Notes under the pieces: generated by a model
What the model was told of the DNA's origin: nothing
Seen by the model: only the letters and a program-made list of their open reading frames with translations
Database searches by the model: none
Assembly: GCA_017554145.1 (NCBI GenBank)
Contig: JAFZIZ010000015.1
Location: 62,001-126,000, forward strand
Reading direction: 5' to 3'
Length of the DNA stretch: 64,000 nt
Source of the DNA: Prevotella sp.
GTDB taxonomy: Bacteria; Bacteroidota; Bacteroidia; Bacteroidales; Bacteroidaceae
Shown: in pieces, positions 1 to 64,000 of the stretch
Position numbering within the stretch: position 1 is the stretch's first letter
Layout: the number at the start of each line of letters is the position of its first letter
Program-made: the position numbers and the translations under genes

Positions 1-99
1 AATCCCATGGAGGACAGTCGCGCCTTGAAGACAACTCCCTCAAATTTCGAATATTTACGTAATCATTATCCATTAAGAAGAGAACATTTTGAAATATGA
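1..99 (+). CDS. C-terminal end of an unidentified protein (partial)
   Basis: Frame 1 is open from the window edge to a TGA at 97-99 and gives the last 32 residues of a protein whose upstream part lies outside the window. The tail is rich in charged and aromatic residues and ends in HFEI. I do not recognise the family. That it is a real gene end is supported mainly by the strong intrinsic terminator 26 bp further on, in the same orientation. The opposite strand is also open here, from an ATG at 73, but has no promoter or terminator support. Confidence 0.55.
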   Translation, partial: NPMEDSRALKTTPSNFEYLRNHYPLRREHFEI

Positions 100-124
100 A
101 GATGTCAAAACGCCCTTTTCTTAT

Positions 125-175
125 CTCAAAAATTGCACAAGTGGGGGTGGTCTGTGCAGTTTTGAGTGTTTTTTT
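125..175 (+). terminator. Intrinsic terminator after the partial gene
   Basis: Arms CTCAAAA-A-TTGCACA (125-139) and TGTGCAG-TTTTGAG (153-166) pair over about 13 bp with one bulge or wobble. A G-rich loop separates them and a T-rich tract starts at 167. This is a textbook Rho-independent terminator for the gene ending at 99, and it isolates the acpP promoter from upstream transcription. Confidence 0.85.
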
Positions 176-185
176 ATTAATTTTA

Positions 186-217
186 TTTGCGTAACTCAAT
201 AAAAATGCGTTACTTTG
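186..217 (+). promoter_or_regulatory. Bacteroidota-type promoter for acpP-fabF-rnc
   Basis: A -33 box TTTG (186-189) lies 20 bp before TTACTTTG (210-217), which matches the phylum's TTTG / TAnnTTTG pattern. The predicted transcript has a leader of about 70 nt before the acpP ATG at 294. Confidence 0.7.
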
Positions 218-293
218 CACCCGCTAAGCGACAATTTTGTGGCTGGCTATCATTAAAAAGGAATCAATTATTAACATTTTAAAGTAAAAGATT

Positions 294-530
294 ATGTCAG
301 AAATTGAAAGCAAAGTAAAGGCAATTATCGTAGACAAACTTGGTGTTGACGAGGCAGAAGTTAAGCCAGAGGCAAGCTTCACAAATGACCTTGGTGCAGA
401 CTCACTGGATACAGTTGAGCTGATCATGGAGTTCGAGAAAGAGTTCGGTATTTCTATCCCCGACGACAAGGCTGAGAAGATTGGTACTGTTGGTGATGCT
501 ATCGCTTACATCGAGGAGAACGCAAAATAA
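294..530 (+). CDS. acpP: Acyl carrier protein
   Basis: This is the small acidic cytoplasmic carrier that holds growing acyl chains on a 4'-phosphopantetheine arm during type II fatty acid synthesis. The 78 residues match the family length exactly. The prosthetic-group serine is Ser37 in the motif [10 protein letters not shown], and the rest has the usual helical, Glu/Asp-rich composition. It is first in an operon with fabF, as in most bacteria. Between it and fabF is a 112-bp spacer with a long inverted repeat, which may set the ratio of the abundant carrier to the enzyme. Identification is secure. Confidence 0.98.
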
Positions 531-544
531 ATCACTTAGGTGAT

Positions 545-621
545 AAGTGTTGGGTGTTGGGTGTTGGTTGCATTTCTACCAATGTTCAACACCCAATTAG
601 TAATAACAACCCCCAACACTT
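545..621 (+). repeat. Inverted repeat with 7-nt tandem units between acpP and fabF
   Basis: Arms AAGTGTTGGG (545-554) and CCCAACACTT (612-621) pair perfectly over 10 bp and could extend with mismatches. Inside the left half three 7-nt units TGTTGGG/TGTTGGG/TGTTGGT run from 548 to 568, and a partly complementary AACACCCAA follows. No T-tract follows, so it is not an obvious terminator. An mRNA-stabilising or attenuating structure within the operon is possible. Confidence 0.6.
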
Positions 622-642
622 GTCATCCAATAATAATCAATT

Positions 643-1905
643 ATGGAATTAAAAAGAGTAGTAGTAACTGGGCTTGGTGCCGTTACGCCAGTAGGAAATA
701 ATCCTGAGGAGACTTGGAAGAATCTTCTGGCAGGAAAGAGTGGTGCTGCTCCTATTACGCTTTTCGATGCTTCAAAGTTTAAGACTCAGTTCGCCTGTGA
801 GGTGAAGGACTTGAACGTGAACGACTTCATCGACCGTAAGGAAGCCCGTAAGATGGACCGTTACACTCAGCTGGCAATCATCGCAGCCAAGCAGGCTGTT
901 GAGGATTCAGGCATGGATCTCGAAAAGGAGAACAAAGACCGCATCGGTGTGGTTTATGGCGTAGGTATCGGTGGTATCAAGACTTTCGAAGAGGAAGTGA
1001 TGTATTATGGTGTTCATGAGGCAGACGGTCCTAAGTTCAATCCATTCTTCATTCCGAAGATGATTGCCGATATCGCTGCAGGTCAGATTTCCATCATGTA
1101 TGGTTTCCATGGTCCTAACTTCATCACCTCTTCTGCTTGTGCTTCTTCAAGTAATGCACTGGCTGATGCCTTTAACCTCGTTCGTCTGGGTAAGGCAAAT
1201 GCTATTGTTGCTGGTGGTGCTGAGGCTGCTATCTGCGCTTCTGGTGTAGGTGGCTTCAATGCGATGCATGCACTGTCTACACGTAACGATGAGCCAGAGA
1301 AGGCGAGTCGTCCTTTCAGTGCCAGCCGTGATGGTTTCATCATGGGTGAAGGTGCCGGTTGCTTGATTTTGGAGGAACTGGAGCATGCTAAGGCTCGTGG
1401 TGCAAAGATCTATGCAGAGATGGTTGGTGCAGGCATGAGCGCTGATGCTCACCATATCACTGCTTCTCATCCAGAAGGTCTGGGTGCAAAGCTCGTGATG
1501 CAGAACGCTTTGGAGGATGCTGGTTTGAAACCTGAGGATATCGACTATATCAACGTACATGGTACATCCACTCATGTGGGTGATATCTCAGAGGCTAAGG
1601 CTATCAAAGAGGTCTTTGGTGATGCTGCCTATAAGTTGAATATCTCTTCTACCAAGTCGATGACAGGTCACCTGCTGGGTGCCGCTGGTGCCGTAGAGGC
1701 TATGGCCACAGTACTTGCTGTTCAGAATGATATCATTCCTCCTACGATTAACCATGAGGATGATGATCAGGATGAGGAGATTGACTACAACCTCAACTTC
1801 ACTTTCAACAAGGCTCAGAAGCGTGAAGTACGTGCAGGACTCAGCAATACCTTCGGCTTTGGAGGTCACAACGCTTGCGTAGTATTCAAGAAGTATGCTG
1901 AATAA
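643..1905 (+). CDS. fabF: Beta-ketoacyl-ACP synthase II
   Basis: Condenses malonyl-ACP with acyl-ACP in fatty acid chain elongation. The 420 residues form a complete thiolase-fold enzyme. The nucleophile is Cys166 in SSACASSS; the two catalytic histidines are in NVHGTST and TGHLLGAAG; the C-terminal GFGGHN loop is present. It follows acpP in the same transcript and overlaps the start of rnc by 11 nt, giving the conserved order acpP-fabF-rnc. The ATG at 643 gives the canonical N-terminus. Confidence 0.98.
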   Translation: MELKRVVVTGLGAVTPVGNNPEETWKNLLAGKSGAAPITLFDASKFKTQFACEVKDLNVNDFIDRKEARKMDRYTQLAIIAAKQAVEDSGMDLEKENKDRIGVVYGVGIGGIKTFEEEVMYYGVHEADGPKFNPFFIPKMIADIAAGQISIMYGFHGPNFITSSACASSSNALADAFNLVRLGKANAIVAGGAEAAICASGVGGFNAMHALSTRNDEPEKASRPFSASRDGFIMGEGAGCLILEELEHAKARGAKIYAEMVGAGMSADAHHITASHPEGLGAKLVMQNALEDAGLKPEDIDYINVHGTSTHVGDISEAKAIKEVFGDAAYKLNISSTKSMTGHLLGAAGAVEAMATVLAVQNDIIPPTINHEDDDQDEEIDYNLNFTFNKAQKREVRAGLSNTFGFGGHNACVVFKKYAE

Positions 1906-2905
1906 CTCGAATTTCTTCGATAGAATAAGGCTCCCTTTCCGTAAGGAGAAGGAGCTTTATTCTTCTTTATACCAAATTCTCGGCTTTTATCCTCGTAACA
2001 TCAAGATTTACAAGCAGGCGCTGATGCACAAGAGTGTCAAGCAGCGTAATGAGAAAGGGCGTCCACTGAATAACGAACGTTTAGAGTTCTTAGGTGATGC
2101 CATCCTTGATGCTGTGGTGGGGGATATTGTTTTCCGGCATTTCGAGGGGAAGCGCGAGGGTTTTCTTACCAATACCCGTTCCAAACTGGTCAGCCGTAAC
2201 ACGTTGGGAAAGTTGGCACAGGAGATGGGTATTCCACAACTCATTAAGTCGGCAGGACCTTCCACTTCGCATAATAGTTATATGAATGGTAATGCCTTTG
2301 AGGCATTGGTGGGTGCGATTTATCTGGATCGTGGCTATGATGCCTGTATGCGTTTTATGGAGAAACGAATTCTGAAACAAGTCATCAATATCGATAAGGT
2401 TGCCTATAAGGAAGTGAACTTCAAATCGAAGTTGTTGGAATGGAGCCAGAAGAATAAGGTCAAGATGGAGTTCAAGGAGTTGAGTCAGTCAACAGAAGAT
2501 AACAACAGTCCCGTTTTCACATACCAAGTGATATTAGAAGGTGTGGAAGGCTGTACAGGCAAAGGCTATAGCAAGAAGGAGAGTCAGCAACTGGCTTCCA
2601 AGGAGACATTACAACGATTACGTCGTGAGCCCCAGTTTATCGATATGATTTTTGCAGCCAAGTCTGAGCGTACCAAGATGGAGGAAGAGCCTGTGATGGT
2701 TGCTCCCGATTTGGAAAAGCTTCAGCAGCCGGACGACTTCATCGAAGTCAGCGAAGAGCCGATTGCCAAAACCTCCCCATTGACCACCGTTAGTGAGTCC
2801 CTCTCCGACGAGTTCTCCCTTGACGATATCACAGCCGTTGCTCGTGAGAAAACTCGTGAGGAAATTATCGCAGAAGCCGAAGAAGCAGCCTTTGCGGAAC
2901 TCTAA
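1895..2905 (+). CDS. rnc: Ribonuclease III
   Basis: Double-strand-specific endoribonuclease for rRNA processing and mRNA turnover. The catalytic domain covers about residues 20-165, with signature NERLEFLGDAIL carrying the metal-binding acidic residues. A double-stranded RNA-binding domain follows at about 170-245. At 336 residues it is longer than typical RNase III (about 225-250): the last roughly 90 residues are an acidic, Pro/Glu/Ser-rich tail without a recognisable domain. The start overlaps the fabF end by 11 nt, implying translational coupling. The 3' end overlaps the convergent ADP-ribosylglycohydrolase by 4 nt. Confidence 0.95.
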   Translation: MLNNSNFFDRIRLPFRKEKELYSSLYQILGFYPRNIKIYKQALMHKSVKQRNEKGRPLNNERLEFLGDAILDAVVGDIVFRHFEGKREGFLTNTRSKLVSRNTLGKLAQEMGIPQLIKSAGPSTSHNSYMNGNAFEALVGAIYLDRGYDACMRFMEKRILKQVINIDKVAYKEVNFKSKLLEWSQKNKVKMEFKELSQSTEDNNSPVFTYQVILEGVEGCTGKGYSKKESQQLASKETLQRLRREPQFIDMIFAAKSERTKMEEEPVMVAPDLEKLQQPDDFIEVSEEPIAKTSPLTTVSESLSDEFSLDDITAVAREKTREEIIAEAEEAAFAEL

Positions 2906-3696
2906 CGTATCATAGCAAGGAACTTATCTTTCACCTCCCTGAGATCCTGAGAGAGTATCTTGTCGCATCGTTCTGCTATCTCTTCGGGAATGGGATATAT
3001 ACACGCTGCGATGGCTCCGGCCATACAACCAATCGTATCAGAGTCGCCACCCAGCGAGACAGCCAGTCGTATCACCTCCTCAAACGTATTACCCTCTAAG
3101 AAAGCAATAATTGCCTCAGGCACACTCCCTTGACACGATACGTCAAAAGAATAGTCGGGACGAATCTCCGCTATCGTCCTATTCAGATCATAGCCGAACG
3201 TCTGCTCTACATACGCCTTGATCTCCTGCTTCGTTTTCCCCTCTTTGAGAAGGAACACACTCGTGGCAATCGCCTGTGCACCCTTCACTCCTTCAGGATG
3301 GTTATGGCTTACCGATGCTGTAATCTCTGCTAACTCCAACGCCTCGTCCAATGTCTTGGCATACAGTCCTACAGGACTCACGCGCATACCAGCACCATTT
3401 CCCCAACTGTTATAAGGCTGGGGATTCCTTTCGTATAACCAACGTACAAACCTGCCACCATAGCCGGCATTTGGGTGTTTCAATCCCAATTCTTGCATAC
3501 AATTGATGAGATAGCTGGTAGAATGTGTCTCATCCTCCACCAGCCATTTCGCCACAGCCAGTGTCATTACGGAATCATCCGTAAATCTACTTGCCCCACG
3601 AAACAACTCAAAATCCGTTGACTTCGTATTATGAAACTCATATACCGAGCCGATGATATCCCCCACCAAAGCTCCTAACATCTTCCTTTCTTCCAT
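2902..3696 (-). CDS. ADP-ribosylglycohydrolase family protein
   Basis: Member of the ARH / DraG-like fold that removes ADP-ribose from proteins or small molecules. Both metal-binding motifs look intact: FTDDSVMTLAV near residue 40 and LGGDSDTIGCMAG near residue 218, supplying the Asp ligands for two magnesium ions. The 264 residues match the family. There is no signal peptide, so it acts in the cytoplasm. It is monocistronic, with a promoter -7 box (TATCTTTG on the minus strand, 3716-3723) just upstream. The natural substrate cannot be told from sequence. Confidence 0.9.
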   Translation of the reverse strand: MEERKMLGALVGDIIGSVYEFHNTKSTDFELFRGASRFTDDSVMTLAVAKWLVEDETHSTSYLINCMQELGLKHPNAGYGGRFVRWLYERNPQPYNSWGNGAGMRVSPVGLYAKTLDEALELAEITASVSHNHPEGVKGAQAIATSVFLLKEGKTKQEIKAYVEQTFGYDLNRTIAEIRPDYSFDVSCQGSVPEAIIAFLEGNTFEEVIRLAVSLGGDSDTIGCMAGAIAACIYPIPEEIAERCDKILSQDLREVKDKFLAMIR

Positions 3697-3715
3697 ACCT
3701 TTCCTTTTTTCTTTA

Positions 3716-3748
3716 CAAAGATACGAATTTGCATCTCTTCCACCAAAA
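3716..3748 (-). promoter_or_regulatory. Promoter for the ADP-ribosylglycohydrolase
   Basis: On the minus strand TATCTTTG (3723-3716) is preceded, 21 bp away, by TTTG (3748-3745). The spacing is canonical, and the ATG at 3696 lies about 20 nt from the -7 box. Confidence 0.7.
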
Positions 3749-3807
3749 AATTTTGGTTTTTTGTGGCATTTTATTTTTGTTTTTTGTGGTGGTTTGTAAT
3801 TCTTTTT

Positions 3808-3869
3808 AGTCCGTCTCGTCGGACTGCCAGTCCGCTAGTTACGGACTGAGAGTCCGAAGCCTACGGACT
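3808..3869. repeat. Array of six alternating AGTCCG / CGGACT half-sites
   Basis: Half-sites sit at 3808 (AGTCCG), 3820 (CGGACT), 3829 (AGTCCG), 3842 (CGGACT), 3851 (AGTCCG) and 3864 (CGGACT). Two of the pairs form perfect 6-bp inverted repeats with a 3-nt centre (CGGACT-GCC-AGTCCG and CGGACT-GAG-AGTCCG). The array lies in the divergent gap between the ADP-ribosylglycohydrolase and the GH3 operon. It could be a REP-like element or a multi-site operator; it contains no ORF. Confidence 0.8.
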
Positions 3870-3886
3870 TATTGTATGAAGTAATC

Positions 3887-3952
3887 AGTAATATACTTTC
3901 ATCTCAAAAGTAATATACTTTTACCTCGTAACTCATATACTGTCTTTCTTAT
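3887..3952. repeat. Three tandem 22-nt units, AGTAATATACTTTC type
   Basis: Units start at 3887, 3909 and 3931. The first two begin AGTAATATACTTT; the third is ACTCATATACTG. ATATACT sits at the same phase in all three. A 22-bp period is two helical turns, so a bound protein would contact one face. The array ends 26 bp before the -33 box of the GH3 promoter, a good place for an activator. Related arrays occur at 23938-24003 and 50019-50062. Confidence 0.7.
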
Positions 3953-3977
3953 GTTTTTGCAAAATAATTGAAATTTA

Positions 3978-4009
3978 TTTGGAAGATAAGAGAATACTTC
4001 GTACCTTCG
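3978..4009 (+). promoter_or_regulatory. Promoter of the GH3 operon
   Basis: TTTG (3978-3981) and TACCTTCG (4002-4009) are separated by 20 bp. The box lies inside the longest possible N-terminal extension of the GH3 reading frame (a TTG at 3979), which is why the ATG at 4033 is chosen as the start. Confidence 0.75.
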
Positions 4010-4032
4010 CACCTTGTATTACATACAAGACA

Positions 4033-5547
4033 ATGAGTATTACAGGTTTAGTAAGACACATATTCGTACCTCGCATGAAGGCGCTGGAGAAATACCAGAC
4101 GGAAGGTGAGGCGATGCAAAGGGCAGTGTTGAAGCACCTGCTGACGTCGGCAAAGGATACGAAATACGGAAGGAAGTATGCTTTCTCGGCGATGAAGGAC
4201 TATGACGACTTTGTGAAGCATACCCCCGTAAATACCTACGAGGAGTTGAAGGAATCCATTGACCAAATGCGTCACGGAGAGGCTGATATTCTGTGGCCAG
4301 GTCGCGTCAGATGGTATGCGAAGTCTTCTGGTACTACCAACGACAAGTCGAAGTTCATCCCTGTCAGCAGCGAGGGTTTGCAGAAGATTCACTATGCCGG
4401 TGGTTATGATTCAGTGGCTCTCTACCTACGAAACAATCCCCAGTCGAGGATGTTCGACGGCAAAGGTCTTATTCTGGGTGGCAGTCATGCGCCTAATTAT
4501 AACTTGCCCAACTCTTTGGTGGGTGACTTGAGTGCCATCCTGATTGAGAACATTAATCCACTGGTGAATCTGGTGAGGGTACCTAAGAAAGAAACTGCCC
4601 TGCTCTCTGATTTCGAAATAAAGCGCGAACAGATAGCCCGTGAGGCGATGAACAAGAACGTGACGAATATCTCTGGTGTTCCCTCATGGATGCTGTCGGT
4701 ACTGAACTGTATGATGGAGATGACGGGCAAGACGCATTTGGAAGAGGTATGGCCCAACTTAGAGGTGTTCTTCCATGGTGGTGTAGCCTTTACGCCTTAC
4801 CGCAAGCAATACGAACAACTTATTACTTCACCGAAGATGCACTATATGGAAACCTATAATGCTTCGGAGGGTTTCTTTGGTCTTCAGGATGATCCTGCCG
4901 ACAGGGCGATGCTGCTGATGCTGGATTATGGGGTGTTCTATGAGTTTCAGGAATTATCTGAATACTCTGAAAACTCAGAGAACTCAGAAATAATTCCATT
5001 ATGGGCAGTAGAGACAAACAAGAATTATGCCATGCTGATCTCTACCTCGTGTGGATTATGGCGCTATAAGATAGGCGATACCATCCGCTTCACCTCCACG
5101 AATCCCTATAAGTTCGTTATCACAGGACGCACGAAGAGTTTTATCAATGCCTTTGGTGAGGAATTGATAGTGGATAATGCAGAGCAGGGATTGGCCTATG
5201 CTTGTCAACAGACAGGGGCAGAGGTACTGGAATATACAGCGGCACCTGTGTTTATGGATGCCAAAGCTAAATGTCGCCACCAGTGGCTCATCGAGTTCTC
5301 GAAGGCTCCTGCTGACCTTGCACAGTTTGCTGATCTGTTAGACAGTAAGTTGCAGGAGGTGAACAGCGACTATGAGGCGAAGCGCTATAAGGACATCACT
5401 CTACAGCATCTGGAGATTATTCCTGCAAAGGCAGGCTTGTTTAACGACTGGTTGAAACAGCGTGGAAAACTGGGCGGTCAGCATAAAGTGCCTCGACTGA
5501 GTAATTCGCGTGAACATATTGAGCAACTATTGAAATTGAACGTATGA
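4033..5547 (+). CDS. GH3-family acyl-adenylate-forming enzyme
   Basis: Homologue of plant GH3 auxin/jasmonate-amino acid synthetases. Members activate a carboxylic acid with ATP and join it to an amine; bacterial substrates are largely unknown. From the ATG at 4033 it has 504 residues, normal for the family. The ATP-binding motif is intact (AKSSGTTNDKSKFIP, about residues 96-110), as are the ETYNASEGFF region and the hinge near GRTKSFINAFGEEL before a complete C-terminal domain. No signal peptide. A 9-nt-period DNA repeat (4951-4995) encodes an insert of SE, SEN and SEN steps. It starts an operon and overlaps the next gene by 4 nt. Confidence 0.85.
   Translation: MSITGLVRHIFVPRMKALEKYQTEGEAMQRAVLKHLLTSAKDTKYGRKYAFSAMKDYDDFVKHTPVNTYEELKESIDQMRHGEADILWPGRVRWYAKSSGTTNDKSKFIPVSSEGLQKIHYAGGYDSVALYLRNNPQSRMFDGKGLILGGSHAPNYNLPNSLVGDLSAILIENINPLVNLVRVPKKETALLSDFEIKREQIAREAMNKNVTNISGVPSWMLSVLNCMMEMTGKTHLEEVWPNLEVFFHGGVAFTPYRKQYEQLITSPKMHYMETYNASEGFFGLQDDPADRAMLLMLDYGVFYEFQELSEYSENSENSEIIPLWAVETNKNYAMLISTSCGLWRYKIGDTIRFTSTNPYKFVITGRTKSFINAFGEELIVDNAEQGLAYACQQTGAEVLEYTAAPVFMDAKAKCRHQWLIEFSKAPADLAQFADLLDSKLQEVNSDYEAKRYKDITLQHLEIIPAKAGLFNDWLKQRGKLGGQHKVPRLSNSREHIEQLLKLNV
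4951..4995 (+). repeat. 9-nt-period repeat inside the GH3 gene
   Basis: Five consecutive 9-nt units (4951, 4960, 4969, 4978, 4987), with consensus GAAnACTCA/T, encode a Ser/Glu/Asn-rich stretch. The same unit family appears in the ABC ATPase at 13325 and, on the other coding strand, in ispG at 43048. Confidence 0.7.
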
Positions 5548-7493
5548 GGAAAGTATTTGGGCTATTGGCTATTGGCTGTTTGCTATTGGCTGTCGGTTGT
5601 GCTCGCATGGGACAGCCTGACGGAGGATGGTATGATGACGATCCTCCACGCGTGATAGCCTCTACTCCAAAAGACAAAGAGACAGATGTTACTTCCCAGA
5701 AGGTGACAATCTATTTTAATGAATATATCAAACTGGCAGATGCGACACAAAAAGTTATCGTGTCTCCTCCACAATTGGAGATGCCTGAGATCAAAGGGGC
5801 AGGCAAGAAAATTATTGTAGAACTAAAAGATTCCCTGAAACCGAATACAACATACACAATAGACTTCAGTGATGCCATTAGTGACAATAACGAAGATAAC
5901 CCAATGGGTAACTATACCTTCACATTCTCTACAGGTGAGCAGATAGATACTTTCGAGGTAGCAGGCTGTGTATTGGATGCCTCTAATCTGGAACCTGTCA
6001 AGGGTATCTTGGTGGGACTATATGACGACCTAAGCGACTCTGCCTTTAAGACAAAGCCATTGTTGCGTGTCTCACGTACTAACGGTAGCGGCCGTTTTGT
6101 CATCAAGGGTGTTGCCCCAGGAGAGTATCGCGTCTATGCTTTGCAGGATATGGATGGAAACTACGTCTTCAACCAGAAGAGTGAGATGATGGCTTATACC
6201 CATCAGACATTCAAGCCGTCAGCAGCTCCTGATGTCCGACAAGACACCATCTGGCGAGACAGTTTGCATATCGACAATATCCAACAAGTAAAATATACGC
6301 ATTTCTATCCTGATGATATTATCCTACTTGCCTTTCAGGAAGTGATGACAGACCGCTATCTGTTGAAACAGCCGGAGCGCACGGATGCCAATCACTTCAC
6401 CATCTATTTCAGTTATGGGAATCCGCAACTGCCTCAGATTAAAGGACTGAACTTCAACGAGGAGGATGCCTTTATCTTGGAGGCGAGTGCGAAGAAAGAT
6501 ACGCTGACGTACTGGTTGAAGGACACGACACTCGTCAACCAGGATACGCTACGCATGGAACTGAGTTATCTCATGACGGATACCGCAGGTGTGCTTTATA
6601 CACAAGTAGATACGGTCGATGTGTTGGCGAAGACGAATTATGAGAAACGACAGAAAGAACGTAAGAAGGCGGTAGAGGAATGGACCAAGCAACAGGAGAA
6701 ACTGAAGAAGCGCGGAGAGCCTTACGACAGTATCATGCCTATAGACCCCTTGCGTGTGACTTATCATGTACCTCAGCAGATGGATCCTGACTATCGTGTG
6801 ACTTTCGAGATGCCTACTCCTTTGGCACGATGTGACACAGCAGCCATCCATCTATATACGAAGATAGACTCCCTGTGGTATCGAACGCCCTTTGAGTTCA
6901 ACAGGAAAGACTCTACGTTGCGCACCTATGAGTTTATAGCGGAATGGCAACCCAATACGGAATACAGTTTGGAGATTGACTCTGCTGCCTTTGTGGATAT
7001 CTACAGCTATGCGTCAGAAACCTATAAACAGGGTATCAAGGTGCGCTCGATGGACGAATATGCCACCTTATTATTCCAACTGAGTGGTGTGAGTGACTCT
7101 ACCGTTATCGTGGAACTGTTGAACAAAAGTGATAAACCCATCAAGACCGTCCATGCAGATCAAAACGGCAATGTGGAGTTCTTCTATCTGAAACCAAGTA
7201 TCTATTATGCCCGTGCTTTCATCGACCGTAATGGTAATGGAAAATGGGACACAGGCGACTATGATCAAAACTTGCAGCCAGAGGATGTGTATTACTATCC
7301 TCGAAGCATCGAATGTAAGGCGAAGTTTGATATCACCTTGTCTTGGAATCTAACAGGAACGCCACGAACGCAACAGAAACCTGGTGTGATTACGAAGCAG
7401 AAACCAGACAAGGAACGGCAGAAACTACGTAATCGTAATGCGGAACGTGCCCGTCAGATGGGAAAAGAATACGTGAAGAAAGTAAAAGAGTAA
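5544..7493 (+). CDS. Large Ig-like (Big_5-type) surface lipoprotein
   Basis: The N-terminus has a hydrophobic signal ending LLLAVGC, with the lipobox cysteine near residue 19, so it is probably an outer-membrane lipoprotein. The segment at about residues 35-130 (PPRVIASTPKDKETDV... ending in YTFTFSTGE) looks like a bacterial Ig-like Big_5 domain. The following part (about 135-215) resembles a carboxypeptidase-regulatory/CNA-B-like fold. The middle and end are beta-rich, without motifs known to me, and end in a basic tail. It overlaps the GH3 gene by ATGA and precedes a DUF3108 protein, suggesting an envelope role. The signal peptide is encoded by 7-nt repeats (5560-5594). Confidence 0.8.
   Translation: MRKVFGLLAIGCLLLAVGCARMGQPDGGWYDDDPPRVIASTPKDKETDVTSQKVTIYFNEYIKLADATQKVIVSPPQLEMPEIKGAGKKIIVELKDSLKPNTTYTIDFSDAISDNNEDNPMGNYTFTFSTGEQIDTFEVAGCVLDASNLEPVKGILVGLYDDLSDSAFKTKPLLRVSRTNGSGRFVIKGVAPGEYRVYALQDMDGNYVFNQKSEMMAYTHQTFKPSAAPDVRQDTIWRDSLHIDNIQQVKYTHFYPDDIILLAFQEVMTDRYLLKQPERTDANHFTIYFSYGNPQLPQIKGLNFNEEDAFILEASAKKDTLTYWLKDTTLVNQDTLRMELSYLMTDTAGVLYTQVDTVDVLAKTNYEKRQKERKKAVEEWTKQQEKLKKRGEPYDSIMPIDPLRVTYHVPQQMDPDYRVTFEMPTPLARCDTAAIHLYTKIDSLWYRTPFEFNRKDSTLRTYEFIAEWQPNTEYSLEIDSAAFVDIYSYASETYKQGIKVRSMDEYATLLFQLSGVSDSTVIVELLNKSDKPIKTVHADQNGNVEFFYLKPSIYYARAFIDRNGNGKWDTGDYDQNLQPEDVYYYPRSIECKAKFDITLSWNLTGTPRTQQKPGVITKQKPDKERQKLRNRNAERARQMGKEYVKKVKE
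5560..5594 (+). repeat. 7-nt-period repeat encoding the lipoprotein signal peptide
   Basis: Units GGCTATT, GGCTATT, GGCTGTT, TGCTATT, GGCTGTC follow one another from 5560. They supply the hydrophobic core of the signal sequence. The same unit family occurs on the opposite coding strand inside the M28 gene (27038-27066). Confidence 0.8.
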
Positions 7494-7506
7494 AATAGCA
7501 AAGATT

Positions 7507-8322
7507 ATGATACAGATGAAACGATTCTTATTCATCATCATCGCGTCATGCGGAATGATGGCTACTCATGCCCAGTGTGGTATCGAGAATACGGCTTTCA
7601 AGTCGGGTGAGTTTCTTTCCTACGACCTCTATTTCAATTGGAAGTTCGTATGGATGAAGGTTGGTACGGCTTCGATGTCTACTGTGCAATCTACCTATAG
7701 TGGCAAGCCTGCCTTCCGCAGCAGTTTGATCACTCGTGGTAATAGTAAGTTAGATAATTATTTTATCATGCGTGACACCTTGCTGTGCTATACAGACCTG
7801 AATATTGCACCGTCGTATTTCCGCAAGGGTGCCCGTGAGGGTAAGCGCTATTATGTGGATGAGTTGTGGTACACCTATCCCAAAAACAATTGTCATCTGA
7901 AGATGCACCGTATCGAGGATGACGGTACACATCGTTGGAAGGAAGCGGAATACAAGGATTGTATCTACGACATGATGAGCATCTTCCTTCGTGCCCGTAA
8001 CTTCGATGCATCGAAGATGAAGGAGGGTGAGAATATCCCCATGCCTATCAGTGATGCCCGTCATCTGACGAACTCGTGGTTGAAATATAAGGGAAAGACC
8101 ACGTTGAAGATGAAGAACAACAAGAACAAATACCGTTGTCTGATCTTCTCCTTCATCGAACGTGAGGATGGTAAGAACCATGAGTTGATTCGTTTCTTCA
8201 TCACAGACGATAAGAACCATCTGCCCGTCCGTCTTGACATGTTCCTTTCTTTCGGTTCTGCCAAGGCTTATCTGACAGGTATGAAAGGATTGCGCAACGA
8301 GCTGGAGTCGAAGGTGGAATGA
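7507..8322 (+). CDS. DUF3108 domain-containing exported protein
   Basis: This protein of 271 residues has a signal peptide (cleavage expected near THAQ, about residue 26) and a beta-rich body with the DUF3108 features AFKSGEFLSYDLYFNWKFVW near the N-terminus and HLPVRLDMFLSFGSAKAYL near the end. DUF3108 proteins are periplasmic or outer-membrane associated in Gram-negative bacteria, and no biochemical role is established that I can name. The start may be the ATG at 7507 or 7516; both leave the signal intact. It lies 13 bp after the Ig-like lipoprotein and 7 bp before the helicase gene, in one operon. Confidence 0.8.
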   Translation: MIQMKRFLFIIIASCGMMATHAQCGIENTAFKSGEFLSYDLYFNWKFVWMKVGTASMSTVQSTYSGKPAFRSSLITRGNSKLDNYFIMRDTLLCYTDLNIAPSYFRKGAREGKRYYVDELWYTYPKNNCHLKMHRIEDDGTHRWKEAEYKDCIYDMMSIFLRARNFDASKMKEGENIPMPISDARHLTNSWLKYKGKTTLKMKNNKNKYRCLIFSFIEREDGKNHELIRFFITDDKNHLPVRLDMFLSFGSAKAYLTGMKGLRNELESKVE

Positions 8323-8329
8323 GGAGTTC

Positions 8330-11300
8330 ATGAGTGTTTCTGAATTCTTCAACCGTTGTGTAGAGATCGTGAAGGCAGAGCCTTCTGCGGCTGTCTTGCG
8401 CTATATGCATGAGACCTTGGTGCTTGCATGTGCTGAAGCACTCAAGGGCAGTGGAAAGGGATTTGGTAACCTAATGGCGCAGACAGACTATCTGTGTAAA
8501 GAGGCAGGTATTGGTGTCGCTGACCGTATATCCATCCAGACAATGCGCCGTCATTCCAATAGGAAAGACAGTGTATTGACCCGCCAGGATCTTCGATATG
8601 ATGTACGTGCCCTTGCCCTCTTTATCTCTGCCGTCTTTAAGGTGGATATCCCTCATGAGTTAGTGACACGCATTCCTACGGTGGGACGTCCTACGAATCT
8701 TGCCCTGCGTGTAAATCAGCAATATGTCCGTTGTGTGGTGTCCTACTGGGACGACAAGTATATCTACGCGACAACAGATGAGGGAAGTGTCTGTATCAAA
8801 ACTGATGACGAGACGCTACATCCCATATTGACAGAGGGAATGCAGCTCAACTTACTCGAGTGTCATCGGGAAGGGCAGACAATTCAACCTAAACTCATCG
8901 TCGTGGAACCTGATTTCCTGTTGGACATCTCATCGTTGGCGGCTTGCTTCTCGAATAAAGAGCACCTTCCCATCTCCTATACCTTGGGACGACTGAAACC
9001 TCATGCCAACACACAACCCATTCTGTTAGGTAACTTCGCAGGTGCTGCCTTGGATGACATCATCAACCAAAAGGACTTCCAAGTCAATGACACCATCCGT
9101 CATTCTTTCTGTGAACAAGTCCTGCAGTTCTGTACTTGTCAGGATTTCAATCCCCGTCAGTTCAAGGAGGATGCCTATCAGCAGGCAGCAAACATCCAGG
9201 AGGCGGTAGAGCAGTTGAAAATGAGTAATGAGGCACTACTTGAGCCTTCCTTTGTCTGTGAACAGTTAGGTTTGCAGGGACGTGTCGACTTGATGACTCG
9301 TGATAAACATCTGTTGGTGGAACAGAAATCAGGAAAGAACTGGACGCTCGAACACGCTTCTCAATCCTCGTCGATAGCCTCCCACCTTTATGCCGAGGTA
9401 CATTATGTGCAGTTGTTGCTGTATTACGGTATTCTGCACTATAACTTCCATCTCGCTGCCGATAAGGTGGATATCCGCTTACTCTATTCCCGTTACCCAG
9501 CGAAAAAGGGTTTGTTGGTGGTCAGTTATTATCAGAAGCTGTTCCATGAAGCCATCCGTCTGCGTAATCAGATTGTGGCAAAGGAAATACAGATAGCAAG
9601 ACAGGGATTTGGCGTGATACATTTCTATATCGACTGGTGGAAAACACTTTCGGAGAGAGAACAGAACTATATGGAGCAAATGCTCTCTTTCGTCTATCGG
9701 GAACAGTTGGCACAGAAGGTTGGTACGCAAGAAGGGCAGGGTGGAGTAGTGGCGAACCTGTGGAATATGCCGTTGACAGAGAAGCGTGACATAGGTTGTA
9801 TCTTCTATGGACTTCGTATCCTTCATAAAGAGCAATCTTCTGTCTATAGTGGCTTCGACCGCCTGACGCTTTCCATTCCTGATTTGAATGATGACTTCCT
9901 GCCTAACTTCCGTCGTAATGATATGGTGTGCCTGTATGCCTATGACGGTGAACCGGACATTCGTCATAGTATATTATATAAAGGTGTCATCGAGGGATTG
10001 ACAGATAATGAGATTGTCGTTCGACTGAATGACGGACAACAAAACCCTGAGGCATTCGCAGATGTGACGTACGCCATCGAGCCTTCGTTTACAGACAGAG
10101 GGATCACCTCTGCCATCCGTTCTTTAGCGGCTTTCTGTACTGCTTCTTCAGAACGTCGTGACCTATTGTTAGGCGAAAGGGTACCTCGTTGTGATAAAAC
10201 GCTTCAACTGTCTCATTCCTACCATCCTCATTATGATGAGATGCTCCTAAAGGCAAAACAGGCACAAGATTATTTCCTGTTGCAAGGTCCTCCAGGAACA
10301 GGCAAGACCTCTATGGCACTTCGCTTCCTCGTCGAGGAGGAACTGCTAACACAGCAAACAGCCAGTATCCTCCTAATGTCCTATACCAACCGTGCCGTTG
10401 ATGAGATCTGTACAATGCTGGAAGAAGCAAAGATAGACTATCTGCGACTGGGTAGTGAGACTTCCTGCGACCCTCGTTTTGCAGGTCATCTCTTAGAGCG
10501 TGTCTTTGGTGAGCATCCTCGCATGGATGTTATTCGTCAACGGATTATTCAGACGAGGGTCATCGTCAGTACGACCTCTACGATGCTGTCGCGTCCGTAT
10601 CTCTTCCAACTGAAGGACTTCTCTTTGTGTATCGTCGATGAGGCATCACAGATATTGGAACCCAACGTCATAGGACTGTTGGCGGCTCCGCAGATTCGTC
10701 GTTTCATCCTGATAGGCGACCATAAACAACTGTCTGCTGTCGTTCAGCAACCTGATGATGAGCCACGCCTGTCTTCTTGTCGTCTGTCGTTGTTCGAACG
10801 TCTCTTAAAGGTAGAACGGGAGGCTGGACGTACTGCTTTCATGGCAACCTTACAGCGTCAGGGACGTATGCATCCAGAGATTGCCGCCTTCCCCAATGAG
10901 ATGTTCTATGCCCAAGAGCAATTACAACCTGTGCCCTGTCCTCATCAAGAGGAAGAGCAACTGGATTATCCACAGTCTTCCGAGGATGCATTGGATGATT
11001 TGTTGAAGCAACATCGGGTATTGTTCATCCCCTCTGAACCCTGTCATTCCATCGGCGTCAGCGATAAAGTGAATAGCAGTGAGGCAAAGATTGTTGCCGA
11101 TTTATTACGTCGTATCTACCGCCAATATGGTACGAAGAGTTTTGATGCATCACGGACGGTGGGTGTCATTGTTCCTTATCGCAATCAAATAGCCATGATA
11201 CGAAGGGAGATAGAACGGTTAAGCATTCCAGCTTTAATGGATATTTCCATCGACACAGTTGAGCGTTATCAGGGTAGTCAGCGAGATGTCATCGTCTATA

Positions 11301-11533
11301 GTTTTACCGTCCAACAGCCTTACCAACTTGAATTCCTGACAGCAAACTGCTTTGAGGAAGACGGTAAGACGATAGACCGTAAATTAAATGTTGCCATCAC
11401 CCGTGCTCGCAAGCAGTTGCTGATGACGGGTAATGTGGCAATACTCAGCCGTAACGCGCTGTTTTCCGAACTGATCCGTCGTTATGATAAACGCACCAAA
11501 GAAGCAGTTCTTATGACTGCAGACTCAAAATAA
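8330..11533 (+). CDS. Dna2-like PD-(D/E)XK nuclease / superfamily 1 helicase
   Basis: A protein of 1067 residues with a C-terminal superfamily 1 (Upf1/Dna2-type) helicase: Walker A GPPGTGKTS at about residue 653, Walker B CIVDEASQ at about 767, then VERYQGSQRDVIVYS at about 980 and KLNVAITRARKQL at about 1020. Upstream, at about 315-340, GRVDLM...LLVEQKSGKN fits the Asp...Glu-X-Lys core of a Cas4/Dna2-type nuclease. It should therefore unwind and cut DNA (or RNA-DNA) ends. I could not confirm the four-cysteine Fe-S cluster of Dna2/Cas4. It is last in the GH3 operon, with no defence genes beside it. Its last 23 nt overlap the convergent sensor-kinase gene. Confidence 0.85.
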   Translation: MSVSEFFNRCVEIVKAEPSAAVLRYMHETLVLACAEALKGSGKGFGNLMAQTDYLCKEAGIGVADRISIQTMRRHSNRKDSVLTRQDLRYDVRALALFISAVFKVDIPHELVTRIPTVGRPTNLALRVNQQYVRCVVSYWDDKYIYATTDEGSVCIKTDDETLHPILTEGMQLNLLECHREGQTIQPKLIVVEPDFLLDISSLAACFSNKEHLPISYTLGRLKPHANTQPILLGNFAGAALDDIINQKDFQVNDTIRHSFCEQVLQFCTCQDFNPRQFKEDAYQQAANIQEAVEQLKMSNEALLEPSFVCEQLGLQGRVDLMTRDKHLLVEQKSGKNWTLEHASQSSSIASHLYAEVHYVQLLLYYGILHYNFHLAADKVDIRLLYSRYPAKKGLLVVSYYQKLFHEAIRLRNQIVAKEIQIARQGFGVIHFYIDWWKTLSEREQNYMEQMLSFVYREQLAQKVGTQEGQGGVVANLWNMPLTEKRDIGCIFYGLRILHKEQSSVYSGFDRLTLSIPDLNDDFLPNFRRNDMVCLYAYDGEPDIRHSILYKGVIEGLTDNEIVVRLNDGQQNPEAFADVTYAIEPSFTDRGITSAIRSLAAFCTASSERRDLLLGERVPRCDKTLQLSHSYHPHYDEMLLKAKQAQDYFLLQGPPGTGKTSMALRFLVEEELLTQQTASILLMSYTNRAVDEICTMLEEAKIDYLRLGSETSCDPRFAGHLLERVFGEHPRMDVIRQRIIQTRVIVSTTSTMLSRPYLFQLKDFSLCIVDEASQILEPNVIGLLAAPQIRRFILIGDHKQLSAVVQQPDDEPRLSSCRLSLFERLLKVEREAGRTAFMATLQRQGRMHPEIAAFPNEMFYAQEQLQPVPCPHQEEEQLDYPQSSEDALDDLLKQHRVLFIPSEPCHSIGVSDKVNSSEAKIVADLLRRIYRQYGTKSFDASRTVGVIVPYRNQIAMIRREIERLSIPALMDISIDTVERYQGSQRDVIVYSFTVQQPYQLEFLTANCFEEDGKTIDRKLNVAITRARKQLLMTGNVAILSRNALFSELIRRYDKRTKEAVLMTADSK

Positions 11534-13016
11534 AGCGAGTACCCTTGGTGTAGTTGGGATCAATGTCAAGATCTCCGTTCATCTTCAGTGCCATCTGCTT
11601 ACAGATAGGTAAGCCAAGACCATCACCAGTAGTGAGGTCTTTAATCTCACGGAACGGTTTGAATACATCTTCTTGCTTCTCCGCTGGTATACCACAGCCT
11701 GTGTCAGATACCAAGAAGTGATGGGTATGTGCACTACGCTTCTCATAATCCAAAGTAATCTTGCCACCCTCGGGAGTATATTCTGCCGCATTGTCAAGCA
11801 GGTGGAGCAGAATATGAGAGACATATTCCTTATTGAGTGATACGCCCATCTTCGGAGCTTTGACTGTCAAGGTAACATCAGACTTCACCTTGTCGCGTAT
11901 CTGATCCATCAATCCTTCGCAGAATGATTGTATCTGCGTTTCCTCTAACTCAATCTCATCTGTTGAGTTCTCCAATTCTGATAAGGTCTGGATATGACTG
12001 GAGAAATCCAACAAAGCCTTCACCTCTGGGGTGCTATTGTCGAGTTTCTGAAGTGTTGGCTCCAGTTGGGCAGAGATATTACTGATGAACTTCGCCTTCA
12101 AGGCATTACTTTCATTGGCAAGTTTGATGGTTTTCTTCTGTTTGCGAGTCTGAAGGATATAGCGCAACAAGATAATGGCACCGACAGCAAGCGCAGCAGC
12201 GAGTGCTACGGCAAGGATAATGAGACCAATAATAATCACCCATCGTGTTGTCAACGAACTGTCTTTATCAGAGATAGTGGCCTCATTATCGGCAATTTGC
12301 TTCTTCAGTGCACCTATTTCATCAGCGTGTTTCAAGGCATTGGTGGAATCTTTCCAGGCAATGTAGTTGCTATATGACTGTGCCACCAAACTGGCATTAT
12401 TGCTTTTTCTTCCATTGGAAATCAGCGTCTGATAGACCTCATCTACTTTGTCGTACTCCTTACTTGCAGTCAGTTTCTTGGCCATCTCTTGGAATACAGC
12501 ATTGCCTTGTGCAGTTTGTCCAAAGGTATAGTAGAAGATAGCCTTATTATAGAGCAGGTCGTTTTTCAGACTTTCATCATTGGAGACGTTCGCCTGATTT
12601 TCCATCGTGTTGAGTTGTTCCTTGGCACTTTCAATCTTCCTGAATTTCATGTACATCTGCAAGCGTTCTTTGGTCACCTGATAATGTAGTGCTGCCTGAG
12701 CACTTGGTGACTTGTCGCCACTTGTGTTAATGGTCTGATCAACACGGCGCAATAGTTCGAAAGACTCTTTGAAAAAACTTTCTTTATGATACAAAGCCGC
12801 AGCCTTTACACCACATTCCACAGCTAGTTTCGTTTGTCCTTTATTAACATAGTCGTTGAAAGCGTGGATATACAAGGAACGAGCCTTAGCGATATCCTGA
12901 GAAGGATTGACAGCTTCAGCCTTCTGATGTAAGTCACTCTTCTGCACTTCCTGTGCACAAACGAGAACACAGCAGAAGAGCAGACCTAAAAACAAGAAAA
13001 ATACCTTTTTGTTCAT
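11511..13016 (-). CDS. Membrane sensor-kinase-like protein with altered phosphoacceptor
   Basis: A protein of 501 residues: signal peptide (1-21), helical TPR-like sensor region (about 30-245), one transmembrane helix (about 259-285), short linker and a C-terminal HATPase domain. The ATPase motifs look intact: N box HLLDNAAEY (Asn409), SDTGCGIP, FKPF and GDGLGLPICK. In the dimerisation helix the usual SHELRTP is replaced by SAQLEPT (315-321), so the histidine that is normally phosphorylated is an alanine. It may be a pseudokinase, a phosphatase or a signalling scaffold. No response regulator lies beside it. Its divergent neighbour is the ABC ATPase. Confidence 0.85.
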   Translation of the reverse strand: MNKKVFFLFLGLLFCCVLVCAQEVQKSDLHQKAEAVNPSQDIAKARSLYIHAFNDYVNKGQTKLAVECGVKAAALYHKESFFKESFELLRRVDQTINTSGDKSPSAQAALHYQVTKERLQMYMKFRKIESAKEQLNTMENQANVSNDESLKNDLLYNKAIFYYTFGQTAQGNAVFQEMAKKLTASKEYDKVDEVYQTLISNGRKSNNASLVAQSYSNYIAWKDSTNALKHADEIGALKKQIADNEATISDKDSSLTTRWVIIIGLIILAVALAAALAVGAIILLRYILQTRKQKKTIKLANESNALKAKFISNISAQLEPTLQKLDNSTPEVKALLDFSSHIQTLSELENSTDEIELEETQIQSFCEGLMDQIRDKVKSDVTLTVKAPKMGVSLNKEYVSHILLHLLDNAAEYTPEGGKITLDYEKRSAHTHHFLVSDTGCGIPAEKQEDVFKPFREIKDLTTGDGLGLPICKQMALKMNGDLDIDPNYTKGTRFILSLQS

Positions 13017-13035
13017 ATTCTACAATATTTTCATG

Positions 13036-13067
13036 CAAAAGTAAGAAATTATTTGATTTCCTCCAAA
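13036..13067 (-). promoter_or_regulatory. Promoter of the sensor-kinase-like gene
   Basis: On the minus strand TTTG (13067-13064), 20 bp, TACTTTTG (13043-13036). The ATG at 13016 lies about 20 nt from the -7 box. Confidence 0.7.
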
Positions 13068-13083
13068 TATTTTCTCTTATTCC

Positions 13084-13113
13084 TTGGCTTATAATTGAAA
13101 ATGATTATCTTTG
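13084..13113 (+). promoter_or_regulatory. Promoter of the ABC ATPase-aminotransferase pair (nearly leaderless)
   Basis: TTGG (13084-13087) and TATCTTTG (13106-13113) are 18 bp apart. The ATG follows only 4 nt after the -7 box, so the transcript should start at or within a few bases of the start codon. No ribosome binding site is possible upstream. Confidence 0.65.
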
Positions 13114-13117
13114 CAAC

Positions 13118-13924
13118 ATGAACAAGACGGTCACACTCAAGGAACTCAGTATCGGTTATCAGACGAAAAATCACGTTACCGTGGTGGCTGAACATCTCAA
13201 TGCCTCTATCTGTAGCGGTGAACTTACTTGTCTGTTAGGGCGCAATGGTATCGGTAAATCCACACTGTTGCGTACCCTTTCTGCCTTCCAACCTGCATTG
13301 AGTGGTGAAATCCTGTTGAGATGCTCGAAGAACTCAGAAGACTCTGATTATTCTGCTCTCTCTTCTTTCTCTGACAAGCAACTCAGTCGTATGATAGGAG
13401 TGGTGCTAACAGAAAAGCCAGATGTACGGAATATGACGATTGAAGAGTTGGTGGGCATGGGACGTTCTCCCTATACTGGCTTCTGGGGAACACTCTCTGA
13501 GAACGACCGTCGTATCGTGGATGAAGCCATCCAATTGGTAGGCATCCAGTCGCTCAAAGGACGTTATGTCCATACCCTTAGTGATGGTGAGCGACAGAAG
13601 GTGATGATTGCTAAGGCACTTGCCCAACAGACCCCTGTCATCTATCTTGACGAACCCACAGCATTCCTTGATTTCCCCAGTAAGGTGGAAGTGATGCAAC
13701 TGCTTCATCGGCTGGCTCGTGAACAACAGAAGACAGTGTTTCTCTCTACTCATGATGTGGAACTCTCCATGCAGATAGCCGACTGTATCTGGTTAATGGA
13801 ACCAGAAAAACTAAGTGTTGGTACTCCTCGCCAATTGGCTGACGAGGGTGCGTTAGGCCGTTTTATCGAGCATAAGGGTATCTTGTTTAATGCCCAGACA
13901 TTGACAATTCGAGTAACAGAATAG
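13118..13924 (+). CDS. ABC transporter ATPase, iron/B12 (FecE/BtuD) type
   Basis: ATPase subunit of an importer. Walker A GRNGIGKSTLL (about residues 42-52), signature LSDGERQK (about 156), Walker B PVIYLDEP (about 178) and the switch THD are present. The segment VGMGRSPYTGFWG is typical of ATPases of siderophore and cobalamin importers. The 268-residue form starts at the ATG at 13118; a longer upstream frame would run through the promoter. No permease or binding protein is adjacent. The gene 3 nt downstream is a CobD/HisC-like aminotransferase, which favours a corrinoid link but does not prove it. A 9-nt DNA repeat (13325-13360) encodes a Ser/Asp-rich insert. Confidence 0.85.
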   Translation: MNKTVTLKELSIGYQTKNHVTVVAEHLNASICSGELTCLLGRNGIGKSTLLRTLSAFQPALSGEILLRCSKNSEDSDYSALSSFSDKQLSRMIGVVLTEKPDVRNMTIEELVGMGRSPYTGFWGTLSENDRRIVDEAIQLVGIQSLKGRYVHTLSDGERQKVMIAKALAQQTPVIYLDEPTAFLDFPSKVEVMQLLHRLAREQQKTVFLSTHDVELSMQIADCIWLMEPEKLSVGTPRQLADEGALGRFIEHKGILFNAQTLTIRVTE

Positions 13925-13927
13925 ATT

Positions 13928-14953
13928 ATGATAGAAGGACATGGCGACGATCTTTACCGTTATGACGAAGGTATGGTTCGTATCAATTTCAGTTCCAATG
14001 TCTATCAGCATGCTGACCATACGGCGTTGAAGGAACATTTGGCAAGTCATCTGGATGTGATCAATAATTATCCAGAACCACAAGCTCGTTCGTTAGAGAA
14101 ACTGATTGCACAGAAACTGGATATATCTCCAGAAGGAGTAATGGTAACCAATGGGGCAACAGAGGCCATTTATCTCATTGCCAAGATGCTGCACAACAGT
14201 TCATCCATCATTCCACAACCTACTTTCAGTGAATATGCTGACGCCTGTCGTGCCAACCATCACTTGATTTCTTACGAGAATGCCGATGAACTGACATCAT
14301 TACCCAACGATCGTGTCTATTGGCTCTGCAATCCCAATAACCCCACTGGCAATGTGATGACGAAAGGTATTATAGAGTATATTGTACATCGCTCGCCTCG
14401 TTATACTTTCGTCGTTGACCAGTCGTATGAGGATTATACGCAGGAAACGCTTATTGTTCCGAAAGAGACGCAGAACCGCCATAACTTGTTGGTTCTTCAT
14501 TCTCTCAGTAAGAAATATGCCGTTCCTGGCATCCGTTTAGGATATGTCACCTCTCATCCAGACACGATTCATCTGCTTCGTGCGATGAGTCATCCTTGGT
14601 CAGTTAATGCTTTGGCGATAGAGGCAGGAAAATTCCTTATCGAACGAGCAGAGCCAGCCGTTCCTGATCTTGCTGCTTATTTAGAGGAAACGGAACGCTT
14701 ACGGGCGAACTTACGTCAGATAGAAGGTATCCGTGTTTTTGAGACCAAGACCAACTTTATGCTCTGTGAGATAGAACCAGCCACCAGTACTGATCTTAAA
14801 TTCTACTTAGTACACGAGCATGGTATCCTGATTCGTGACTGTTTCAATTTCACGGGACTATCCGACCATTTCTTCCGAGTCGCTACTCAGCGCCCGGAAG
14901 AAAATGATGAACTGGTTGCTGCCATTCGTCAATTTATAGAACAGCAGTCATAA
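13928..14953 (+). CDS. PLP-dependent aminotransferase / decarboxylase, CobD or HisC like
   Basis: Fold-type I PLP enzyme of 341 residues. VTNGATEAIYLI holds the phosphate-binding turn, WLCNPNNPTGN the substrate/PLP motif, and the Schiff-base lysine is in HSLSKKYAVPGIRLGY. The opening (GHGDD..., NFSSNVY) resembles the GHGGN / DFSANINP style of L-threonine-O-3-phosphate decarboxylase (CobD), which makes the aminopropanol arm of cobalamin. Histidinol-phosphate aminotransferase (HisC) is the close alternative. It is translationally close to an iron/B12-type ABC ATPase, which fits CobD better. No other cobalamin or histidine gene is in the window. Confidence 0.75.
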   Translation: MIEGHGDDLYRYDEGMVRINFSSNVYQHADHTALKEHLASHLDVINNYPEPQARSLEKLIAQKLDISPEGVMVTNGATEAIYLIAKMLHNSSSIIPQPTFSEYADACRANHHLISYENADELTSLPNDRVYWLCNPNNPTGNVMTKGIIEYIVHRSPRYTFVVDQSYEDYTQETLIVPKETQNRHNLLVLHSLSKKYAVPGIRLGYVTSHPDTIHLLRAMSHPWSVNALAIEAGKFLIERAEPAVPDLAAYLEETERLRANLRQIEGIRVFETKTNFMLCEIEPATSTDLKFYLVHEHGILIRDCFNFTGLSDHFFRVATQRPEENDELVAAIRQFIEQQS

Positions 14954-14966
14954 AAGAAGCGTTTGC

Positions 14967-15680
14967 TTATTCAACGAAATCCGACTGGTCAACATCACCA
15001 GCCACATCGGCTGGATGGAGTCCAGGCTCTACTGCCTCTTCACTCTTAATCAATTCGACATTTGTCTGTTCGATGACGTTGAGCTTGATAGCGGCATTAT
15101 TCGTGCTAGGCTTATACCACCATTTCTTGCTGAAATAATCTCTCAAATCTTTTGACCGGAACGTATAGCCATGACGAGCAAGAATCTCGTTACGCATCAG
15201 GCGCAACTGCTCTCTGGGGATATTCATCAGATAAGGAGTGTTCAACAGTGTATTAGTGACAACGTCCTCCCAGTTTGCCTTCTCCAAAGTCTCCTGCTGA
15301 CCCTCGCAGTTGGCCTCATTATCTGGCGTGAGTACCATCGTCCACATGGTATCACCGTTAGGTTTGCGTACAGCGAGGAAGTTCATACCGTCCTTGCGGA
15401 TATACTGCACGCGCCAGTTCCACTCGGCAAAACGGATAGGACATTCATCTGCCTGTCGACTGGGAATAATCTTATATTCGCCAGGCTTGTTACCTACTTT
15501 TTCCAAAGTCATCTCGTTATCCTGGGGTGTTGTCATATAGACAATGGTTCCCATCCTTACTTCCTGAACGGTGTAAAGGCTTCTACCATCCCAGAACTTA
15601 TCACCTTTCTTAATCGTCTGTGCTTGTGTACTGAGGATGCTACAGCATGCCATCAGTACGATGGTCATTAGTTTCTTCAT
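14967..15680 (-). CDS. Secreted YARHG-domain protein
   Basis: The signal peptide ends near STQAQ (about residue 21). The central part has no recognised domain. A YARHG domain occupies about residues 158-200: LRLMRNEILARHGYTFRSK...YFSKKWWYKP. YARHG domains are found in extracytoplasmic bacterial proteins and are usually assigned a wall or surface role without a known activity. The tail is acidic. It is last of a reverse block of four exported proteins, which includes a second YARHG protein with an almost identical core (16305-17246). It converges on the aminotransferase gene with 13 bp between them. Confidence 0.8.
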   Translation of the reverse strand: MKKLMTIVLMACCSILSTQAQTIKKGDKFWDGRSLYTVQEVRMGTIVYMTTPQDNEMTLEKVGNKPGEYKIIPSRQADECPIRFAEWNWRVQYIRKDGMNFLAVRKPNGDTMWTMVLTPDNEANCEGQQETLEKANWEDVVTNTLLNTPYLMNIPREQLRLMRNEILARHGYTFRSKDLRDYFSKKWWYKPSTNNAAIKLNVIEQTNVELIKSEEAVEPGLHPADVAGDVDQSDFVE

Positions 15681-15692
15681 ATTTCTATTGTC

Positions 15693-16265
15693 TTAAGAAA
15701 AATAGTAAAATCTAACTACATAGAACCCTTGATGGAAGCCGTCGTCTTTCTCGGGCTTTATCATCTCAGTAATGATATTGTAATTTCCGAAGGAATCCAC
15801 CTTCACGGTTCCGTTAGGAAGCTTCTTGTCAGCAATATGATAACTGTTGCCCAAGATGACGAGTCCATACTCCAGTGCTTTCTCAAAGAAACGATCAGCA
15901 TCTTCTTTGTCTTTGAAACACATGGCTGCCTGTCTGGAAGTATCCTCTTGGTAATAGAAATAGCAGGCATGGTCGGACGTACATTTCAACTCGTAGCCGT
16001 ATTCCTGTTTCTTGCCTTTCTCAATGCCCCAGCCATAGTAAGTGCTACTTCCATCAGCGTCTCCTTCAACACCGGCATCGGTTTCATATTTGTAGAGAAA
16101 CGATAGTCCGCATTTCTGGGCAGCCTCTTGATATGGATTTTTGATGAGGTTCACGAAATCCTCGAATTTTAACTGGTCCAGGAATTGGCTGGATGTTTGT
16201 GCCTTCAAATTGCCACACACTGAAAACAGTAGTGTAATGATTAAGAGTAAATGACTTTTCTTCAT
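15693..16265 (-). CDS. Secreted hypothetical protein
   Basis: A protein of 190 residues with a clear signal peptide (cleavage near LKAQ, about residue 23). The mature part is rich in Tyr, Asp and Lys, with no motif I recognise. It lies 12 bp before one YARHG gene and 39 bp after another, so it is probably co-transcribed and works in the envelope or outside the cell. Function unknown. Confidence 0.75.
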   Translation of the reverse strand: MKKSHLLLIITLLFSVCGNLKAQTSSQFLDQLKFEDFVNLIKNPYQEAAQKCGLSFLYKYETDAGVEGDADGSSTYYGWGIEKGKKQEYGYELKCTSDHACYFYYQEDTSRQAAMCFKDKEDADRFFEKALEYGLVILGNSYHIADKKLPNGTVKVDSFGNYNIITEMIKPEKDDGFHQGFYVVRFYYFS

Positions 16266-16304
16266 ATTGCTTTAGTCTTTATTTCACGCCTCAAAGGTAT
16301 GAAA

Positions 16305-17246
16305 TTATTTTGAATTCTCTACACTTTTGATTAAATCAATGTTCAATTGCTCCAAAAATGTCGGTTTGACTTGATTGTTAGATGTCACAGGATGATACCA
16401 CGATTGCTTGCCAAAGTACTCCTGTAGGTCCTTCGACTGGAAGCGGTAGCCGTGACGTGCCAGAATCTCGTTACGCATGATGCGGAGCGTCTTCTTGTCA
16501 TACTTACTAAGTGGCTGGGAGTTAAGCAGTATCTGACTGGTAAAGGGGAAGCGTCCGTCGTCATAAAGGGTTCTTTTGAGCGAGATATCAATACCATCAC
16601 GTACCCACCAGTACTCTTCCTGTTTGTAAGTGACACGATGTAGGATAATTCCCTCCAAAGTAGGCTCCACCTCCCAGGTTCCCTCCAGACGGTTGGTGCC
16701 GTCCTTGGCTGGGGCGATGGTCACATTGCCAGTCACAAGTCCGTTGAAGGTTACAACCTCAAAATCTGATGCCACATTGTTGACAGTGATGTCATAAGCG
16801 CCCCACGACATCCGCAGATCGTCTTTCGCTGAGGTGTAATTACCATAGAAATGTCCGAGCCAACGCTTCTTGCTGATAGCTTGAGCATCCCAATCCAACT
16901 CATTCGACATCATCTTCTCTAACTGGTTTTTGTCGTTATAGAAACAGAGCACGTCCAACTTACCTTGTTTCAGATGGCGGACATGAGGGGTCATGTGATA
17001 TTCATCGATATAGCCATTAGGACCGTCAGTGACGCGATAGGTATCCTTCTTGCCTGCCACTGGAACGAGCATGAACTCATGCTCTTCTCCCTCCGCCATC
17101 GCATTCATCAAAATGCTTCCGTTATTCTGCAGCTCTGCGGAATATACGAGCCAACCGTTATACCAGTTGCCGCCGGCTATCTGTGCCTGTACGCCAAGTA
17201 TGGCGCACAGACACAGGATGATAGTTGTTATTACTGATTTTCGCAT
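16305..17246 (-). CDS. Secreted YARHG-domain protein (second copy)
   Basis: A protein of 313 residues with a signal peptide (cleavage near GVQAQ, about residue 22), a beta-rich middle and a C-terminal YARHG domain (about 250-290: LRIMRNEILARHGYRFQSK...YFGKQSWYHP). The core is nearly identical to that of the protein at 14967-15680, while the N-terminal parts differ, so they are paralogues with diverged sensing or binding modules. It follows the 17248-17790 lipoprotein with 1 bp between coding regions. Confidence 0.8.
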   Translation of the reverse strand: MRKSVITTIILCLCAILGVQAQIAGGNWYNGWLVYSAELQNNGSILMNAMAEGEEHEFMLVPVAGKKDTYRVTDGPNGYIDEYHMTPHVRHLKQGKLDVLCFYNDKNQLEKMMSNELDWDAQAISKKRWLGHFYGNYTSAKDDLRMSWGAYDITVNNVASDFEVVTFNGLVTGNVTIAPAKDGTNRLEGTWEVEPTLEGIILHRVTYKQEEYWWVRDGIDISLKRTLYDDGRFPFTSQILLNSQPLSKYDKKTLRIMRNEILARHGYRFQSKDLQEYFGKQSWYHPVTSNNQVKPTFLEQLNIDLIKSVENSK

Positions 17247-17247
17247 T

Positions 17248-17790
17248 TTATTTCACAACAATTGATTTAATAAATGGTTCTACAGCGGCTTCATACTTAT
17301 TGGCAACTTCTGGTTTGTATGCGAAATTGCCGAAAACGGTATTACCACTCTCTCCAAGAATATAGAAGAACTCAACAACCATGCCCCTATCTTCGTCTTT
17401 GCAGGACATTATCACGGATTTGTCATTCACTTTAGGTTCCTGAAGGAATTCAAAATATCTTTTTTTCTCAGCAATCTTCTTCTCAGCAAATTGATTAAAG
17501 GTCTCTGCCGTAGGTTTATCATCTGTTACGAGGTTGACAGAGATATTCGCATCCCTTTCTGGTGAATTGCTCAGGAATATAGTGTCGTTGATTCTTCCCT
17601 GCTTAAGACCTTCAGGACAGTCGAATGCATAGCAAGCACTCTCATAATGCACAAAATCAGCAGGCAATTGTCCTTCTTCTACAGCAGTAGAGTTAGCACC
17701 CTCTGCATTTGCTGTACTCTTGTTTCCACACGATGCTACCAGCAGACCTGCTGCTACAATAGCGATACTGAATAATACTTTTTTCATCAC
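17248..17790 (-). CDS. Hypothetical lipoprotein
   Basis: A protein of 180 residues with an N-terminal signal and lipobox (GLLVASCG, Cys near residue 21), then a low-complexity Ala/Glu linker and a small alpha/beta domain without a motif known to me. It is the first exported protein of the YARHG block and almost touches the next gene, so it is very probably in the same operon and periplasmic or outer-membrane anchored. Function unknown. Confidence 0.75.
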   Translation of the reverse strand: MMKKVLFSIAIVAAGLLVASCGNKSTANAEGANSTAVEEGQLPADFVHYESACYAFDCPEGLKQGRINDTIFLSNSPERDANISVNLVTDDKPTAETFNQFAEKKIAEKKRYFEFLQEPKVNDKSVIMSCKDEDRGMVVEFFYILGESGNTVFGNFAYKPEVANKYEAAVEPFIKSIVVK

Positions 17791-17814
17791 GTTTGTTGTT
17801 TAATGGTTAATACC

Positions 17815-18003
17815 TTATTTATTATTTGAAAGATTTTTGATTCGTTGCTCTATCTTCTGGTCGATGAGTTGTTCGATTTGGTTCTCGAGCTTATTGAGTT
17901 TTCGCTCCACCATACGCTCTACCACACCTTCCTGTTGGAGAAAGTATCTTAGGTAGTCGAATGAGAACCTCGTCGCCTCTTCTTGTCGTTTTGTCTTGTT
18001 CAT
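17815..18003 (-). CDS. Small coiled-coil protein, 62 residues
   Basis: Cytoplasmic by composition: no signal, very basic/acidic, with a heptad-like stretch VERMVERKLNKLENQIEQLI from about residue 28. I do not recognise it. Reality is supported by its own promoter (-7 box 18031-18038), an ATG 3 nt after a 7-bp hairpin, and its position at the head of the secreted-protein block, 24 bp before the lipoprotein gene. It could be a small regulator or structural peptide. Confidence 0.6.
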   Translation of the reverse strand: MNKTKRQEEATRFSFDYLRYFLQQEGVVERMVERKLNKLENQIEQLIDQKIEQRIKNLSNNK

Positions 18004-18005
18004 CG

Positions 18006-18038
18006 CTCAGAATGATTGATTTTCTGAGTGCAAAGTTA
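18006..18038 (-). promoter_or_regulatory. Promoter and hairpin leader of the 62-residue gene
   Basis: On the minus strand TAACTTTG (18038-18031) is the -7 box. The predicted short leader consists almost entirely of the hairpin CTCAGAA / TTCTGAG (18028-18022 and 18012-18006), and the ATG begins 3 nt later. The hairpin would occlude ribosome entry or replace a Shine-Dalgarno site. Confidence 0.55.
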
Positions 18039-18095
18039 CGACAAAAAAGAGTTACGTCACTTGTTTAAATCTTCCAAAATTCACCCATTTTCTTG

Positions 18096-19748
18096 TTATT
18101 TTCTTCCAAATTGCTCCCGATACTGCGTTGGAGAGCAATTAAAGGTACGTTTGAAGGTATGTGTGAAACTGCTTGCTTCCTCAAATCCGCAGAGACCCGC
18201 TACTTGCAAAACAGAAAGATTCAGGTTCTCCTGAAGCAGTTTTCCTGCCTTCTCCATCTGGATAGCAGAGAAGAATGCTTTCGGAGTCTCACCTGCAACA
18301 CTCTGCAGACGGCGACGGAAGGTCTGTACACTCATATTCAAAGAGGATGCTACCTGCTCGACGCCCAGTTGTCCAGACTCCATCTTCTCGTTCACCACTT
18401 CCACAACACGCATCAGGAACTGGCGGTCTTCGTCAGGAACCTGTGTTGCCTCTTCTTTCTCTTCGATGGGCTTTTCGCTTTCAGTGGCTTTTGCCTCTTC
18501 CTTCAACTGTGCAATCTCACGCATCAGTTCTTCAATGTGCTGACGCTCTCGCTGGTGGACATGATGGATATAGGTCCAGGCCAAAATGCAGAATACCAAT
18601 AGGACGATGATGGCGATGATGATGGTACGCAGATGGGCTGCTCGCTCTTCCTCGTTCTCCTGTTGTAACTGGTCGTTACCGAACTCTGCATTATAGCGGG
18701 CGAGACTCTCTGCCGTAGCGTTGCTGTAGAGTGAGTCTTTCAGCAGGTCGAAGTAGTCGAGTTCTATCTTTGCAGAGTCGGGATTGATCTTCCAATAACT
18801 CTCATACAGTCCGCGATGCGAGTGTATCTCGTTGTAGAGGTCGCCCATCTTCGAGAAGATTCCTGCTGCCTCTCTATAATAAGGTATAGCCTCCTGTTGG
18901 CGCTCCTGACTGAGTAGCGACTTACCCAAACGGTTAAGCGCTATGGCCATAGAGTGGTAGTCACCCATCTCTTTGAATGTCGGGATAATCTGTCGCAGAA
19001 TGCTTTCCGCTTCTTGATAGCGGTGTAGTCCTAACAGAGCCGATGCTTTCTGTGACTTACGGATCGTTGCCTGTGGCTGGCGACCTAATACGGAATCCAG
19101 TTGGAACGCCTGTTCTGCATACGTAAGTGCTTTTTGGTCGTCACGTAAGGAATGGTATATCTCTGATGCCATACCTAAGATTACCGCCTTACGTTTCGGA
19201 TTCTTGACTTTGTTGGCATGCTCTATGGCTTGCAGGATATATTCTTCCGCCTCCTTTGCCTGATAGCCAGCCATATAGATGCCTGCCACCGTATTCATAC
19301 TGGAGGAGATACGGTCGTGGTCGCCACTCTTTACGTCGATGGCGAGACACAGCTTGGCATAGTTCGCAGCCTGTTTGATATCGCCCATTCGCACGTAGAT
19401 ACATCCTAAGATATTCAGACATCCAGCCTTATCGTCGTTGTCATAGCGGAACAAGGGCAGTGCCTTCTTACCGTATGTCGCTGCCTGCTCATACTGCTGT
19501 TGCTCATACAACCACTCTGCTGCCCAGTACCATACTTGCTGCTGCAAAGAGTCTGCGGGCGTATTGTTCTTAAATTGGATATGTTCAACGGTAAACTGCT
19601 CTACATCCAATGCCGTAAAAAAGTCATTGGCATTTTCCACATTCGGTTTTTGGTCAAACTTCTTAAGTGCAGATTCCACACTCTCTGCCTGCATGCTGAG
19701 CACAGCGCAGCATACCATCAGTACAATAGTTATTGGTCGTTTCATCAT
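18096..19748 (-). CDS. TPR sensor with transmembrane helix and AraC-type DNA-binding domain
   Basis: About 550 residues from the ATG at 19748 (the TTG two codons upstream is unlikely). Signal-like N-terminus, TPR repeats (about 45-330; units such as AEEYILQAIEHANKV), a transmembrane helix (TIIIAIIVLLVFCILAWTYI, about 372-391), a charged coiled linker, then an AraC/XylS HTH pair (about 440-550) with SLNMSVQTFRRRLQSVAG and VAGLCGFEEASSFTHTFKRTF. It is a one-protein membrane regulator that may sense periplasmic or envelope state and bind DNA directly. It shares the TPR-TM layout with the sensor-kinase-like protein at 11511. Confidence 0.85.
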   Translation of the reverse strand: MMKRPITIVLMVCCAVLSMQAESVESALKKFDQKPNVENANDFFTALDVEQFTVEHIQFKNNTPADSLQQQVWYWAAEWLYEQQQYEQAATYGKKALPLFRYDNDDKAGCLNILGCIYVRMGDIKQAANYAKLCLAIDVKSGDHDRISSSMNTVAGIYMAGYQAKEAEEYILQAIEHANKVKNPKRKAVILGMASEIYHSLRDDQKALTYAEQAFQLDSVLGRQPQATIRKSQKASALLGLHRYQEAESILRQIIPTFKEMGDYHSMAIALNRLGKSLLSQERQQEAIPYYREAAGIFSKMGDLYNEIHSHRGLYESYWKINPDSAKIELDYFDLLKDSLYSNATAESLARYNAEFGNDQLQQENEEERAAHLRTIIIAIIVLLVFCILAWTYIHHVHQRERQHIEELMREIAQLKEEAKATESEKPIEEKEEATQVPDEDRQFLMRVVEVVNEKMESGQLGVEQVASSLNMSVQTFRRRLQSVAGETPKAFFSAIQMEKAGKLLQENLNLSVLQVAGLCGFEEASSFTHTFKRTFNCSPTQYREQFGRK

Positions 19749-19886
19749 ATTCAAACAATATTTCTGTTTTAGTTCTCTGCCTGCAAAGATACAAATAATT
19801 ATTCAACTCACCAAACGGAATTAAACATTAACAAGAGGTCCCCCTTCAGTTGTCGACCTAAGGGTCAGGAAATAACTAAAATTTTA

Positions 19887-19908
19887 CTCAAGAGCCATTA
19901 ACCTTGAG
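19887..19908 (-). terminator. Possible terminator after the GH3-like/S66-like pair
   Basis: On the minus strand CTCAAG (19908-19903), a 10-nt loop, CTTGAG (19892-19887), followed by TAAAATTTTAG. The stem is only 6 bp and the T-tract is weak. The rest of 19755-19926 has no ORF; the minus-strand -7 box TATCTTTG for the TPR-AraC gene lies near 19785. Confidence 0.4.
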
Positions 19909-19926
19909 CCACAATTCACTTAACAC

Positions 19927-21120
19927 TTACTTGTCTTTATCAATAATGACGGTAGGCGTATCATGATATCGTCCCACAACAAGGAAAGTCTTACGGGTCT
20001 TATAGCGATAGAGACCAGAGAGCGTTGTGACTACCAACTCGTAACTTCTGCCAATCTCTAACTGGTCGATGGTGAGCAGTTGGTTATAGTCTTTTGCCTC
20101 TTTGGGCTTGAACTCATAGAAGACACTATCGGGTATGAGCACCGTTTGTGGGTCGTCGAGATTAAGTGTAGTCGTGAAGGTACCTTCTGGTGAACTGATA
20201 CCTGTAAACACAAAATGTACCTTACTACCACAATAGGTACGCAATAATTCAAAACTGGCACTGAGGTTATCAACATCATACACCATAACACAGTGTAGTC
20301 CTGGCCAGAGTTGTTCTACTATCTGTGTTCCTATCTGATGGGTCTCCATGATTTCACGAATCGCGTCGGCTCTTTCTGCATCGGGTTGTATATATTGATT
20401 GCCGCGTTCGATATCCTCAGTCAGTTGAGGCCAGTGCTTCTCAATATAGCGGAGCAATTCTACCATATTAATATATTGTTCGCAGATAGCCAATGAAATG
20501 TTCTTTTGCTTGAGGGCAAAAAGTGCTTGAAGATAAAGCGTATTGGTCTTGTCAAATAAATTGGCAACGTTAAAAGGTATGACATAGACCCAATCGTTAT
20601 TAACATCTCGTTTCATTAATAACTTCCCAAGCAAACTACCGATAGTCATTCCGGCAGGAAGATGTTCAGAATTGATGTCTATCAGGTTGAGTGTCATACC
20701 ATCCGTGAGATAGCCATGATTACCCGCGATATAGAACCCAGAACAGAAACCATAATCATTACTTGTCTGCACGCCCCATCTGGATTGAGGCAGTTTTCGA
20801 TAGCCATCTAATGTCGATATATGCTCTGTGAGATAGGCTGTCAGGATATTCCTCTCACCATTGACGATCTGCTCGATATAAGGAGAATAGTCATCATAGG
20901 TCGTCAAGGGCAGGGTTCGTCTAAAGTCCTCCAAGTTACGGATGCTTTCAAAGTGATTCGCATGTCCGTATTTCGTCTTGGCATTCTCGCGTACAAGTCT
21001 CATCACAAACTCTTCCTGACTTCGCATTGGATTGTATGTGATGTCTTCAAGTCTGTTTCTGACTTTCTGTCCGTCAGTCCATCGTGCCTCGTTGATAATC
21101 TTGATAACCTTCTCGTCCAT
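19927..21120 (-). CDS. Truncated GH3-family homologue lacking the ATP motif
   Basis: A protein of 397 residues that aligns by eye with the first three quarters of the GH3 enzyme at 4033 (shared landmarks: TYDDYSPYIEQIVNGE, GFYIAGNHG, LSGLYRYKTRKTF.VVGR). Two differences stand out. The SSGTTxxKSKFIP ATP-binding loop is replaced by STLDGYRKLPQS (about 102-113), and the protein stops at the hinge (after GRYHDTP), so the whole C-terminal domain is missing. It is unlikely to adenylate anything. The frame is intact and co-directional with a likewise altered S66 homologue 5 bp upstream, which argues for a selected non-catalytic role rather than decay. Confidence 0.75.
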   Translation of the reverse strand: MDEKVIKIINEARWTDGQKVRNRLEDITYNPMRSQEEFVMRLVRENAKTKYGHANHFESIRNLEDFRRTLPLTTYDDYSPYIEQIVNGERNILTAYLTEHISTLDGYRKLPQSRWGVQTSNDYGFCSGFYIAGNHGYLTDGMTLNLIDINSEHLPAGMTIGSLLGKLLMKRDVNNDWVYVIPFNVANLFDKTNTLYLQALFALKQKNISLAICEQYINMVELLRYIEKHWPQLTEDIERGNQYIQPDAERADAIREIMETHQIGTQIVEQLWPGLHCVMVYDVDNLSASFELLRTYCGSKVHFVFTGISSPEGTFTTTLNLDDPQTVLIPDSVFYEFKPKEAKDYNQLLTIDQLEIGRSYELVVTTLSGLYRYKTRKTFLVVGRYHDTPTVIIDKDK

Positions 21121-21125
21121 GTATA

Positions 21126-22106
21126 TTATAATTCTTTTTCCTTGATGATGGTGGGGTCTGGCATATTGATTTCATAAGGTTCTACAGAGCCATTGATGTT
21201 AAATGTCAGAGTGACTTTCTCTGTTGTTACATCCAATGAACACGGTGCCCCCTCAATTAGCGGAATACAACTATCACTACCGACAGGGAAACCGCAGCAG
21301 ACAGGAATATCATATTGTCGTAAATGAGCCACCAACATTTGCTCAACGCTACCATATTGAAGGTCGTATCTGATAGATCTGAACGTACCGAAGATAACGC
21401 CTTTCACTTTTTCAAAATCCATTTGGAGGCTTAGCATATAGAACAGTCGGTCAATACCGTGCAAAGACTCCTCTACCTCTTCGATAAAGAGAATAATGTC
21501 TTGTTTGGGCGGAAGGTGGAATTTTGTTCCTGCGATGGCAGAATAACTGGAGAGATTTCCTCCCACGAGGATACCTTCCGCGTGACCGCTTCTATTATAA
21601 GGGTTACCAGGAATCATGTATTGTGGCAACGTTCCAAAGAGGATATTACGAGTAATAGAGGTTGCAGGTTCCTGATTACCTGCTATCTGGAAAGCCATAG
21701 GACCATGAATACCCATCATGCCGGCACTCGTCGCTGCATAGAGCAGAACGGTAATGTCACCATGACCTATCAGCCATTTAGGGTGTTGCAGATAACATTC
21801 CTGCGAGATACGGTTCAGCAGGTGAATGGAACCATAGCCTCCTCGCGAACAGATTACAGCCTTGATGCTGTCATCTTCGAGCGCCCATAACATATCAGCA
21901 GCACGCTCGTCGGCTGTTCCTGCATACGCGTTTACATTAAGGTTGTTGGTATGTGGCCCGATGACAGGCTGTAGTCCCCATCCTCTGATGGTTTCTGCTG
22001 CCTGTATTAATGCCTCCTGGGGTACCCAGTAGGCAGGTGATATAAGGGCAACTTTATCGCCTGCCTTTAAATAGGGCGGTTGAATCATCTTTTTACCTTG
22101 ATACAT
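21126..22106 (-). CDS. S66 (LD-carboxypeptidase/MccF-like) homologue with altered catalytic triad
   Basis: A protein of 326 residues with the full S66 fold. Landmarks: ICSRGGYGS (about 86-93), then IGHGDITVL (113-121) where active enzymes have G-H/F/Y-S-D, so the nucleophile Ser is Gly116; FIEEVEE (208-214) keeps the acidic triad residue; VGSDSC-IPLIEG (275-286) replaces the family's GHxxxxxxLPLG, so the triad His is lost. Active members cleave LD-peptide bonds in peptidoglycan or self-immunity substrates. This one probably binds but does not cut. No signal peptide. It leads the GH3-like gene by 5 bp. The minus-strand -7 box TACCTTTG is at 22133-22126. Confidence 0.8.
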   Translation of the reverse strand: MYQGKKMIQPPYLKAGDKVALISPAYWVPQEALIQAAETIRGWGLQPVIGPHTNNLNVNAYAGTADERAADMLWALEDDSIKAVICSRGGYGSIHLLNRISQECYLQHPKWLIGHGDITVLLYAATSAGMMGIHGPMAFQIAGNQEPATSITRNILFGTLPQYMIPGNPYNRSGHAEGILVGGNLSSYSAIAGTKFHLPPKQDIILFIEEVEESLHGIDRLFYMLSLQMDFEKVKGVIFGTFRSIRYDLQYGSVEQMLVAHLRQYDIPVCCGFPVGSDSCIPLIEGAPCSLDVTTEKVTLTFNINGSVEPYEINMPDPTIIKEKEL

Positions 22107-22125
22107 ATAATCACTTTTTGCCTTA

Positions 22126-22157
22126 CAAAGGTACTGCTTTTTCTTGTCTTCAGCAAT
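22126..22157 (-). promoter_or_regulatory. Promoter of the S66-like/GH3-like operon
   Basis: On the minus strand ATTG (22157-22154), 20 bp, TACCTTTG (22133-22126). The tandem direct repeats at 22184-22218 lie about 65-100 bp upstream of the expected start point. Confidence 0.65.
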
Positions 22158-22183
22158 AGATGATACCCCTGCGACAGCAAATA

Positions 22184-22218
22184 TTGTAAATCTTGAAATA
22201 TCTTTGTAAATTCTGAAA
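22184..22218 (+). promoter_or_regulatory. Tandem direct repeats, TTGTAAATTCTGAAA type, copy A
   Basis: TTGTAAATCTTGAAA (22184-22198) and TTGTAAATTCTGAAA (22204-22218) are exactly 20 nt apart. The second is identical over TTTGTAAATTCTGAAAG (22203-22219) to copy B at 22719-22735. Direct repeats spaced two helical turns apart are the usual shape of AraC- or LytTR-type sites. They sit upstream of the S66-like operon. Confidence 0.7.
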
Positions 22219-22232
22219 GCAAATGACCTTTT

Positions 22233-22589
22233 TTAATCGACATCATCTTCATCCGAAACCAATCCTACACGGTATTCTGCTGGTGTCACACCATAGCATC
22301 GCTTAAATTGTTCGCGCAGATTGGGGGGAGTAAAACCTACCTCGCGGGCTATCTCTGTGATAGTCATCTCAAGATGGTTGGTAAGTAGGTCGTAAGCCAC
22401 CTCCAAACGGATGGCGTTAATATACTGAGGGAAAGTCATACCATCGGCAAAACTATTTAGCAAGTCGTTCAGACGGTGTCGGCCAATGCCAAAACGTTGC
22501 ATAATGTCTTCACGCATTAGGTTAATCTGTGCGTAGAGACGTTCCTTGCGAATGATGGAGTCGACGGTTTTAAAAAGGGCCTTGTTCAT
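22233..22589 (-). CDS. Small AraC-family DNA-binding protein
   Basis: From the ATG at 22589 it has 118 residues. An upstream ATG at 22613 lies inside the predicted -7 box (22618-22611) and is rejected. Almost the whole protein is the double helix-turn-helix of AraC/XylS regulators: FGIGRHRLNDLLNSFADG and EIAREVGFTPPNLREQFKRCYGVTPAEYR. There is no ligand-binding domain. The tail is acidic. It is divergent from a membrane-bound AraC regulator, and the shared 191-bp gap holds a perfect palindrome and tandem direct repeats, so the two probably cross-regulate. Confidence 0.85.
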   Translation of the reverse strand: MNKALFKTVDSIIRKERLYAQINLMREDIMQRFGIGRHRLNDLLNSFADGMTFPQYINAIRLEVAYDLLTNHLEMTITEIAREVGFTPPNLREQFKRCYGVTPAEYRVGLVSDEDDVD

Positions 22590-22649
22590 TAAAGTTTTTG
22601 ATTTCAGTTGCAAAAATAATCAAAAACATAGTGATTCGAAAGAAAACAT

Positions 22650-22685
22650 ATGCACGCATTTGGTATGTGACCCAAATGCGTGCAT
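22650..22685. promoter_or_regulatory. Perfect 14-bp inverted repeat, probable operator
   Basis: ATGCACGCATTTGG (22650-22663) and CCAAATGCGTGCAT (22672-22685) are exact reverse complements with an 8-nt centre. The site is just upstream of the -33 region of the small AraC gene and about 95-130 bp upstream of the start of the membrane AraC gene. No T-tract follows on either strand, so it is not a terminator. Confidence 0.75.
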
Positions 22686-22699
22686 CGGAAATGGTACTT

Positions 22700-22734
22700 T
22701 TGTATTTTTTGAAAGATATTTGTAAATTCTGAAA
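22700..22734 (+). promoter_or_regulatory. Tandem direct repeats, TTGTAAATTCTGAAA type, copy B
   Basis: TTGTATTTTTTGAAA (22700-22714) and TTGTAAATTCTGAAA (22720-22734), again 20 nt apart. They lie about 45-80 bp upstream of the predicted start of the 22781 transcript, whose -33 box is poor (TTAG, 22743-22746). That is the arrangement expected of an activator site. Confidence 0.7.
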
Positions 22735-22767
22735 GTCCAATATTAGCACTAATTCACAAAATATCCG

Positions 22768-22775
22768 TACCTTTG
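22768..22775 (+). promoter_or_regulatory. -7 box of the membrane AraC gene (nearly leaderless)
   Basis: TACCTTTG (22768-22775) is followed by 5 nt and then the ATG at 22781. The transcript probably starts within a base or two of the start codon. Confidence 0.65.
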
Positions 22776-22780
22776 CAACC

Positions 22781-23896
22781 ATGTATGCACAACAAAGTCT
22801 TCATGACATCCTCTTTATGATGATGTATAGCGTGGTTGCTATGCTTGCCATAGTAGCAGGTCTCTATCTATGGTTGAGACGCGCTAATGCAATCGCTCCT
22901 GCCATCACTCCCCCAAAAGCGTTACGCAGATGGACGGCAATGTTTCTCTTCGTGGCGGCGTTAAGTCACGTGTGGTGGTATGTACTTGGCATCCATTGGT
23001 TGACGGACGACCGTCTTGTACGCAACATTACGGCTGTTACACTTGATCACATAACGCTTGTACCACTTGTTATGGCGATGCTGCTACGTATGTTGCAAGA
23101 TCGCCAGCGCAGGCTCTGGCCTTGGGTATTGGCTCAACTGCCCATCGTTGTATCCGCAGCCGTGGGCATTGCCAAACACGATGAATTCTACGGTTTTGAT
23201 TTGACAACTTACTGGCAGTTGGCTGTCATGACCCTCTTTATTATATATTATGTGCGCGCGTTGATCCAGTATGGTCGTTGGCTGCGTGAGAACTTTGCGG
23301 ATATGGAACACAAAGAGGTGTGGCAGAGTCTGCTTTTTGTGGTCGCTCTTTTTATTATTTATGAGGTCTATTTCACCAATCCGGGCGAGATGGTAAGGGA
23401 ATATATGGCACAGGTGAACACATTGGTTATCATCGTCTTCTTGCTATGGCGCGTGGAGACACTGCAACAACTTGAGCCCGCTACAGAGGAAAGCGAGGAA
23501 GCGCCTAAAGGCTTGAATATCGTTGCACTGTTGAAGAAATATTGCGAAGACCAACAACTCTATTTGCAACACGACCTAACCTTGCAACAACTTGCTACTG
23601 CTATCGGCACCAACCGTACTTATCTCAGCGGCTATTTTTCCCAGCAGGGCATCACCTACAATGCATATATCAACCGCCTGCGCATTGACCATTTTATCCG
23701 TCTTTATCATGAGACTATTGCATCGTCCCTTTCCGTTTCGGCTACGCAACTCGCCCAACAGAGCGGATTCTACAGTTACAGTACCTTCAGTGCCGCTTTC
23801 AAGAAGTTCATGGGTATTACAGTGACCGCATGGATGGAAAATCCCAGACCACACTCTAAAACTTTTTCCTCCGAAGGGGAAAAAGTTCTGCTCTGA
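22781..23896 (+). CDS. Membrane-embedded AraC-family regulator
   Basis: A protein of 371 residues. The first 225 or so hold several hydrophobic helices (for example ILFMMMYSVVAMLAIVAGLY, 10-29; further ones near 48, 83, 108, 145, 183 and 215), giving a membrane sensor without a known domain name. A linker (about 230-250) leads to a C-terminal AraC HTH (about 255-355) with LQQLATAIGTNRTYLSGYFSQ and ATQLAQQSGFYSYSTFSAAFKKFMG. It probably senses a membrane or envelope signal and binds DNA directly. Divergent from the small AraC protein; adjacent tandem sites suggest autoregulation. Confidence 0.85.
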   Translation: MYAQQSLHDILFMMMYSVVAMLAIVAGLYLWLRRANAIAPAITPPKALRRWTAMFLFVAALSHVWWYVLGIHWLTDDRLVRNITAVTLDHITLVPLVMAMLLRMLQDRQRRLWPWVLAQLPIVVSAAVGIAKHDEFYGFDLTTYWQLAVMTLFIIYYVRALIQYGRWLRENFADMEHKEVWQSLLFVVALFIIYEVYFTNPGEMVREYMAQVNTLVIIVFLLWRVETLQQLEPATEESEEAPKGLNIVALLKKYCEDQQLYLQHDLTLQQLATAIGTNRTYLSGYFSQQGITYNAYINRLRIDHFIRLYHETIASSLSVSATQLAQQSGFYSYSTFSAAFKKFMGITVTAWMENPRPHSKTFSSEGEKVLL

Positions 23897-23937
23897 AGAG
23901 AAGGAAAAAATGGTAACCTATGAAAAAAGAGCTCGAA

Positions 23938-24003
23938 AAGTATATACTTAGACAACGTAAGTCATATACTTTCGATGCCTAAACTATATCTTTAGCAGGT
24001 CGA
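23938..24003. repeat. Three tandem 22-nt units, second ATATACTT array
   Basis: Units start at 23938, 23960 and 23982, with ATATACTT (the third ATATCTTT) at positions 5-12 of each, the same phase as in the array at 3887-3952. CGTAAGTCATATACTTTC here closely matches CGTAACTCATATACTGTC there. It lies between two convergent genes, so a promoter role is not obvious. Confidence 0.65.
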
Positions 24004-24016
24004 AATCATATAAATA

Positions 24017-25117
24017 TTAGAACCAATGCATGAGGGTGCGAAGGAAGGCAGTGAGTTCACCTGCCATCTTCTGGTGCTGCCAAAGAGAGGGATGCCAGTC
24101 GGCACCATAGTAGAGGCTACCAGTATGGGGTGTGAAGTCGAAGCGATACACTTCGTTATCACCGTCTTTCTTCGCCTCTTCCACTACTTCGTTGAGGGTA
24201 TTCTTGGCAATCTCCAGTTCCTTACCATTGAGCATCGAACCACATAGCAGGACAATCTTGGCATTGGGGTTGTGCTGGCGTACCTGTTTCAGGAACTTCT
24301 TCCACGCCTGTTTGAACAGTTTTACGTCGTAGTTGTTGGTAGAGAGGTCGTTGGTACCAAGGTTGATACATACCAACTGTGGCTGATAACGTGAGAAGTC
24401 CCAGCGCTCTGAACGGTCGTAGAGGTTGGTGTACTCATATTCGGTAGTCATGACATTCTCTGGTGTACCTGTCTTCGGACCACCATAATGGCGATAGACA
24501 CCGATACCACTACGTGCCACAACATGGGCTACTGCATTGAGATCGCGAGTAGTGATTTGGGCGTAGGTCAGATAATGATTCTCTGTCTCGTATTCGAAAT
24601 GGTCGCCCTCAAAGGTACTCTCATTACCATAGCCGCAAGTGATGCTGTTGCCGATGAACTCGATACGTCGCTCAGGCAAGGTTGGGGCTTCGAGCATCAT
24701 ACCGTCGCTATCGAGGACGAAACCACGGAAGTCAGGCTTCAGTTCATAACCTTCGATGACGTACATCAGTCGGACGGAATGCTCTCCCTTGGGCAATGCT
24801 GTAGCGAGGGTTACTACTGAGTCGCGTTCGCCCATGAAACTCACCTTGAAAGGCTCAGCCTCGTCAATCTGTGCCATGAAGAAACCGCTCTTCGGCTTGG
24901 CAATCATTTTCAGACTGGTACCTGTGAAACGGGCATTGATCTGTGTGCCAGGAAAGGTAAAACGGGGACGCATGGGATTGTCGAAACAGATACGTCCGAT
25001 ATACTGGATGTTCTTATCAGTAGGGTTGATGACTTTTCCCTTGAGAGGAAGGGTGGTTGAGGCTTGCATGCAAAGGGTTGCAAGGGTTGCCAGCGTTAGT
25101 AGTTTGATACGTTTCAT
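24017..25117 (-). CDS. Secreted SGNH-hydrolase, carbohydrate esterase family 2-like
   Basis: The signal peptide is cleaved near the start of the mature chain (LATLCMQAS, about residue 20). An N-terminal jelly-roll-like domain (about 30-145) is followed by an SGNH/GDSL hydrolase: block I EFIGNSITCGYG (nucleophile Ser about 157), ARSGIGVY (block II Gly), NLGTNDLS (block III) and GADWHPSLWQHQKMA with the Asp/His pair near the end. This two-domain layout matches CE2 deacetylases, which remove acetyl groups from xylan or other plant glycans. It stands alone, without other glycan-degrading genes nearby. Confidence 0.85.
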   Translation of the reverse strand: MKRIKLLTLATLATLCMQASTTLPLKGKVINPTDKNIQYIGRICFDNPMRPRFTFPGTQINARFTGTSLKMIAKPKSGFFMAQIDEAEPFKVSFMGERDSVVTLATALPKGEHSVRLMYVIEGYELKPDFRGFVLDSDGMMLEAPTLPERRIEFIGNSITCGYGNESTFEGDHFEYETENHYLTYAQITTRDLNAVAHVVARSGIGVYRHYGGPKTGTPENVMTTEYEYTNLYDRSERWDFSRYQPQLVCINLGTNDLSTNNYDVKLFKQAWKKFLKQVRQHNPNAKIVLLCGSMLNGKELEIAKNTLNEVVEEAKKDGDNEVYRFDFTPHTGSLYYGADWHPSLWQHQKMAGELTAFLRTLMHWF

Positions 25118-25156
25118 AAAAATATGATTTGAAATTTTGCTTGCAAAAATACAAAA

Positions 25157-25184
25157 AATTCCTCATTCCACATTCCACATTCCT
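25157..25184. repeat. 7-nt-period repeat in the ruvB promoter region
   Basis: AATTCCT, CATTCCA, CATTCCA, CATTCCT follow one another at an exact 7-nt period. The tract occupies the place where the -33 element would be for the TATCTTTG at 25197-25204. Confidence 0.75.
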
Positions 25185-25196
25185 AATTTTATTTAT

Positions 25197-25204
25197 TATC
25201 TTTG
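25197..25204 (+). promoter_or_regulatory. -7 box of the ruvB operon
   Basis: TATCTTTG, 13 nt before the ATG at 25218. No TTTG is found at the usual -33 distance, which is filled by the 7-nt repeat. Confidence 0.6.
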
Positions 25205-25217
25205 CAAACAAAAAGTA

Positions 25218-26255
25218 ATGATGGACGAAGATTTTGACATCCGACAGGAGCAACTCTCCTCTTCTGAGAAGGACTTTGAGAATGCGCTACGCCCCCTATC
25301 GTTCCGTGATTTCAGCGGACAGCAACAGGTGGTGGAGAACCTGCAAGTGTTTGTCGAGGCTGCCAAGTTTCGTGGTGAGCCCCTCGACCATACGTTGCTG
25401 CACGGTCCTCCAGGACTGGGTAAGACAACGCTCTCGAACATCATTGCCAACGAGTTAGGCGTGGGCTTTAAGATTACCAGCGGTCCTGTGCTTGATAAAC
25501 CAGGTGACTTAGCAGGTATTCTGACGTCTTTAGAGAAGAACGATGTGTTGTTTATCGATGAGATTCATCGTCTGTCGCCTGTGGTAGAGGAATACCTCTA
25601 TTCTGCGATGGAAGACTATCGTATCGACATTATGATAGACAAAGGTCCGTCGGCTCGCAGTATCCAGATAGACCTGAATCCCTTTACGCTGGTAGGTGCC
25701 ACCACCCGTAGCGGACTGTTGACGGCTCCGTTGCGTGCCCGTTTTGGTATCAATATGCACTTGCAATATTATGAGCCAGCGACATTGCAGCGTATTATCG
25801 AACGTTCAGCAGGTATCTTACGAGTTCCTATCACTGAGGATGCTGCTGCAGAGATTTCTCGTCGTTCTCGTGGTACGCCCCGTATTGCCAACGCGCTCTT
25901 ACGTCGTGTTCGCGACTTTGCTCAAGTCAAGGGTAGTGGTCGTATAGATACAGAGATTACGAAGATAGCCCTCTCGGCATTGAACATCGACAAGTTTGGA
26001 CTGGATGAGATAGACAACCGCATCCTGTTGACGATTATCGATAAGTTCAAAGGCGGACCTGTAGGTGTCACCACCATTGCTACGGCAATCGGAGAGGATG
26101 CAGGCACCTTGGAAGAGGTGTATGAGCCTTTCCTCATCATGGAAGGTTTTATCAAGCGTACGCCTCGTGGTCGTATGGTGACGGAGTTGGCTTATAAGCA
26201 CTTTGGGCGTAATCCCTATACGGGCAATATTATGGAACCGAACCTGTTTGAATAA
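25218..26255 (+). CDS. ruvB: Holliday junction branch migration ATPase RuvB
   Basis: Hexameric AAA+ motor that, with RuvA, drives branch migration of recombination intermediates. From the ATG at 25218 it has 345 residues: [14 protein letters not shown] at the start, Walker [11 protein letters not shown] (about 61), Walker [11 protein letters not shown] (about 112), GATTRSGLL sensor 1, [15 protein letters not shown] sensor 2, and a C-terminal winged helix ending [19 protein letters not shown]. An upstream frame extension would pass through the promoter. It heads an operon with coaD and an M28 enzyme. Confidence 0.97.
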
Positions 26256-26280
26256 AAGTAAAAGGGGAAAAAAGTAAATC

Positions 26281-26733
26281 ATGAAGATAGGAGTATTTGT
26301 AGGAAGTTTCGATCCGTTTACAGTAGGTCACGATTCCATCGTACGTCGTGCATTGGGACTGTTCGACCGTTTGGTGATTGGTGTCGTAGGCGATCAGGTG
26401 CATAAGCCTGATATGCAACCTGCTGAACAGCGTATGCAGGCGATTATCGAACTCTATCGGGACGAGCCTCGTATTGAGGTGAAGCCATATTTCGGACTTG
26501 CCATCGAGTTTGCCCAACAGGAAGGCGCCCAATATATTGTCAAGGGAGTGCGCTCGGTAAAGGACTTTGAGTATGAGCGTGAACAGGCGGACATCAATCG
26601 TCAGATAGGCGGTATTGAAACGATTCTGCTCTATGCCGAGCCTCATCTGGCGAGTGTCAGCAGTTCTCTCGTCCGTGAGTTACAGCATTTCGGAAGGGAT
26701 GTCTCGGAGTTCCTGCCTAAGAAACAAGATTAA
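26281..26733 (+). CDS. coaD: Phosphopantetheine adenylyltransferase
   Basis: Fourth step of coenzyme A synthesis: transfers AMP from ATP to 4'-phosphopantetheine. The 150 residues match the family. The nucleotidyltransferase signature GSFDPFTVGHDSIV (residues 8-21, with the T/HxGH-type motif) and IVKGVRSVKDFEYE are present, and the C-terminal segment SSSLVRELQHFGRDVSEFLP is typical. It follows ruvB by 25 bp; that gap carries a short AAAAGTAAAAGGGG repeat. Confidence 0.96.
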   Translation: MKIGVFVGSFDPFTVGHDSIVRRALGLFDRLVIGVVGDQVHKPDMQPAEQRMQAIIELYRDEPRIEVKPYFGLAIEFAQQEGAQYIVKGVRSVKDFEYEREQADINRQIGGIETILLYAEPHLASVSSSLVRELQHFGRDVSEFLPKKQD

Positions 26734-26739
26734 TCTATC

Positions 26740-27726
26740 ATGAAGAAATATTTATTCCTTATCAGCCTCGTTGGCTTGATAGCCTGCAATTCCACCAAAC
26801 AACAAACTACGGAAGAGCAGCCTGTGGTCAATATCCTGTTTGATGCAGATTCTGCTTACGCTTTCTGTGCAGCACAGTGTCAGTTCGGACCTCGTGTGAT
26901 GAACAGTGAGGCACATGAGCAATGCGGTCAGTGGATCAAGCAGCAGTTTGAACAATATGGTTATCAAGTGGAGATGCAGAAGGCTGACCTGAAAGGATAT
27001 GACGGTACCATCCTGAAGAGTACCAATATCATTGCAAGACAGCCAATAGCCAAGCAGCCAACAGCCAGAATTTTCCTCTGTGCCCATTGGGACAGTCGTC
27101 CGTGGGCAGACAATGACCCTGACTCTGCTAACTGGCGTAAGCCTGTGATGGCTGCCAATGATGGCGCCAGTGGTGTAGCAGTGATGCTGGAGTTGGCACG
27201 ACTGATTCAGCAGCACGATTCCCTAAATATTGCCGTCGACTTCATTTGTTTCGATGCAGAAGACTGGGGCATACCCCAATGGGATATGACAGGCGACGGT
27301 ACCGACTCTTGGGCATTGGGTGCCCAATACTGGGCAAAGGAATACAATCAACAGCATCCCACTCCCGACTACCAATATGCTGTATTGCTTGATATGGTAG
27401 GTGGACAAGGTGCTAAGTTCTATCAAGAGTCATTCTCTTTACAAAAGGCTAAAGAGATAGTGGATAAGGTATGGCAAGCAGCCAGTGCAGTAGGTTATGG
27501 CAGTATTTTCCCAGCAAACGAAGGCGGCGGTGTGACGGATGACCATCTGCCTGTGAATGATACTGCGAATATTCCCTGCATTGACATCATCAACTGCTAT
27601 CCTGATTGTCCACAGAGTTCTTTCGGTCCTACGTGGCATACCATCTATGACGATATGCAGCATATCGATAAGAACACACTGCAAGCCGTTGGACAAACAC
27701 TTGTCCAGTTGTTATTCAGCGAATAG
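26740..27726 (+). CDS. M28-family lipoprotein, glutaminyl-peptide cyclotransferase-like
   Basis: Lipoprotein signal with lipobox LIGLIAC-like sequence (VGLIACN, Cys about 16). The zinc-peptidase/cyclase domain shows CAHWDSRPWADND (about 110), NDGASGVAVMLEL (about 139), FDAEDWG (about 168), LDMVGGQGAKF and DDHLPVND near the end: all metal-binding positions of the M28/QC fold appear present. Members with a single catalytic metal convert N-terminal Gln to pyroglutamate. A plain aminopeptidase is the alternative. It is third in the ruvB-coaD operon. A 7-nt DNA repeat at 27038 encodes the insert RQPIAKQPTARI just before the first metal motif. Confidence 0.85.
   Translation: MKKYLFLISLVGLIACNSTKQQTTEEQPVVNILFDADSAYAFCAAQCQFGPRVMNSEAHEQCGQWIKQQFEQYGYQVEMQKADLKGYDGTILKSTNIIARQPIAKQPTARIFLCAHWDSRPWADNDPDSANWRKPVMAANDGASGVAVMLELARLIQQHDSLNIAVDFICFDAEDWGIPQWDMTGDGTDSWALGAQYWAKEYNQQHPTPDYQYAVLLDMVGGQGAKFYQESFSLQKAKEIVDKVWQAASAVGYGSIFPANEGGGVTDDHLPVNDTANIPCIDIINCYPDCPQSSFGPTWHTIYDDMQHIDKNTLQAVGQTLVQLLFSE
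27038..27066. repeat. 7-8-nt repeat inside the M28 gene
   Basis: GACAGCC, AATAGCC, AAGCAGCC, AACAGCC. Read on the minus strand the units are GGCTGTT, GGCTGCTT, GGCTATT and GGCTGTC, the same family that encodes the signal peptide at 5560-5594 in the other orientation. Confidence 0.75.
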
Positions 27727-27728
27727 TC

Positions 27729-28355
27729 TTATAATTGTCCTGCTTCGACCAACAGAACAACACGTTCTGTCAATCGGTCGATGCCCTCTGGGTCGTACTT
27801 CTTCTTCAGACTGGCTCCAAAAGCCCAAGCGAAAGCCTGATAGAATCCGGCACGTACAGGACCGAGGAACGCCTGTATCAGTTCGTATCCAGAAGAGTTA
27901 CTCTCACGATAAATGAGTTTGATGAGTAACTTTCCCTGCGAGAACGTCAGTTTCTTCATACGGGGCTTGTAGGTCTTCATGATACTCTTCTCCACCAGTT
28001 TCATGTGTGCATCCTTTGCCTGCTTATTGGGCAACGTCTCCAGATACTCCGCTGTCTCCATCATGATGGCACGTGCCTCTTTGGCAATAGGTAATACGAT
28101 CTTCACATTCTTCACCAGTCGGTTATAGGCCTGTTGCTGTTTCTTGCTGCTAAAGGTAATGGGTGGATAGACATAGACATTGTTCATCTCCATATACTGG
28201 ATGCTGTCACCGTTCTCCAAGACCTTGCCCACCTTCACCATCGGCACAAAGGTTGGACTGTCCATATCCACCTCCTGTCGCTTCTGGTTTGTGTTCTGGG
28301 CACATACGCCCAAAGCCACCGCCAGCAATCCTGTCAGTATCAGACCTCTCATCAT
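27729..28355 (-). CDS. DUF4294 domain-containing exported protein
   Basis: A protein of 208 residues with a signal peptide (cleavage near GVCAQ, about residue 20). The mature part carries the DUF4294 pattern: NVYVYPPITFSSKKQQQAYN near residue 60, then KTYKPRMKKLTFSQGKLLIKLIYRES and an end segment AFWAFGASLKKKYDP-like. DUF4294 is a Bacteroidota family of unknown function. It overlaps ybeY by 4 nt (ATGA), so expression is coupled. Confidence 0.85.
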   Translation of the reverse strand: MMRGLILTGLLAVALGVCAQNTNQKRQEVDMDSPTFVPMVKVGKVLENGDSIQYMEMNNVYVYPPITFSSKKQQQAYNRLVKNVKIVLPIAKEARAIMMETAEYLETLPNKQAKDAHMKLVEKSIMKTYKPRMKKLTFSQGKLLIKLIYRESNSSGYELIQAFLGPVRAGFYQAFAWAFGASLKKKYDPEGIDRLTERVVLLVEAGQL

Positions 28356-28777
28356 GGGGCAATCGTATTACGTAAAGCAAGTGCTTTATCCTCTGCGGCT
28401 TCCATGATCTCACGCTCTCCTGGGCCTTTGTCGTTAATACCACAGAGATGCAGGATGCCGTGAATAATGACACGGTGCAGTTCCTCATGATAGTCCTTGT
28501 GGAAGAGTTCGGCATTCGAGCGCACGGTATCTAACGAGATGACAAGGTCGCCGTTAATCGTCTTACCTTCGTTATAGTCGAAGGTGATGATATCCGTATA
28601 GTAATCATGTCCGAGGTATTGGCGATTGACCTCCAAGATATGCTCGTCGTCGCAGAAGAGATAGCCTACCTCACCCACCTTCTTGCCATAAGAGGCTGCT
28701 ACCTTGCGAATCCACGCCGTGGTCTTACGACGCTTGACATTCGGGAAACGAACATTCTCTATATTGTAAGTGATCAT
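28352..28777 (-). CDS. ybeY: Endoribonuclease YbeY (rRNA maturation factor)
   Basis: Zinc-dependent RNase needed for 16S rRNA 3'-end maturation and 70S quality control. A protein of 141 residues. The metal motif is HRVIIHGILHLCGINDKG (about 107-124), where the first two histidines are canonical and the third ligand position is the Bacteroidota variant rather than GxDH. YLGHDYYTDIITFDY is the conserved upstream block. It is followed by DUF4294 with overlapping codons and preceded by the GATase-dipeptidase fusion. Confidence 0.92.
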   Translation of the reverse strand: MITYNIENVRFPNVKRRKTTAWIRKVAASYGKKVGEVGYLFCDDEHILEVNRQYLGHDYYTDIITFDYNEGKTINGDLVISLDTVRSNAELFHKDYHEELHRVIIHGILHLCGINDKGPGEREIMEAAEDKALALRNTIAP

Positions 28778-28781
28778 AGGT

Positions 28782-30503
28782 TCAGCCTCTTACTGATTGT
28801 ACTTGGTTCATGACACGTAGGAAGTTTCCTCCCCAAATCTTTTGGATATCCTCTTCGGAATAGCGGCGGTTTAGCAGTTGACGGGTGAAATGAAGCAACT
28901 CTGCAGAGTTTGCAAGTCCACGAACACCACCATCGCCGTCGAAATCAGTACCCAGTCCTACATGGTCGATACCCATCACTTCGATCGCATGGTCGAGATG
29001 TTTCATCGCATCAAGAAGGGTTGCTTCCCCGTCTAAGCGAAGGAAGCCATGATAGAGTGTTACCTGCATGACACCTCCCTTGGCAGCGAGGGCACGCATC
29101 TGGTCGTCCGTCAGGTTACGAGGATGGTCGCAGAGGGCACGGCAACTGCTATGACTGCACACGATGGGTTGCTGACTAATCTCCAAAGCATCGTAGAAAC
29201 TCTTCTCGGCAGCGTGACTGAGGTCAACCATGATGCCGAGACGGTTCATCTCGCGAACGACATCTTTACCGAAGTCGCTGATACCACCATGTGTATTGTT
29301 GCCTTTGGCAGAGTCGCAGATATCATTGTCGCCATTGTGGCAGAGCGTCATGTAGACAATACCTCGCTGAGCAAAATGTCGCAGGTTCTCTATTTGTCCG
29401 TCAAGTGCATGTCCGTTTTCAATGCCGAGCATGATACTCTTACGTCCGTTTTGCTTGTTGGTATAGAGGTCTGCAGGTGTCCGTGCAATACGAAGATAGT
29501 CGCTGTTCTTCTGAACAAAGGCCTCTATCTTGTCAAAGATATCATCAGCAAAAGCCGTCGGATGATCAGTGGGTTGTGGCAGATAAGCCACCATGATAGT
29601 TGCATCTTGATGTCCCTCCGTCATCTTATGCAGATCAACGAGCAGTTTAGGATCACGACTTCCGAAGTCTACTCCCTGTGGGAAGAACATCGGTGTGTCG
29701 CAATGGGTATCTAAGGTGAGGATACGTTGATGAAGTTGAATGGTCTTACGAAACATGGACGCTTCCCCTACGAGCCATTCAAATAAAGGCAATCCGTCAT
29801 CAAGACATTCGGGATGCCATTGTACACCGATGATATGCTTGAACTCCCGACTCTCCATCGCCTCGATAATTCCGTCTTCCGACTTCGCTACCACTCTGAA
29901 CTTCTCACCACAGTCACATACAGCCTGATGATGGAAAGAGTTAACGTGAAGAGGTTTGAGTTGAGGGTAGAGTTGAAAGAGGGTTGAGTCTTTCTCAATA
30001 ATAACGCTATGGGTGGGTACGTTGCGCTCTTCCTGCTGTGAATGGTTAAGAGTAGCAATATCGGTGATATCCTGTTTCACTCTTCCTCCCAAAGACATAG
30101 CTAATGTTTGAATACCCCTACAGATACCTAACATAGGAATCTGGCGATTGTATGCCAGTTGAGTAATGAATAACTCAGGAAGATCGCGCTCCTCATTAAT
30201 CTCTCCTAACTTAGGATCAGGTTCTTCACCTGCATAGTGAGGGTCATAGTCTCCCCCGCCACTAAGTATCAAACCGTCAATCTGTTCCAACGTGTTGATG
30301 ATAACATCCGTATCAGCAAGGGGTGGAATGATAATGGGAACGCCACCTGCTTTCAGCACAGACTTATAATAGCCCTCAGCAAGTTTACAGGTCAAATCAC
30401 CATAATTACCCGTAATACCAATCACAGGTTTGATGGATGCCTCAGGAAATGTCGTATAAACCTTTTCTTTCAGCAGTGACTGCCAGTCATAACGGTCTAT
30501 CAT
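28782..30503 (-). CDS. Fusion of a class I glutamine amidotransferase-like (C26) domain and an M19 dipeptidase
   Basis: A protein of 573 residues with two complete enzymes. Residues 25-245 form a gamma-glutamyl hydrolase/PuuD-type domain: LILSGGGDYDP, nucleophile Cys128 in LGICRGIQT, and the His230/Glu232 pair in GVQWHPE. Residues 255-573 form a membrane-dipeptidase (renal dipeptidase) domain: LDTHCDTP (His267, Asp269), MLGIENGHAL, VDLSHAAEKSF, CSHSS.R and VGLGTDFDGDGG, the binuclear zinc ligands. The combination suggests sequential breakdown of gamma-glutamyl peptides (for example glutathione-like compounds) to a dipeptide and then to amino acids. No signal peptide. It follows an Lrp regulator by 6 bp. 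Confidence 0.9.
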   Translation of the reverse strand: MIDRYDWQSLLKEKVYTTFPEASIKPVIGITGNYGDLTCKLAEGYYKSVLKAGGVPIIIPPLADTDVIINTLEQIDGLILSGGGDYDPHYAGEEPDPKLGEINEERDLPELFITQLAYNRQIPMLGICRGIQTLAMSLGGRVKQDITDIATLNHSQQEERNVPTHSVIIEKDSTLFQLYPQLKPLHVNSFHHQAVCDCGEKFRVVAKSEDGIIEAMESREFKHIIGVQWHPECLDDGLPLFEWLVGEASMFRKTIQLHQRILTLDTHCDTPMFFPQGVDFGSRDPKLLVDLHKMTEGHQDATIMVAYLPQPTDHPTAFADDIFDKIEAFVQKNSDYLRIARTPADLYTNKQNGRKSIMLGIENGHALDGQIENLRHFAQRGIVYMTLCHNGDNDICDSAKGNNTHGGISDFGKDVVREMNRLGIMVDLSHAAEKSFYDALEISQQPIVCSHSSCRALCDHPRNLTDDQMRALAAKGGVMQVTLYHGFLRLDGEATLLDAMKHLDHAIEVMGIDHVGLGTDFDGDGGVRGLANSAELLHFTRQLLNRRYSEEDIQKIWGGNFLRVMNQVQSVRG

Positions 30504-30509
30504 GAAAGA

Positions 30510-30983
30510 CTATTCTTCGATACTAACAGGAATCTCGCGCTTGATGCTTTGTTCAAGAGAGATAAGGGTCTCCGTAGCCACTACACCAGGGATATCCTGC
30601 AGGCGACCGTTTAGCAGATGCATCAACTGTTCGTTGTCGCGGGCATAGAGTTTCACCAACATAGTGTAGGGACCTGTCGTGAAGTGGCATTCTACCACCT
30701 CAGGAATGTGTTGCAGACATTCTACTACATCCTTATACATTGAGCCACGTTCCAACGTGATACCTACATAAGTACAGGTGCTATAGCCCAGACTCTTGGG
30801 ATTCACATCAAAACCGCTACCCATAATGACGTTCGCCTCTATCAGGTGTTGTACACGCTGATGGATAGCGGCACGTGATACATTACACTCTGCTGCCACA
30901 TCCTTGAAAGGAATGCGTGCATTCTTTGACAGGATGTTCAGAATCTTTTTGTCAAGATTGTCGATTTTTTCCATTGATGCCAT
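30510..30983 (-). CDS. Lrp/AsnC-family transcription regulator
   Basis: A protein of 157 residues (or 154 from the ATG at 30974). N-terminal winged HTH (about 8-60: LDKKILNILSKNARIPFKDVAAECNVSRAAIHQRVQHL), then the RAM/AsnC ligand-binding domain (about 70-150: STCTYVGITLERG, VVECHFTTGPYTMLVKLYARD). These proteins respond to amino acids. It sits just before a peptide/gamma-glutamyl-degrading fusion enzyme, which fits amino acid-controlled catabolism. A 13-bp palindrome at its own predicted start site (31005-31017) points to autoregulation. Confidence 0.93.
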   Translation of the reverse strand: MASMEKIDNLDKKILNILSKNARIPFKDVAAECNVSRAAIHQRVQHLIEANVIMGSGFDVNPKSLGYSTCTYVGITLERGSMYKDVVECLQHIPEVVECHFTTGPYTMLVKLYARDNEQLMHLLNGRLQDIPGVVATETLISLEQSIKREIPVSIEE

Positions 30984-31004
30984 AACGAAAATGGTTGCTT
31001 AAGT

Positions 31005-31026
31005 TTACAAATTGTAAGCAAAAGTA
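31005..31026 (-). promoter_or_regulatory. Lrp gene promoter with palindromic operator
   Basis: Minus-strand -7 box TACTTTTG (31026-31019). The palindrome TTACAA-A-TTGTAA (31005-31017) covers the expected transcription start, an ideal position for repression by the gene product. Confidence 0.6.
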
Positions 31027-31084
31027 AGTATTTTAATCGATATAAGCAACAAAATGCAAAGAAAAATACGATTATTTAAACAAA

Positions 31085-31109
31085 AAGAGTAGATTTTTGG
31101 TCTACTCTT
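31085..31109 (-). terminator. Terminator overlapping the stop codon of the last FKBP gene
   Basis: On the minus strand AAGAGTAGA (31109-31101), a 7-nt loop, TCTACTCTT (31093-31085), then TTTGTTTAAA. It is a perfect 9-bp stem. The TAG stop of the gene lies inside the upstream arm. Confidence 0.85.
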
Positions 31110-31986
31110 CTTGTTTTTGTTTGTCAACAATCTCCAAAAGTTCGATTTTAAATATCAACATGGAGAAGGGATCAATATCCTTACCTTGTTGATGCTCACC
31201 ATAGGCAAGTTCCTGAGGTATATATACTTCCCAAAGAGAACCGACTGGCATGTGGGTAAGCGCTTCCGTCCAGCCTTTGATGACCTGAGTGCAACGGAAT
31301 TCTGTAGGTTCACCACGCTTATAGGAACTGTCGAACACCTTACCGTTCAGCAGTCGTCCTTCATAGTGTACCTTTACCTTCTGGTTTACCTTAGGAATAA
31401 TACCTGTACCTTTTCTGAGAACTTTGTATTGTATACCGCTTTCGAGTGTGTTCACGTCTTTCTTCTTACCGTTTTTGGCAAGGAATTGCTCACCAGCTTT
31501 CTTGTTATCGCCAAATTTCTTCATCAGTTCCTCTGTCTTGACTTCCTTCATCAGCGTCTGTGCCTTGTCGTTGGCATCTTTCACTGTCATGAGTCCGTCT
31601 TTACCAGTAGTACCACTGATGAAACCAGCCAAGAAGAGGTCGGTAGAGATACTCTTGGTAGAGTCATTCCCGTAGATTTCCTTATTAATTCCAGGCAACA
31701 TCTGATTTGCAACCTGCTGACCAATCTGTGTGCCGATAAAGAATGCCGTCTTTCCCTTATCACTGCTGGAGGCAATAGCTTCACGGAGTCCTTCAATGAA
31801 ATTATCCATATAGTCAAGATCCATGTGTTGGCGATTTTTCAGAAAATCTACCAACCCCTGAGTCTGCGCCATACCAATAGCATAACTCAGTGTGTCAGTG
31901 CGTGACAGCAGTTGCTGTGCTTGGACGGAATTGAAAGAAGCACTCGTCACAAGGACGAGTGCTACTATAATGATTCTTTTCATCAT
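31102..31986 (-). CDS. FKBP-type peptidyl-prolyl isomerase, exported (copy 1)
   Basis: A protein of 294 residues with a signal peptide (cleavage near SVQAQ, about 24). An FKBP_N-type helical dimerisation region covers about 35-165, and an FKBP catalytic domain about 195-285: VKVHYEGRLLNGKVFDSSYKRGEP, QVIKGWTEALTHMPVGSLWEVYIP and YGEHQQGKDIDPFSMLIF. Mip/FkpA-like, so probably a periplasmic folding chaperone. It lies 3 bp after the second FKBP and is terminated by the hairpin at 31085-31109. Confidence 0.92.
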   Translation of the reverse strand: MMKRIIIVALVLVTSASFNSVQAQQLLSRTDTLSYAIGMAQTQGLVDFLKNRQHMDLDYMDNFIEGLREAIASSSDKGKTAFFIGTQIGQQVANQMLPGINKEIYGNDSTKSISTDLFLAGFISGTTGKDGLMTVKDANDKAQTLMKEVKTEELMKKFGDNKKAGEQFLAKNGKKKDVNTLESGIQYKVLRKGTGIIPKVNQKVKVHYEGRLLNGKVFDSSYKRGEPTEFRCTQVIKGWTEALTHMPVGSLWEVYIPQELAYGEHQQGKDIDPFSMLIFKIELLEIVDKQKQEE

Positions 31987-31989
31987 GGA

Positions 31990-32874
31990 TTATTTCTTCT
32001 TAGGATTAACCTCAATCAGTTCAATCTTGAAGATCAGCATAGAGAAAGGCTTGATGTCTTGACCTTGCTGACGAGAACCATAGGCAAGTTCCTGAGGAAT
32101 ATAAACTTCCCATACAGAACCTGCTGGCATGTGAACGAGAGCCTCTGTCCAACCCTTAATTACCTGGTTGCAACGGAACTCTGTGGGCTCACCACGCTTG
32201 TAAGAGCTATCGAACACCTTACCGTCAATAGTACGTCCCTCATAGTGTACCTTTACGCGAGAGGTATCAGCAGGGATGGCACCGTTACCTTCCTTGATGA
32301 CTTTGTACTGTAAACCACCATCAAGAGTCTTCACACCCTCTTTCTTGGCATTTTCAGCAAGGAACTTCTCACCAGCAGCCTTGTTAGGACCATATTCCTT
32401 CTCCATCGTCTTAGCCTTAATAGACTCCATCAGCTTCTGAGCAACAATCTGGGCAGAGTCAACAGTCATCAAACCACCCTTACCAGTAGTTCCGCTAATG
32501 AAACCAGCCATGAAGTTCTTCAAAGAGATGGTCTTGGTAGAGTCCTCACCAAACAGTTCGTGATTGATACCCTTAACCATCTGATTAGCAATCTGCTGAC
32601 CAATCTGAATACCGGCATAGTAAGCGGCTTTCTTCTTGTCGTCACCAGCGTTAGCACCTTCGTTCAGACCTTTGATAAACTCATCCATGTAGGCAGTGTC
32701 AATATCCAGACGACCTACAAGATAATCCTTTAGACCCTGTGTCTGAGCCATACCGATGGCATAGCTGACAGTATCAACATCACTCTTCAGGTTAGCCTTT
32801 GGAGTGGAATTGCCGCAAGAAAAGAATGTAACTGCGGCTACTGCTGCGAAAACAGCAAATGTAAACTTTCTCAT
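31990..32874 (-). CDS. FKBP-type peptidyl-prolyl isomerase, lipoprotein (copy 2)
   Basis: A protein of 294 residues, the same length and design as copy 1, but the N-terminus has a lipobox (AVTFFSCG, Cys about 20), so it is membrane anchored. The FKBP domain at about 195-290 keeps the same blocks (VKVHYEGRTIDGKVFDSSYKRGEP, VIKGWTEALVHMPAGSVWEVYIP). A tandem duplicate of copy 1 with a different targeting signal. 54 bp separate it from copy 3. Confidence 0.92.
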   Translation of the reverse strand: MRKFTFAVFAAVAAVTFFSCGNSTPKANLKSDVDTVSYAIGMAQTQGLKDYLVGRLDIDTAYMDEFIKGLNEGANAGDDKKKAAYYAGIQIGQQIANQMVKGINHELFGEDSTKTISLKNFMAGFISGTTGKGGLMTVDSAQIVAQKLMESIKAKTMEKEYGPNKAAGEKFLAENAKKEGVKTLDGGLQYKVIKEGNGAIPADTSRVKVHYEGRTIDGKVFDSSYKRGEPTEFRCNQVIKGWTEALVHMPAGSVWEVYIPQELAYGSRQQGQDIKPFSMLIFKIELIEVNPKKK

Positions 32875-32928
32875 TTTTTTTATTTAATTATTTATTTTGT
32901 ATTTCGTTATGACGTTTTATAATACCGT

Positions 32929-33534
32929 TTACATCACTTCGATTAACTCTACATCGAAGATAAGTGCTGCAAAGGGAGGGATAGAACTACCTGCACCGCC
33001 TTCGCCATAAGCCAGACGGTAGGGGATGAAGAAACGGTACTTAGCACCTTCCTGCATCAGTTGCAGACCTTCCGTCCATCCTGCAATGACTTGTTGAAGT
33101 CCGAAGACAGCAGGTTCACCACGCTGTACACTGCTATCAAAGACCGTACCATCGATGAGGAATCCCTCATAGTGACATTTCACACTATCTTTGGCAGAAG
33201 GTTTCTTGCCGTTACCTTCCTTCAGCACCTGATATTGCAATCCGCTGGGTAATGTGATGACACCGTCTTTCTTGGCGTTTTCGGCGAGATATTTCTCACC
33301 AGCCTCTTTGTGTACCTTACCCTGTTCGGAACGTTGCTTGTTGATTTTCTCTTCTTTTGCTGCGAAATACTCTTGCACAATCTGCTGAGCATCACGGTTA
33401 GAAACCTTCAACTCATTGCCTGCAATCACATCCTTGATGGCTGTGGCAAAATCGTCGATGTTCAGTTCTGTAGCACCCATCTGTGCTAACTGATGACCGA
33501 TGCCCAACCCCAGAGCATAACTTACTTTATCCAT
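32929..33534 (-). CDS. FKBP-type peptidyl-prolyl isomerase, no signal peptide (copy 3)
   Basis: A protein of 201 residues starting MDKVSYALGLGIGHQL, which is the point where the helical region of copies 1 and 2 begins after their signal sequences; no export signal is present, so it is probably cytoplasmic. The FKBP domain at about 110-200 has VKCHYEGFLIDGTVFDSSVQRGEP and VIAGWTEGLQLMQEGAKYRFFIP. Shorter and more diverged than the other two. The first gene of the cluster; minus-strand -7 box TATCTTTG at 33584-33577. Confidence 0.92.
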   Translation of the reverse strand: MDKVSYALGLGIGHQLAQMGATELNIDDFATAIKDVIAGNELKVSNRDAQQIVQEYFAAKEEKINKQRSEQGKVHKEAGEKYLAENAKKDGVITLPSGLQYQVLKEGNGKKPSAKDSVKCHYEGFLIDGTVFDSSVQRGEPAVFGLQQVIAGWTEGLQLMQEGAKYRFFIPYRLAYGEGGAGSSIPPFAALIFDVELIEVM

Positions 33535-33643
33535 TCTTTCTCTATATTAAATAATGTATGTGCCTCAAAAACGGCGCAAAGATACAACTATTTTCTGATT
33601 CGAACACCATATTTCCGAAAAAATTAGCATTCTTAAACGTAAA

Positions 33644-33675
33644 GAAGCCCCTTGGCAATATTACCAAGGAGCTTC
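33644..33675 (-). terminator. Terminator of the xpt-permease-rSAM-lipoprotein operon
   Basis: On the minus strand GAAGCTCCTTGG (33675-33664), an 8-nt loop, CCAAGGGGCTTC (33655-33644), followed by TTTACGTTT. It is a 12-bp stem with one G-U pair. Confidence 0.85.
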
Positions 33676-33698
33676 TCATGACTATTGCTGTAAAAGTT

Positions 33699-33968
33699 TT
33701 ACTCTTTGATTTTCTCGTTAAAGGTTGTAGGACGAGGGCCATATACTACCTTGCGTTGTTCCATCTGCTGACGATATTGACCTGCTGCCTTTATCTGATC
33801 CTTCAAACTCAAATTTTCGTTTTGCAGGTATTCGTTCTCTGCTTGGAGAACATTGATTCGCTCCTGAGCTTCTTTATAGGTCTTCTGAGAAACACAAGAA
33901 CCAAAGCCCAAAGCCACGATGATGGCCGAGAGGGCGATATTGATCATATTACGAATCTTTTTCATCAT
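33699..33968 (-). CDS. Small coiled-coil lipoprotein, probable partner of the radical SAM enzyme
   Basis: From the ATG at 33968 it has 89 residues: signal with lipobox (ALGFGSC, Cys about 25), then a heptad-rich coiled coil (QERINVLQAENEYLQNENL) and a short C-terminal tail VVYGPRPTTFNEKIKE. Apart from the lipid-anchored Cys there are no cysteines. Small lipoproteins of this kind next to this type of radical SAM enzyme are, as I recall, a defined pair of families (rSAM/lipoprotein system, TIGR04134 with TIGR04133). The tail with Tyr, Gly and Pro is the likeliest target for modification. It lies 67 bp after the enzyme gene in the same operon. Confidence 0.75.
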   Translation of the reverse strand: MMKKIRNMINIALSAIIVALGFGSCVSQKTYKEAQERINVLQAENEYLQNENLSLKDQIKAAGQYRQQMEQRKVVYGPRPTTFNEKIKE

Positions 33969-34035
33969 ATACGCAAACTTTTTGATTCTGGGTGCTAAAT
34001 TAGTGATTATTCTTGAATGACGTATCAATTAAAGA

Positions 34036-35124
34036 TTATTTAACTGTTTGGTCAACCTCTTGGATGCGTCGCAAGTGACAGAGAATCAGGTTGCCGTTGT
34101 CATCTCTTAAATGCATACCGTTACCTCTACAGTAGCGCCAGTAATGACAATCTTTACATTCACCCGTATGCATCCATTCTCTATTGCGATAAGGGGCATA
34201 GCAATTTTCCCATACCTCCATAAAATCGTCTTCATAAATATTGCCTTGGTTATAGTCGGCACGGATACTGGCACAAGCGGCAATAGAACCGTCTGCCATC
34301 ACAGAGCCTACTGTGATACCTGCCTGACAGTCGAAAAACATCTCTCGCACTTCACCTTCATAACGTCCAAGGAATCCCTCACAACCATAGGAAGCATTAA
34401 TCTTTCCTTCTTGGCGTGTCTGGCGAATGAAGTCAAGCATACCCCTATATTGCTCGTTGCTAATCTGCATCATCGGATCATGGGCGGCACGACCAATAGG
34501 GAAGATAGAGTAGATACGCCAATAGCCGATACCTTTCCCGATAAGATAGTCACGGATAGCAGGCAATTGGTCGTAGTTACGTTGGTTGACACAGGTAACT
34601 ACATCGGAAGCTATCTGCGGATACTTCACGAAGAGGTCTAAAGTCTGGTCGACCATCTGGAAACTCTGTGGATGACGGCGCATCCAGTCATGGTTCTCTT
34701 CCAGTCCGTCCAGACTGACGGTAATGCTGTGCATCCCTGCTTTCCGAAGCGACTCAAAACGTTCAGGAGTAAGGACTAAGCCGTTGGTGACCATTCCCCA
34801 TGGGAAACCTCTCTCGAAGATTCCTTGTCCACAAAGTTCCAGATCATCCCGCATCAAAGGCTCACCACCTGTAATGGTAACGAATACTTTGTGGGGATTG
34901 GTCTTCTGGGCAATGCTGTCAAGTACACGAAAGAAATCCTCACGGGGCATGTCTTTTACCTCTGAGAGCTTCCTACAATCACTTCCACAATGGCGACAAC
35001 TCACATTACAGCGTAAAGTGCATTCCCAGAAAAGTTGTCTAAGGGGATGCTCCTTACGGATATTCTTACTGATATGTGTCGCTAACTCGAGAGCGATGCG
35101 CTTACGGAAAGTCAGTTCACTCAT
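34036..35124 (-). CDS. Radical SAM/SPASM enzyme of a putative rSAM/lipoprotein system
   Basis: A protein of 362 residues. The 4Fe-4S SAM-binding cysteines are in ECTLRCNVSCRHC (CxxxCxxC, about 39-46). ITGGEPLMRDDL and SLDGLEENHD follow the radical SAM barrel. A C-terminal SPASM-like region (about 240-350) has cysteines in CEGF, CQAG, CASI, then CKDCHYW..C....C. SPASM members modify peptides or proteins. With the small lipoprotein next door it matches my recollection of the Bacteroidota rSAM/lipoprotein pair (TIGR04133). Target and chemistry are unknown. It overlaps the xanthine permease gene by 8 nt. Confidence 0.85.
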   Translation of the reverse strand: MSELTFRKRIALELATHISKNIRKEHPLRQLFWECTLRCNVSCRHCGSDCRKLSEVKDMPREDFFRVLDSIAQKTNPHKVFVTITGGEPLMRDDLELCGQGIFERGFPWGMVTNGLVLTPERFESLRKAGMHSITVSLDGLEENHDWMRRHPQSFQMVDQTLDLFVKYPQIASDVVTCVNQRNYDQLPAIRDYLIGKGIGYWRIYSIFPIGRAAHDPMMQISNEQYRGMLDFIRQTRQEGKINASYGCEGFLGRYEGEVREMFFDCQAGITVGSVMADGSIAACASIRADYNQGNIYEDDFMEVWENCYAPYRNREWMHTGECKDCHYWRYCRGNGMHLRDDNGNLILCHLRRIQEVDQTVK

Positions 35125-36445
35125 TCGTTTCTTCTATCGTTTGTGCCTTTGTTTTGTCTTTAGGCAGGATGAGGTTGAGAATGACAGCCAATAAGAAGAC
35201 AACGGCAACACAGTTCTCTGCAAACACAGTCTGTACCATCTTCGGGAAGATGGAGAACATACCTGCTGCTTGTGTGAATCCAAGTCCCACGCTAAGCGAC
35301 ATAGCGACAATTATCATGTTACGGTCACTGAAACCACAGTTGGCCAGCATACGGAAACCTGCAAACATGATAGAACCGAACATCATGATGGTACAACCAC
35401 CCAAAACAGCCTGGGGAATCGTGGTCAAAATAGCACCAACAGCAGGGAAGATACCGCCTAAGATCATGATACAGGCACCTGTGGCGATAGCAAAGCGGTT
35501 GACAACCCTCGACATAGCCGCCAATCCCACGTTCTGACTGAATGAGGTAATAGGGGTACAACCGAAGAGTCCTGCGATACTGCTCACGAAACCGTCGCAC
35601 GAGACACTAGCCCCTAATTCTTTCTTATGGGTAGAACGATTGAGGGCACTCGAACAAAGAGCACTGGTATCACCAATGGTCTCTGTGGCAGAAACCATAT
35701 AGATGGCGAGGATAGAAAGGAAAGCCCCTACCTCGAACTCTGGTTTGAAAGGCATGAAATTAGGTAAGGAAACAATTCCTGTGTTCTGCAATCCAGAGAA
35801 GTCTACCATTCCCATACAGACAGCAAGGATATAACCTGCTATCAAACCAATCAGGACAGACAGAGAACGAAGGAAACCCTTGGCAAAGATTTGGAAGCCC
35901 AAACATACTAACAACGTGAACGTACCTACAATCCAATTGTTCATTGAACCGAAATCAGCAGCCCCTTGTCCACCGGCAAACGAATTGGCACCGATGGGCA
36001 ACAGTGAGAAACCGATGGCGGTTACTACAGTTGCGGCAACTATATGTGGAATGAGTTTTGTCCAGTAATTGGGGAATAGTCCTAAGAGTCCTTCAATGAT
36101 ACCACCAAGGATAACAGCACCCATCAACACACCCATTCCCTGAGCCGTAGCAATGGCAAGGGAAGCAGAGAGGAATGTGAAACTGATACCCATGACAATG
36201 GGCAGACGAGAACCAATGCGCCAGATGGGATATAACTGTATCAGTGTACCGATACCTGCGATAATCATACAGTTCTGTATTAGTGTTGCACTAACAGCAG
36301 AGTCTATTCCTACCACATTGGCAAGGATAATAATCGGTGTGATATTGGCAACGAACATCGCCAATACATGTTGCAGTCCGAAAGGAATGGCTTGTACCAA
36401 AGGTACCCTGCCGTCCAATTGGTAAAGTTTGCTTTTGTTTTCCAT
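35117..36445 (-). CDS. Xanthine/uracil-type NCS2 permease
   Basis: A polytopic inner-membrane symporter of 442 residues, with about 12-14 hydrophobic helices. Family landmarks: FGLQHVLAMFVANITPI at the start, ATVVTAIGFSLLPIGANSFAGG, and the signature region SATETIGDTSALCSSALNR with the substrate-binding Glu. It follows xpt by 6 bp, so xanthine is the best guess for the substrate: import and immediate phosphoribosylation. The downstream overlap with the radical SAM gene joins purine salvage and the rSAM pair in one transcript. Confidence 0.92.
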   Translation of the reverse strand: MENKSKLYQLDGRVPLVQAIPFGLQHVLAMFVANITPIIILANVVGIDSAVSATLIQNCMIIAGIGTLIQLYPIWRIGSRLPIVMGISFTFLSASLAIATAQGMGVLMGAVILGGIIEGLLGLFPNYWTKLIPHIVAATVVTAIGFSLLPIGANSFAGGQGAADFGSMNNWIVGTFTLLVCLGFQIFAKGFLRSLSVLIGLIAGYILAVCMGMVDFSGLQNTGIVSLPNFMPFKPEFEVGAFLSILAIYMVSATETIGDTSALCSSALNRSTHKKELGASVSCDGFVSSIAGLFGCTPITSFSQNVGLAAMSRVVNRFAIATGACIMILGGIFPAVGAILTTIPQAVLGGCTIMMFGSIMFAGFRMLANCGFSDRNMIIVAMSLSVGLGFTQAAGMFSIFPKMVQTVFAENCVAVVFLLAVILNLILPKDKTKAQTIEETNE

Positions 36446-36451
36446 TGTAGT

Positions 36452-37021
36452 TTATTTCAATTTTATTTGATTATTCTCCAACGACTCGATGATAGCCAAC
36501 GACTCGATACGCCTGATGCCTGCCCCATGCAATACTTTCCTGCCCTGCTGGAATTCTTTTTCGATGATGAAACCCATTCCTACAATTTCGGCTCCTGCCT
36601 GACGACACAGGTCGATGATACCCAATCCGGCATTACCATAGGCAAGGAAGTCATCGACAAACAGCACTCTATCGTTACTTGTCAGGTAATCGCGACTGAC
36701 GGTCAAAGGGTACTCACGCTGCTTGGTAAATGAATGCACTGTCGATTCATAGAACTCACCCATCGTAGAAGGTTTTTTCTTCTTGGCGAAGACCACAGGG
36801 AGTTCCATCAGATAACCCAGCATAATAGCAGGTGCAATTCCTGATGCTTCTACTGTCACGATCTTATTAATATCCTCGTCGGCAAAGCGTCGGATAAACT
36901 CAATGGCAATCTGTTTCATTAGATAAGGGTCCATCTGATGATTGATGAAACGGTCTACTTTCAAGATGCCGCCCTCTAAGCAACGACCATCTTGCATGAT
37001 TCTGTCGCGTAATACTTTCAT
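36452..37021 (-). CDS. xpt: Xanthine phosphoribosyltransferase
   Basis: Converts xanthine and PRPP to XMP in purine salvage. The 189 residues match the Xpt family. The PRPP motif is [17 protein letters not shown] (about 126-142); [20 protein letters not shown] and [12 protein letters not shown] are typical of Xpt rather than other PRTases. It heads the operon with a permease. The minus-strand -7 box TATTTTTG is at 37049-37042, about 20 nt before the ATG, so there is no room for the purine riboswitch that controls xpt in Firmicutes. Confidence 0.95.
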
Positions 37022-37058
37022 AGTGATGTTGTTTATTTTTGCAAAAATACAAAATATT

Positions 37059-37086
37059 TCTCAATTCTCAATTGTCAACTCTCAAT
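37059..37086. repeat. 7-nt repeat between xpt and the sirtuin gene
   Basis: TCTCAAT, TCTCAAT, TGTCAAC, TCTCAAT at an exact 7-nt period, lying between the divergent promoters of xpt (-7 at 37042-37049) and the sirtuin (-7 TAATTTTG at 37094-37101). Confidence 0.75.
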
Positions 37087-37124
37087 TATTTATTAATTTT
37101 GCAGGAAATATAAATCATAAGCTT

Positions 37125-37817
37125 ATGAAGAAGATAGTAGTATTAACTGGTGCCGGTATGTCGGTAGAGAGTGGACTGAAAACCTTCCGTGATGCCGACG
37201 GTTTGTGGGAGAATTACCCTGTACAGAAAGTAGCGACCCATGAAGGATGGTTGGAAGACCCTACGTTGGTAACGAACTTCTATAACATGCTACGTAAGAA
37301 GTGCTGGGGTGTACAACCCAATGAAGGACATCGCTTAGTGGCAAAACTGGAAGAGAAATACGATGTGACGGTCGTCACGCAGAATGTCGACAATCTTCAC
37401 GAGATGGCAGGTTCCAGTAAGGTCATTCATCTGCATGGTGAGTTGATGAAGGTATGTTCGAGCCGTGATGTCGATGATCCCCGCTATCAAATCACGTTAA
37501 CACCAGAGAATTGTGAGGTAGAGCCTGGCACAAAGGCAGGCGATGGCTCATTGCTTCGTCCGTTCATCGTCTTCTTCGGTGAAGGCGTGCCTATGATCAG
37601 TGCCGCTGCTGCCGAGGCTCAAGAGGCTGATATCTTTATCATCATCGGCACTTCCTTAGTAGTATATCCAGCCGCCAGTCTTATCCATTATGTGCGCCCA
37701 GGCGTTCCTGTTTATCTCATCGACCCTAATCCTATCTCTGCAGGCAACAATGTCACTCAGATACAAAAAGGAGCCAGCGAAGGTATGAAGGAACTCTCCG
37801 AAATCTTGATGAAGTAA
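37125..37817 (+). CDS. NAD-dependent protein deacylase, sirtuin family
   Basis: From the ATG at 37125 it has 230 residues; a longer frame would include the promoter. Sir2 blocks: VVLTGAGMSVESGLKTFRD (NAD site), TQNVDNLHEMAG with the active-site His in HLHGELMKVC, FGEGVP, IIIGTSLVVYPAA and LIDPNP. Between HLHGE and LRPFIVFFGE only two cysteines are present, so the usual zinc-binding Cys4 is missing, as I believe is common in Bacteroidota members. It probably removes acyl groups from protein lysines. Confidence 0.92.
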   Translation: MKKIVVLTGAGMSVESGLKTFRDADGLWENYPVQKVATHEGWLEDPTLVTNFYNMLRKKCWGVQPNEGHRLVAKLEEKYDVTVVTQNVDNLHEMAGSSKVIHLHGELMKVCSSRDVDDPRYQITLTPENCEVEPGTKAGDGSLLRPFIVFFGEGVPMISAAAAEAQEADIFIIIGTSLVVYPAASLIHYVRPGVPVYLIDPNPISAGNNVTQIQKGASEGMKELSEILMK

Positions 37818-37838
37818 TCATTAAATAAAGAGAAAATA

Positions 37839-37869
37839 AATAGCGGCAGCCCTAAGGACTGCCACTATT
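37839..37869. terminator. Bidirectional terminator between the sirtuin and SusD-fusion genes
   Basis: AATAG-c-GGCAG-c-CC-taa-GG-a-CTGCC-a-CTATT (37839-37869): a stem with two mismatches and a 3-nt loop. T-rich sequence follows on the minus side (TTATTTTCTCTTT). It sits in the 69-bp convergent gap. Confidence 0.7.
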
Positions 37870-37886
37870 ACTATGATAGAGGATGA

Positions 37887-40800
37887 TTAATATCCAGGAT
37901 TCTGTATAGCATATTCGTTGCGTTCCAATTCTTTCTCAGGAATAGGCAACAACAACTTCTTAACATCGAAGTTCCAATTACGATAGGTATGCCACTCAGT
38001 AGTTGATGGATTTGCAGAACCAACACCCTTTGGATAGTTGCATTCCATGTGGGCCTCCATAAAGCCTAAGCGCTGGAGGTCTGCTTTGAGGCACCACTCA
38101 GAATTGAATTCCTTACGACGTTCCTGACCTAAAGCAACCTGCCATACCTCTGCTTTTCCTTGGAATGGCTTACACAAGGTCTCATTGTTAACCTTCAAGC
38201 CCTCCTTAGTCATACGTGTATAGTAAGACTTCGCATCTTCAACGTTAACAGGTTGTCTGGTAAACGGGACAGGATATTCTGTAATTTGTTTAGATGGGTC
38301 TGACCAAGCGTTGGCATAGTAATCTGCCAACTTATTGAAATATCCAATGTGGTCTTGATCAACCAGATTAGCCTCCATCTCACCATAAGCGCGATGCCTG
38401 ATCTGATCAAGAATAGCCCATGCGTCAGCATCGTCGCCACCATTTAGGCGGAACAGGCATTCGGCATAATCCATCAGGATGCCAGCATAACGCTTGAAGT
38501 AATGGTGAACAGGAGAATAGGAGGAATTACCATACCAACTTGCTCTTTTCAGACGCCAGAGTTTCGTTGACCAAACGCCAGGGGCGTGTCCTTCACCCCT
38601 ATCATAAAAATATCCTTTTGAGGGAGCAATAGTTTCTTGCGTATAGGGGTTCCTTCCATAACAGTAGCCTGAACGGTATGCCTGCGGAAGGGCATCTACA
38701 GGAAGTGTACAGAGTGAAGCGTCTCGACGTTTGTCACCTTGCTCAAAGAGGAAGTACAATTCCCACGACAAGAATTCTGAACCCCATCCGCCACAAAAAG
38801 GATTTGCAGCATAGAAAGCATTATAGTTCCAGTCGTTTCTGGACCATGCACCAAGAGCGGGATCGGGGTCCATCTCATTGGCAAACTGCCAGATAGCCTC
38901 CTTCGGCCATTGTATATCGCCATCCCATAGTGTAGAGTAGGAAGGAGCCAATTCATAGTAACCACTGTCGATAATCTGTTTCAGAGCACTTGCTGCTAAT
39001 TGGATGTTCTCCTTATCATACCCATTCTTATAGGCCTTCCAGAGATAGGCTTCTGCCAGATAAGCCAGTGCCATACCTTTGGTACAGCGTCCCAGTTTGT
39101 TGTCACGAGGTTGCCAGCTAAGTTTATCAGCGGCAAATTTCAAATCCTCGATAATGAAGTCCCACATCTCATCGTCTGATGCTGGATATTCTTTGTTTTG
39201 GATGTTGATTGGTGTTTCTCCTGCAACACGCAAAGGAACACGTCCCCAGTTTTGTGCGAGATAGATATAAAGACTGCCACGAAGAGCACGTGCCTCTGCT
39301 TCAAGGGTAGTATTTGGAGTTACTTGAAGATCTGCCAGGAATTCATTGATAAATCCAATCATGTAAGAAGGAGTATCAAAGGAACTGAGCAAATCAGAAG
39401 ATAAACTTGAATAATTCTGCTTATTCCAATCCTGATCCCATCCTGTTGCCTGTGTATCAAGGGTCGGATGAGTACCGGTATACATCTGCAGTTTATAGAA
39501 GAAATCACTAGCAATTGCGTAGTCACCACCTTTACATCCGTATTTGATATACAGGTCATAGACTTGCTCCATTTCATCGATAATTTCATTAGTAGATGGT
39601 TTCGGCTGTACGATACCTAGACCATCAATGACGAGACCAGTATTACCTTCCTCTAATCCAAGGGAACCCAGTGTATTTTCACCATAAGCAGAAATCAGTG
39701 CATAATAGAGGTCAAAGTTGTTGAATACTTTCTCTGCTGCCTCTGTATCCATCTGTTTCAGAAGTGCTTTCGTTTGCTCACTCTCTACAGTTTCTGCTCC
39801 TTCTTTGATAAACTTCTGCAACAGCGGGAAGGTTACTTTAAAGATACTGGCAAATTTTTCCTTTGCAGATAAATCCTCGCTTCCATAAACATCTTTGAAG
39901 AAACTTAAATATTGAGAATAAGTTTTTTTAGCATCATTAGGGTCAACAATTTTTTCATCCCAATTATCATAACTATATAGATAGGATATAAAATCATAAT
40001 AGAACTGGTCTTGTACTTCGTTTCCACCATTCTTCAGGATATTGATGATGTCAGAGACAACGATCGCCATGTTAGTCCTGGTCACGTTATACAGCTGCAT
40101 GAAAGAATCATCTTTCGGACCGGCAATCATGACGACATCTTCGTTGGTGCTCAAATCCAACGCTACGTCGGAAATCATGGTTTCTTCATATTCACTTCCT
40201 CCGGAAACATTACTGCCAGTGATGAAGGCCTTGATGTCGGCCCAGGTGGTATTCGAGTCAACAAAGCGACTGATACGTACAGGAGAAAGGACACGGCAAC
40301 CATAAGAATCATAGTTGACAATATCCATACGTCCGTCAAGCATCTTACGTCCCACCTTGACAGCGCTATAGCTCAGCCTGTTCTTGTTCCATACGTCGAA
40401 GACGCCCTTGACGCCCTTGACAGTTCTGTTTTTCTTCAGGAATACCAACAGATCACCTTTAACTGTCACCTCGGCCTTCGTCAGACTCTTCACATCGATG
40501 GAGACATCGGCTGCAGCGGCTCTGAGAGCGGCAGCTCTACGTGAGCTGTTAACAGATTCTTTCAATCCACTCAGACTGGCCACCTTCTTCACAGCTGCGT
40601 CGAACTCACTTTCGATATCGTCCATGTTCAGGTATTTGTTCTTCACGATGCTGCGGTCAATGGCCTTCGCCATCTCGTCGGTCTCTGGCAGTTCGGCAAT
40701 GAGTCTCTTCATCTGAGCCATTGCATCGTCAGGCATACCTTGGAAGATACTGGAGAACATCGGTAGCAACATAGAGACGGCTGTCTCCTTCGCATTCAGG

Positions 40801-41234
40801 TCGGCGTTACGCATCTGCTCTCCTTCTTCCAGAGAGACGATGGTTCGATAAAGCATCTGTCCTTCAGGATTCACCGCCACCAGATTGTTGGAAGTCGTCT
40901 GGAAGTTACCGTCTTCGTCAACGGTCACTTCTTCTGCATCAGCAATGATGGTGATGTCTTCTGGCTTGATTTCTGCCTCTTCAGGGATTTCAACCTTTCC
41001 CTCGTTCGTGTCGTTAGAGATGAAACGGGCAATATAGTTAATCTGACTGATGTCAATGAGACCGTTAATGAGAAACGAAAGACCTTCTTTCACCACGTTC
41101 AGTGAGTTGGCCTGTGTCGTTTCTGGTGCACCTTTTTTATTCTGATAATTCACCACCAGCTGAGCCTGTACACTGTTAACCGCCATCGTAAGCAAAAGTG
41201 CGGCAACAAATGATATCTTGTATAAATGTTTCAT
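37887..41234 (-). CDS. SusD/RagB-like protein with a large N-terminal extension
   Basis: A protein of 1115 residues. The C-terminal part (about 545-1115) is a full-length SusD-like domain: LEAEARALRGSLYIYLAQNWGRVPL, TKGMALAYLAEAYLWKA, MDYAECLFRLNGG and the typical final LLPIPEKELERNEYAIQNPGY. SusD proteins bind glycans at the cell surface together with a SusC channel. The first 540 residues are unusual: a signal peptide without a lipobox Cys (cleavage near SVQAQ) and a region with no domain known to me (contains Glu/Asp-rich segments and a helical KRLIAELPETDEMAKAI stretch). No SusC gene is adjacent. It lies 12 bp after a sorting-domain-like protein. Confidence 0.85.
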   Translation of the reverse strand: MKHLYKISFVAALLLTMAVNSVQAQLVVNYQNKKGAPETTQANSLNVVKEGLSFLINGLIDISQINYIARFISNDTNEGKVEIPEEAEIKPEDITIIADAEEVTVDEDGNFQTTSNNLVAVNPEGQMLYRTIVSLEEGEQMRNADLNAKETAVSMLLPMFSSIFQGMPDDAMAQMKRLIAELPETDEMAKAIDRSIVKNKYLNMDDIESEFDAAVKKVASLSGLKESVNSSRRAAALRAAAADVSIDVKSLTKAEVTVKGDLLVFLKKNRTVKGVKGVFDVWNKNRLSYSAVKVGRKMLDGRMDIVNYDSYGCRVLSPVRISRFVDSNTTWADIKAFITGSNVSGGSEYEETMISDVALDLSTNEDVVMIAGPKDDSFMQLYNVTRTNMAIVVSDIINILKNGGNEVQDQFYYDFISYLYSYDNWDEKIVDPNDAKKTYSQYLSFFKDVYGSEDLSAKEKFASIFKVTFPLLQKFIKEGAETVESEQTKALLKQMDTEAAEKVFNNFDLYYALISAYGENTLGSLGLEEGNTGLVIDGLGIVQPKPSTNEIIDEMEQVYDLYIKYGCKGGDYAIASDFFYKLQMYTGTHPTLDTQATGWDQDWNKQNYSSLSSDLLSSFDTPSYMIGFINEFLADLQVTPNTTLEAEARALRGSLYIYLAQNWGRVPLRVAGETPINIQNKEYPASDDEMWDFIIEDLKFAADKLSWQPRDNKLGRCTKGMALAYLAEAYLWKAYKNGYDKENIQLAASALKQIIDSGYYELAPSYSTLWDGDIQWPKEAIWQFANEMDPDPALGAWSRNDWNYNAFYAANPFCGGWGSEFLSWELYFLFEQGDKRRDASLCTLPVDALPQAYRSGYCYGRNPYTQETIAPSKGYFYDRGEGHAPGVWSTKLWRLKRASWYGNSSYSPVHHYFKRYAGILMDYAECLFRLNGGDDADAWAILDQIRHRAYGEMEANLVDQDHIGYFNKLADYYANAWSDPSKQITEYPVPFTRQPVNVEDAKSYYTRMTKEGLKVNNETLCKPFQGKAEVWQVALGQERRKEFNSEWCLKADLQRLGFMEAHMECNYPKGVGSANPSTTEWHTYRNWNFDVKKLLLPIPEKELERNEYAIQNPGY

Positions 41235-41246
41235 AGTAGTAATCGT

Positions 41247-41762
41247 TTATTTCTTGATAAACTTAAATGTCTGCTTTCCCGCGCGAACCATATAGATTCC
41301 CTGTGACAAATGAGAGACATCAATAACAACTGTACCATCCTTTGATTTGCCGGAAGCTACGAGTACACCAGCGGCAGAATAAACTTGCGCTTCGTTGGCA
41401 GCCCCCACAATAGTTAATTGCTTATTGACGGAATAACTCAGAAGAGACGTTTTCTTCGTAACGTCCTGTGGCTTGATAATACCAGTGGGGTCAAAATACT
41501 CAAAGGATACTTTCGTTACCTTTGGTATCAACACTTTTCCACTCGTGTCTAATACGTCAAACGCATCAGCATCATCAGCAAGGACAAAACTTCCGATGAT
41601 CTCCATATCATATTTCTGACCGTCATTGGTCACTAATAGCCATTTGGCTTCTTCAGTATCTTGGGCATTCACTGCCAATGAGCCAAATAGACAAAAACCT
41701 AAGAGTAGCATGTATTTCCTACACGCATTACTCAAAAATACTTTGTGTTTCCTCATTTTCAT
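41247..41762 (-). CDS. Secreted protein with C-terminal sorting-like domain
   Basis: A protein of 171 residues. The signal peptide ends near AVNAQ (about 34). A short beta region (WLLVTNDGQKYDMEIIGSFVLADD) precedes a C-terminal domain at about 105-171: VYSAAGVLVASGKSKDG...IDVSHLSQGIYMVRAGKQTFKFIKK. This closely resembles the type A C-terminal sorting domain of type IX secretion substrates. It heads the operon with the SusD fusion and probably shares its place at the cell surface. The minus-strand -7 box TATCTTTG is at 41816-41809. Confidence 0.8.
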   Translation of the reverse strand: MKMRKHKVFLSNACRKYMLLLGFCLFGSLAVNAQDTEEAKWLLVTNDGQKYDMEIIGSFVLADDADAFDVLDTSGKVLIPKVTKVSFEYFDPTGIIKPQDVTKKTSLLSYSVNKQLTIVGAANEAQVYSAAGVLVASGKSKDGTVVIDVSHLSQGIYMVRAGKQTFKFIKK

Positions 41763-41872
41763 TAGGTTTTAAAATGAATAATAATATTTGAAATTGTTTT
41801 AGATACAGCAAAGATAAATAAATGATTCCACTGGTGAGTCTACTCGCCTGTTAAAAAAACAAAATAGAGAGT

Positions 41873-42700
41873 TTATTTTTCACTATAATGGCGTCTCCAT
41901 CCTTTTTTCGCTATCATTTGTTTCTGGGGGTCCGTAATGGTGCGGTTACCTAAACTGATGTATGGTTCTTCAAATTCAATATGGTCAGACCAAGATGTAT
42001 CCAATTTGACACCTATTGGTAATTGGCTAAGAAAACTATCCAAAAGTTTCTCATCCATAGGGTTGTCGCCAATGAAGACACAATGGAGGTTTCTTTGTGT
42101 GCTTAAATTAAATTTTGTAAGCTGATTCTGTCGCACGTCAATAAAACTCAGCGAATCGGTACCTTCCAAAATAATTTCGGAGAGTTGGTTTTCGTTGGCA
42201 TATAACATCTCGAGTTTAGGTAGACGGCTTAGGTCAAGTTTCGTTAGTTTGTTCTGGTTACACTTTAGTTCAACAAGATTGGGACATTGCGATACATCAA
42301 GCCCTGTTAATTGACAGTCCATACAATATAGTCTATATAGCTCTTCCATTTGTGGCAATGTCAGTTGCCCCAATATTTGATCGCTCATTCGCAAGTCTCT
42401 GAGATATGGGAAATGTTCAATACCCTGAAGTGTACGGATACCAGTTGCGCGTACCATCAGACGGTTCACTTTCTTTTGCTCCTTAACTGTTAAGATGGAG
42501 TCCTTACCAAAGTCTTGCTCTAGTAAGTATGTACGGAAATTATCATCGGGGAAGTTCTTCTTGTCAATAGGAATGCCCGATGCCAACTCTTTTTTATCCT
42601 CCTTGTCATCATTATTTGGGTGAGGAACGCAGTTCACAGCAAGTGGTACCAATGCAGCAATAATTATTGCGAGGAATGTTAAACGAGACTTTTTCATCAT
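41873..42700 (-). CDS. Leucine-rich-repeat protein, exported
   Basis: A protein of 275 residues with a hydrophobic N-terminus ending AVNCVPHPN; the Cys near 24 may be a lipobox. After an Asp/Lys linker, short leucine-rich repeats run from about 95 to 215 (LTGLDVSQCPNLVELKCNQNKLTKLDLSRLPKLEMLYANENQLSE... in 21-residue steps). This resembles surface LRR proteins of Bacteroidales (BspA-like or internalin-like) used for binding, without an enzymatic motif. It lies 9 bp after ispG in the same direction. Confidence 0.85.
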   Translation of the reverse strand: MMKKSRLTFLAIIIAALVPLAVNCVPHPNNDDKEDKKELASGIPIDKKNFPDDNFRTYLLEQDFGKDSILTVKEQKKVNRLMVRATGIRTLQGIEHFPYLRDLRMSDQILGQLTLPQMEELYRLYCMDCQLTGLDVSQCPNLVELKCNQNKLTKLDLSRLPKLEMLYANENQLSEIILEGTDSLSFIDVRQNQLTKFNLSTQRNLHCVFIGDNPMDEKLLDSFLSQLPIGVKLDTSWSDHIEFEEPYISLGNRTITDPQKQMIAKKGWRRHYSEK

Positions 42701-42709
42701 ATTGCAGTT

Positions 42710-44095
42710 TTATGTTTGGTAATCTTGATTGATGAGCTCTAGGAGTTTGTCGACGGCTTCTGCTTCGGGGATATTCTTCTCCACACAGACTTTCTTTTTA
42801 TAGAGGGAGATTTTTCCACGCCCCGCACCTACATAACCGTAGTCGGCATCTGCCATCTCACCAGGACCATTGACGATACAGCCCATGATGCCAATCTTCA
42901 AACCTACCAGATGACTGGTGGCTGCCTTGATTTTGGCAATGGTCTCTTGAAGGTTATAGAGTGTTCTTCCGCAACCTGGGCAAGAGATATATTCCGTCTT
43001 TGTAAACTTGATTCGGGCAGCCTGAAGAATGGCGTCAGCGAGATTTGTCAGATTATTCAGATTACTCTGATTAATCACGAGTTTCGTTGCCTTACGGTCA
43101 ATCAGCAAACCGCCCACTACCATAGCGGCCTTTAGTTGCAGCGTTTCCCAATCAGGGGCATCAAGATTCAGGAAGATTGTATCATCTTTGATACTGGCTT
43201 CTGCCTCTTGGCGCAAGCGGGCACATTCTTCTATCATATCCACCAGCTTTCTTGCCACGGGAATTTCACACTCTGGTTCTTCGGAAAGCGATACACGGAT
43301 GGTGTCGCCGATACCTTCTGTCAAAAGGGCTCCGATACCAACAGCACTCTTGATACGTCCGTCTTCACCTTCGCCTGCCTCCGTCACACCGAGATGCAAC
43401 GGATAGTGCATATCCTCCTGATCCATCGTCTTTACCAACAGGCGGACAGTCGTCACCATTACTACCGTGTTACTGGCCTTGATGCTGATGACGATATCGT
43501 TGAAGTCCTCACGTTTACAGATACGCAGGAATTCCATACAACTCTCCACAATGCCCTCGGGAGTATCACCATAGCGTGACATGATTCTATCCGACAAAGA
43601 GCCGTGATTCACACCAATACGGATAGCCGTATGATGCTCCTTACAGATATTCAGGAAGGGCACGAGTTTCGCTTCTATCTTCTTCAACTCCTCAGCATAT
43701 TCCTCGTCGGTATATTCCAGATGCTTGAATGTGCGCCCTGGGTCTACATAGTTGCCAGGATTGATGCGTACTTTCTCACAATATAGTGCCGCCACATCGG
43801 CTACACGTGCCGTGAAATGCACATCAGCCACCAACGGGGTCATATAGCCGTCGGCCTTCAACCGAGCTGAGATATTCTTCATATTCTCTGCCTCGCGGGT
43901 ACCTTGTGTGGTGAAGCGTACCAGTTCGCCGCCAGCGTCGATAATACGTTTTGCCTGAGCTACACAGCCTTCCGTGTCGTTGGTATCTACTGTTCCCATC
44001 GACTGGATGCGGATAGGGTTATCACCTCCAATCTTGATACCACCTACATGGGTGACGGTCGACTTTCTCCGTTGATAAATTCTTTGCTCTTCCAT
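42710..44095 (-). CDS. ispG: 4-hydroxy-3-methylbut-2-enyl diphosphate synthase
   Basis: Sixth enzyme of the MEP isoprenoid pathway; an Fe-S enzyme that reductively opens MEcPP. N-terminal TIM barrel (about 1-290: RIQSMGTVDTNDTEG, RIGVNHGSLSDRIM, LHLGVTEAGEGEDG) and a C-terminal Fe-S domain with ISCPGCGRTLYN and GIMGCIVNGPGE, giving the three cluster cysteines. The 461 residues lie between the short bacterial form (about 370) and the Bacteroidota/plant form with an extra A* domain (about 600 or more). Only some 80 residues (about 292-372) occupy the A* place. A 9-nt DNA repeat (43048-43077) lies in that part. Confidence 0.95.
   Translation of the reverse strand: MEEQRIYQRRKSTVTHVGGIKIGGDNPIRIQSMGTVDTNDTEGCVAQAKRIIDAGGELVRFTTQGTREAENMKNISARLKADGYMTPLVADVHFTARVADVAALYCEKVRINPGNYVDPGRTFKHLEYTDEEYAEELKKIEAKLVPFLNICKEHHTAIRIGVNHGSLSDRIMSRYGDTPEGIVESCMEFLRICKREDFNDIVISIKASNTVVMVTTVRLLVKTMDQEDMHYPLHLGVTEAGEGEDGRIKSAVGIGALLTEGIGDTIRVSLSEEPECEIPVARKLVDMIEECARLRQEAEASIKDDTIFLNLDAPDWETLQLKAAMVVGGLLIDRKATKLVINQSNLNNLTNLADAILQAARIKFTKTEYISCPGCGRTLYNLQETIAKIKAATSHLVGLKIGIMGCIVNGPGEMADADYGYVGAGRGKISLYKKKVCVEKNIPEAEAVDKLLELINQDYQT
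43048..43077. repeat. 9-nt repeat inside ispG
   Basis: On the plus strand TCAGATTAT, TCAGATTAC, TCTGATTAA, TCA at an exact 9-nt period. ispG is read from the other strand, where the units encode NQSNLNNLTNL. The unit resembles those at 4951 and 13325, which are read in the forward sense. Confidence 0.7.
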
Positions 44096-44110
44096 ATTTT
44101 TCTGAGTATT

Positions 44111-44692
44111 TTATTCCGAGAAAACACTGAGAGTTCCTTGGGGACCTGTGGCTGAGGCTCTGCGATAACGTTCCAGTCCGACATCGCCTTTCTCACCATT
44201 AAGGATAAGACCGCCATTATTTAGGTCGTATTGCTTGCCGCATTTCGTACAAGTAGCGAGACCTTTGCTGTCCATCTTCACAGGATAATTAGGGTTGGCG
44301 GTATTATTCTCCTTACGTACACAGTTAGGGCATTGCAAGTCGTATGCGGCAAAACCACCATTGCCCCCTTCGGTATTCAATGTCTGGAAACCTACAATGA
44401 TACCTTCATTAAGCCCGAGACGGTAGTGACCCTCTTTCTCCAACGCCGTTTCGCGCTGCTGAGATGACAGGCCATCATTATTCACGAAGTTATAATACTT
44501 TACACCACCTGTACTCGATGTTGTTATCTTGCAGAAGACCCCTCTTGAACTATAGTTCATAGCCGTAGACAAGGTAGCATCCAGATGAATACTATTGTCG
44601 TAGATGAAACGGCAAGGCCACGAACTATATTCCTGTTCTGCTCCGCAGGAAAGAAGGAAGATAGTAGATGTAAGAAGGAAGAGTTTCTTCAT
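44111..44692 (-). CDS. Lipoprotein with paired CxxC motifs
   Basis: A protein of 193 residues: signal with lipobox (IFLLSCG, Cys about 16), a middle region rich in Tyr/Asn/Gly, then CPNC (about 122-125) and CTKCGKQYDLNNGG (about 148 on), forming a possible zinc ribbon, or Rieske/rubredoxin-like metal site, near the C-terminus. I do not recognise the family. It overlaps the argH stop by ATGA, so it is translated together with argH, and 15 bp later ispG begins. Function unknown. Confidence 0.7.
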   Translation of the reverse strand: MKKLFLLTSTIFLLSCGAEQEYSSWPCRFIYDNSIHLDATLSTAMNYSSRGVFCKITTSSTGGVKYYNFVNNDGLSSQQRETALEKEGHYRLGLNEGIIVGFQTLNTEGGNGGFAAYDLQCPNCVRKENNTANPNYPVKMDSKGLATCTKCGKQYDLNNGGLILNGEKGDVGLERYRRASATGPQGTLSVFSE

Positions 44693-46026
44693 GACAATAA
44701 CTTCTTTTCCGCTTCGCGGACACGCTCAAAACCAAAACCATCAAGCACCTGCTGCATCAAGGCACTGATCTTGTCGTTGCAGAGATTACCGATAGAGCCT
44801 TCGTGGGTATGATGAATGTCCTTATTGGGCGTAAAGGTACCTGCCTCGATATCGAGTCCTACCTTCTTATAGGCATCACGGAATGGCATTCCCTCGGCAG
44901 CAAGACGGTTGACTTCCTCAACGGAAAAGATGGGATCGTACATCGGGTTGTCGAGAATATTCTCGCACACCTCTATCTTGTTGATGATATACGCAGCCAT
45001 CTGCAGACAGTCTTTCAGTTCATCGAAGGCTGGCAAAAAGACTTCCTTGATGATTTGCAAATCGCGAAAATAACCTACGGGCAGGTTATTCATGATGAGT
45101 GTCACCTGTTGAGGCAGTGCCTGTAGCTTATTACATTTCGCACGGATGAGTTCAAAGACATCCGGATTCTTCTTATGAGGCATGATACTACTACCAGTAG
45201 TACACTCCTTCGGCAGTTTCACGAACGAGAAGTTCTGCGAGTTAAACAGGCAGGCATCGAACGCCATCTTCGCCAACGTACCGGCAATCGTAGCGATAGC
45301 AAAGCCTACATTACGTTCCATCTTGCCACGTCCCATCTGTGCATAGACAACATTATAGTCCATCGAATCGAAGCCCAACAGGTCGGTCGTCATCTGACGG
45401 TTCAAGGGGAACGAGCTGCCATAGCCTGCTGCTGAGCCTAACGGGTTGCGGTTGGTCATCTTATAGGCAGCCTGCAGGAAGAGCATATCGTCGGTAAGAC
45501 TCTCTGCGTAGGCGCCAAACCACAAGCCGAACGATGAGGGCATCGCTACTTGCAGATGTGTATATCCAGGCATCAACACCTTTTTATACTGTTCACTCTT
45601 GGCAATCAACTCATCGAAAAGTACTTTGACACCATCGGCTATCTCCATCAGTTCATGACGGGTAAAGAGTTTCAGGTCAACGAGCACCTGATCATTACGA
45701 GAGCGTCCGGAATGGATTTTTTTACCCATATCACCAAGTTGACGCGTGAGCATCAATTCCACCTGAGAATGGACATCCTCCACACCGTCCTCGATAGTAA
45801 ACTCACCACGCTCACAGATAGCATGGATCTCTTTCAACGCTGCCAACAACGGCTTCAACTCATCGGCCTTCAAGAGCCCAATAGACTCTAACATCGTGAT
45901 ATGAGCCATCGACCCTAACACATCGTAAGGGGCGAGATAAAGGTCCATCTCGCGGTCACGACCTACCGTAAAGCGTTCTATCTCGGCATTGACTTCAAAA
46001 TTCTTCTCCCAAAGTTTGTTCGCCAT
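44689..46026 (-). CDS. argH: Argininosuccinate lyase
   Basis: Last step of arginine synthesis: splits argininosuccinate into arginine and fumarate. The 445 residues match the family. The fumarase/aspartase superfamily signature GSSIMPHKKNPD (about 270-281) contains the catalytic serine; HSRSGRNDQVLVDL-type (SGRSRNDQVL) and PGYTHLQVAMP are the other conserved blocks. The start is at the ATG at 46026. It is the first gene of a run with a lipoprotein, ispG and the LRR gene. Confidence 0.96.
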   Translation of the reverse strand: MANKLWEKNFEVNAEIERFTVGRDREMDLYLAPYDVLGSMAHITMLESIGLLKADELKPLLAALKEIHAICERGEFTIEDGVEDVHSQVELMLTRQLGDMGKKIHSGRSRNDQVLVDLKLFTRHELMEIADGVKVLFDELIAKSEQYKKVLMPGYTHLQVAMPSSFGLWFGAYAESLTDDMLFLQAAYKMTNRNPLGSAAGYGSSFPLNRQMTTDLLGFDSMDYNVVYAQMGRGKMERNVGFAIATIAGTLAKMAFDACLFNSQNFSFVKLPKECTTGSSIMPHKKNPDVFELIRAKCNKLQALPQQVTLIMNNLPVGYFRDLQIIKEVFLPAFDELKDCLQMAAYIINKIEVCENILDNPMYDPIFSVEEVNRLAAEGMPFRDAYKKVGLDIEAGTFTPNKDIHHTHEGSIGNLCNDKISALMQQVLDGFGFERVREAEKKLLS

Positions 46027-46040
46027 TTTCTTTATTTTTT

Positions 46041-46072
46041 CGTTATATCGTTATAACGTTATATCGTCATAC
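46041..46072. repeat. 8-nt-period repeat between argH and the SRPBCC gene
   Basis: CGTTATAT, CGTTATAA, CGTTATAT, CGTCATAC, four units at an exact 8-nt period. The last unit includes the stop codon of the SRPBCC gene. Confidence 0.75.
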
Positions 46073-46480
46073 ATAAGGCACTTGTGCCAATGCATCCGCA
46101 ATCTTCTCGACACCATCTTGTAAAGGACCAGCAACCATACCCTTCAGCATAAAGGGGATGTCCGCCTTCACCGTCACCTTCATCTTACTTGTCGTCTCCG
46201 TCACGGGCAGTACCTGAATCCACAGGTTGAAAGGCATCGGAGACTGCTCTGTCTCGAACTTCACGCATTTGCCTTCCTCGCGCTCAATGATACGAAGTTT
46301 GAGAAGACCTACGGGGTCTACTTTCACCTGAACGGTATCTTGGTCGAAGGCGAAGTCCGACAACTTATCCTCTGGCACACGGTCGCGCACTCTGTCGAGG
46401 TTACGCAAATCACTGATATTACGATACACATCCTCTACAGGATAAGGGATGGGCTTTACGCTACTTTCAAATTTTGTCAT
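46067..46480 (-). CDS. SRPBCC-family (START-like) protein
   Basis: A protein of 137 residues from the ATG at 46480, which overlaps the pyrE stop as ATGA; a TTG further up is less likely. A helix-grip fold is suggested by ESSVKPIPYPVEDVYRNISDLRNL at the start, a central beta sheet and a final amphipathic helix (GVEKIADALAQ). SRPBCC proteins bind lipids or hydrophobic ligands. No specific role can be assigned. Coupled to pyrE. Confidence 0.85.
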   Translation of the reverse strand: MTKFESSVKPIPYPVEDVYRNISDLRNLDRVRDRVPEDKLSDFAFDQDTVQVKVDPVGLLKLRIIEREEGKCVKFETEQSPMPFNLWIQVLPVTETTSKMKVTVKADIPFMLKGMVAGPLQDGVEKIADALAQVPYV

Positions 46481-47106
46481 TGTTTCCAAGTACTTGGTGA
46501 CTTACGCCACTCGTTCAACACTTCAATATCTTCGGCTTTGATATAACCCGTCTCGGCTGCCTGTTCCAACACTGCAGCATAGTTGCTCAACGTGATGAGT
46601 TTCACGCCAGCCTTCTTGAAAGCCTCTTCGGCAACAGGGAAACCATAAGTAAAAGAGGCCACCATGCCAATCACCTCTACGCCATACTGACGCAATGCCT
46701 CTACGGCCTTCAGTGATGAGCCACCCGTAGAGATCAGGTCTTCTACCACAATCACCTTCGCGCCTTTCTTCAGTTCGCCTTCTACCTGATTACCCATACC
46801 ATGGTCTTTCGGCTTTGGACGGACATAAGCGTAGGGCAGTCCTAACTCATCAGCCACCAAAGCACCTTGTGCGATAGCACCAGTTGCCACACCGGCTACT
46901 GCTTCTGCCTCAGGAAAGTTCTCTTGAATGGTATGACAGAGTTCGAGTTTCACAAACGAACGTACTTCTGGGAAACCGAGGGTCTTGCGGTTGTCAGTAT
47001 AGATAGGTGACTTCCATCCTGAAGCCCATGTGAACGGCTCATTGGGTTGTAACTTGATGGCTTTGATGTCCATCAGTTTCTGAGCGAATTGCTTCTTAAT
47101 ATCCAT
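46477..47106 (-). CDS. pyrE: Orotate phosphoribosyltransferase
   Basis: Makes OMP from orotate and PRPP in pyrimidine synthesis. The 209 residues match the family. The PRPP-binding motif is VIVVEDLISTGGSSLKAVE (about 119-137); FTWASGWKSPIYTDNR and YVRPKPKDHGMGNQVEG are typical of PyrE. The upstream 82-bp gap has a -7 box (minus TATCTTTG near 47140) and a 7-8-nt A-rich repeat (47154-47184). Confidence 0.96.
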   Translation of the reverse strand: MDIKKQFAQKLMDIKAIKLQPNEPFTWASGWKSPIYTDNRKTLGFPEVRSFVKLELCHTIQENFPEAEAVAGVATGAIAQGALVADELGLPYAYVRPKPKDHGMGNQVEGELKKGAKVIVVEDLISTGGSSLKAVEALRQYGVEVIGMVASFTYGFPVAEEAFKKAGVKLITLSNYAAVLEQAAETGYIKAEDIEVLNEWRKSPSTWKQ

Positions 47107-47153
47107 AATTATATATTTTGTTTCTTTGTGGGTGCAAAGATACGAAATATATT

Positions 47154-47184
47154 AAAGGTAAAAAAGTAAAAAGGTAAAAAAGTA
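47154..47184. repeat. A-rich 7-8-nt repeat upstream of pyrE
   Basis: AAAGGTA, AAAAAGTA, AAAAGGTA, AAAAAGTA. Similar tracts occur at 7474-7498, 26258-26276 and, reversed, at 48339-48360, where it encodes the end of PrmC. Confidence 0.65.
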
Positions 47185-47188
47185 ATAT

Positions 47189-47887
47189 TTACGTCTTGGT
47201 AAAGCCGAGGGTGAGAACGCTGAGTCGGATATTGGGAATTGACTTAAGAGCGGTAGCGCAGGCGATGAGTGTGGAACCTGTCGTACAGACATCATCAACC
47301 AACAGGATGTGCTTACCGGCTAAGTTAGTGGCATCACGAAGTTCAAACATATCCGCTACGTTCTCTTGGCGTTGATGACGCATCAGGGCGGTCTGACTTT
47401 GTTTGAAGTGTTTGCGCTTTAGAACCTTAGTGATTAATGGAATACCTGTCACTTCGCGAATACCTTGACACAGCATCTCACTCTGGTTGTAGCCTCTTTG
47501 TCGCATACGACGTCGAGATAAAGGTACGGGCAGAAGATAATCTACCCCTGCGAAATAGTCTGCCATCTTCATTTCCTCTGCCATCATCCGTCCGATATCC
47601 TCCCCGATATCAGGACGGTCGGCATATTTCAAATCGTAAACGAGTTGTGCTACTTCGGAATGGGGTTCATAATAAAAGAAGGCGACGGCACGGTCGATAG
47701 GGGCAAGTCCCCAAAACAATTGTACCATCGGGTTGTCGTAAGGGGTAAATTGGTAGGTAGTACGAGGCAGATGGAGATAACAACTGGAACAGACAGAACG
47801 CTCGGTAATAGCCAGTCGCTGCCCACAGACCACACACTGTCGTGGTGAAATCAGATCAAGTAGCCTACTCCACAAATTCGTCTTCAT
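47189..47887 (-). CDS. comF: ComF-family phosphoribosyltransferase-like protein
   Basis: From the ATG at 47887 it has 232 residues; the longer frame would start at a TTG. An N-terminal zinc finger CVVCGQRL...CSSC (about 16-36) and a C-terminal PRTase fold with ILLVDDVCTTGSTL (about 188-201) match ComF/GntX. In transformable bacteria ComF helps move single-stranded DNA through the membrane; in others its role is unclear. The start lies within the end of recX (23-nt overlap), in the operon HAD-prmC-recX-comF. Confidence 0.88.
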   Translation of the reverse strand: MKTNLWSRLLDLISPRQCVVCGQRLAITERSVCSSCYLHLPRTTYQFTPYDNPMVQLFWGLAPIDRAVAFFYYEPHSEVAQLVYDLKYADRPDIGEDIGRMMAEEMKMADYFAGVDYLLPVPLSRRRMRQRGYNQSEMLCQGIREVTGIPLITKVLKRKHFKQSQTALMRHQRQENVADMFELRDATNLAGKHILLVDDVCTTGSTLIACATALKSIPNIRLSVLTLGFTKT

Positions 47888-48338
47888 CTTCAACGTTGAT
47901 ACACTGCTTGATAATATCCATCGTGAAGCCGCGACTCATCGCAAAACGGATGAGTTTACCATTTAATTCATAGTCACTATTTGCCTTTATTGACTTCCGT
48001 TTTTGTTGGAGCAGAGGACGGAGCACATTGATATATTCCTCGTCATCTACCTCGTTAAGTACGCGTTGACGGATATCCTCATTGATATGTTTCGCCCACA
48101 TTGCCTGCTCCACTTTCCTGCGTCCCCATTTGTTATAGCGTATCTTGTCCTTCACGAAGGCACGGGCAAAACGCTCGTCGTCTACATACCGCTCCGCCAC
48201 AAGACGTTGCATCACACGTGCCTGAGCCTCTTCCGAGAGTTCCCAGCGGCGCATCTTCTCTACCATCTCATACTGGCAGTGCTCTGCTTGTGCACAAAGA
48301 GCTGCTAACGTCAAATATGCCTCGTTTTCGCTTTTCAT
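47865..48338 (-). CDS. recX: RecX-family regulatory protein
   Basis: A protein of 157 residues made of three-helix repeats typical of RecX: LAALCAQAEHCQYEMVEKMRRW, VAERYVDDERFARAFVKDKIRYNKWGRRKVEQAMWAK. RecX caps and inhibits RecA filaments. The start overlaps the prmC stop (ATGA). There is no recA next to it, so co-regulation with recA is not evident here. Confidence 0.88.
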   Translation of the reverse strand: MKSENEAYLTLAALCAQAEHCQYEMVEKMRRWELSEEAQARVMQRLVAERYVDDERFARAFVKDKIRYNKWGRRKVEQAMWAKHINEDIRQRVLNEVDDEEYINVLRPLLQQKRKSIKANSDYELNGKLIRFAMSRGFTMDIIKQCINVEDEDEFVE

Positions 48339-49192
48339 CCTTTTACTTTTTTACCTTTAAGGAATCGTTGTTTTCCAAACTGGTCCTTCTTGATTTCTAA
48401 GTCGTGATAGCCTTTCTCCTTCAACAATGTTGCCAACTCATCAGCATAGAGGGGGTTGATTTCGAAATACAACCAACCGTCTTCCTTCAGTGCCGTTAAC
48501 CCAAAGTCGGCAATGGTACGGCAGAACAGCAGTGGGTCGTCATCGGGCACAAACAAAGCGGTATGTGGCTCATAGTCCAATACATTCTGCTCCATTGTCT
48601 CCGCCTCCTTGCGACAGATATACGGTGGGTTACTTACAATGATGGAAAGTTGAGAGTTGAGAGTTGAAAGTTGAAAGTTCAAAATATCTTTTTGCTCAAA
48701 CTGCACATCCACATGATGGCGCAGGGCGTTTTCACGGGCAATAGTCAATGCAGCCTCGGAGATATCCCATGCCGTCACTTTCGCTTCTGATATCTCTGCC
48801 GCCAACGTAATGGCAATACAACCACTACCTGTTCCAATATCCAAGATGGTGAGAGGTGAGAAGTGAGTGGTGAGTGAGTCAATTATCCATTGACATAGTT
48901 CTGCCGTCTCTGGACGAGGGATCAATACCCCTGGTGCTACATGAAACTCTCGTCCACAGAACTCTGCTTCTCCCAATACGTACTGTATGGGCTCCTGCCG
49001 TTCCAGTCGCTGGGCAATCTCCTCCAATTCTTCTCTCCTCAACTCCTTACTCCTTCCCTCCTCAACTCCTTCTAATAACATTTCACTCATCGTCAAACCA
49101 TAACGCACCTCATACACCATGCGGGCAATAGCCTTTGCTTCGCCCTCATCATAGACCTTTGCCAGTCGGCGTGACAGTTGTTGATAAGTCAT
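48335..49192 (-). CDS. prmC: Release factor glutamine methyltransferase
   Basis: Methylates the GGQ glutamine of release factors RF1/RF2. A protein of 285 residues: SAM site DIGTGSGCIAI (about 120-130), catalytic NPPYI in IVSNPPYICRKE (about 187), N-terminal helical domain with GEAEFCGREFHVAPGVLIPRPETAEL. Three non-conserved segments are encoded by 7-nt repeats (49035-49071, 48848-48875, 48645-48679), and the C-terminus by a fourth (48339-48360). It overlaps the HAD gene stop and the recX start. Confidence 0.95.
   Translation of the reverse strand: MTYQQLSRRLAKVYDEGEAKAIARMVYEVRYGLTMSEMLLEGVEEGRSKELRREELEEIAQRLERQEPIQYVLGEAEFCGREFHVAPGVLIPRPETAELCQWIIDSLTTHFSPLTILDIGTGSGCIAITLAAEISEAKVTAWDISEAALTIARENALRHHVDVQFEQKDILNFQLSTLNSQLSIIVSNPPYICRKEAETMEQNVLDYEPHTALFVPDDDPLLFCRTIADFGLTALKEDGWLYFEINPLYADELATLLKEKGYHDLEIKKDQFGKQRFLKGKKVKG
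48645..48679. repeat. 7-nt repeat inside prmC (before the NPPY motif)
   Basis: GAAAGTT, GAGAGTT, GAGAGTT, GAAAGTT, GAAAGTT: five exact 7-nt steps. On the coding strand they give NFQLSTLNSQLSI, placed in the loop before the catalytic IVSNPPY. Confidence 0.85.
48848..48875. repeat. 7-nt repeat inside prmC (before the SAM motif)
   Basis: GGTGAGA, GGTGAGA, AGTGAGT, GGTGAGT: four 7-nt steps encoding the LTTHFSPLT segment just before the DIGTGSG loop. Confidence 0.8.
49035..49071. repeat. 7-nt repeat inside prmC (N-terminal domain)
   Basis: CTCCTCA, ACTCCTT, ACTCCTT, CCCTCCT, then CAACTCCTTC, encoding a Glu/Arg-rich segment (LEGVEEGRSKELRREELEE) in the N-terminal helical domain. Confidence 0.7.
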
Positions 49193-49848
49193 AAGGCAAC
49201 GATGGATATAAGTTGTGAGAAATCGTCTATCAGCCAGTCAGCACCAGCGTTGGCTAACTCTTGACGGGAATGATTGCCATAGGTCACCCCACATGTCTTA
49301 CAACCTGCTCGATGACCCATCTCAATATCGTAAGTGGTATCGCCCACCACCAACGCATCCTCCGCTTTCACGTTAAGATGCTCCAAGGTGACAAGTACAG
49401 ATTCTGGATGCGGTTTGGTATGAGTAATATCGTCAGAAGCCACAATATAGGCGATATCGTCTTGCAAGTGCATGCTCTCTACGAAATGCATCAACGATAC
49501 ACGACTGCGACTACTAGCTATCGTCAGTGTGTAACCATCATTCGCTAACTGTCGTATCGTTTCAAGTACATGCGGAAATGTAGGTACATCCATTGAATGA
49601 ACGTTCTCGAAGAAGATACGCCGATAGGTCTCCGCGCAATGGTCACCCATCTCGTCCGTCATAGGTATCAGGTGTGTGAAACATTGTTTCAGCGGCAAAC
49701 CAATCATAGCAGCACACTCTTCATCCGTCCGTGTTTCCAACTGCAACCTGCTAATCGTCTGTTGCATAGTACGCACTATTAGGCTTTGCGTGTCCGCCAG
49801 TGTTCCATCGAAATCCAGAATGATGGTTTTCTTCCTCATTGGGTTCAT
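49189..49848 (-). CDS. HAD-superfamily phosphatase (Gph/phosphoglycolate type)
   Basis: From the ATG at 49848 it has 219 residues; a longer frame would cover the promoter (-7 box at 49875-49868). HAD motif I is FDFDGTLADT (about 10-19), motif II TIASSRSR (about 112), motif III/IV VVGDTTYDIEMGHRAG (about 170) and THTKPHP. The cap domain between motifs I and II is of the small helical type. Probably a phosphoglycolate or sugar-phosphate phosphatase. First in the operon with prmC, recX and comF. Confidence 0.88.
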   Translation of the reverse strand: MNPMRKKTIILDFDGTLADTQSLIVRTMQQTISRLQLETRTDEECAAMIGLPLKQCFTHLIPMTDEMGDHCAETYRRIFFENVHSMDVPTFPHVLETIRQLANDGYTLTIASSRSRVSLMHFVESMHLQDDIAYIVASDDITHTKPHPESVLVTLEHLNVKAEDALVVGDTTYDIEMGHRAGCKTCGVTYGNHSRQELANAGADWLIDDFSQLISIVAL

Positions 49849-49867
49849 ATAATGACTTTTTGTTTTG

Positions 49868-49899
49868 CAAAGATAATGCATAATTCTGACAAAGCCAAA
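49868..49899 (-). promoter_or_regulatory. Promoter of the HAD-prmC-recX-comF operon
   Basis: On the minus strand TTTG (49899-49896), 20 bp, TATCTTTG (49875-49868). The leader before the ATG at 49848 is about 15 nt. Confidence 0.75.
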
Positions 49900-50018
49900 G
49901 GTATTGTAAACTTTCGAGTTGGCTGTCAAGAAAAAGTACCAAAATTTGTGTCTGGATTTTTGGAGCTTCTAGAAAATATAGAGGCTTCAAAACATTGTTT
50001 CTAGACTAAAAAGGCGTT

Positions 50019-50140
50019 AGTATATGACTTTCACAGAGAAAGTAGGTACTTTTCTACCTGTTTGTTATATGTAAACGACCCGTTAGGTGGCACCTTTCCA
50101 TGTGAAAAATAGGGGGGAAGTAGGTACTTTCTACCACTTT
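50019..50140. repeat. Dispersed AGTA..TACTTTC repeat, third site
   Basis: AGTATATGACTTTC (50019) and AGTAGGTACTTTTC (50041) start exactly 22 nt apart. AGTAGGTACTTTCTACC recurs at 50119. It is related to the 22-nt arrays at 3887 and 23938 by the AGTA...ACTTTC frame, though diverged. It is in the long gap before rbfA. Confidence 0.55.
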
Positions 50141-50384
50141 TCGCCCTCTTTTTCTGTGGTAATTTTACTCTCAAAATAGTTAATCCTTTGAGTAACAATC
50201 TTTTCCCATAACCCTTCTATTTTTGCGTATTTGCAGCCAACTGCAAACCAAAAAGAAAAGAGCCCCTTCTTTAGAGGCAGTTTGTCAAAAATAATGAATA
50301 GAATAAAGCTCTATCTAATGCCTTGCAAACGGCTTTTCATTTTTCACTCTTTGCTTGCTATAGGTAGGAATATCTGCAAGTATA
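50141..50384. other. Intergenic sequence without a recognised gene
   Basis: Between the repeat above and the rbfA promoter I see only a weak inverted pairing (AACTGC 50239-50244 with GCAGTT 50277-50282, enclosing an AAAGAA/TTCTTT pair). An open frame from 50231 runs into rbfA but crosses its promoter and lacks family residues, so it is not a gene. No tRNA or known RNA was seen. Confidence 0.5.
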
Positions 50385-50416
50385 TTTGTTTTTTCGCCTA
50401 CTTTTTTGTACCTTCG
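50385..50416 (+). promoter_or_regulatory. Promoter of rbfA
   Basis: TTTG (50385-50388), 20 bp, TACCTTCG (50409-50416); the ATG at 50441 follows after a leader of about 20 nt. Confidence 0.75.
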
Positions 50417-50440
50417 CACCCAAATAAAGTAAGAAAGACT

Positions 50441-50776
50441 ATGCAAGAAACAAGACAGAATAAGATTGCTCGGCTGTTGCAGAAAGAGCTGAGCGTGATT
50501 TTCCAAGAGCAGACACGTGGGATGCATGGTGTGATGGTCAGTGTGACACAAGTGCGTGTGAGCCCAGACTTGAGTATCTGTACGGCTCATCTGAGTATCT
50601 TCCCCAGTGAACGTGCTGAGGAGATGATGGAGAATATCCATAAGAACGAGAAGAATATCCGCTATGAATTGGGAACGAGGGTGCGCCACCAACTGCGTAT
50701 CATCCCTGAATTGCGCTTCTTTATTGACGACTCGCTCGATTATATTGACCGTATTGATGAATTGCTGAAGAAGTGA
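50441..50776 (+). CDS. rbfA: Ribosome-binding factor A
   Basis: Binds the immature 30S subunit and helps 16S rRNA 5'-end processing. From the ATG at 50441 it has 111 residues, the normal length. Family features: RQNKIARLLQKELSVIFQ at the start, VMVSVTQVRVSPDLSICTAHLSIFP in the KH-like fold, and LGTRVRHQLRIIPELRFFIDDSLDY near the end. The stop overlaps the GTG start of the permease (GTGA). Confidence 0.95.
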   Translation: MQETRQNKIARLLQKELSVIFQEQTRGMHGVMVSVTQVRVSPDLSICTAHLSIFPSERAEEMMENIHKNEKNIRYELGTRVRHQLRIIPELRFFIDDSLDYIDRIDELLKK

Positions 50777-52002
50777 ACTTCCCTTTCTACATCGCCCGTC
50801 GTTACCTGTTCTCGAAGAAGAGTACCAACGCTATCAATGTGATTAGCGGCATCTCCGTGGTAGGTGTTGCTATCGCTGCTATGGCACTGGTAGTGACGCT
50901 AAGCGTGTTTAATGGGTTCCACGATATGGTGGCGTCGTTCTTCACACAGTTAGACCCACAAATCAAGGTAACTCCCGTCAAAGGGAAAACGGTGCCTGCC
51001 GATGACCCGTTGCTGACACAGATACGTAAGATGCCTCAGGTAGATGTAGCTACGGAGGTGATGGAGGATCAGGCGCTGGCTGTCTATGGCGACCGTCAGG
51101 CGATGATTATGCTGAAAGGCGTGGAGGATAACTTCGACAAGTTGACACATATCCGAGAGGTTTTGGAGGGCGACGGCGAATACGCGTTACATGCTGCGGA
51201 TATGAACTATGGTATCTTAGGCATGGGTGTGGCTTATCAGTTAGGAACAGGATACACCTATGAGCACCCTTTGAAGATCTATGCGCCACGAAGGGAAGGC
51301 CAACTCAATATGGCAAACTTGCAAGAGGGGTTTGTAGAGGATGAGTTGTATTCGCCTGGCGTACTGTTCAGTATCAAACAAGGGAAATACGACAAACGGT
51401 ATATCATCACGTCTATTGCATTCACCCGACAGTTGTTCGACCAACAAGGAATGCTCTCGTCGCTTGAACTGCGCCTAAAGCCAGGCAGTAACTTCGACAA
51501 GGTGAAGGCAGAGATGGAGAAGATAGCAGGCGACCGTTTCTATGTGCGTGACCGTTATGAGCAGCAGGATGACACATTCCGCATCATGAAGATAGAGAAG
51601 TTGATGGCGTATATCTTCCTGACCTTTATCCTTGTCATTGCATGCTTTAATATCATCGGAAGTCTGTCGATGTTGATGATCGACAAGAAAAACGACGTGG
51701 TGACATTACGTAATCTGGGTGCTTCCGACAAGCAGATAGTACATATCTTCCTGTTTGAGGGAAGAATGATTTCAGCGATGGGTGCGATTATCGGCATTGC
51801 TATTGGTCTATTGCTCTGTTGGTTGCAACAGCAACACGGTATTGTGCGATTGGGTGAATCGGAAGGTTCTTTTGTCGTCGATGCCTACCCCGTGAGTGTT
51901 CACCCTTGGGATATTGTCGTGGTATTCGTAACGGTCATTGCTGTCGGCTTCCTCAGTGTATGGTATCCCGTTCACTATTTCGCAAAACGACTACTGAAGT
52001 AA
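50773..52002 (+). CDS. ABC transporter permease, LolC/LolE (FtsX) family
   Basis: A protein of 409 residues starting at a GTG that overlaps the rbfA stop. One N-terminal transmembrane helix (about 20-45: INVISGISVVGVAIAAMALVV), a large periplasmic domain (about 46-265) and three C-terminal helices (about 272-300, 330-352, 375-400). LNFPFYIARRYLFSKKSTNAIN at the start and MIDKKNDVVTLRNLGAS in the cytoplasmic loop are typical of LolCE, which releases lipoproteins from the inner membrane. The ATPase partner is not in the window. FtsX/MacB-like function is the alternative. Confidence 0.88.
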   Translation: MNFPFYIARRYLFSKKSTNAINVISGISVVGVAIAAMALVVTLSVFNGFHDMVASFFTQLDPQIKVTPVKGKTVPADDPLLTQIRKMPQVDVATEVMEDQALAVYGDRQAMIMLKGVEDNFDKLTHIREVLEGDGEYALHAADMNYGILGMGVAYQLGTGYTYEHPLKIYAPRREGQLNMANLQEGFVEDELYSPGVLFSIKQGKYDKRYIITSIAFTRQLFDQQGMLSSLELRLKPGSNFDKVKAEMEKIAGDRFYVRDRYEQQDDTFRIMKIEKLMAYIFLTFILVIACFNIIGSLSMLMIDKKNDVVTLRNLGASDKQIVHIFLFEGRMISAMGAIIGIAIGLLLCWLQQQHGIVRLGESEGSFVVDAYPVSVHPWDIVVVFVTVIAVGFLSVWYPVHYFAKRLLK

Positions 52003-52003
52003 A

Positions 52004-52038
52004 GGTTAACGGTTATAGGTTATAGGTTAAAGATTAAC
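52004..52038. repeat. 7-nt repeat between the permease and murI stops
   Basis: GGTTAAC, GGTTATA, GGTTATA, GGTTAAA, GATTAAC: five 7-nt steps starting 2 bp after one stop codon and including the stop codon of the convergent murI gene. The last part also forms GGTTAA-aga-TTAACC. Confidence 0.8.
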
Positions 52039-52867
52039 CAAGGGTTATGTTTTCTACTTCGATGGACTCATGTAGGAATACCTGAGCCTGCTCCTTGAAT
52101 TTCTCGGGATTCTCGGTGGTGAGATAATGAATTTGTCCACCTTGTGTGCAACGCTGCTCTACGTCAGGATGACGCAAGAAATACTTTTGTAGGGCATCAG
52201 CTACATATTCCCCCTGGGAGATAATACGAATGCCACGAGGAATATACTTATGAATCTTAGGCAACAATAAAGGATAATGGGTGCAACCTAAGATAATGGT
52301 GTCAATCTCTGGGTCCATACGCAGAATCTGGTCGATGCGCTTCTTTACGAAATAGTCGGCACCTGGAGAGTCGGCTTCGTTATACTCTACGAGAGGAACC
52401 CAGAAGGGACAGGCTACACCGCTTACCTGTATGTCGGGGAAGAACTTATGAATCTCGAGATTATAACTCTCGCTCTTGATGGTTCCCTCTGTGGCAAAAA
52501 CACCTACGTGACGGGTATGCGTCAACGAACCAATGACCTCTGCGGTAGGACGGATAATACCCAACACACGCCGCTGGGGATCGAGTTCGGGAAGATCGTG
52601 CTGCTGAATGGTACGCAAAGCCTTTGCAGAGGCTGTATTACAACCAAGAATCACCAAATGGCATCCCATCTCAAACAAACGAATAACGGCCTGGCGAGTG
52701 AATTCATAGACTACCTCGAAAGAGCGTGTACCATAGGGTGCACGGGCATTGTCGCCCAAATACAGATAATCGTACTGGGGCAACGATTGGCGGATGCCAT
52801 GCAGGATGGTCAATCCTCCATAACCACTGTCAAAGATGCCAATAGGACCTGGTACATTCGGAAACAT
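52034..52867 (-). CDS. murI: Glutamate racemase
   Basis: Makes D-glutamate for peptidoglycan. The 277 residues match the family. The two catalytic cysteines are in LGCNTASAKA (about 75) and ILGCTHYPLLLP (about 197); IGIFDSGYGGLTIL is the N-terminal signature. No signal peptide. Last gene of the envelope operon that carries bamA and three skp genes, 8 bp after the third skp gene. Confidence 0.96.
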   Translation of the reverse strand: MFPNVPGPIGIFDSGYGGLTILHGIRQSLPQYDYLYLGDNARAPYGTRSFEVVYEFTRQAVIRLFEMGCHLVILGCNTASAKALRTIQQHDLPELDPQRRVLGIIRPTAEVIGSLTHTRHVGVFATEGTIKSESYNLEIHKFFPDIQVSGVACPFWVPLVEYNEADSPGADYFVKKRIDQILRMDPEIDTIILGCTHYPLLLPKIHKYIPRGIRIISQGEYVADALQKYFLRHPDVEQRCTQGGQIHYLTTENPEKFKEQAQVFLHESIEVENITLG

Positions 52868-52875
52868 ACGATCTT

Positions 52876-53388
52876 TTATCTTAATGCCGCCTTCACGGCC
52901 TCTGTAACATCTTCACCCAAGGCTGGATTCATCCAAGGAATAGCGTTCTGGTCGGTATTCAGAATAAAAGCTAAGCCACGCTCATTACCAACTTTTGCTA
53001 ATGCATTAGCCATACGAGTCTGCAGAGGTACCATAGCTTCTTTCCTAGCCTCAGCCAATAGGCGTTGACTCTCTTTCTTGAAAGCAATATTCTTGTTTAA
53101 AAGTTCCTGTAACTCACTCTGTCGTTTCTGTAAAATGGTCTGGGGGAAGTCACGCTGTCCGTCAAGAAACTCCTCGTACTTCTTGTTGAACTCATCCTCC
53201 ACCCGCTTCTGTTCTGCCGCATATTGTCTCTGCAGCTGAGCCATACTGGCCTCTACCTCTGCATAATCAGGCATTGAACGGAGTATGGCATCATAGCTCA
53301 GAAAGCCAAATTTCAGCACCGGTGCAGTCGTCTGCGCCGATGCTGAAAGTGAGATGACGGTAAATAAAACGAATAATATCCGTCTCAT
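52876..53388 (-). CDS. Skp/OmpH-family periplasmic chaperone (copy 1)
   Basis: A protein of 170 residues with a signal peptide (cleavage near SASAQ, about 19), an initial beta segment (LKFGFLSYDAILRSMPDY), a long coiled coil (about 45-120, Glu/Lys/Gln rich) and a return to a beta segment (ERGLAFILNTDQNAIPWMNP). This is the jellyfish-like Skp design, which carries unfolded outer-membrane proteins to BamA. It is one of three adjacent copies below bamA; 21 bp separate it from copy 2. Confidence 0.9.
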   Translation of the reverse strand: MRRILFVLFTVISLSASAQTTAPVLKFGFLSYDAILRSMPDYAEVEASMAQLQRQYAAEQKRVEDEFNKKYEEFLDGQRDFPQTILQKRQSELQELLNKNIAFKKESQRLLAEARKEAMVPLQTRMANALAKVGNERGLAFILNTDQNAIPWMNPALGEDVTEAVKAALR

Positions 53389-53409
53389 ATCATCAATAAT
53401 GTCCTCAAA

Positions 53410-53904
53410 TTACAAACCGAGCTTTTTCTTTACCTCTGCAGTTACGTCAGTAGAAAGCGTAGTGCTAATATAGGGAACACCACTGGCAACATCCATGATA
53501 TAAACGTAGTTACCAGCCTGTCCGACAGCCTTGATAGCGTCGAGCACCTTAGTCTGGATAACCTGCATCTTCTCATTCTGCTCCTTTGCAAGAGCCTGCT
53601 GGTTGTCCTGATAGGTTTGCTGGATCTTCGTATACATGTCTTGCAACTCTTTCTCACGACGCTCCTTGATGTTAGCTGGCAGAGTAGCCTGCTCCTTGTC
53701 ATAAGCCTCACTCTTTTTCTGGAGTTCATCCTGCATACTCTTCAAGTCTGCCTCGTAAGTCTTAGCCAAAGCCTCAATATCAGCACGAGCCTTTGTGAAT
53801 TCAGGCATAGCCTGAATGATTTCACTGGCATTTACATGACCAAACTTCTGTGCGAATGTTGCCAAAGGAGCAAACATGAACAGCATTAAAAGTAACTTCT
53901 TCAT
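53410..53904 (-). CDS. Skp/OmpH-family periplasmic chaperone (copy 2)
   Basis: A protein of 164 residues with a signal peptide (cleavage near ATFAQ, about 19), KFGHVNASEIIQAMPEF at the start, a coiled coil (about 38-115) and GNYVYIMDVASGVPYISTTLS before the end. It is closer to the standard Skp than copies 1 and 3. The upstream gap to copy 3 holds a 7-nt repeat (53916-53943). Confidence 0.92.
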   Translation of the reverse strand: MKKLLLMLFMFAPLATFAQKFGHVNASEIIQAMPEFTKARADIEALAKTYEADLKSMQDELQKKSEAYDKEQATLPANIKERREKELQDMYTKIQQTYQDNQQALAKEQNEKMQVIQTKVLDAIKAVGQAGNYVYIMDVASGVPYISTTLSTDVTAEVKKKLGL

Positions 53905-53915
53905 TTTCTTTCTAA

Positions 53916-53943
53916 TTTAATGTTAAATATTTAATGTTTAATT
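53916..53943. repeat. 7-nt repeat between skp copies 2 and 3
   Basis: TTTAATG, TTAAATA, TTTAATG, TTTAATT at an exact 7-nt period, in the 41-bp gap. Confidence 0.75.
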
Positions 53944-53945
53944 TT

Positions 53946-54467
53946 TCAGTTGGAGTAGCCAAGACGGCTTAAAACTTCACTGGATATATCTATTTTGGGG
54001 GAACCGAAGATGATACCGCTGTCGCTGGCACGGTCGAGTACTAATTGATAACCTCGCAAATCGGCAATCTCGCTAACAGCATTGTAGATTTCTTCTTGAA
54101 TAGGTGACATCAAGGCCGTACGCTTCTTGAAAAGCTCACCCTCAGGACCGAAATACTTTTTCTTCAGTTCAGAGGCCTCACGCTCCTTCTCCATAATGGC
54201 ATCCTGACGGGACTTCTTCTGCTCTTGGGAGAGGAATACTACTTCTTTTTGATAGTCTTTATACATCGTTTGCGCCTCTGTCTGCAATGCCTCTACCTCT
54301 GCTTGCCACTTCTTAGATACCTGTGCCAACTGTTCGTTAGCACGCTCATAGGCAGGGATGTTCTTTAGGATATAATCCATATCCAACAGGGCAAACTTCT
54401 GTGCAGAGGCTGTGGTAAAACCACAGAGAATGCAAAGAGCACAAATAATCATTTTCTTCATAATCAT
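53946..54467 (-). CDS. Skp/OmpH-family periplasmic chaperone (copy 3)
   Basis: A protein of 173 residues (171 from the ATG at 54461) with a signal peptide (cleavage near TASAQ), KFALLDMDYILKNIPAY at the start, the coiled coil (about 45-125) and a final segment YQLVLDRASDSGIIFGSPKIDIS. It directly follows bamA by 11 bp, so it is the primary partner by position. Confidence 0.9.
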   Translation of the reverse strand: MIMKKMIICALCILCGFTTASAQKFALLDMDYILKNIPAYERANEQLAQVSKKWQAEVEALQTEAQTMYKDYQKEVVFLSQEQKKSRQDAIMEKEREASELKKKYFGPEGELFKKRTALMSPIQEEIYNAVSEIADLRGYQLVLDRASDSGIIFGSPKIDISSEVLSRLGYSN

Positions 54468-54478
54468 CTCTATTTCGT

Positions 54479-57148
54479 TTAAAATTCCTGACCTAAGACA
54501 AAGTGGAACTGGCTACCACCTTTTTGATAACTGCTACCACTATATACCTTATCGAAACCGTAAGCCCAGTCAATACCCATCAGACCAACCATCGGCAGGA
54601 AGATACGTACACCTACACCAGCCGAACGCTTCATGTCAAACGGATTGAACTTCTTGGTGTCTATCCACGCATTACCACCTTCCAAGAAAGCGAGTCCATA
54701 GATGGTCGTATTACCCAACATCAGCGGGTAGCGGAGTTCTAAGGTGAAACGGTCGTAGGCATAAGCGTTATAGTAGGCACTTGTTCCTGCTTGATAGGCT
54801 GCCGTATTGGATATAGAACCATTCTCATAACCACGCAAGCCAATGGTCTCCTCTGCATAACCTGTAGAATAGCCGCTCATACCGTCACCTCCAACATAGA
54901 AGGTTTCAAACGGAGATTTCTTGAACTGATTGTAAGAACCAAGCAATCCCAATTCCACTCGAGTCATCAGCACCAGACACTTCTGTCCACTAGTCAGTGC
55001 CGTGAAGGTACGTGTCTTAAACTTCCACTTATGATATTCAATCCAACGATACTTTTCCTTCTGCTCTGACTCATAAGTAGCAGAGGTGCGATCAGTGGCT
55101 AAGTGCTCATAATCTTTCTTGTCGAAAGACGACCAAGGTGGTGTGAGTGTTACAGAAGCCATGAACTCAGAACCACGACGTGGGAAAAGCTGGTTGTCGG
55201 TTGAAGTACGTGATAACGTAACACCCAAGTTAATGTTGTTACAGTTACCGTTGCTGATGATGAAGTAACTCCAATCACGTAACATATAACGGGTATACGA
55301 TAATGCTAGAGAGAGCTGGAAATAATCGTCTGGCCAGCGCAAGCGCTTACCCCATCCGATGGATACACCGAACATTTTGATATACTTGTCATCGTCCAGC
55401 ATCGAGTCATAGTTATAGTAACTATTGTTATAAGAACCATAGCCATACAGATAGTTATAATAGTTGTTATAGTAACTATTGTTACGATAACTGCTGGAAA
55501 TATCTGTCTGCTTGGAAAAGAAAGCACTGATACTGAGGGCATTCGGGCGTTTTCCGCCAAACCATCCCGTGCTATAGCCTGTAGAGATGGTGCTATAATA
55601 ACGTCCGTTAGTTTGTAACGACAGTGAAAGTTGCTCACCATCACCAATAGGCATGATACCACGGTGCATCTTATTCTTACCAAAGAGGTTACGCATTGAG
55701 AAGTTGTTCAATTTGATACCAACACGTCCGATAACACCAGTCTGACCAAATCCAAGAGAGAATTCCAATTGGTCATTCGACTTTTGTTCCAGTTCCCAGT
55801 TGATATCCACTGTACCATCCGTGTAGTTCGGTTTTATATCAGGATTAACCTTCTCGGGGTCGAAATAACCCATAGAAGCAATTTCACGGGCAGAACGTGT
55901 AATCGCTTCTTTATTGAACAGGTCACCAGGTTTCGTACGCAACTCACGACGTACAACCTCTTCATAAAGACGATCATTACCATAAATACGTACATTACTG
56001 ATATGTGCCTGTGTTCCTTCCTGAATACGCATCTCCAAGTCGATAGAGTCGCCCACGATATTTACCTCTGTTGGGTCAAGGTTATAGAAAAGATAACCGT
56101 TGTTCCAATAGTAGTTACCCACAGCATCTTCATCTTCCTGAAGGCGTTTCTTCATCAGTTTCTGGTTGTAGACATCACCTTTCTTCATGCCGAGTGCCCT
56201 ATTCAGATAGTCTGTCGTTACTACAGTGTTACCCACCCATGTAATATTACGGATATAATAACGCTGACCCTCGTCTACCTTGACATAAACGTTGACATGT
56301 TTCTCGTCATTATTCCATATGGAATCTTCCAAGATAGTAGCGTCTCGGAAACCTAATTCATTATATTTCTCTATCAGGCTTTTCTTCGCCTCATCGTAAC
56401 GCTCGGGAGTGAACTTCTTGGATTTGAAGAGATTGCCCAGTTTACCTGCCTCATTAATCTTGCCAAAAGCACCTTTCTTAATCAGGTTACCTTTAATCTT
56501 CTTGGTAGAAAGTTGATGGTTGCCTTCAAAAAAGATATTGCGCACTTTCATCTTATCTTTCTTGTCGATATTCACATCAAGAATCACCATATTTTTGTCT
56601 GCCACATCATCGCGCTGTACAATCTCTATTTCGGCATTCTTATAACCCTTGTCATCGAAATAACGCTTGGCTAGGATTTTCGCACGGTCAATCATGTTAG
56701 GCGTTATCTGGCTACCTCTCATGATACCAAGTTTTGCCTCCATATCCTCTCGCTCCGACTTCTTAATGCCATAGTAGTTAATGGTACTGATACGTGGACG
56801 CGCTGCCAGATTGATACACAGATATATCTTGGAACCAACAATAGAGTCAGCTGTGATAGAAACACGAGAGAATAAACCATGTCTCCAATAACGCTTGATG
56901 GCATCTGTTATTTCGGTACCAGGAACACTAATCATCTGACCTACGGATAGACCAGAAAGACCTGCCAGTACATAGTCCTCATACCCTTCTACTCCCTTGA
57001 CAGCAATACCGCCAATCTCACAAGTACGGGGTGTACCAGCATACGAGATGTCTGGATTGACAATGACATCCTGAGCCACTACGCGGCTAAATGATAATGG
57101 AGAAATGATAAATGATAAACATATCATCCATTTCCTTATCTTATTCAT
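54479..57148 (-). CDS. bamA: Outer-membrane protein assembly factor BamA
   Basis: Core of the machine that inserts beta-barrels into the outer membrane. About 889 residues from the ATG at 57148 (an ATG at 57166 is also possible). Signal peptide (cleavage near VVAQD), five POTRA repeats (about 40-440; for example IRNITWVGNTVVTTDYLNRAL and ISNVRIYGNDRLYEEVVRREL) and a C-terminal 16-strand barrel with GLRGYENGSIS and the ending FHFVLGQEF. An unusual Tyr/Asn-rich loop lies near residues 553-588 in the barrel. It sits between uppS and the skp genes in an envelope operon. Confidence 0.95.
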   Translation of the reverse strand: MNKIRKWMICLSFIISPLSFSRVVAQDVIVNPDISYAGTPRTCEIGGIAVKGVEGYEDYVLAGLSGLSVGQMISVPGTEITDAIKRYWRHGLFSRVSITADSIVGSKIYLCINLAARPRISTINYYGIKKSEREDMEAKLGIMRGSQITPNMIDRAKILAKRYFDDKGYKNAEIEIVQRDDVADKNMVILDVNIDKKDKMKVRNIFFEGNHQLSTKKIKGNLIKKGAFGKINEAGKLGNLFKSKKFTPERYDEAKKSLIEKYNELGFRDATILEDSIWNNDEKHVNVYVKVDEGQRYYIRNITWVGNTVVTTDYLNRALGMKKGDVYNQKLMKKRLQEDEDAVGNYYWNNGYLFYNLDPTEVNIVGDSIDLEMRIQEGTQAHISNVRIYGNDRLYEEVVRRELRTKPGDLFNKEAITRSAREIASMGYFDPEKVNPDIKPNYTDGTVDINWELEQKSNDQLEFSLGFGQTGVIGRVGIKLNNFSMRNLFGKNKMHRGIMPIGDGEQLSLSLQTNGRYYSTISTGYSTGWFGGKRPNALSISAFFSKQTDISSSYRNNSYYNNYYNYLYGYGSYNNSYYNYDSMLDDDKYIKMFGVSIGWGKRLRWPDDYFQLSLALSYTRYMLRDWSYFIISNGNCNNINLGVTLSRTSTDNQLFPRRGSEFMASVTLTPPWSSFDKKDYEHLATDRTSATYESEQKEKYRWIEYHKWKFKTRTFTALTSGQKCLVLMTRVELGLLGSYNQFKKSPFETFYVGGDGMSGYSTGYAEETIGLRGYENGSISNTAAYQAGTSAYYNAYAYDRFTLELRYPLMLGNTTIYGLAFLEGGNAWIDTKKFNPFDMKRSAGVGVRIFLPMVGLMGIDWAYGFDKVYSGSSYQKGGSQFHFVLGQEF
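57091..57118. repeat. 7-nt repeat encoding the BamA signal peptide
   Basis: ATGATAA, TGGAGAA, ATGATAA, ATGATAA at a 7-nt period. On the coding strand they give LSFIISPLSF, the hydrophobic core of the signal. Confidence 0.75.
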
Positions 57149-57158
57149 ATATTCAGTC

Positions 57159-57186
57159 TTTATCATTTGTTCTTTATCATTTAGAG
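57159..57186. repeat. 7-nt repeat at the uppS-bamA junction
   Basis: TTTATCA, TTTGTTC, TTTATCA, TTTAGAG, spanning the alternative BamA start and the stop codon of uppS. The unit is the reverse complement of that at 57091. Confidence 0.7.
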
Positions 57187-57924
57187 GTTTGCCTCGTTTT
57201 CCACCTGTGCCTCTGTCTTTCCGAATCGGCGCTGACGATTCTGATAACTGGCAATCGCTTTATGGAGAGCCTCTTCGTCGAAATCAGGCCAATAAGTATC
57301 ACAGAAGTAAAACTCTGAATAGGCACACTGCCAGAGCAGATAATTGGAAATACGAATCTCGCCACCTGTACGGATAAGCAAATCGGGATCAGGCATCCAT
57401 GCCGTCCACAGATTTTTGTTGATGGTTTCTTCGCTGATATCATCAGCACTTATCTCACCACTCTGCACTTTACGTGCAATGGTCTTGGTGGCATTCACCA
57501 ACTCTTGCTTGGAAGAATAGCCCATGGCGATAGTCATAGCCATACCATCGTACATTGCTGTCTCTTCCTCCATAGAACGCAACTTATCCTGTACGCTCTG
57601 TGGAAGACGCTCACGATCGCCTACTACATGGAAACTCACGTTGTTATTGTGGAACAACTCCATCTTGATGAAACTAAGCACCAGTCCCATCAGTGCTTCT
57701 ACTTCGTAGGCTGGTCTATTGAAGTTTTCTATGGAGAATGCATAAACTGTAAGGTATTTCACGCCTAAGTTAGAACAAAGGGTGGTGATGGTCTCCAGGT
57801 TGTCAAGTCCAGCCTTATGACCAAACGTACGATCCAGTCCACGATCCATCGCCCAACGTCCATTACCATCCATGATGATAGCAATATGTTGGGGGATGCG
57901 TGTCATATCCAATTCTTGCGCCAT
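57181..57924 (-). CDS. uppS: Undecaprenyl diphosphate synthase (cis-prenyltransferase)
   Basis: Makes the C55 lipid carrier for peptidoglycan and O-antigen. The 247 residues match the family: IIMDGNGRWAMDRGL with the catalytic Asp (about 18), HKAGLDNLETIT, and DLLIRTGGEIRISNYLLWQCAYSEFYF near the end. It is second-last before bamA in the order DUF6242-DUF6089-uppS-bamA, joining isoprenoid, wall and outer-membrane functions. Confidence 0.96.
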   Translation of the reverse strand: MAQELDMTRIPQHIAIIMDGNGRWAMDRGLDRTFGHKAGLDNLETITTLCSNLGVKYLTVYAFSIENFNRPAYEVEALMGLVLSFIKMELFHNNNVSFHVVGDRERLPQSVQDKLRSMEEETAMYDGMAMTIAMGYSSKQELVNATKTIARKVQSGEISADDISEETINKNLWTAWMPDPDLLIRTGGEIRISNYLLWQCAYSEFYFCDTYWPDFDEEALHKAIASYQNRQRRFGKTEAQVENEANL

Positions 57925-57926
57925 AT

Positions 57927-58607
57927 CTAATCTCTATCGTTATTACAAGTTTTACATTTGGCCCATAAATCATAGGTCAGTGACAATCGTAAATGGCTAT
58001 AACAGTCAGTATTCTTAAAAATACCACTACTCTTAATGCCATAAGGATCCTTCACGCCGTCAAGCATATCACTGCCTGTGAAATGCATGGTCCATTCAAG
58101 AGCGAGATTCATACGCTCTGCTACTTTATATTTCACGCCTACACCTATTGGAAGGTTTAGAGCTACTTCTGTCTTTTCGGGTTTCACAAACGTTGCTCCC
58201 AACCCTATATAAATATATGGTGTGAGTCGTTGCGCTCCACGATATTCCCTGCCTGTGCCATAAGGCCAAAAGTTGTACTCATATCTAAATCCCACGTCTA
58301 CCAAACCATGATTAAAATCAATATCTTCGGTGAGGGGATAATACGTCTTTGCATTTCTCGACGTTCCTTTAATCTTGCCGATACTTATATTCATTGCCAA
58401 TGCCATACGAGGGTTGAACTTATAGCGTCCCAGAATGGTAAACATCGGCTGTACATCCTTGAAAAGATTTCCATTGAAATCGCCTTGATAGGAAACAAGT
58501 CCTATTCCTCCACCTACCTCAGCGCGGTATTCAGGATCTTCCTGTGCACTAAGTCCGACTGCTATCGTCGACAGTAGAACAGAAAACAAGACTCTCTTCA
58601 ACATCAA
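57927..58607 (-). CDS. DUF6089-type outer-membrane beta-barrel protein
   Basis: A protein of 226 residues: signal peptide (cleavage near GLSAQ, about 21), then beta strands of an 8-strand-like barrel: YRAEVGGGIGLVSYQGDFNGN, GRYKFNPRMALAMNIS, VDVGFRYEYNFWPYG, YIYIGLGATFV, VKYKVAERMNLALEW. I recall this as DUF6089, found beside uppS/bamA in Bacteroidota. It overlaps neither neighbour (2 bp to uppS, 4 bp to DUF6242). A structural or accessory envelope role is an inference from position. Confidence 0.85.
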   Translation of the reverse strand: MMLKRVLFSVLLSTIAVGLSAQEDPEYRAEVGGGIGLVSYQGDFNGNLFKDVQPMFTILGRYKFNPRMALAMNISIGKIKGTSRNAKTYYPLTEDIDFNHGLVDVGFRYEYNFWPYGTGREYRGAQRLTPYIYIGLGATFVKPEKTEVALNLPIGVGVKYKVAERMNLALEWTMHFTGSDMLDGVKDPYGIKSSGIFKNTDCYSHLRLSLTYDLWAKCKTCNNDRD

Positions 58608-58611
58608 CCTC

Positions 58612-59979
58612 TTATTCTTTCTTTTCCCAAGCCAGTCTATTCAGATGACCCTGCCAAACCTCTCCGGTACTGCCGCTTAACAACCATATTTCGTTGCCAT
58701 CAGTCGCAGCCGCAAAAGAACTAACATTGCCATTAAATTTCTCTGGTAATTGATATTTCGAATTCTTCTTCCAATTGATACCATTATCACGAGTCTGGTA
58801 AATGGAAGAGAAAGAGCCATCTTTTACACCAAATGCCAGAACACCGTCATCGTATGCCATTAACTGTAGATGAAATAATTGTGGGAGAGCAAGACGATTA
58901 TCATCCGTCCGCTCCATATAGACCCATTTGTCTTCTAATCCCTGCAAATCATATTCCACAATCTTACGCCATACAGAACTGATGGACGAGATTGTAGGAG
59001 AAGTTCCTGCCAATAAGATATAATCAGCATAGGCTGTCATTCTCAAAGGAACACAGACATAAGCCGTTTCCTCTGTTGGCAACCATGAGATATCTTCGTC
59101 TAACTCATCTTCTTCCCATGTCTGACCCTCGTCTGATGATACCATCATCTTATTGTCAGTACTTAAGGCATATAATTCTGTATAACTACTAGCAACCAGT
59201 TGCTTGACTGCCACATCATTCTTGATAACCTCCCAGGTCTTTCCATCTTGTGTCTTCTGCAGAGAACCGTTAGCTATCATATAAATGACATTATTACGCA
59301 CCAGCATATTCTGATAGGCCTTTGCATCGTCTATCTCTGCCAAAGAAGTCCATGTTTCACCATCTGAGGTAACATAACCTACCGTTTTACCCGACTTGAC
59401 ACCGTAGACATAAAGAGATCCTCCAAAGGAAACGGCATTCATAGACTCTAAAGCTGCAATCTCATTACTCTTAGAATGTTGCGACCAAACAAACTTCTCA
59501 GCTTCCTCCTGATGCACATTCACATTGACAGTATATACCTGTTCAGCTGAACCATCACTTGCAAAAACATGAAGCTCACGAGGATTGGAAAAATCAAGAC
59601 TATCTGTCGTGGAAAAATAAAACAAAGTATCACTAATCTCACTCTTAAGAAGGATAGCACCATTATTCAGTGCTGACACTGTGCAGAGGACGTGCTCAAC
59701 ATCGGTACCTGTTGGCAGAGAATCTGCATTAAAAATACGATGATTTTCCTGATCGATACTAAACTTATAATCACTACCAGCAATCGTAGTCTTATAAATA
59801 GAATCTGCCCCCGTAGAGGATATAGTATGGATATACCTGTTTAATGTTCCCAAAGAGAACGACGTGATTGCTGCATCACTGGAAAGTGTACTAATATTAT
59901 CGTCATCCGACTTCAAGCAGGATGTCAGCAGCAACATAGCTGTCAGCAATCCACACAGGGTCTTAAATGGTCTTATCAT
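58612..59979 (-). CDS. DUF6242-type lipoprotein with beta-propeller-like repeats
   Basis: A protein of 455 residues: lipobox in MLLLTSCLKS (Cys about 21), an Ig-like N-terminal part (about 30-155; AITSFSLGTLNRYIHT..., ELHVFASDGSAEQVYTVNVN), then repeats with BNR/sortilin-like elements (SSDEGQTWEEDE, QTRDNGINWKKNSKY) forming a probable six- or seven-bladed propeller. I recall the family as DUF6242, specific to Bacteroidales. It is the first gene of the bamA operon. The minus-strand -7 box TAAATTTG is at 60010-60003. Confidence 0.8.
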   Translation of the reverse strand: MIRPFKTLCGLLTAMLLLTSCLKSDDDNISTLSSDAAITSFSLGTLNRYIHTISSTGADSIYKTTIAGSDYKFSIDQENHRIFNADSLPTGTDVEHVLCTVSALNNGAILLKSEISDTLFYFSTTDSLDFSNPRELHVFASDGSAEQVYTVNVNVHQEEAEKFVWSQHSKSNEIAALESMNAVSFGGSLYVYGVKSGKTVGYVTSDGETWTSLAEIDDAKAYQNMLVRNNVIYMIANGSLQKTQDGKTWEVIKNDVAVKQLVASSYTELYALSTDNKMMVSSDEGQTWEEDELDEDISWLPTEETAYVCVPLRMTAYADYILLAGTSPTISSISSVWRKIVEYDLQGLEDKWVYMERTDDNRLALPQLFHLQLMAYDDGVLAFGVKDGSFSSIYQTRDNGINWKKNSKYQLPEKFNGNVSSFAAATDGNEIWLLSGSTGEVWQGHLNRLAWEKKE

Positions 59980-60095
59980 TTGATTTTTTCAATTTTTGCG
60001 TGCAAATTTACTCACAATTCCGCAAATACCGACATTTTTCTACCTTATATTAAGTTAATTATATGATAAAATGTCATATTTTAGAATTTGTAAAC

Positions 60096-60134
60096 AAAAA
60101 AAAGAGCGCGGTATGAATCACTCACCCCGCGCTC
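60096..60134 (-). terminator. Intrinsic terminator of the small membrane-protein transcript
   Basis: On the minus strand GAGCGCGG (60134-60127), a 15-nt loop, CCGCGCTC (60111-60104), then eight T (60103-60096). GC-rich and strong. Confidence 0.9.
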
Positions 60135-60138
60135 CTTC

Positions 60139-60234
60139 TTAACGTACGTTGGTATTTTTCAAAGTGATAACACTAAGAATAGTCGCAATAGCTACCGATA
60201 CCAACATGACCGTTGTTTGAAAATCTAATAACAT
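60139..60234 (-). CDS. 31-residue single-span membrane protein
   Basis: An ATG at 60234 and a TAA ending at 60139 encode 31 residues, with the hydrophobic span VMLVSVAIATILSVITL (about 9-25) and the short tail KNTNVR. AAGG lies 10 nt before the ATG as a possible ribosome site. It stands between pckA and the DUF6242 gene but has its own promoter (-7 box 60307-60300) and terminator, and pckA is terminated upstream, so it is a separate transcript of about 195 nt. I know of no named family. A structured RNA with an incidental ORF is the alternative. Confidence 0.65.
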   Translation of the reverse strand: MLLDFQTTVMLVSVAIATILSVITLKNTNVR

Positions 60235-60275
60235 AATCTTTACCTTAAATCTATTAACTACTAACCTAATGAATA

Positions 60276-60307
60276 ATCGTAATCTTCTCGATTACGATGC
60301 AAAATTA
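60276..60307 (-). promoter_or_regulatory. Promoter and 5' hairpin of the small transcript
   Basis: Minus-strand -7 box TAATTTTG (60307-60300), followed after 1 nt by the perfect 9-bp hairpin ATCGTAATC / GATTACGAT (60298-60290 and 60284-60276, 5-nt loop). The RNA should begin within the hairpin's upper arm or just before it, giving a structured 5' end. Confidence 0.6.
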
Positions 60308-60331
60308 CTGTATTTTTATCAATTAGCACAT

Positions 60332-60360
60332 AAAAAAAGACGATTCCCGAAGAAATCGTC
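60332..60360 (-). terminator. pckA terminator with UUCG tetraloop
   Basis: On the minus strand GACGATTTC-TTCG-GGAATCGTC (60360-60339), with 9 pairs including one G-U, closed by a C(UUCG)G tetraloop, followed by seven T. An unusually clear terminator, 25 bp after the pckA stop. Confidence 0.92.
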
Positions 60361-60384
60361 CTTTATTTTGATTTATATCAACTT

Positions 60385-61998
60385 TTAAAGTTTCGGACCA
60401 GCAGCGACAAGTGCCTTACCTGCCTCGTTGCCCTCGTACTTCTTGAAGTTCTTGATGAAGCGGGCAGCCAGGTCCTCAGCCTTCTTGTTCCACTCTGCTG
60501 CATCAGCATAAGTGTCACGAGGATCGAGGATGTTGGTTGCTACGCCCTCGAGCTCTGTGGGAACCTCGAAGTCGAAGTAAGGAATCTTCTTCGTAGGAGC
60601 CTTCAGGATAGCGCCACCGAGGATAGCATCGATGATACCACGTGTATCCTTGATAGAGATACGCTTGCCAGTACCATTCCAACCTGTGTTAACGAGGTAA
60701 GCTTTAGCACCGCTCTTCTCCATCTTCTTCACCAGCTCCTCAGCATACTTAGTAGGATGCAACTCGAGGAATGCCTGACCGAAGCAAGCAGAGAAAGTAG
60801 GAGTAGGCTCAGTAATACCACGCTCTGTACCTGCCAACTTAGCAGTGAAACCAGAGAGGAAATAATACTTGGTCTGCTCAGGAGTCAGGATAGATACTGG
60901 GGGCAGAACTCCGAATGCATCAGCACTCAGGAAGATAACATTCTTAGCCTCAGGACCAGCGCTCTTGCCGTTTACCTTCTGGGCAATCTTCTCAATGTGG
61001 TTGATAGGATAAGAAACACGGGTATTCTCAGTAACGCTCTTGTCTGCGAAGTCAATCTTACCAGCCTCATCAACAGTTACGTTCTCGAGCAGAGCATCAC
61101 GACGGATAGCGTTGTAGATGTCGGGCTCACTCTCCTTGTCGAGGTTGATAACCTTAGCATAGCAGCCACCTTCGAAGTTGAATACACCTTCGTCGTCCCA
61201 TCCATGCTCGTCATCACCAATCAACAGACGCTTAGGATCGGTTGACAGCGTGGTCTTACCTGTACCAGACAGACCGAAGAAGATAGCGGTGTTCTTACCC
61301 TCCATATCGGTGTTGGCAGAACAGTGCATAGAAGCGATACCCTGCAGAGGCAGATAGTAGTTCATCATAGAGAACATACCCTTCTTCATCTCACCACCAT
61401 ACCAAGTGTTGATGATGCACTGCTCACGAGTAGTAGTGTTGAAAGCAACACAAGTCTCTGAGTTCAGACCCAGTTCCTTGTAATTCTCAACCTTTGCCTT
61501 AGAAGCATTATAGATGACGAAATTGGGCTCGAAGCTCTCCAGTTCCTCAGCGGTAGGCTGGATGAACATGTTCTTCACGAAGTGAGCCTGCCAAGCAACC
61601 TCTACAATGAAACGAACACGCAGACGGGTAGCCTCGTTGGCACCGCAGAAAGCGTCCATTACATACAGATTCTTGTTACAAAGTTCCTTGATAGCAATCT
61701 CCTTTACCTTTGCCCAAACCTCCTCAGACATGGGGTGGTTATCGTTCTTGTATTCCTCAGAAGTCCACCAAACCTTATCATTGCTTTGTGCATCCTTTAC
61801 GATGTACTTGTCCTTAGGTGAACGACCTGTATAGATACCTGTCATTACATTGACAGCATCAAGTTCCGTGTTAACACCCTTGTCAAAACCGGTCAGACCT
61901 TCCTTTGTTTCCTCCTCAAAGAGGTACTCATACGACGGATTGTGAGCAATCACGGTAGAACCCGTAATGCCATACTGAGTTAAATCTAACTTTGCCAT
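60385..61998 (-). CDS. pckA: Phosphoenolpyruvate carboxykinase (ATP)
   Basis: Interconverts oxaloacetate + ATP and PEP + CO2 + ADP. In succinate-producing Bacteroidales it runs mainly in the carboxylating direction to feed the fumarate pathway. The 537 residues match the family. Kinase-1 loop [12 protein letters not shown] (about 245-256), kinase-2 [11 protein letters not shown] and the substrate site [19 protein letters not shown] are intact. Single-gene unit: -7 box TACCTTTG (62058-62051) upstream, UUCG terminator downstream. Confidence 0.97.
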
Positions 61999-62050
61999 AA
62001 TTTTACTACTTTTTATTTGTGATTTACTATTACCTATTTAAAACCGAGCG

Positions 62051-62058
62051 CAAAGGTA
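62051..62058 (-). promoter_or_regulatory. -7 box of pckA
   Basis: Minus-strand TACCTTTG (62058-62051), about 52 nt before the ATG at 61998. A clear TTTG at -33 is not seen. Confidence 0.6.
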
Positions 62059-62142
62059 CGAATTAATTGAGAATTATAAATGACTAATTAAGAATAATTT
62101 GCTTTCACAAGTCCGTTTTTAGGTTAAAGAATTAAAAAAAAG

Positions 62143-62174
62143 ATGTCGGAATGATGTTTTTGTCATTCCGACAT
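62143..62174 (-). terminator. Terminator of the outer-membrane barrel gene
   Basis: On the minus strand ATGTCGGAATGA (62174-62163), an 8-nt loop, TCATTCCGACAT (62154-62143), then CTTTTTTTT. Perfect 12-bp stem. Confidence 0.92.
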
Positions 62175-62206
62175 ATCAAAAGTCAATAAGGATTGGGCTA
62201 TTTTCT

Positions 62207-63550
62207 TCACCATTTTGTTGAGAAAATCGTGGGTTTGATATTCAACGTAATCCATCCCCACCTAAGACTTCCATCATTACTGGCACGTTTCAATTGTTCC
62301 ATCGTCTTTGTACCTGCCATATAAGAAAAACCTGCCGACAGCGTGGCAATCTTTCCAAAATCATACGAGGCTGCAAGTTCTATCTCATGTCCTAACGTTT
62401 TGTTGATATTTTCCAACGTAGTGGCCATCGCCATATAATGATAATAAGCATTAAGGGTAAGGTTCTTGATGGGCTTGACTTCCCCGCCGATATAAGCATT
62501 CTGTAAACCAGGCGAGAAACCGTTGACATAAGCACTGACATAAAAGAAATCCATAGCCCCATAGAATTTGTGGTGAGAGCCATACATAGAGTAAAAACCT
62601 CCGTAATTATCATGATGGGCAAGTCCAATCTGTCCTTTACCAGGTACGGCGAAATACTTATCACCACTCAGATAATCGAAACCTGTCTCTAACTTATATG
62701 TCTCTGTAGGTAGCCAACCTGCTTTCACACTCGCCATCCAACCTTTCAGTTTAACTCCGTGTTCCTCTCTTCCCATCTGGTGATAATAAGAGCCTTCGGC
62801 ATACCATTTCTCGGGACTATATTTGATGTAACCACCTAACAGTTGCTGAAACTCTGTACTAGCCTCTTTTTCCGTCTCACCTCTTTGCATTCCAATATTC
62901 ATAAAAAGCAATGAGACACCTAATGGTATTCGTGGTACATCATAGTGATACCAAAGAGTTTGCATTGTCTTGTATGCTTGTGCTCCGTCTACATAGAAAG
63001 TGCCGCCACTATCCACATTCTCAGAATTCTGATTATAGGCAAGTATCAGATGGGCTTTATGTCCGTGGCCCTCATAACCTAACCTCAGTGCATCATGCGA
63101 CGAAGCAGCCATCGCCCAGTCGTTAGGGCCAATGATACGTTCATCATCATAGGCTAACGTCTGACGGCCTATCTGGGCGAAAAAACCGTTCTTTGTCGAT
63201 GCTTTTGCCCATGCCTCGTAGATATTGAAATCGCCTCGTCCACTTTCTCCCCAGACACCCTGATGCTGAGCCGTCAATTTCATTTCCAAAGACGGTTGCT
63301 TGTATTCAACGATCAGACGGGCACGACCAACCACAAAATTTGAATAGTCATGAAGATCAACGATATCTTTCAATTCATCACCAGAGAACAATCCGCCATT
63401 ACGGTATTCACCTTGCGCTAACAGATGAAGTGAGACTTTCAACTCTTTTTCTTTCTTCAGTGTATCTGTTGCTTCTTGTGCTAATAACAACGTCGGCACA
63501 ATCAACATCACCCCTGTAAGTAAACAGACAAGACTCCTTCCTTTTTTCAT
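62207..63550 (-). CDS. Outer-membrane beta-barrel, alginate-export-like
   Basis: A protein of 447 residues: signal peptide (cleavage near LLLAQ, about 25), then many alternating strands of a large barrel: SLHLLAQGEYRNGGLFSG, NFVVGRARLIVEYKQPSLEMKLTAQHQGVWG, EAWAKASTKNGFFAQIGRQTLAYDDERIIGPNDWA, which recall the alginate-export/porin-like family. Function in transport is probable; alginate itself is not implied. Single-gene unit with a strong terminator (62143-62174). Confidence 0.8.
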   Translation of the reverse strand: MKKGRSLVCLLTGVMLIVPTLLLAQEATDTLKKEKELKVSLHLLAQGEYRNGGLFSGDELKDIVDLHDYSNFVVGRARLIVEYKQPSLEMKLTAQHQGVWGESGRGDFNIYEAWAKASTKNGFFAQIGRQTLAYDDERIIGPNDWAMAASSHDALRLGYEGHGHKAHLILAYNQNSENVDSGGTFYVDGAQAYKTMQTLWYHYDVPRIPLGVSLLFMNIGMQRGETEKEASTEFQQLLGGYIKYSPEKWYAEGSYYHQMGREEHGVKLKGWMASVKAGWLPTETYKLETGFDYLSGDKYFAVPGKGQIGLAHHDNYGGFYSMYGSHHKFYGAMDFFYVSAYVNGFSPGLQNAYIGGEVKPIKNLTLNAYYHYMAMATTLENINKTLGHEIELAASYDFGKIATLSAGFSYMAGTKTMEQLKRASNDGSLRWGWITLNIKPTIFSTKW

Positions 63551-63660
63551 AAGATAAATTCTATTTGATTTCTGTGTGTAAAGTTATGAAAATAATTTGA
63601 AATTATAAAAGGTTTAACGAAAAAAATGTGTAAACATATCTAATTAACGGATATTCTTTG

Positions 63661-63668
63661 TATCTTTG
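63661..63668 (+). promoter_or_regulatory. -7 box of upp
   Basis: TATCTTTG (63661-63668), 22 nt before the ATG at 63691. Confidence 0.65.
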
Positions 63669-63690
63669 CAGAAAATAAAACCCTAAGACA

Positions 63691-64000
63691 ATGAAAGTAA
63701 TCAATTTCTGCGAAAGCAACAGCATCATCAACCAATATATGGCTGAGTTGCGCGACAAAAACTATCAGAAGAACCGTCTTCTGTTCCGTCATAACATCAA
63801 AAGAATCGGTGAGATGATGGCGTATGAGATTTCCAAAACTCTTGAGTACAAGACAAAGACTGTTACTACCCCGCTTGGGACTATTGATATACCCTTGCCG
63901 AAGGATGATATGGTGGTTGCCACCGTTCTTCGCGCAGGACTGCCTTTTCACGAGGGTTTCCTGAATGTGTTTGACAAGGCAGACAATGGCTTTGTATCGG
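63691..64000 (+). CDS. upp: Uracil phosphoribosyltransferase (partial, runs off the window)
   Basis: The first 103 residues of a PRTase whose 3' end lies beyond position 64000. YMAELRDKNYQKNRLLFRHN, IGEMMAYEISKTLEY and VVATVLRAGLPFHEGF match the N-terminal half of Upp-like proteins of Bacteroidota, which make UMP from uracil and PRPP. The PRPP loop is outside the window, so the assignment rests on the N-terminal part. Confidence 0.8.
   Translation, partial: MKVINFCESNSIINQYMAELRDKNYQKNRLLFRHNIKRIGEMMAYEISKTLEYKTKTVTTPLGTIDIPLPKDDMVVATVLRAGLPFHEGFLNVFDKADNGFVS

Follow-up and report, generated by a model that had tools for sequence, protein, structure and literature searches.

TIGR04133 radical SAM enzymes adjoin diverse proteins with a Tyr-Gly-x-Pro motif, the probable site of a PlpX-like splicing reaction

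The enzyme and lipoprotein genes

The window, the whole 64,000-nucleotide stretch of Prevotella sp. DNA that was analysed, carries a radical SAM enzyme gene followed by the gene for a small lipoprotein. Both lie on the minus strand with the enzyme gene first, as an earlier note on this DNA had described. The features of the locus are as follows.

36452..37021, minus strand: xanthine phosphoribosyltransferase gene xpt, operon context (TIGR01744, 270.6 bits)
35117..36445, minus strand: xanthine permease gene pbuX, upstream of the enzyme gene and outside the proposed mechanism (TIGR03173, 440.6 bits)
34036..35124, minus strand: TIGR04133 radical SAM/SPASM enzyme, 362 aa, proposed splicease (HMM 567.4 bits, PF04055 and PF13186 matches, tree placement)
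34987..35010, minus strand: codons C39-C46 of the radical SAM CxxxCxxC (translation; C43 and C46 invariant, C39 nearly so, in 26 members)
34144..34329, minus strand: SPASM auxiliary cluster region, residues 266-327 (PF13186 match; C266, C284 and C326 invariant in 26 members)
33699..33965, minus strand: small coiled-coil-like lipoprotein, 88 aa, proposed substrate (translation)
33894..33965, minus strand: signal peptide and lipid-anchor Cys24 in LGFGSC (sequence reading; L19, G20, F21 and C24 invariant in six proteins)
33729..33746, minus strand: VYGPRP (V74-P79), proposed X-Tyr-Gly-x-Pro modification site (V74, Y75, G76 and P77 invariant in six proteins)
about 33642..33677, minus strand: 16-bp hairpin after the lipoprotein gene, terminator-like (fold -27.3 kcal/mol, z -5.74)

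The end of pbuX and the enzyme gene overlap, and pbuX in turn comes after xpt; thus the enzyme gene is probably part of a xanthine-salvage operon. The order pbuX-enzyme-lipoprotein recurs in one congener (L330). A strong terminator had been proposed after the lipoprotein gene; the hairpin there is indeed strong, but its U tract (UUUACGUUU) is weak and a consensus scan missed it. Just downstream, at 31102-33534 of the window, lie three tandem genes for FKBP-type prolyl isomerases, all scoring over the cut-off for BamJ (beta-barrel assembly).

The enzyme proved to be a full member of TIGR04133, the family named in the earlier note, with 567.4 bits against a cut-off of 425 and a match spanning model positions 1-350 of 350. 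It is likewise a SPASM-type radical SAM protein, since PF04055 (67.3 bits) and PF13186 (SPASM, 27.7 bits) both match above their gathering scores. By sequence reading, its CxxxCxxC is C39-C43-C46; further cysteines at positions 35, 50, 248, 266, 284, 326, 332 and 349 are invariant across 26 family members. Matches among solved structures comprised 12 distinct sequences at E <=0.001, all of them distant radical SAM enzymes.

The lipoprotein has 88 residues when read from its second Met and the previously given 89 when read from the first. Its one cysteine, as described before, is C24, in the lipobox candidate LGFGSC that we read at residues 19-24. The middle of the protein is heptad-like, as judged by eye only, and the tail reads VVYGPRPTTFNEKIKE. 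In NCBIfam, TIGR04133 is paired with TIGR04134 as an rSAM/lipoprotein system, and the earlier note had pointed to this pair for the two genes. Whereas the window enzyme fits this pair, the lipoprotein scores 13.1 bits against a TIGR04134 cut-off of 39.8, in a match limited to the signal peptide (model positions 2-26), which rules out membership; its detected similarity to that family consists of the signal peptide and Tyr-Gly-x-Pro only. Elsewhere in its own genome (assembly 83.5% complete) no TIGR04134 protein over the cut-off was found, nor any convincing second lipoprotein of the window type, the next best match having E 0.002 and covering mostly the N-terminal half. A link to PG1828-type lipoproteins was dropped since the five members inspected lack Tyr-Gly; that model matches 170 of 198 genomes and exceeds its cut-off in 6.

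Orthologues of the window lipoprotein occur in 4 of 149 searched genomes, its own included. The tails of the other three read VVYGPRPTGF, VVYGPRPSGF and VVYGPPPGRF, and VVYGP is kept while the middle of the protein diverges. All three of these genomes (G571, G573 and G621) carry TIGR04133: the enzyme gene lies 93 bp upstream of the lipoprotein gene in G571 and about 1 kb upstream in G573, and in G621 it is a partial gene at a contig end, on another contig than the lipoprotein. When the window type was aligned with two small lipoproteins from other loci (L036 and L038; six proteins in all), the invariant residues were M1, K2, L19, G20, F21, C24, E69 and the V74-Y75-G76-P77 of the tail.

The Tyr-Gly-x-Pro motif in neighbours of the enzyme family

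Tyr-Gly-x-Pro recurred repeatedly when genes beside the enzyme were inspected, and it was then counted by a single rule: a neighbour on the same strand with an ATG start, a length of 40-260 aa, a gap of <=600 bp and the pattern YG-x(1,2)-P. Loci came from a family sample, from an order sample, in which the reading took in 83 of 88 further TIGR04133 matches, and from named records, where at least 80 loci matched, L090-L138 among them being family or near-family. An HMM built from 26 members splits the family (at least 319 bits) from other radical SAM proteins (159 bits at most) among the loci examined. For a strict set, near-identical and overlapping copies were dropped (no shared 60-residue stretch), leaving 189 family loci and 40 other radical SAM loci.

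A motif-bearing neighbour was found at 157/189 TIGR04133-like loci and at 0/40 other radical SAM loci (Fisher 3.5e-25), the family share being made up of 27/39 in the family sample, 37/45 in the named records and 93/105 in the order sample. Shuffled ORFs gave a mean of 10.6 of 189 (maximum 18), and decoy forms (GY, FG, WG, HG, YA, YS, YN, YD, VG and TG) between 5 and 33 of 189. Plain Tyr-Gly occurs at 166/189 family loci versus 7/40 control loci. A looser set, in which 293 ORF hits were reduced via identical C-terminal stretches to 207 family and 41 other enzymes, includes some one-gene copies from overlapping loci and gives 173/207 versus 0/41; here eleven decoys, the reversed motif included, reach 5 to 34 of 207, and shuffles average 11.7 (maximum 22). 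All of these other motifs fall far below YG, and we rejected them as explanations of the pairing. The median gap between enzyme and neighbour in the looser set is 1 bp, with <=50 bp at 143 of the 173 loci. Thus the co-occurrence anticipated in the earlier note holds in that the enzyme is widely paired with motif-bearing neighbours, but these are many BLAST-unrelated proteins and not one lipoprotein.

Among 258 sites, which had been preselected for Pro at +3 or +4, Pro stands at +3 in 90%. Before Tyr, the commonest residues are Glu, Met, Cys, Val, Lys and Leu. At +7 an aromatic residue is common (Tyr in 28% of sites, Phe in 20%), much of this coming from the TIGR04134-type group, and besides Tyr, Gly and Pro no site position exceeds 34% for one residue.

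The looser set contains 208 distinct motif-bearing neighbours (193 in the strict set). With the motif and the first 32 residues masked, they fall into 67 groups without mutual BLAST match, a figure that overstates their independence since masked short proteins offer little to match: the window protein, L036 and L038 land in separate groups and yet align at 31-40%. A few of the motif ORFs, such as the one in L039 and an overlapping frame in L094, are surely not real genes. The largest group, with the TIGR04134-type domain, accounts for 119 of the 208, and the remaining 89 are spread over 66 groups. A simple lipobox pattern is matched by 134 of the 208; a slightly wider lipobox window is failed by 71, many of which still resemble lipoproteins with an unusual lipobox. 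One motif is present in 166 neighbours, two in 35, three in six and four in one, so that 42 carry two or more. By eye, no signal peptide is seen in three neighbours (L046, L050 and L265). L050 carries four motifs, and L265 contains two exact copies and one partial copy of IDDVECIYGPPPGFDDDYRE, as repeats around IYGPPPG. With three or four YGPP-type motifs each, these three proteins look, from their sequences, like multi-site precursors with repeated core sites.

Two further arrangements were seen. In L120, a record titled Acetofilamentum, four consecutive lipoprotein-like genes are found upstream of the enzyme gene, and every one of them has at least one KYGVP-like motif, some of them several. 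In L045, L048, L051, L116 and L117 the enzyme adjoins a lipoprotein of roughly 475 aa whose core (CCMNCHTSN, VYGRPYI) is conserved.

The rule failed at 32/189 loci in the strict set and 34/207 in the looser one, and among the failures inspected the circumstances vary. In L025 the site is present within a merged frame; in L170, L112, L192, L111 and L098 the motif protein is too long, too distant or on the opposite strand; in L131, L275, L282 and L291 Tyr-Gly is present and the Pro spacing absent; and L044, L047, L049 and L238 are located close to the end of a contig or directly at it. No partner was found near the enzyme in L090, L092, L042, L040, L031, L052, L053 and L055, among others. It is possible that the partner gene of such empty loci lies elsewhere in the genome, and TIGR04134-type proteins that are unlinked to the enzyme, on another contig, do keep the motif (L314 in G285, L320 in G486).

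One of the empty loci bears on whether the window lipoprotein is a substrate at all. The enzyme of L090, the closest named one among the matches listed (82% identical to the window enzyme), has no motif neighbour, and the window protein lies outside TIGR04134; hence one might suppose that the enzyme acts on the larger TIGR04134-type lipoproteins only, and that the window lipoprotein merely shares the operon and has YGPRP by chance. We consider this most improbable, given a tail that three congeners and two other enzyme-adjacent small lipoproteins keep, a motif present in 66 groups beyond the TIGR04134-type one, and an own genome in which neither a second such lipoprotein nor a TIGR04134 protein over the cut-off was found.

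TIGR04134 itself offers a natural test. In the order sample it exceeds its cut-off in 54/393 genomes, 51 of which have TIGR04133 (background 97/393; Fisher 4e-33), and in the family sample in 20/151, 18 of them with TIGR04133 (background 45/151; Fisher 2e-9); related genomes are non-independent here, and a few genomes belong to both samples. In five genomes the lipoprotein is present and no enzyme was detected, also after the enzyme search was repeated at E <=1e-20. One of these, G003 (L071), keeps the motif and was left out of the testable cases since the neighbouring DNA reads N. Tyr is lost in three of the four others, where the site reads EHGTPS (L078), GNGSPY (L310) and DNKTPH (L311, from G515, a genome only 75% complete); the fourth (L309), likewise from a genome in which no enzyme was found, retains Tyr-Gly but has no Pro. 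In 140 out of 161 distinct TIGR04134-family-like hits, a Tyr-Gly near the start of the protein has a Pro at most a few residues after it. The other 21 are the merged frame of L025, with the site present; two weak hits in the window's own genome (L007 and L008), surely unrelated; 14, including L309, in which the context of Tyr-Gly differs; and four TIGR04134-type proteins without Tyr-Gly, namely L078, L310, L311 and L313, the last being a paralogue on another contig in an enzyme-bearing genome.

These losses also speak to the idea that the neighbours are not substrates, and that the lipoproteins aid the enzyme or share its regulation while YG-x-P serves, for example, in binding. The loss of Tyr in three of four testable enzyme-less genomes argues against this idea, as does a motif common to dozens of BLAST-unrelated proteins, some with repeats and no anchor, and we regard it as very unlikely. 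As the motif is the sole common feature of the neighbours, it is well supported that YG-x-P is the place the enzyme alters. That the window lipoprotein is the substrate and its Tyr-Gly-Pro tail the site, as the earlier note had proposed, is very probable in view of the motif at 157/189 loci, the conserved tails and the repeated motifs.

Kinship with the PlpX splicease

Known SPASM enzymes alter Tyr in a variety of ways, as MftC and PqqE illustrate; MftC acts on a Val-Tyr pair at a peptide C-terminus. PlpX (IPR026482), which we take to belong to TIGR04103, is a SPASM radical SAM enzyme of Pleurocapsa that works with PlpY on spliceotide precursors. Passages of two papers describe it as excising tyramine from X-Tyr-Gly (PMC10533398; PMC10373908). 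Its natural sites are MYG and LYG. The stated minimum tag is ten residues, and among the FtsZ placements tried only two spliced, both with PIRPGYGLPI, a Tyr-Gly-x-Pro (PMC10533398); thus PlpX is not free of context. A PlpX product has also been trapped by means of a tetrazine (PMC10533398).

A TIGR04103-like counterpart came from a plasmid search: a Nostoc enzyme annotated as nif11-class peptide radical SAM maturase 3, the TIGR04103 name, has an upstream Nif11 precursor ending in ALYGLPPELF and a 71-aa gene after it. On the Nostoc plasmid p057_G (L323), a single stretch combines a PlpX-type enzyme with Nif11 and NHLP precursors and with TOMM genes. A tree of 68 enzymes was rooted at its midpoint; in it the Nostoc homologue stands for PlpX, MftC and PqqE form long branches, authenticated AhbD and NirJ lay outside the sampling, and TIGR04133 is one clade. 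Its sister clade is the PlpX/GDL group of Nostoc, Aureibacter, Azospirillum, Tropicibacter, Agathobacter and L334 enzymes. The joining branch has 98/98 and excludes the MftC-, PqqE-, TIGR04053- and TIGR04347-type enzymes together with 31 distant relatives. Eleven positions are common to the two groups and rare elsewhere, the clearest being G47, S48, W202, G250, E256 and R260.

The window system resembles PlpX/PlpY in that a SPASM enzyme goes with a partner bearing X-Tyr-Gly (VYG in the window protein), in the Tyr-Gly-x-Pro found in the FtsZ-spliced tags and in the precursor of the Nostoc homologue, and in that several sites per precursor are allowed and short tags can suffice. Unlike that system, TIGR04133 loci show no RRE partner within 600 bp and no Nif11 or NHLP leader, their partners are mostly lipoproteins, and the enzymes form a separate clade that occurs above all in Bacteroidota. 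Nor was any conserved non-motif neighbour detected within 600 bp; the largest such cluster covers 13/207 loci, and its example is itself a Tyr-Gly protein. Since PlpX works with PlpY and no conserved small partner is seen at TIGR04133 loci, mechanism or recognition may differ between the two. TIGR04103 exceeded its cut-off in none of 198 genomes of the phylum, two of which had matches at E <=1e-60.

The GDL-motif maturases with DUF1843 peptides (TIGR03913) are also sister-clade enzymes, and two of the five peptides have Tyr-Gly: RPYGPAMVEA in one of two Azospirillum peptides and QPYGAGIREA in one of three Aureibacter peptides. They differ in that the peptides are small, show no signal peptide by eye and in three cases lack Tyr-Gly, and in that the enzymes belong to another clade. 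Possibly the GDL-type enzymes beside DUF1843 peptides (L335:2287-2742, L327:3186-3899) are spliceases as well. No small precursor was found for the Tropicibacter enzyme among the neighbouring genes inspected. Mycofactocin MftC is comparable as a SPASM enzyme acting on a Val-Tyr pair, as in the window tail, but it acts at the C-terminus, has the chaperone gene mftB adjoining and falls outside the TIGR04133/PlpX group.

The main alternative to splicing is that Tyr or its neighbours in YG-x-P undergo another radical reaction, such as a Tyr cross-link to a nearby residue, beta-carbon oxidation or decarboxylation-type chemistry, with no ketoamide product. SPASM reactions on Tyr are varied, as noted for MftC and PqqE, and both Pro at +3 and the aromatic at +7 could be cross-link partners. 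Nor do the family HMM scores set PlpX apart: the window enzyme scores 117.9 bits with TIGR04103, short of the cut-off of 725, and this family is no nearer than the heme synthase AhbD (120 bits) or NirJ2 (118.6 bits). However, the sister group is the PlpX/GDL clade with its shared residues, and not MftC or PqqE; a Tyr-Gly-Leu-Pro context is found in a PlpX-type precursor too; and Gly is conserved together with Tyr, which the splice motif requires. We therefore find a different radical reaction doubtful.

Kinship with the PlpX splicease points instead to removal of part of Tyr from the backbone, and by analogy with PlpX, tyramine excision is the likely chemistry. The earlier note had spoken of a new kind of system; to call it wholly new is too strong, as the motif and the phylogeny point to the known PlpX splicease reaction.

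The proposed reaction and its distribution

Our best explanation overall, which we hold to be probable, is that tyramine is excised at Tyr75 and the lipoprotein then exported, with a ketoamide near its C-terminus. The enzyme, recognizing the motif alone and without an RRE partner, would act on Tyr75 of VVYGPRP while the lipoprotein is still in the cytoplasm, not yet exported or lipidated. A tyramine equivalent (C8H9NO, about -135 Da) would leave at Val74-Tyr75-Gly76, and the Tyr carbonyl would be joined to the Val74 carbonyl. The backbone would then contain an alpha-keto-beta-amino (ketoamide) residue that bears the Val side chain and precedes Gly-Pro. After export and lipidation, the mature lipoprotein would show an electrophilic ketoamide near its C-terminus. 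We infer both the stand-alone action and the timing before export. Recognition of a short motif without an RRE partner would allow one enzyme family to serve many unrelated proteins, and the TIGR04133 enzymes most likely act as stand-alone spliceases, introducing alpha-keto-beta-amino residues into lipoproteins as well as other proteins.

Protease inhibition is reported for spliced products in passages of PMC10373908, and thus the most natural guess for the role of the modified lipoprotein is a membrane-anchored, reversible-covalent protease inhibitor, or some other covalent bait. If splicing does occur, it raises the question of why bacteria would place a ketoamide, a protease-inhibiting group, on the envelope, and a short tag that suffices without a partner could be of use in protein labelling. 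For TIGR04133/TIGR04134, a database pair without an assigned function, the shared motif provides a site and a candidate reaction with an exact mass shift.

The literature searched contained no paper naming TIGR04133, TIGR04134 or these lipoproteins, none joining radical SAM, Tyr-Gly and lipoprotein, and none on TIGR04103 or a ketoamide lipoprotein; the nearest by wording (radical SAM, lipoprotein, Bacteroidetes, SPASM) deal, in the passages matched, with graspetides and conflict systems. The splicease survey of Scott 2022 lay outside that search. According to passages in papers that cite it, it found splicing to be broadly distributed, and it may include the TIGR04133 family.

TIGR04133 was detected at E <=1e-60 in 45/151 family genomes and 97/393 order genomes, and over its cut-off in 44 and 87 of them, respectively. 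Commensals with the pair include Phocaeicola massiliensis and Parabacteroides distasonis. Backbone splicing that acts on lipoproteins would accordingly be common in Bacteroidales if the enzymes have the proposed activity. It could even be, though we offer this broader picture more tentatively than the reaction itself, that about a quarter of sampled Bacteroidales run stand-alone splicing at X-Tyr-Gly-x-Pro of envelope lipoproteins and other proteins, with ketoamides on the envelope probably trapping proteases. TIGR04133 would then form a splicease branch of very large size, the first one devoted mainly to membrane-anchored proteins.

Relatives outside Bacteroidota, among the matches listed, come from Treponema, Spirochaetaceae, Fibrobacter, Neomarinimicrobiota and Clostridia records, mostly metagenome bins. 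Two loci, G445:C2 (L268) and G508:C81 (L278), have two adjacent TIGR04133 genes, which may differ in the sites they act on.
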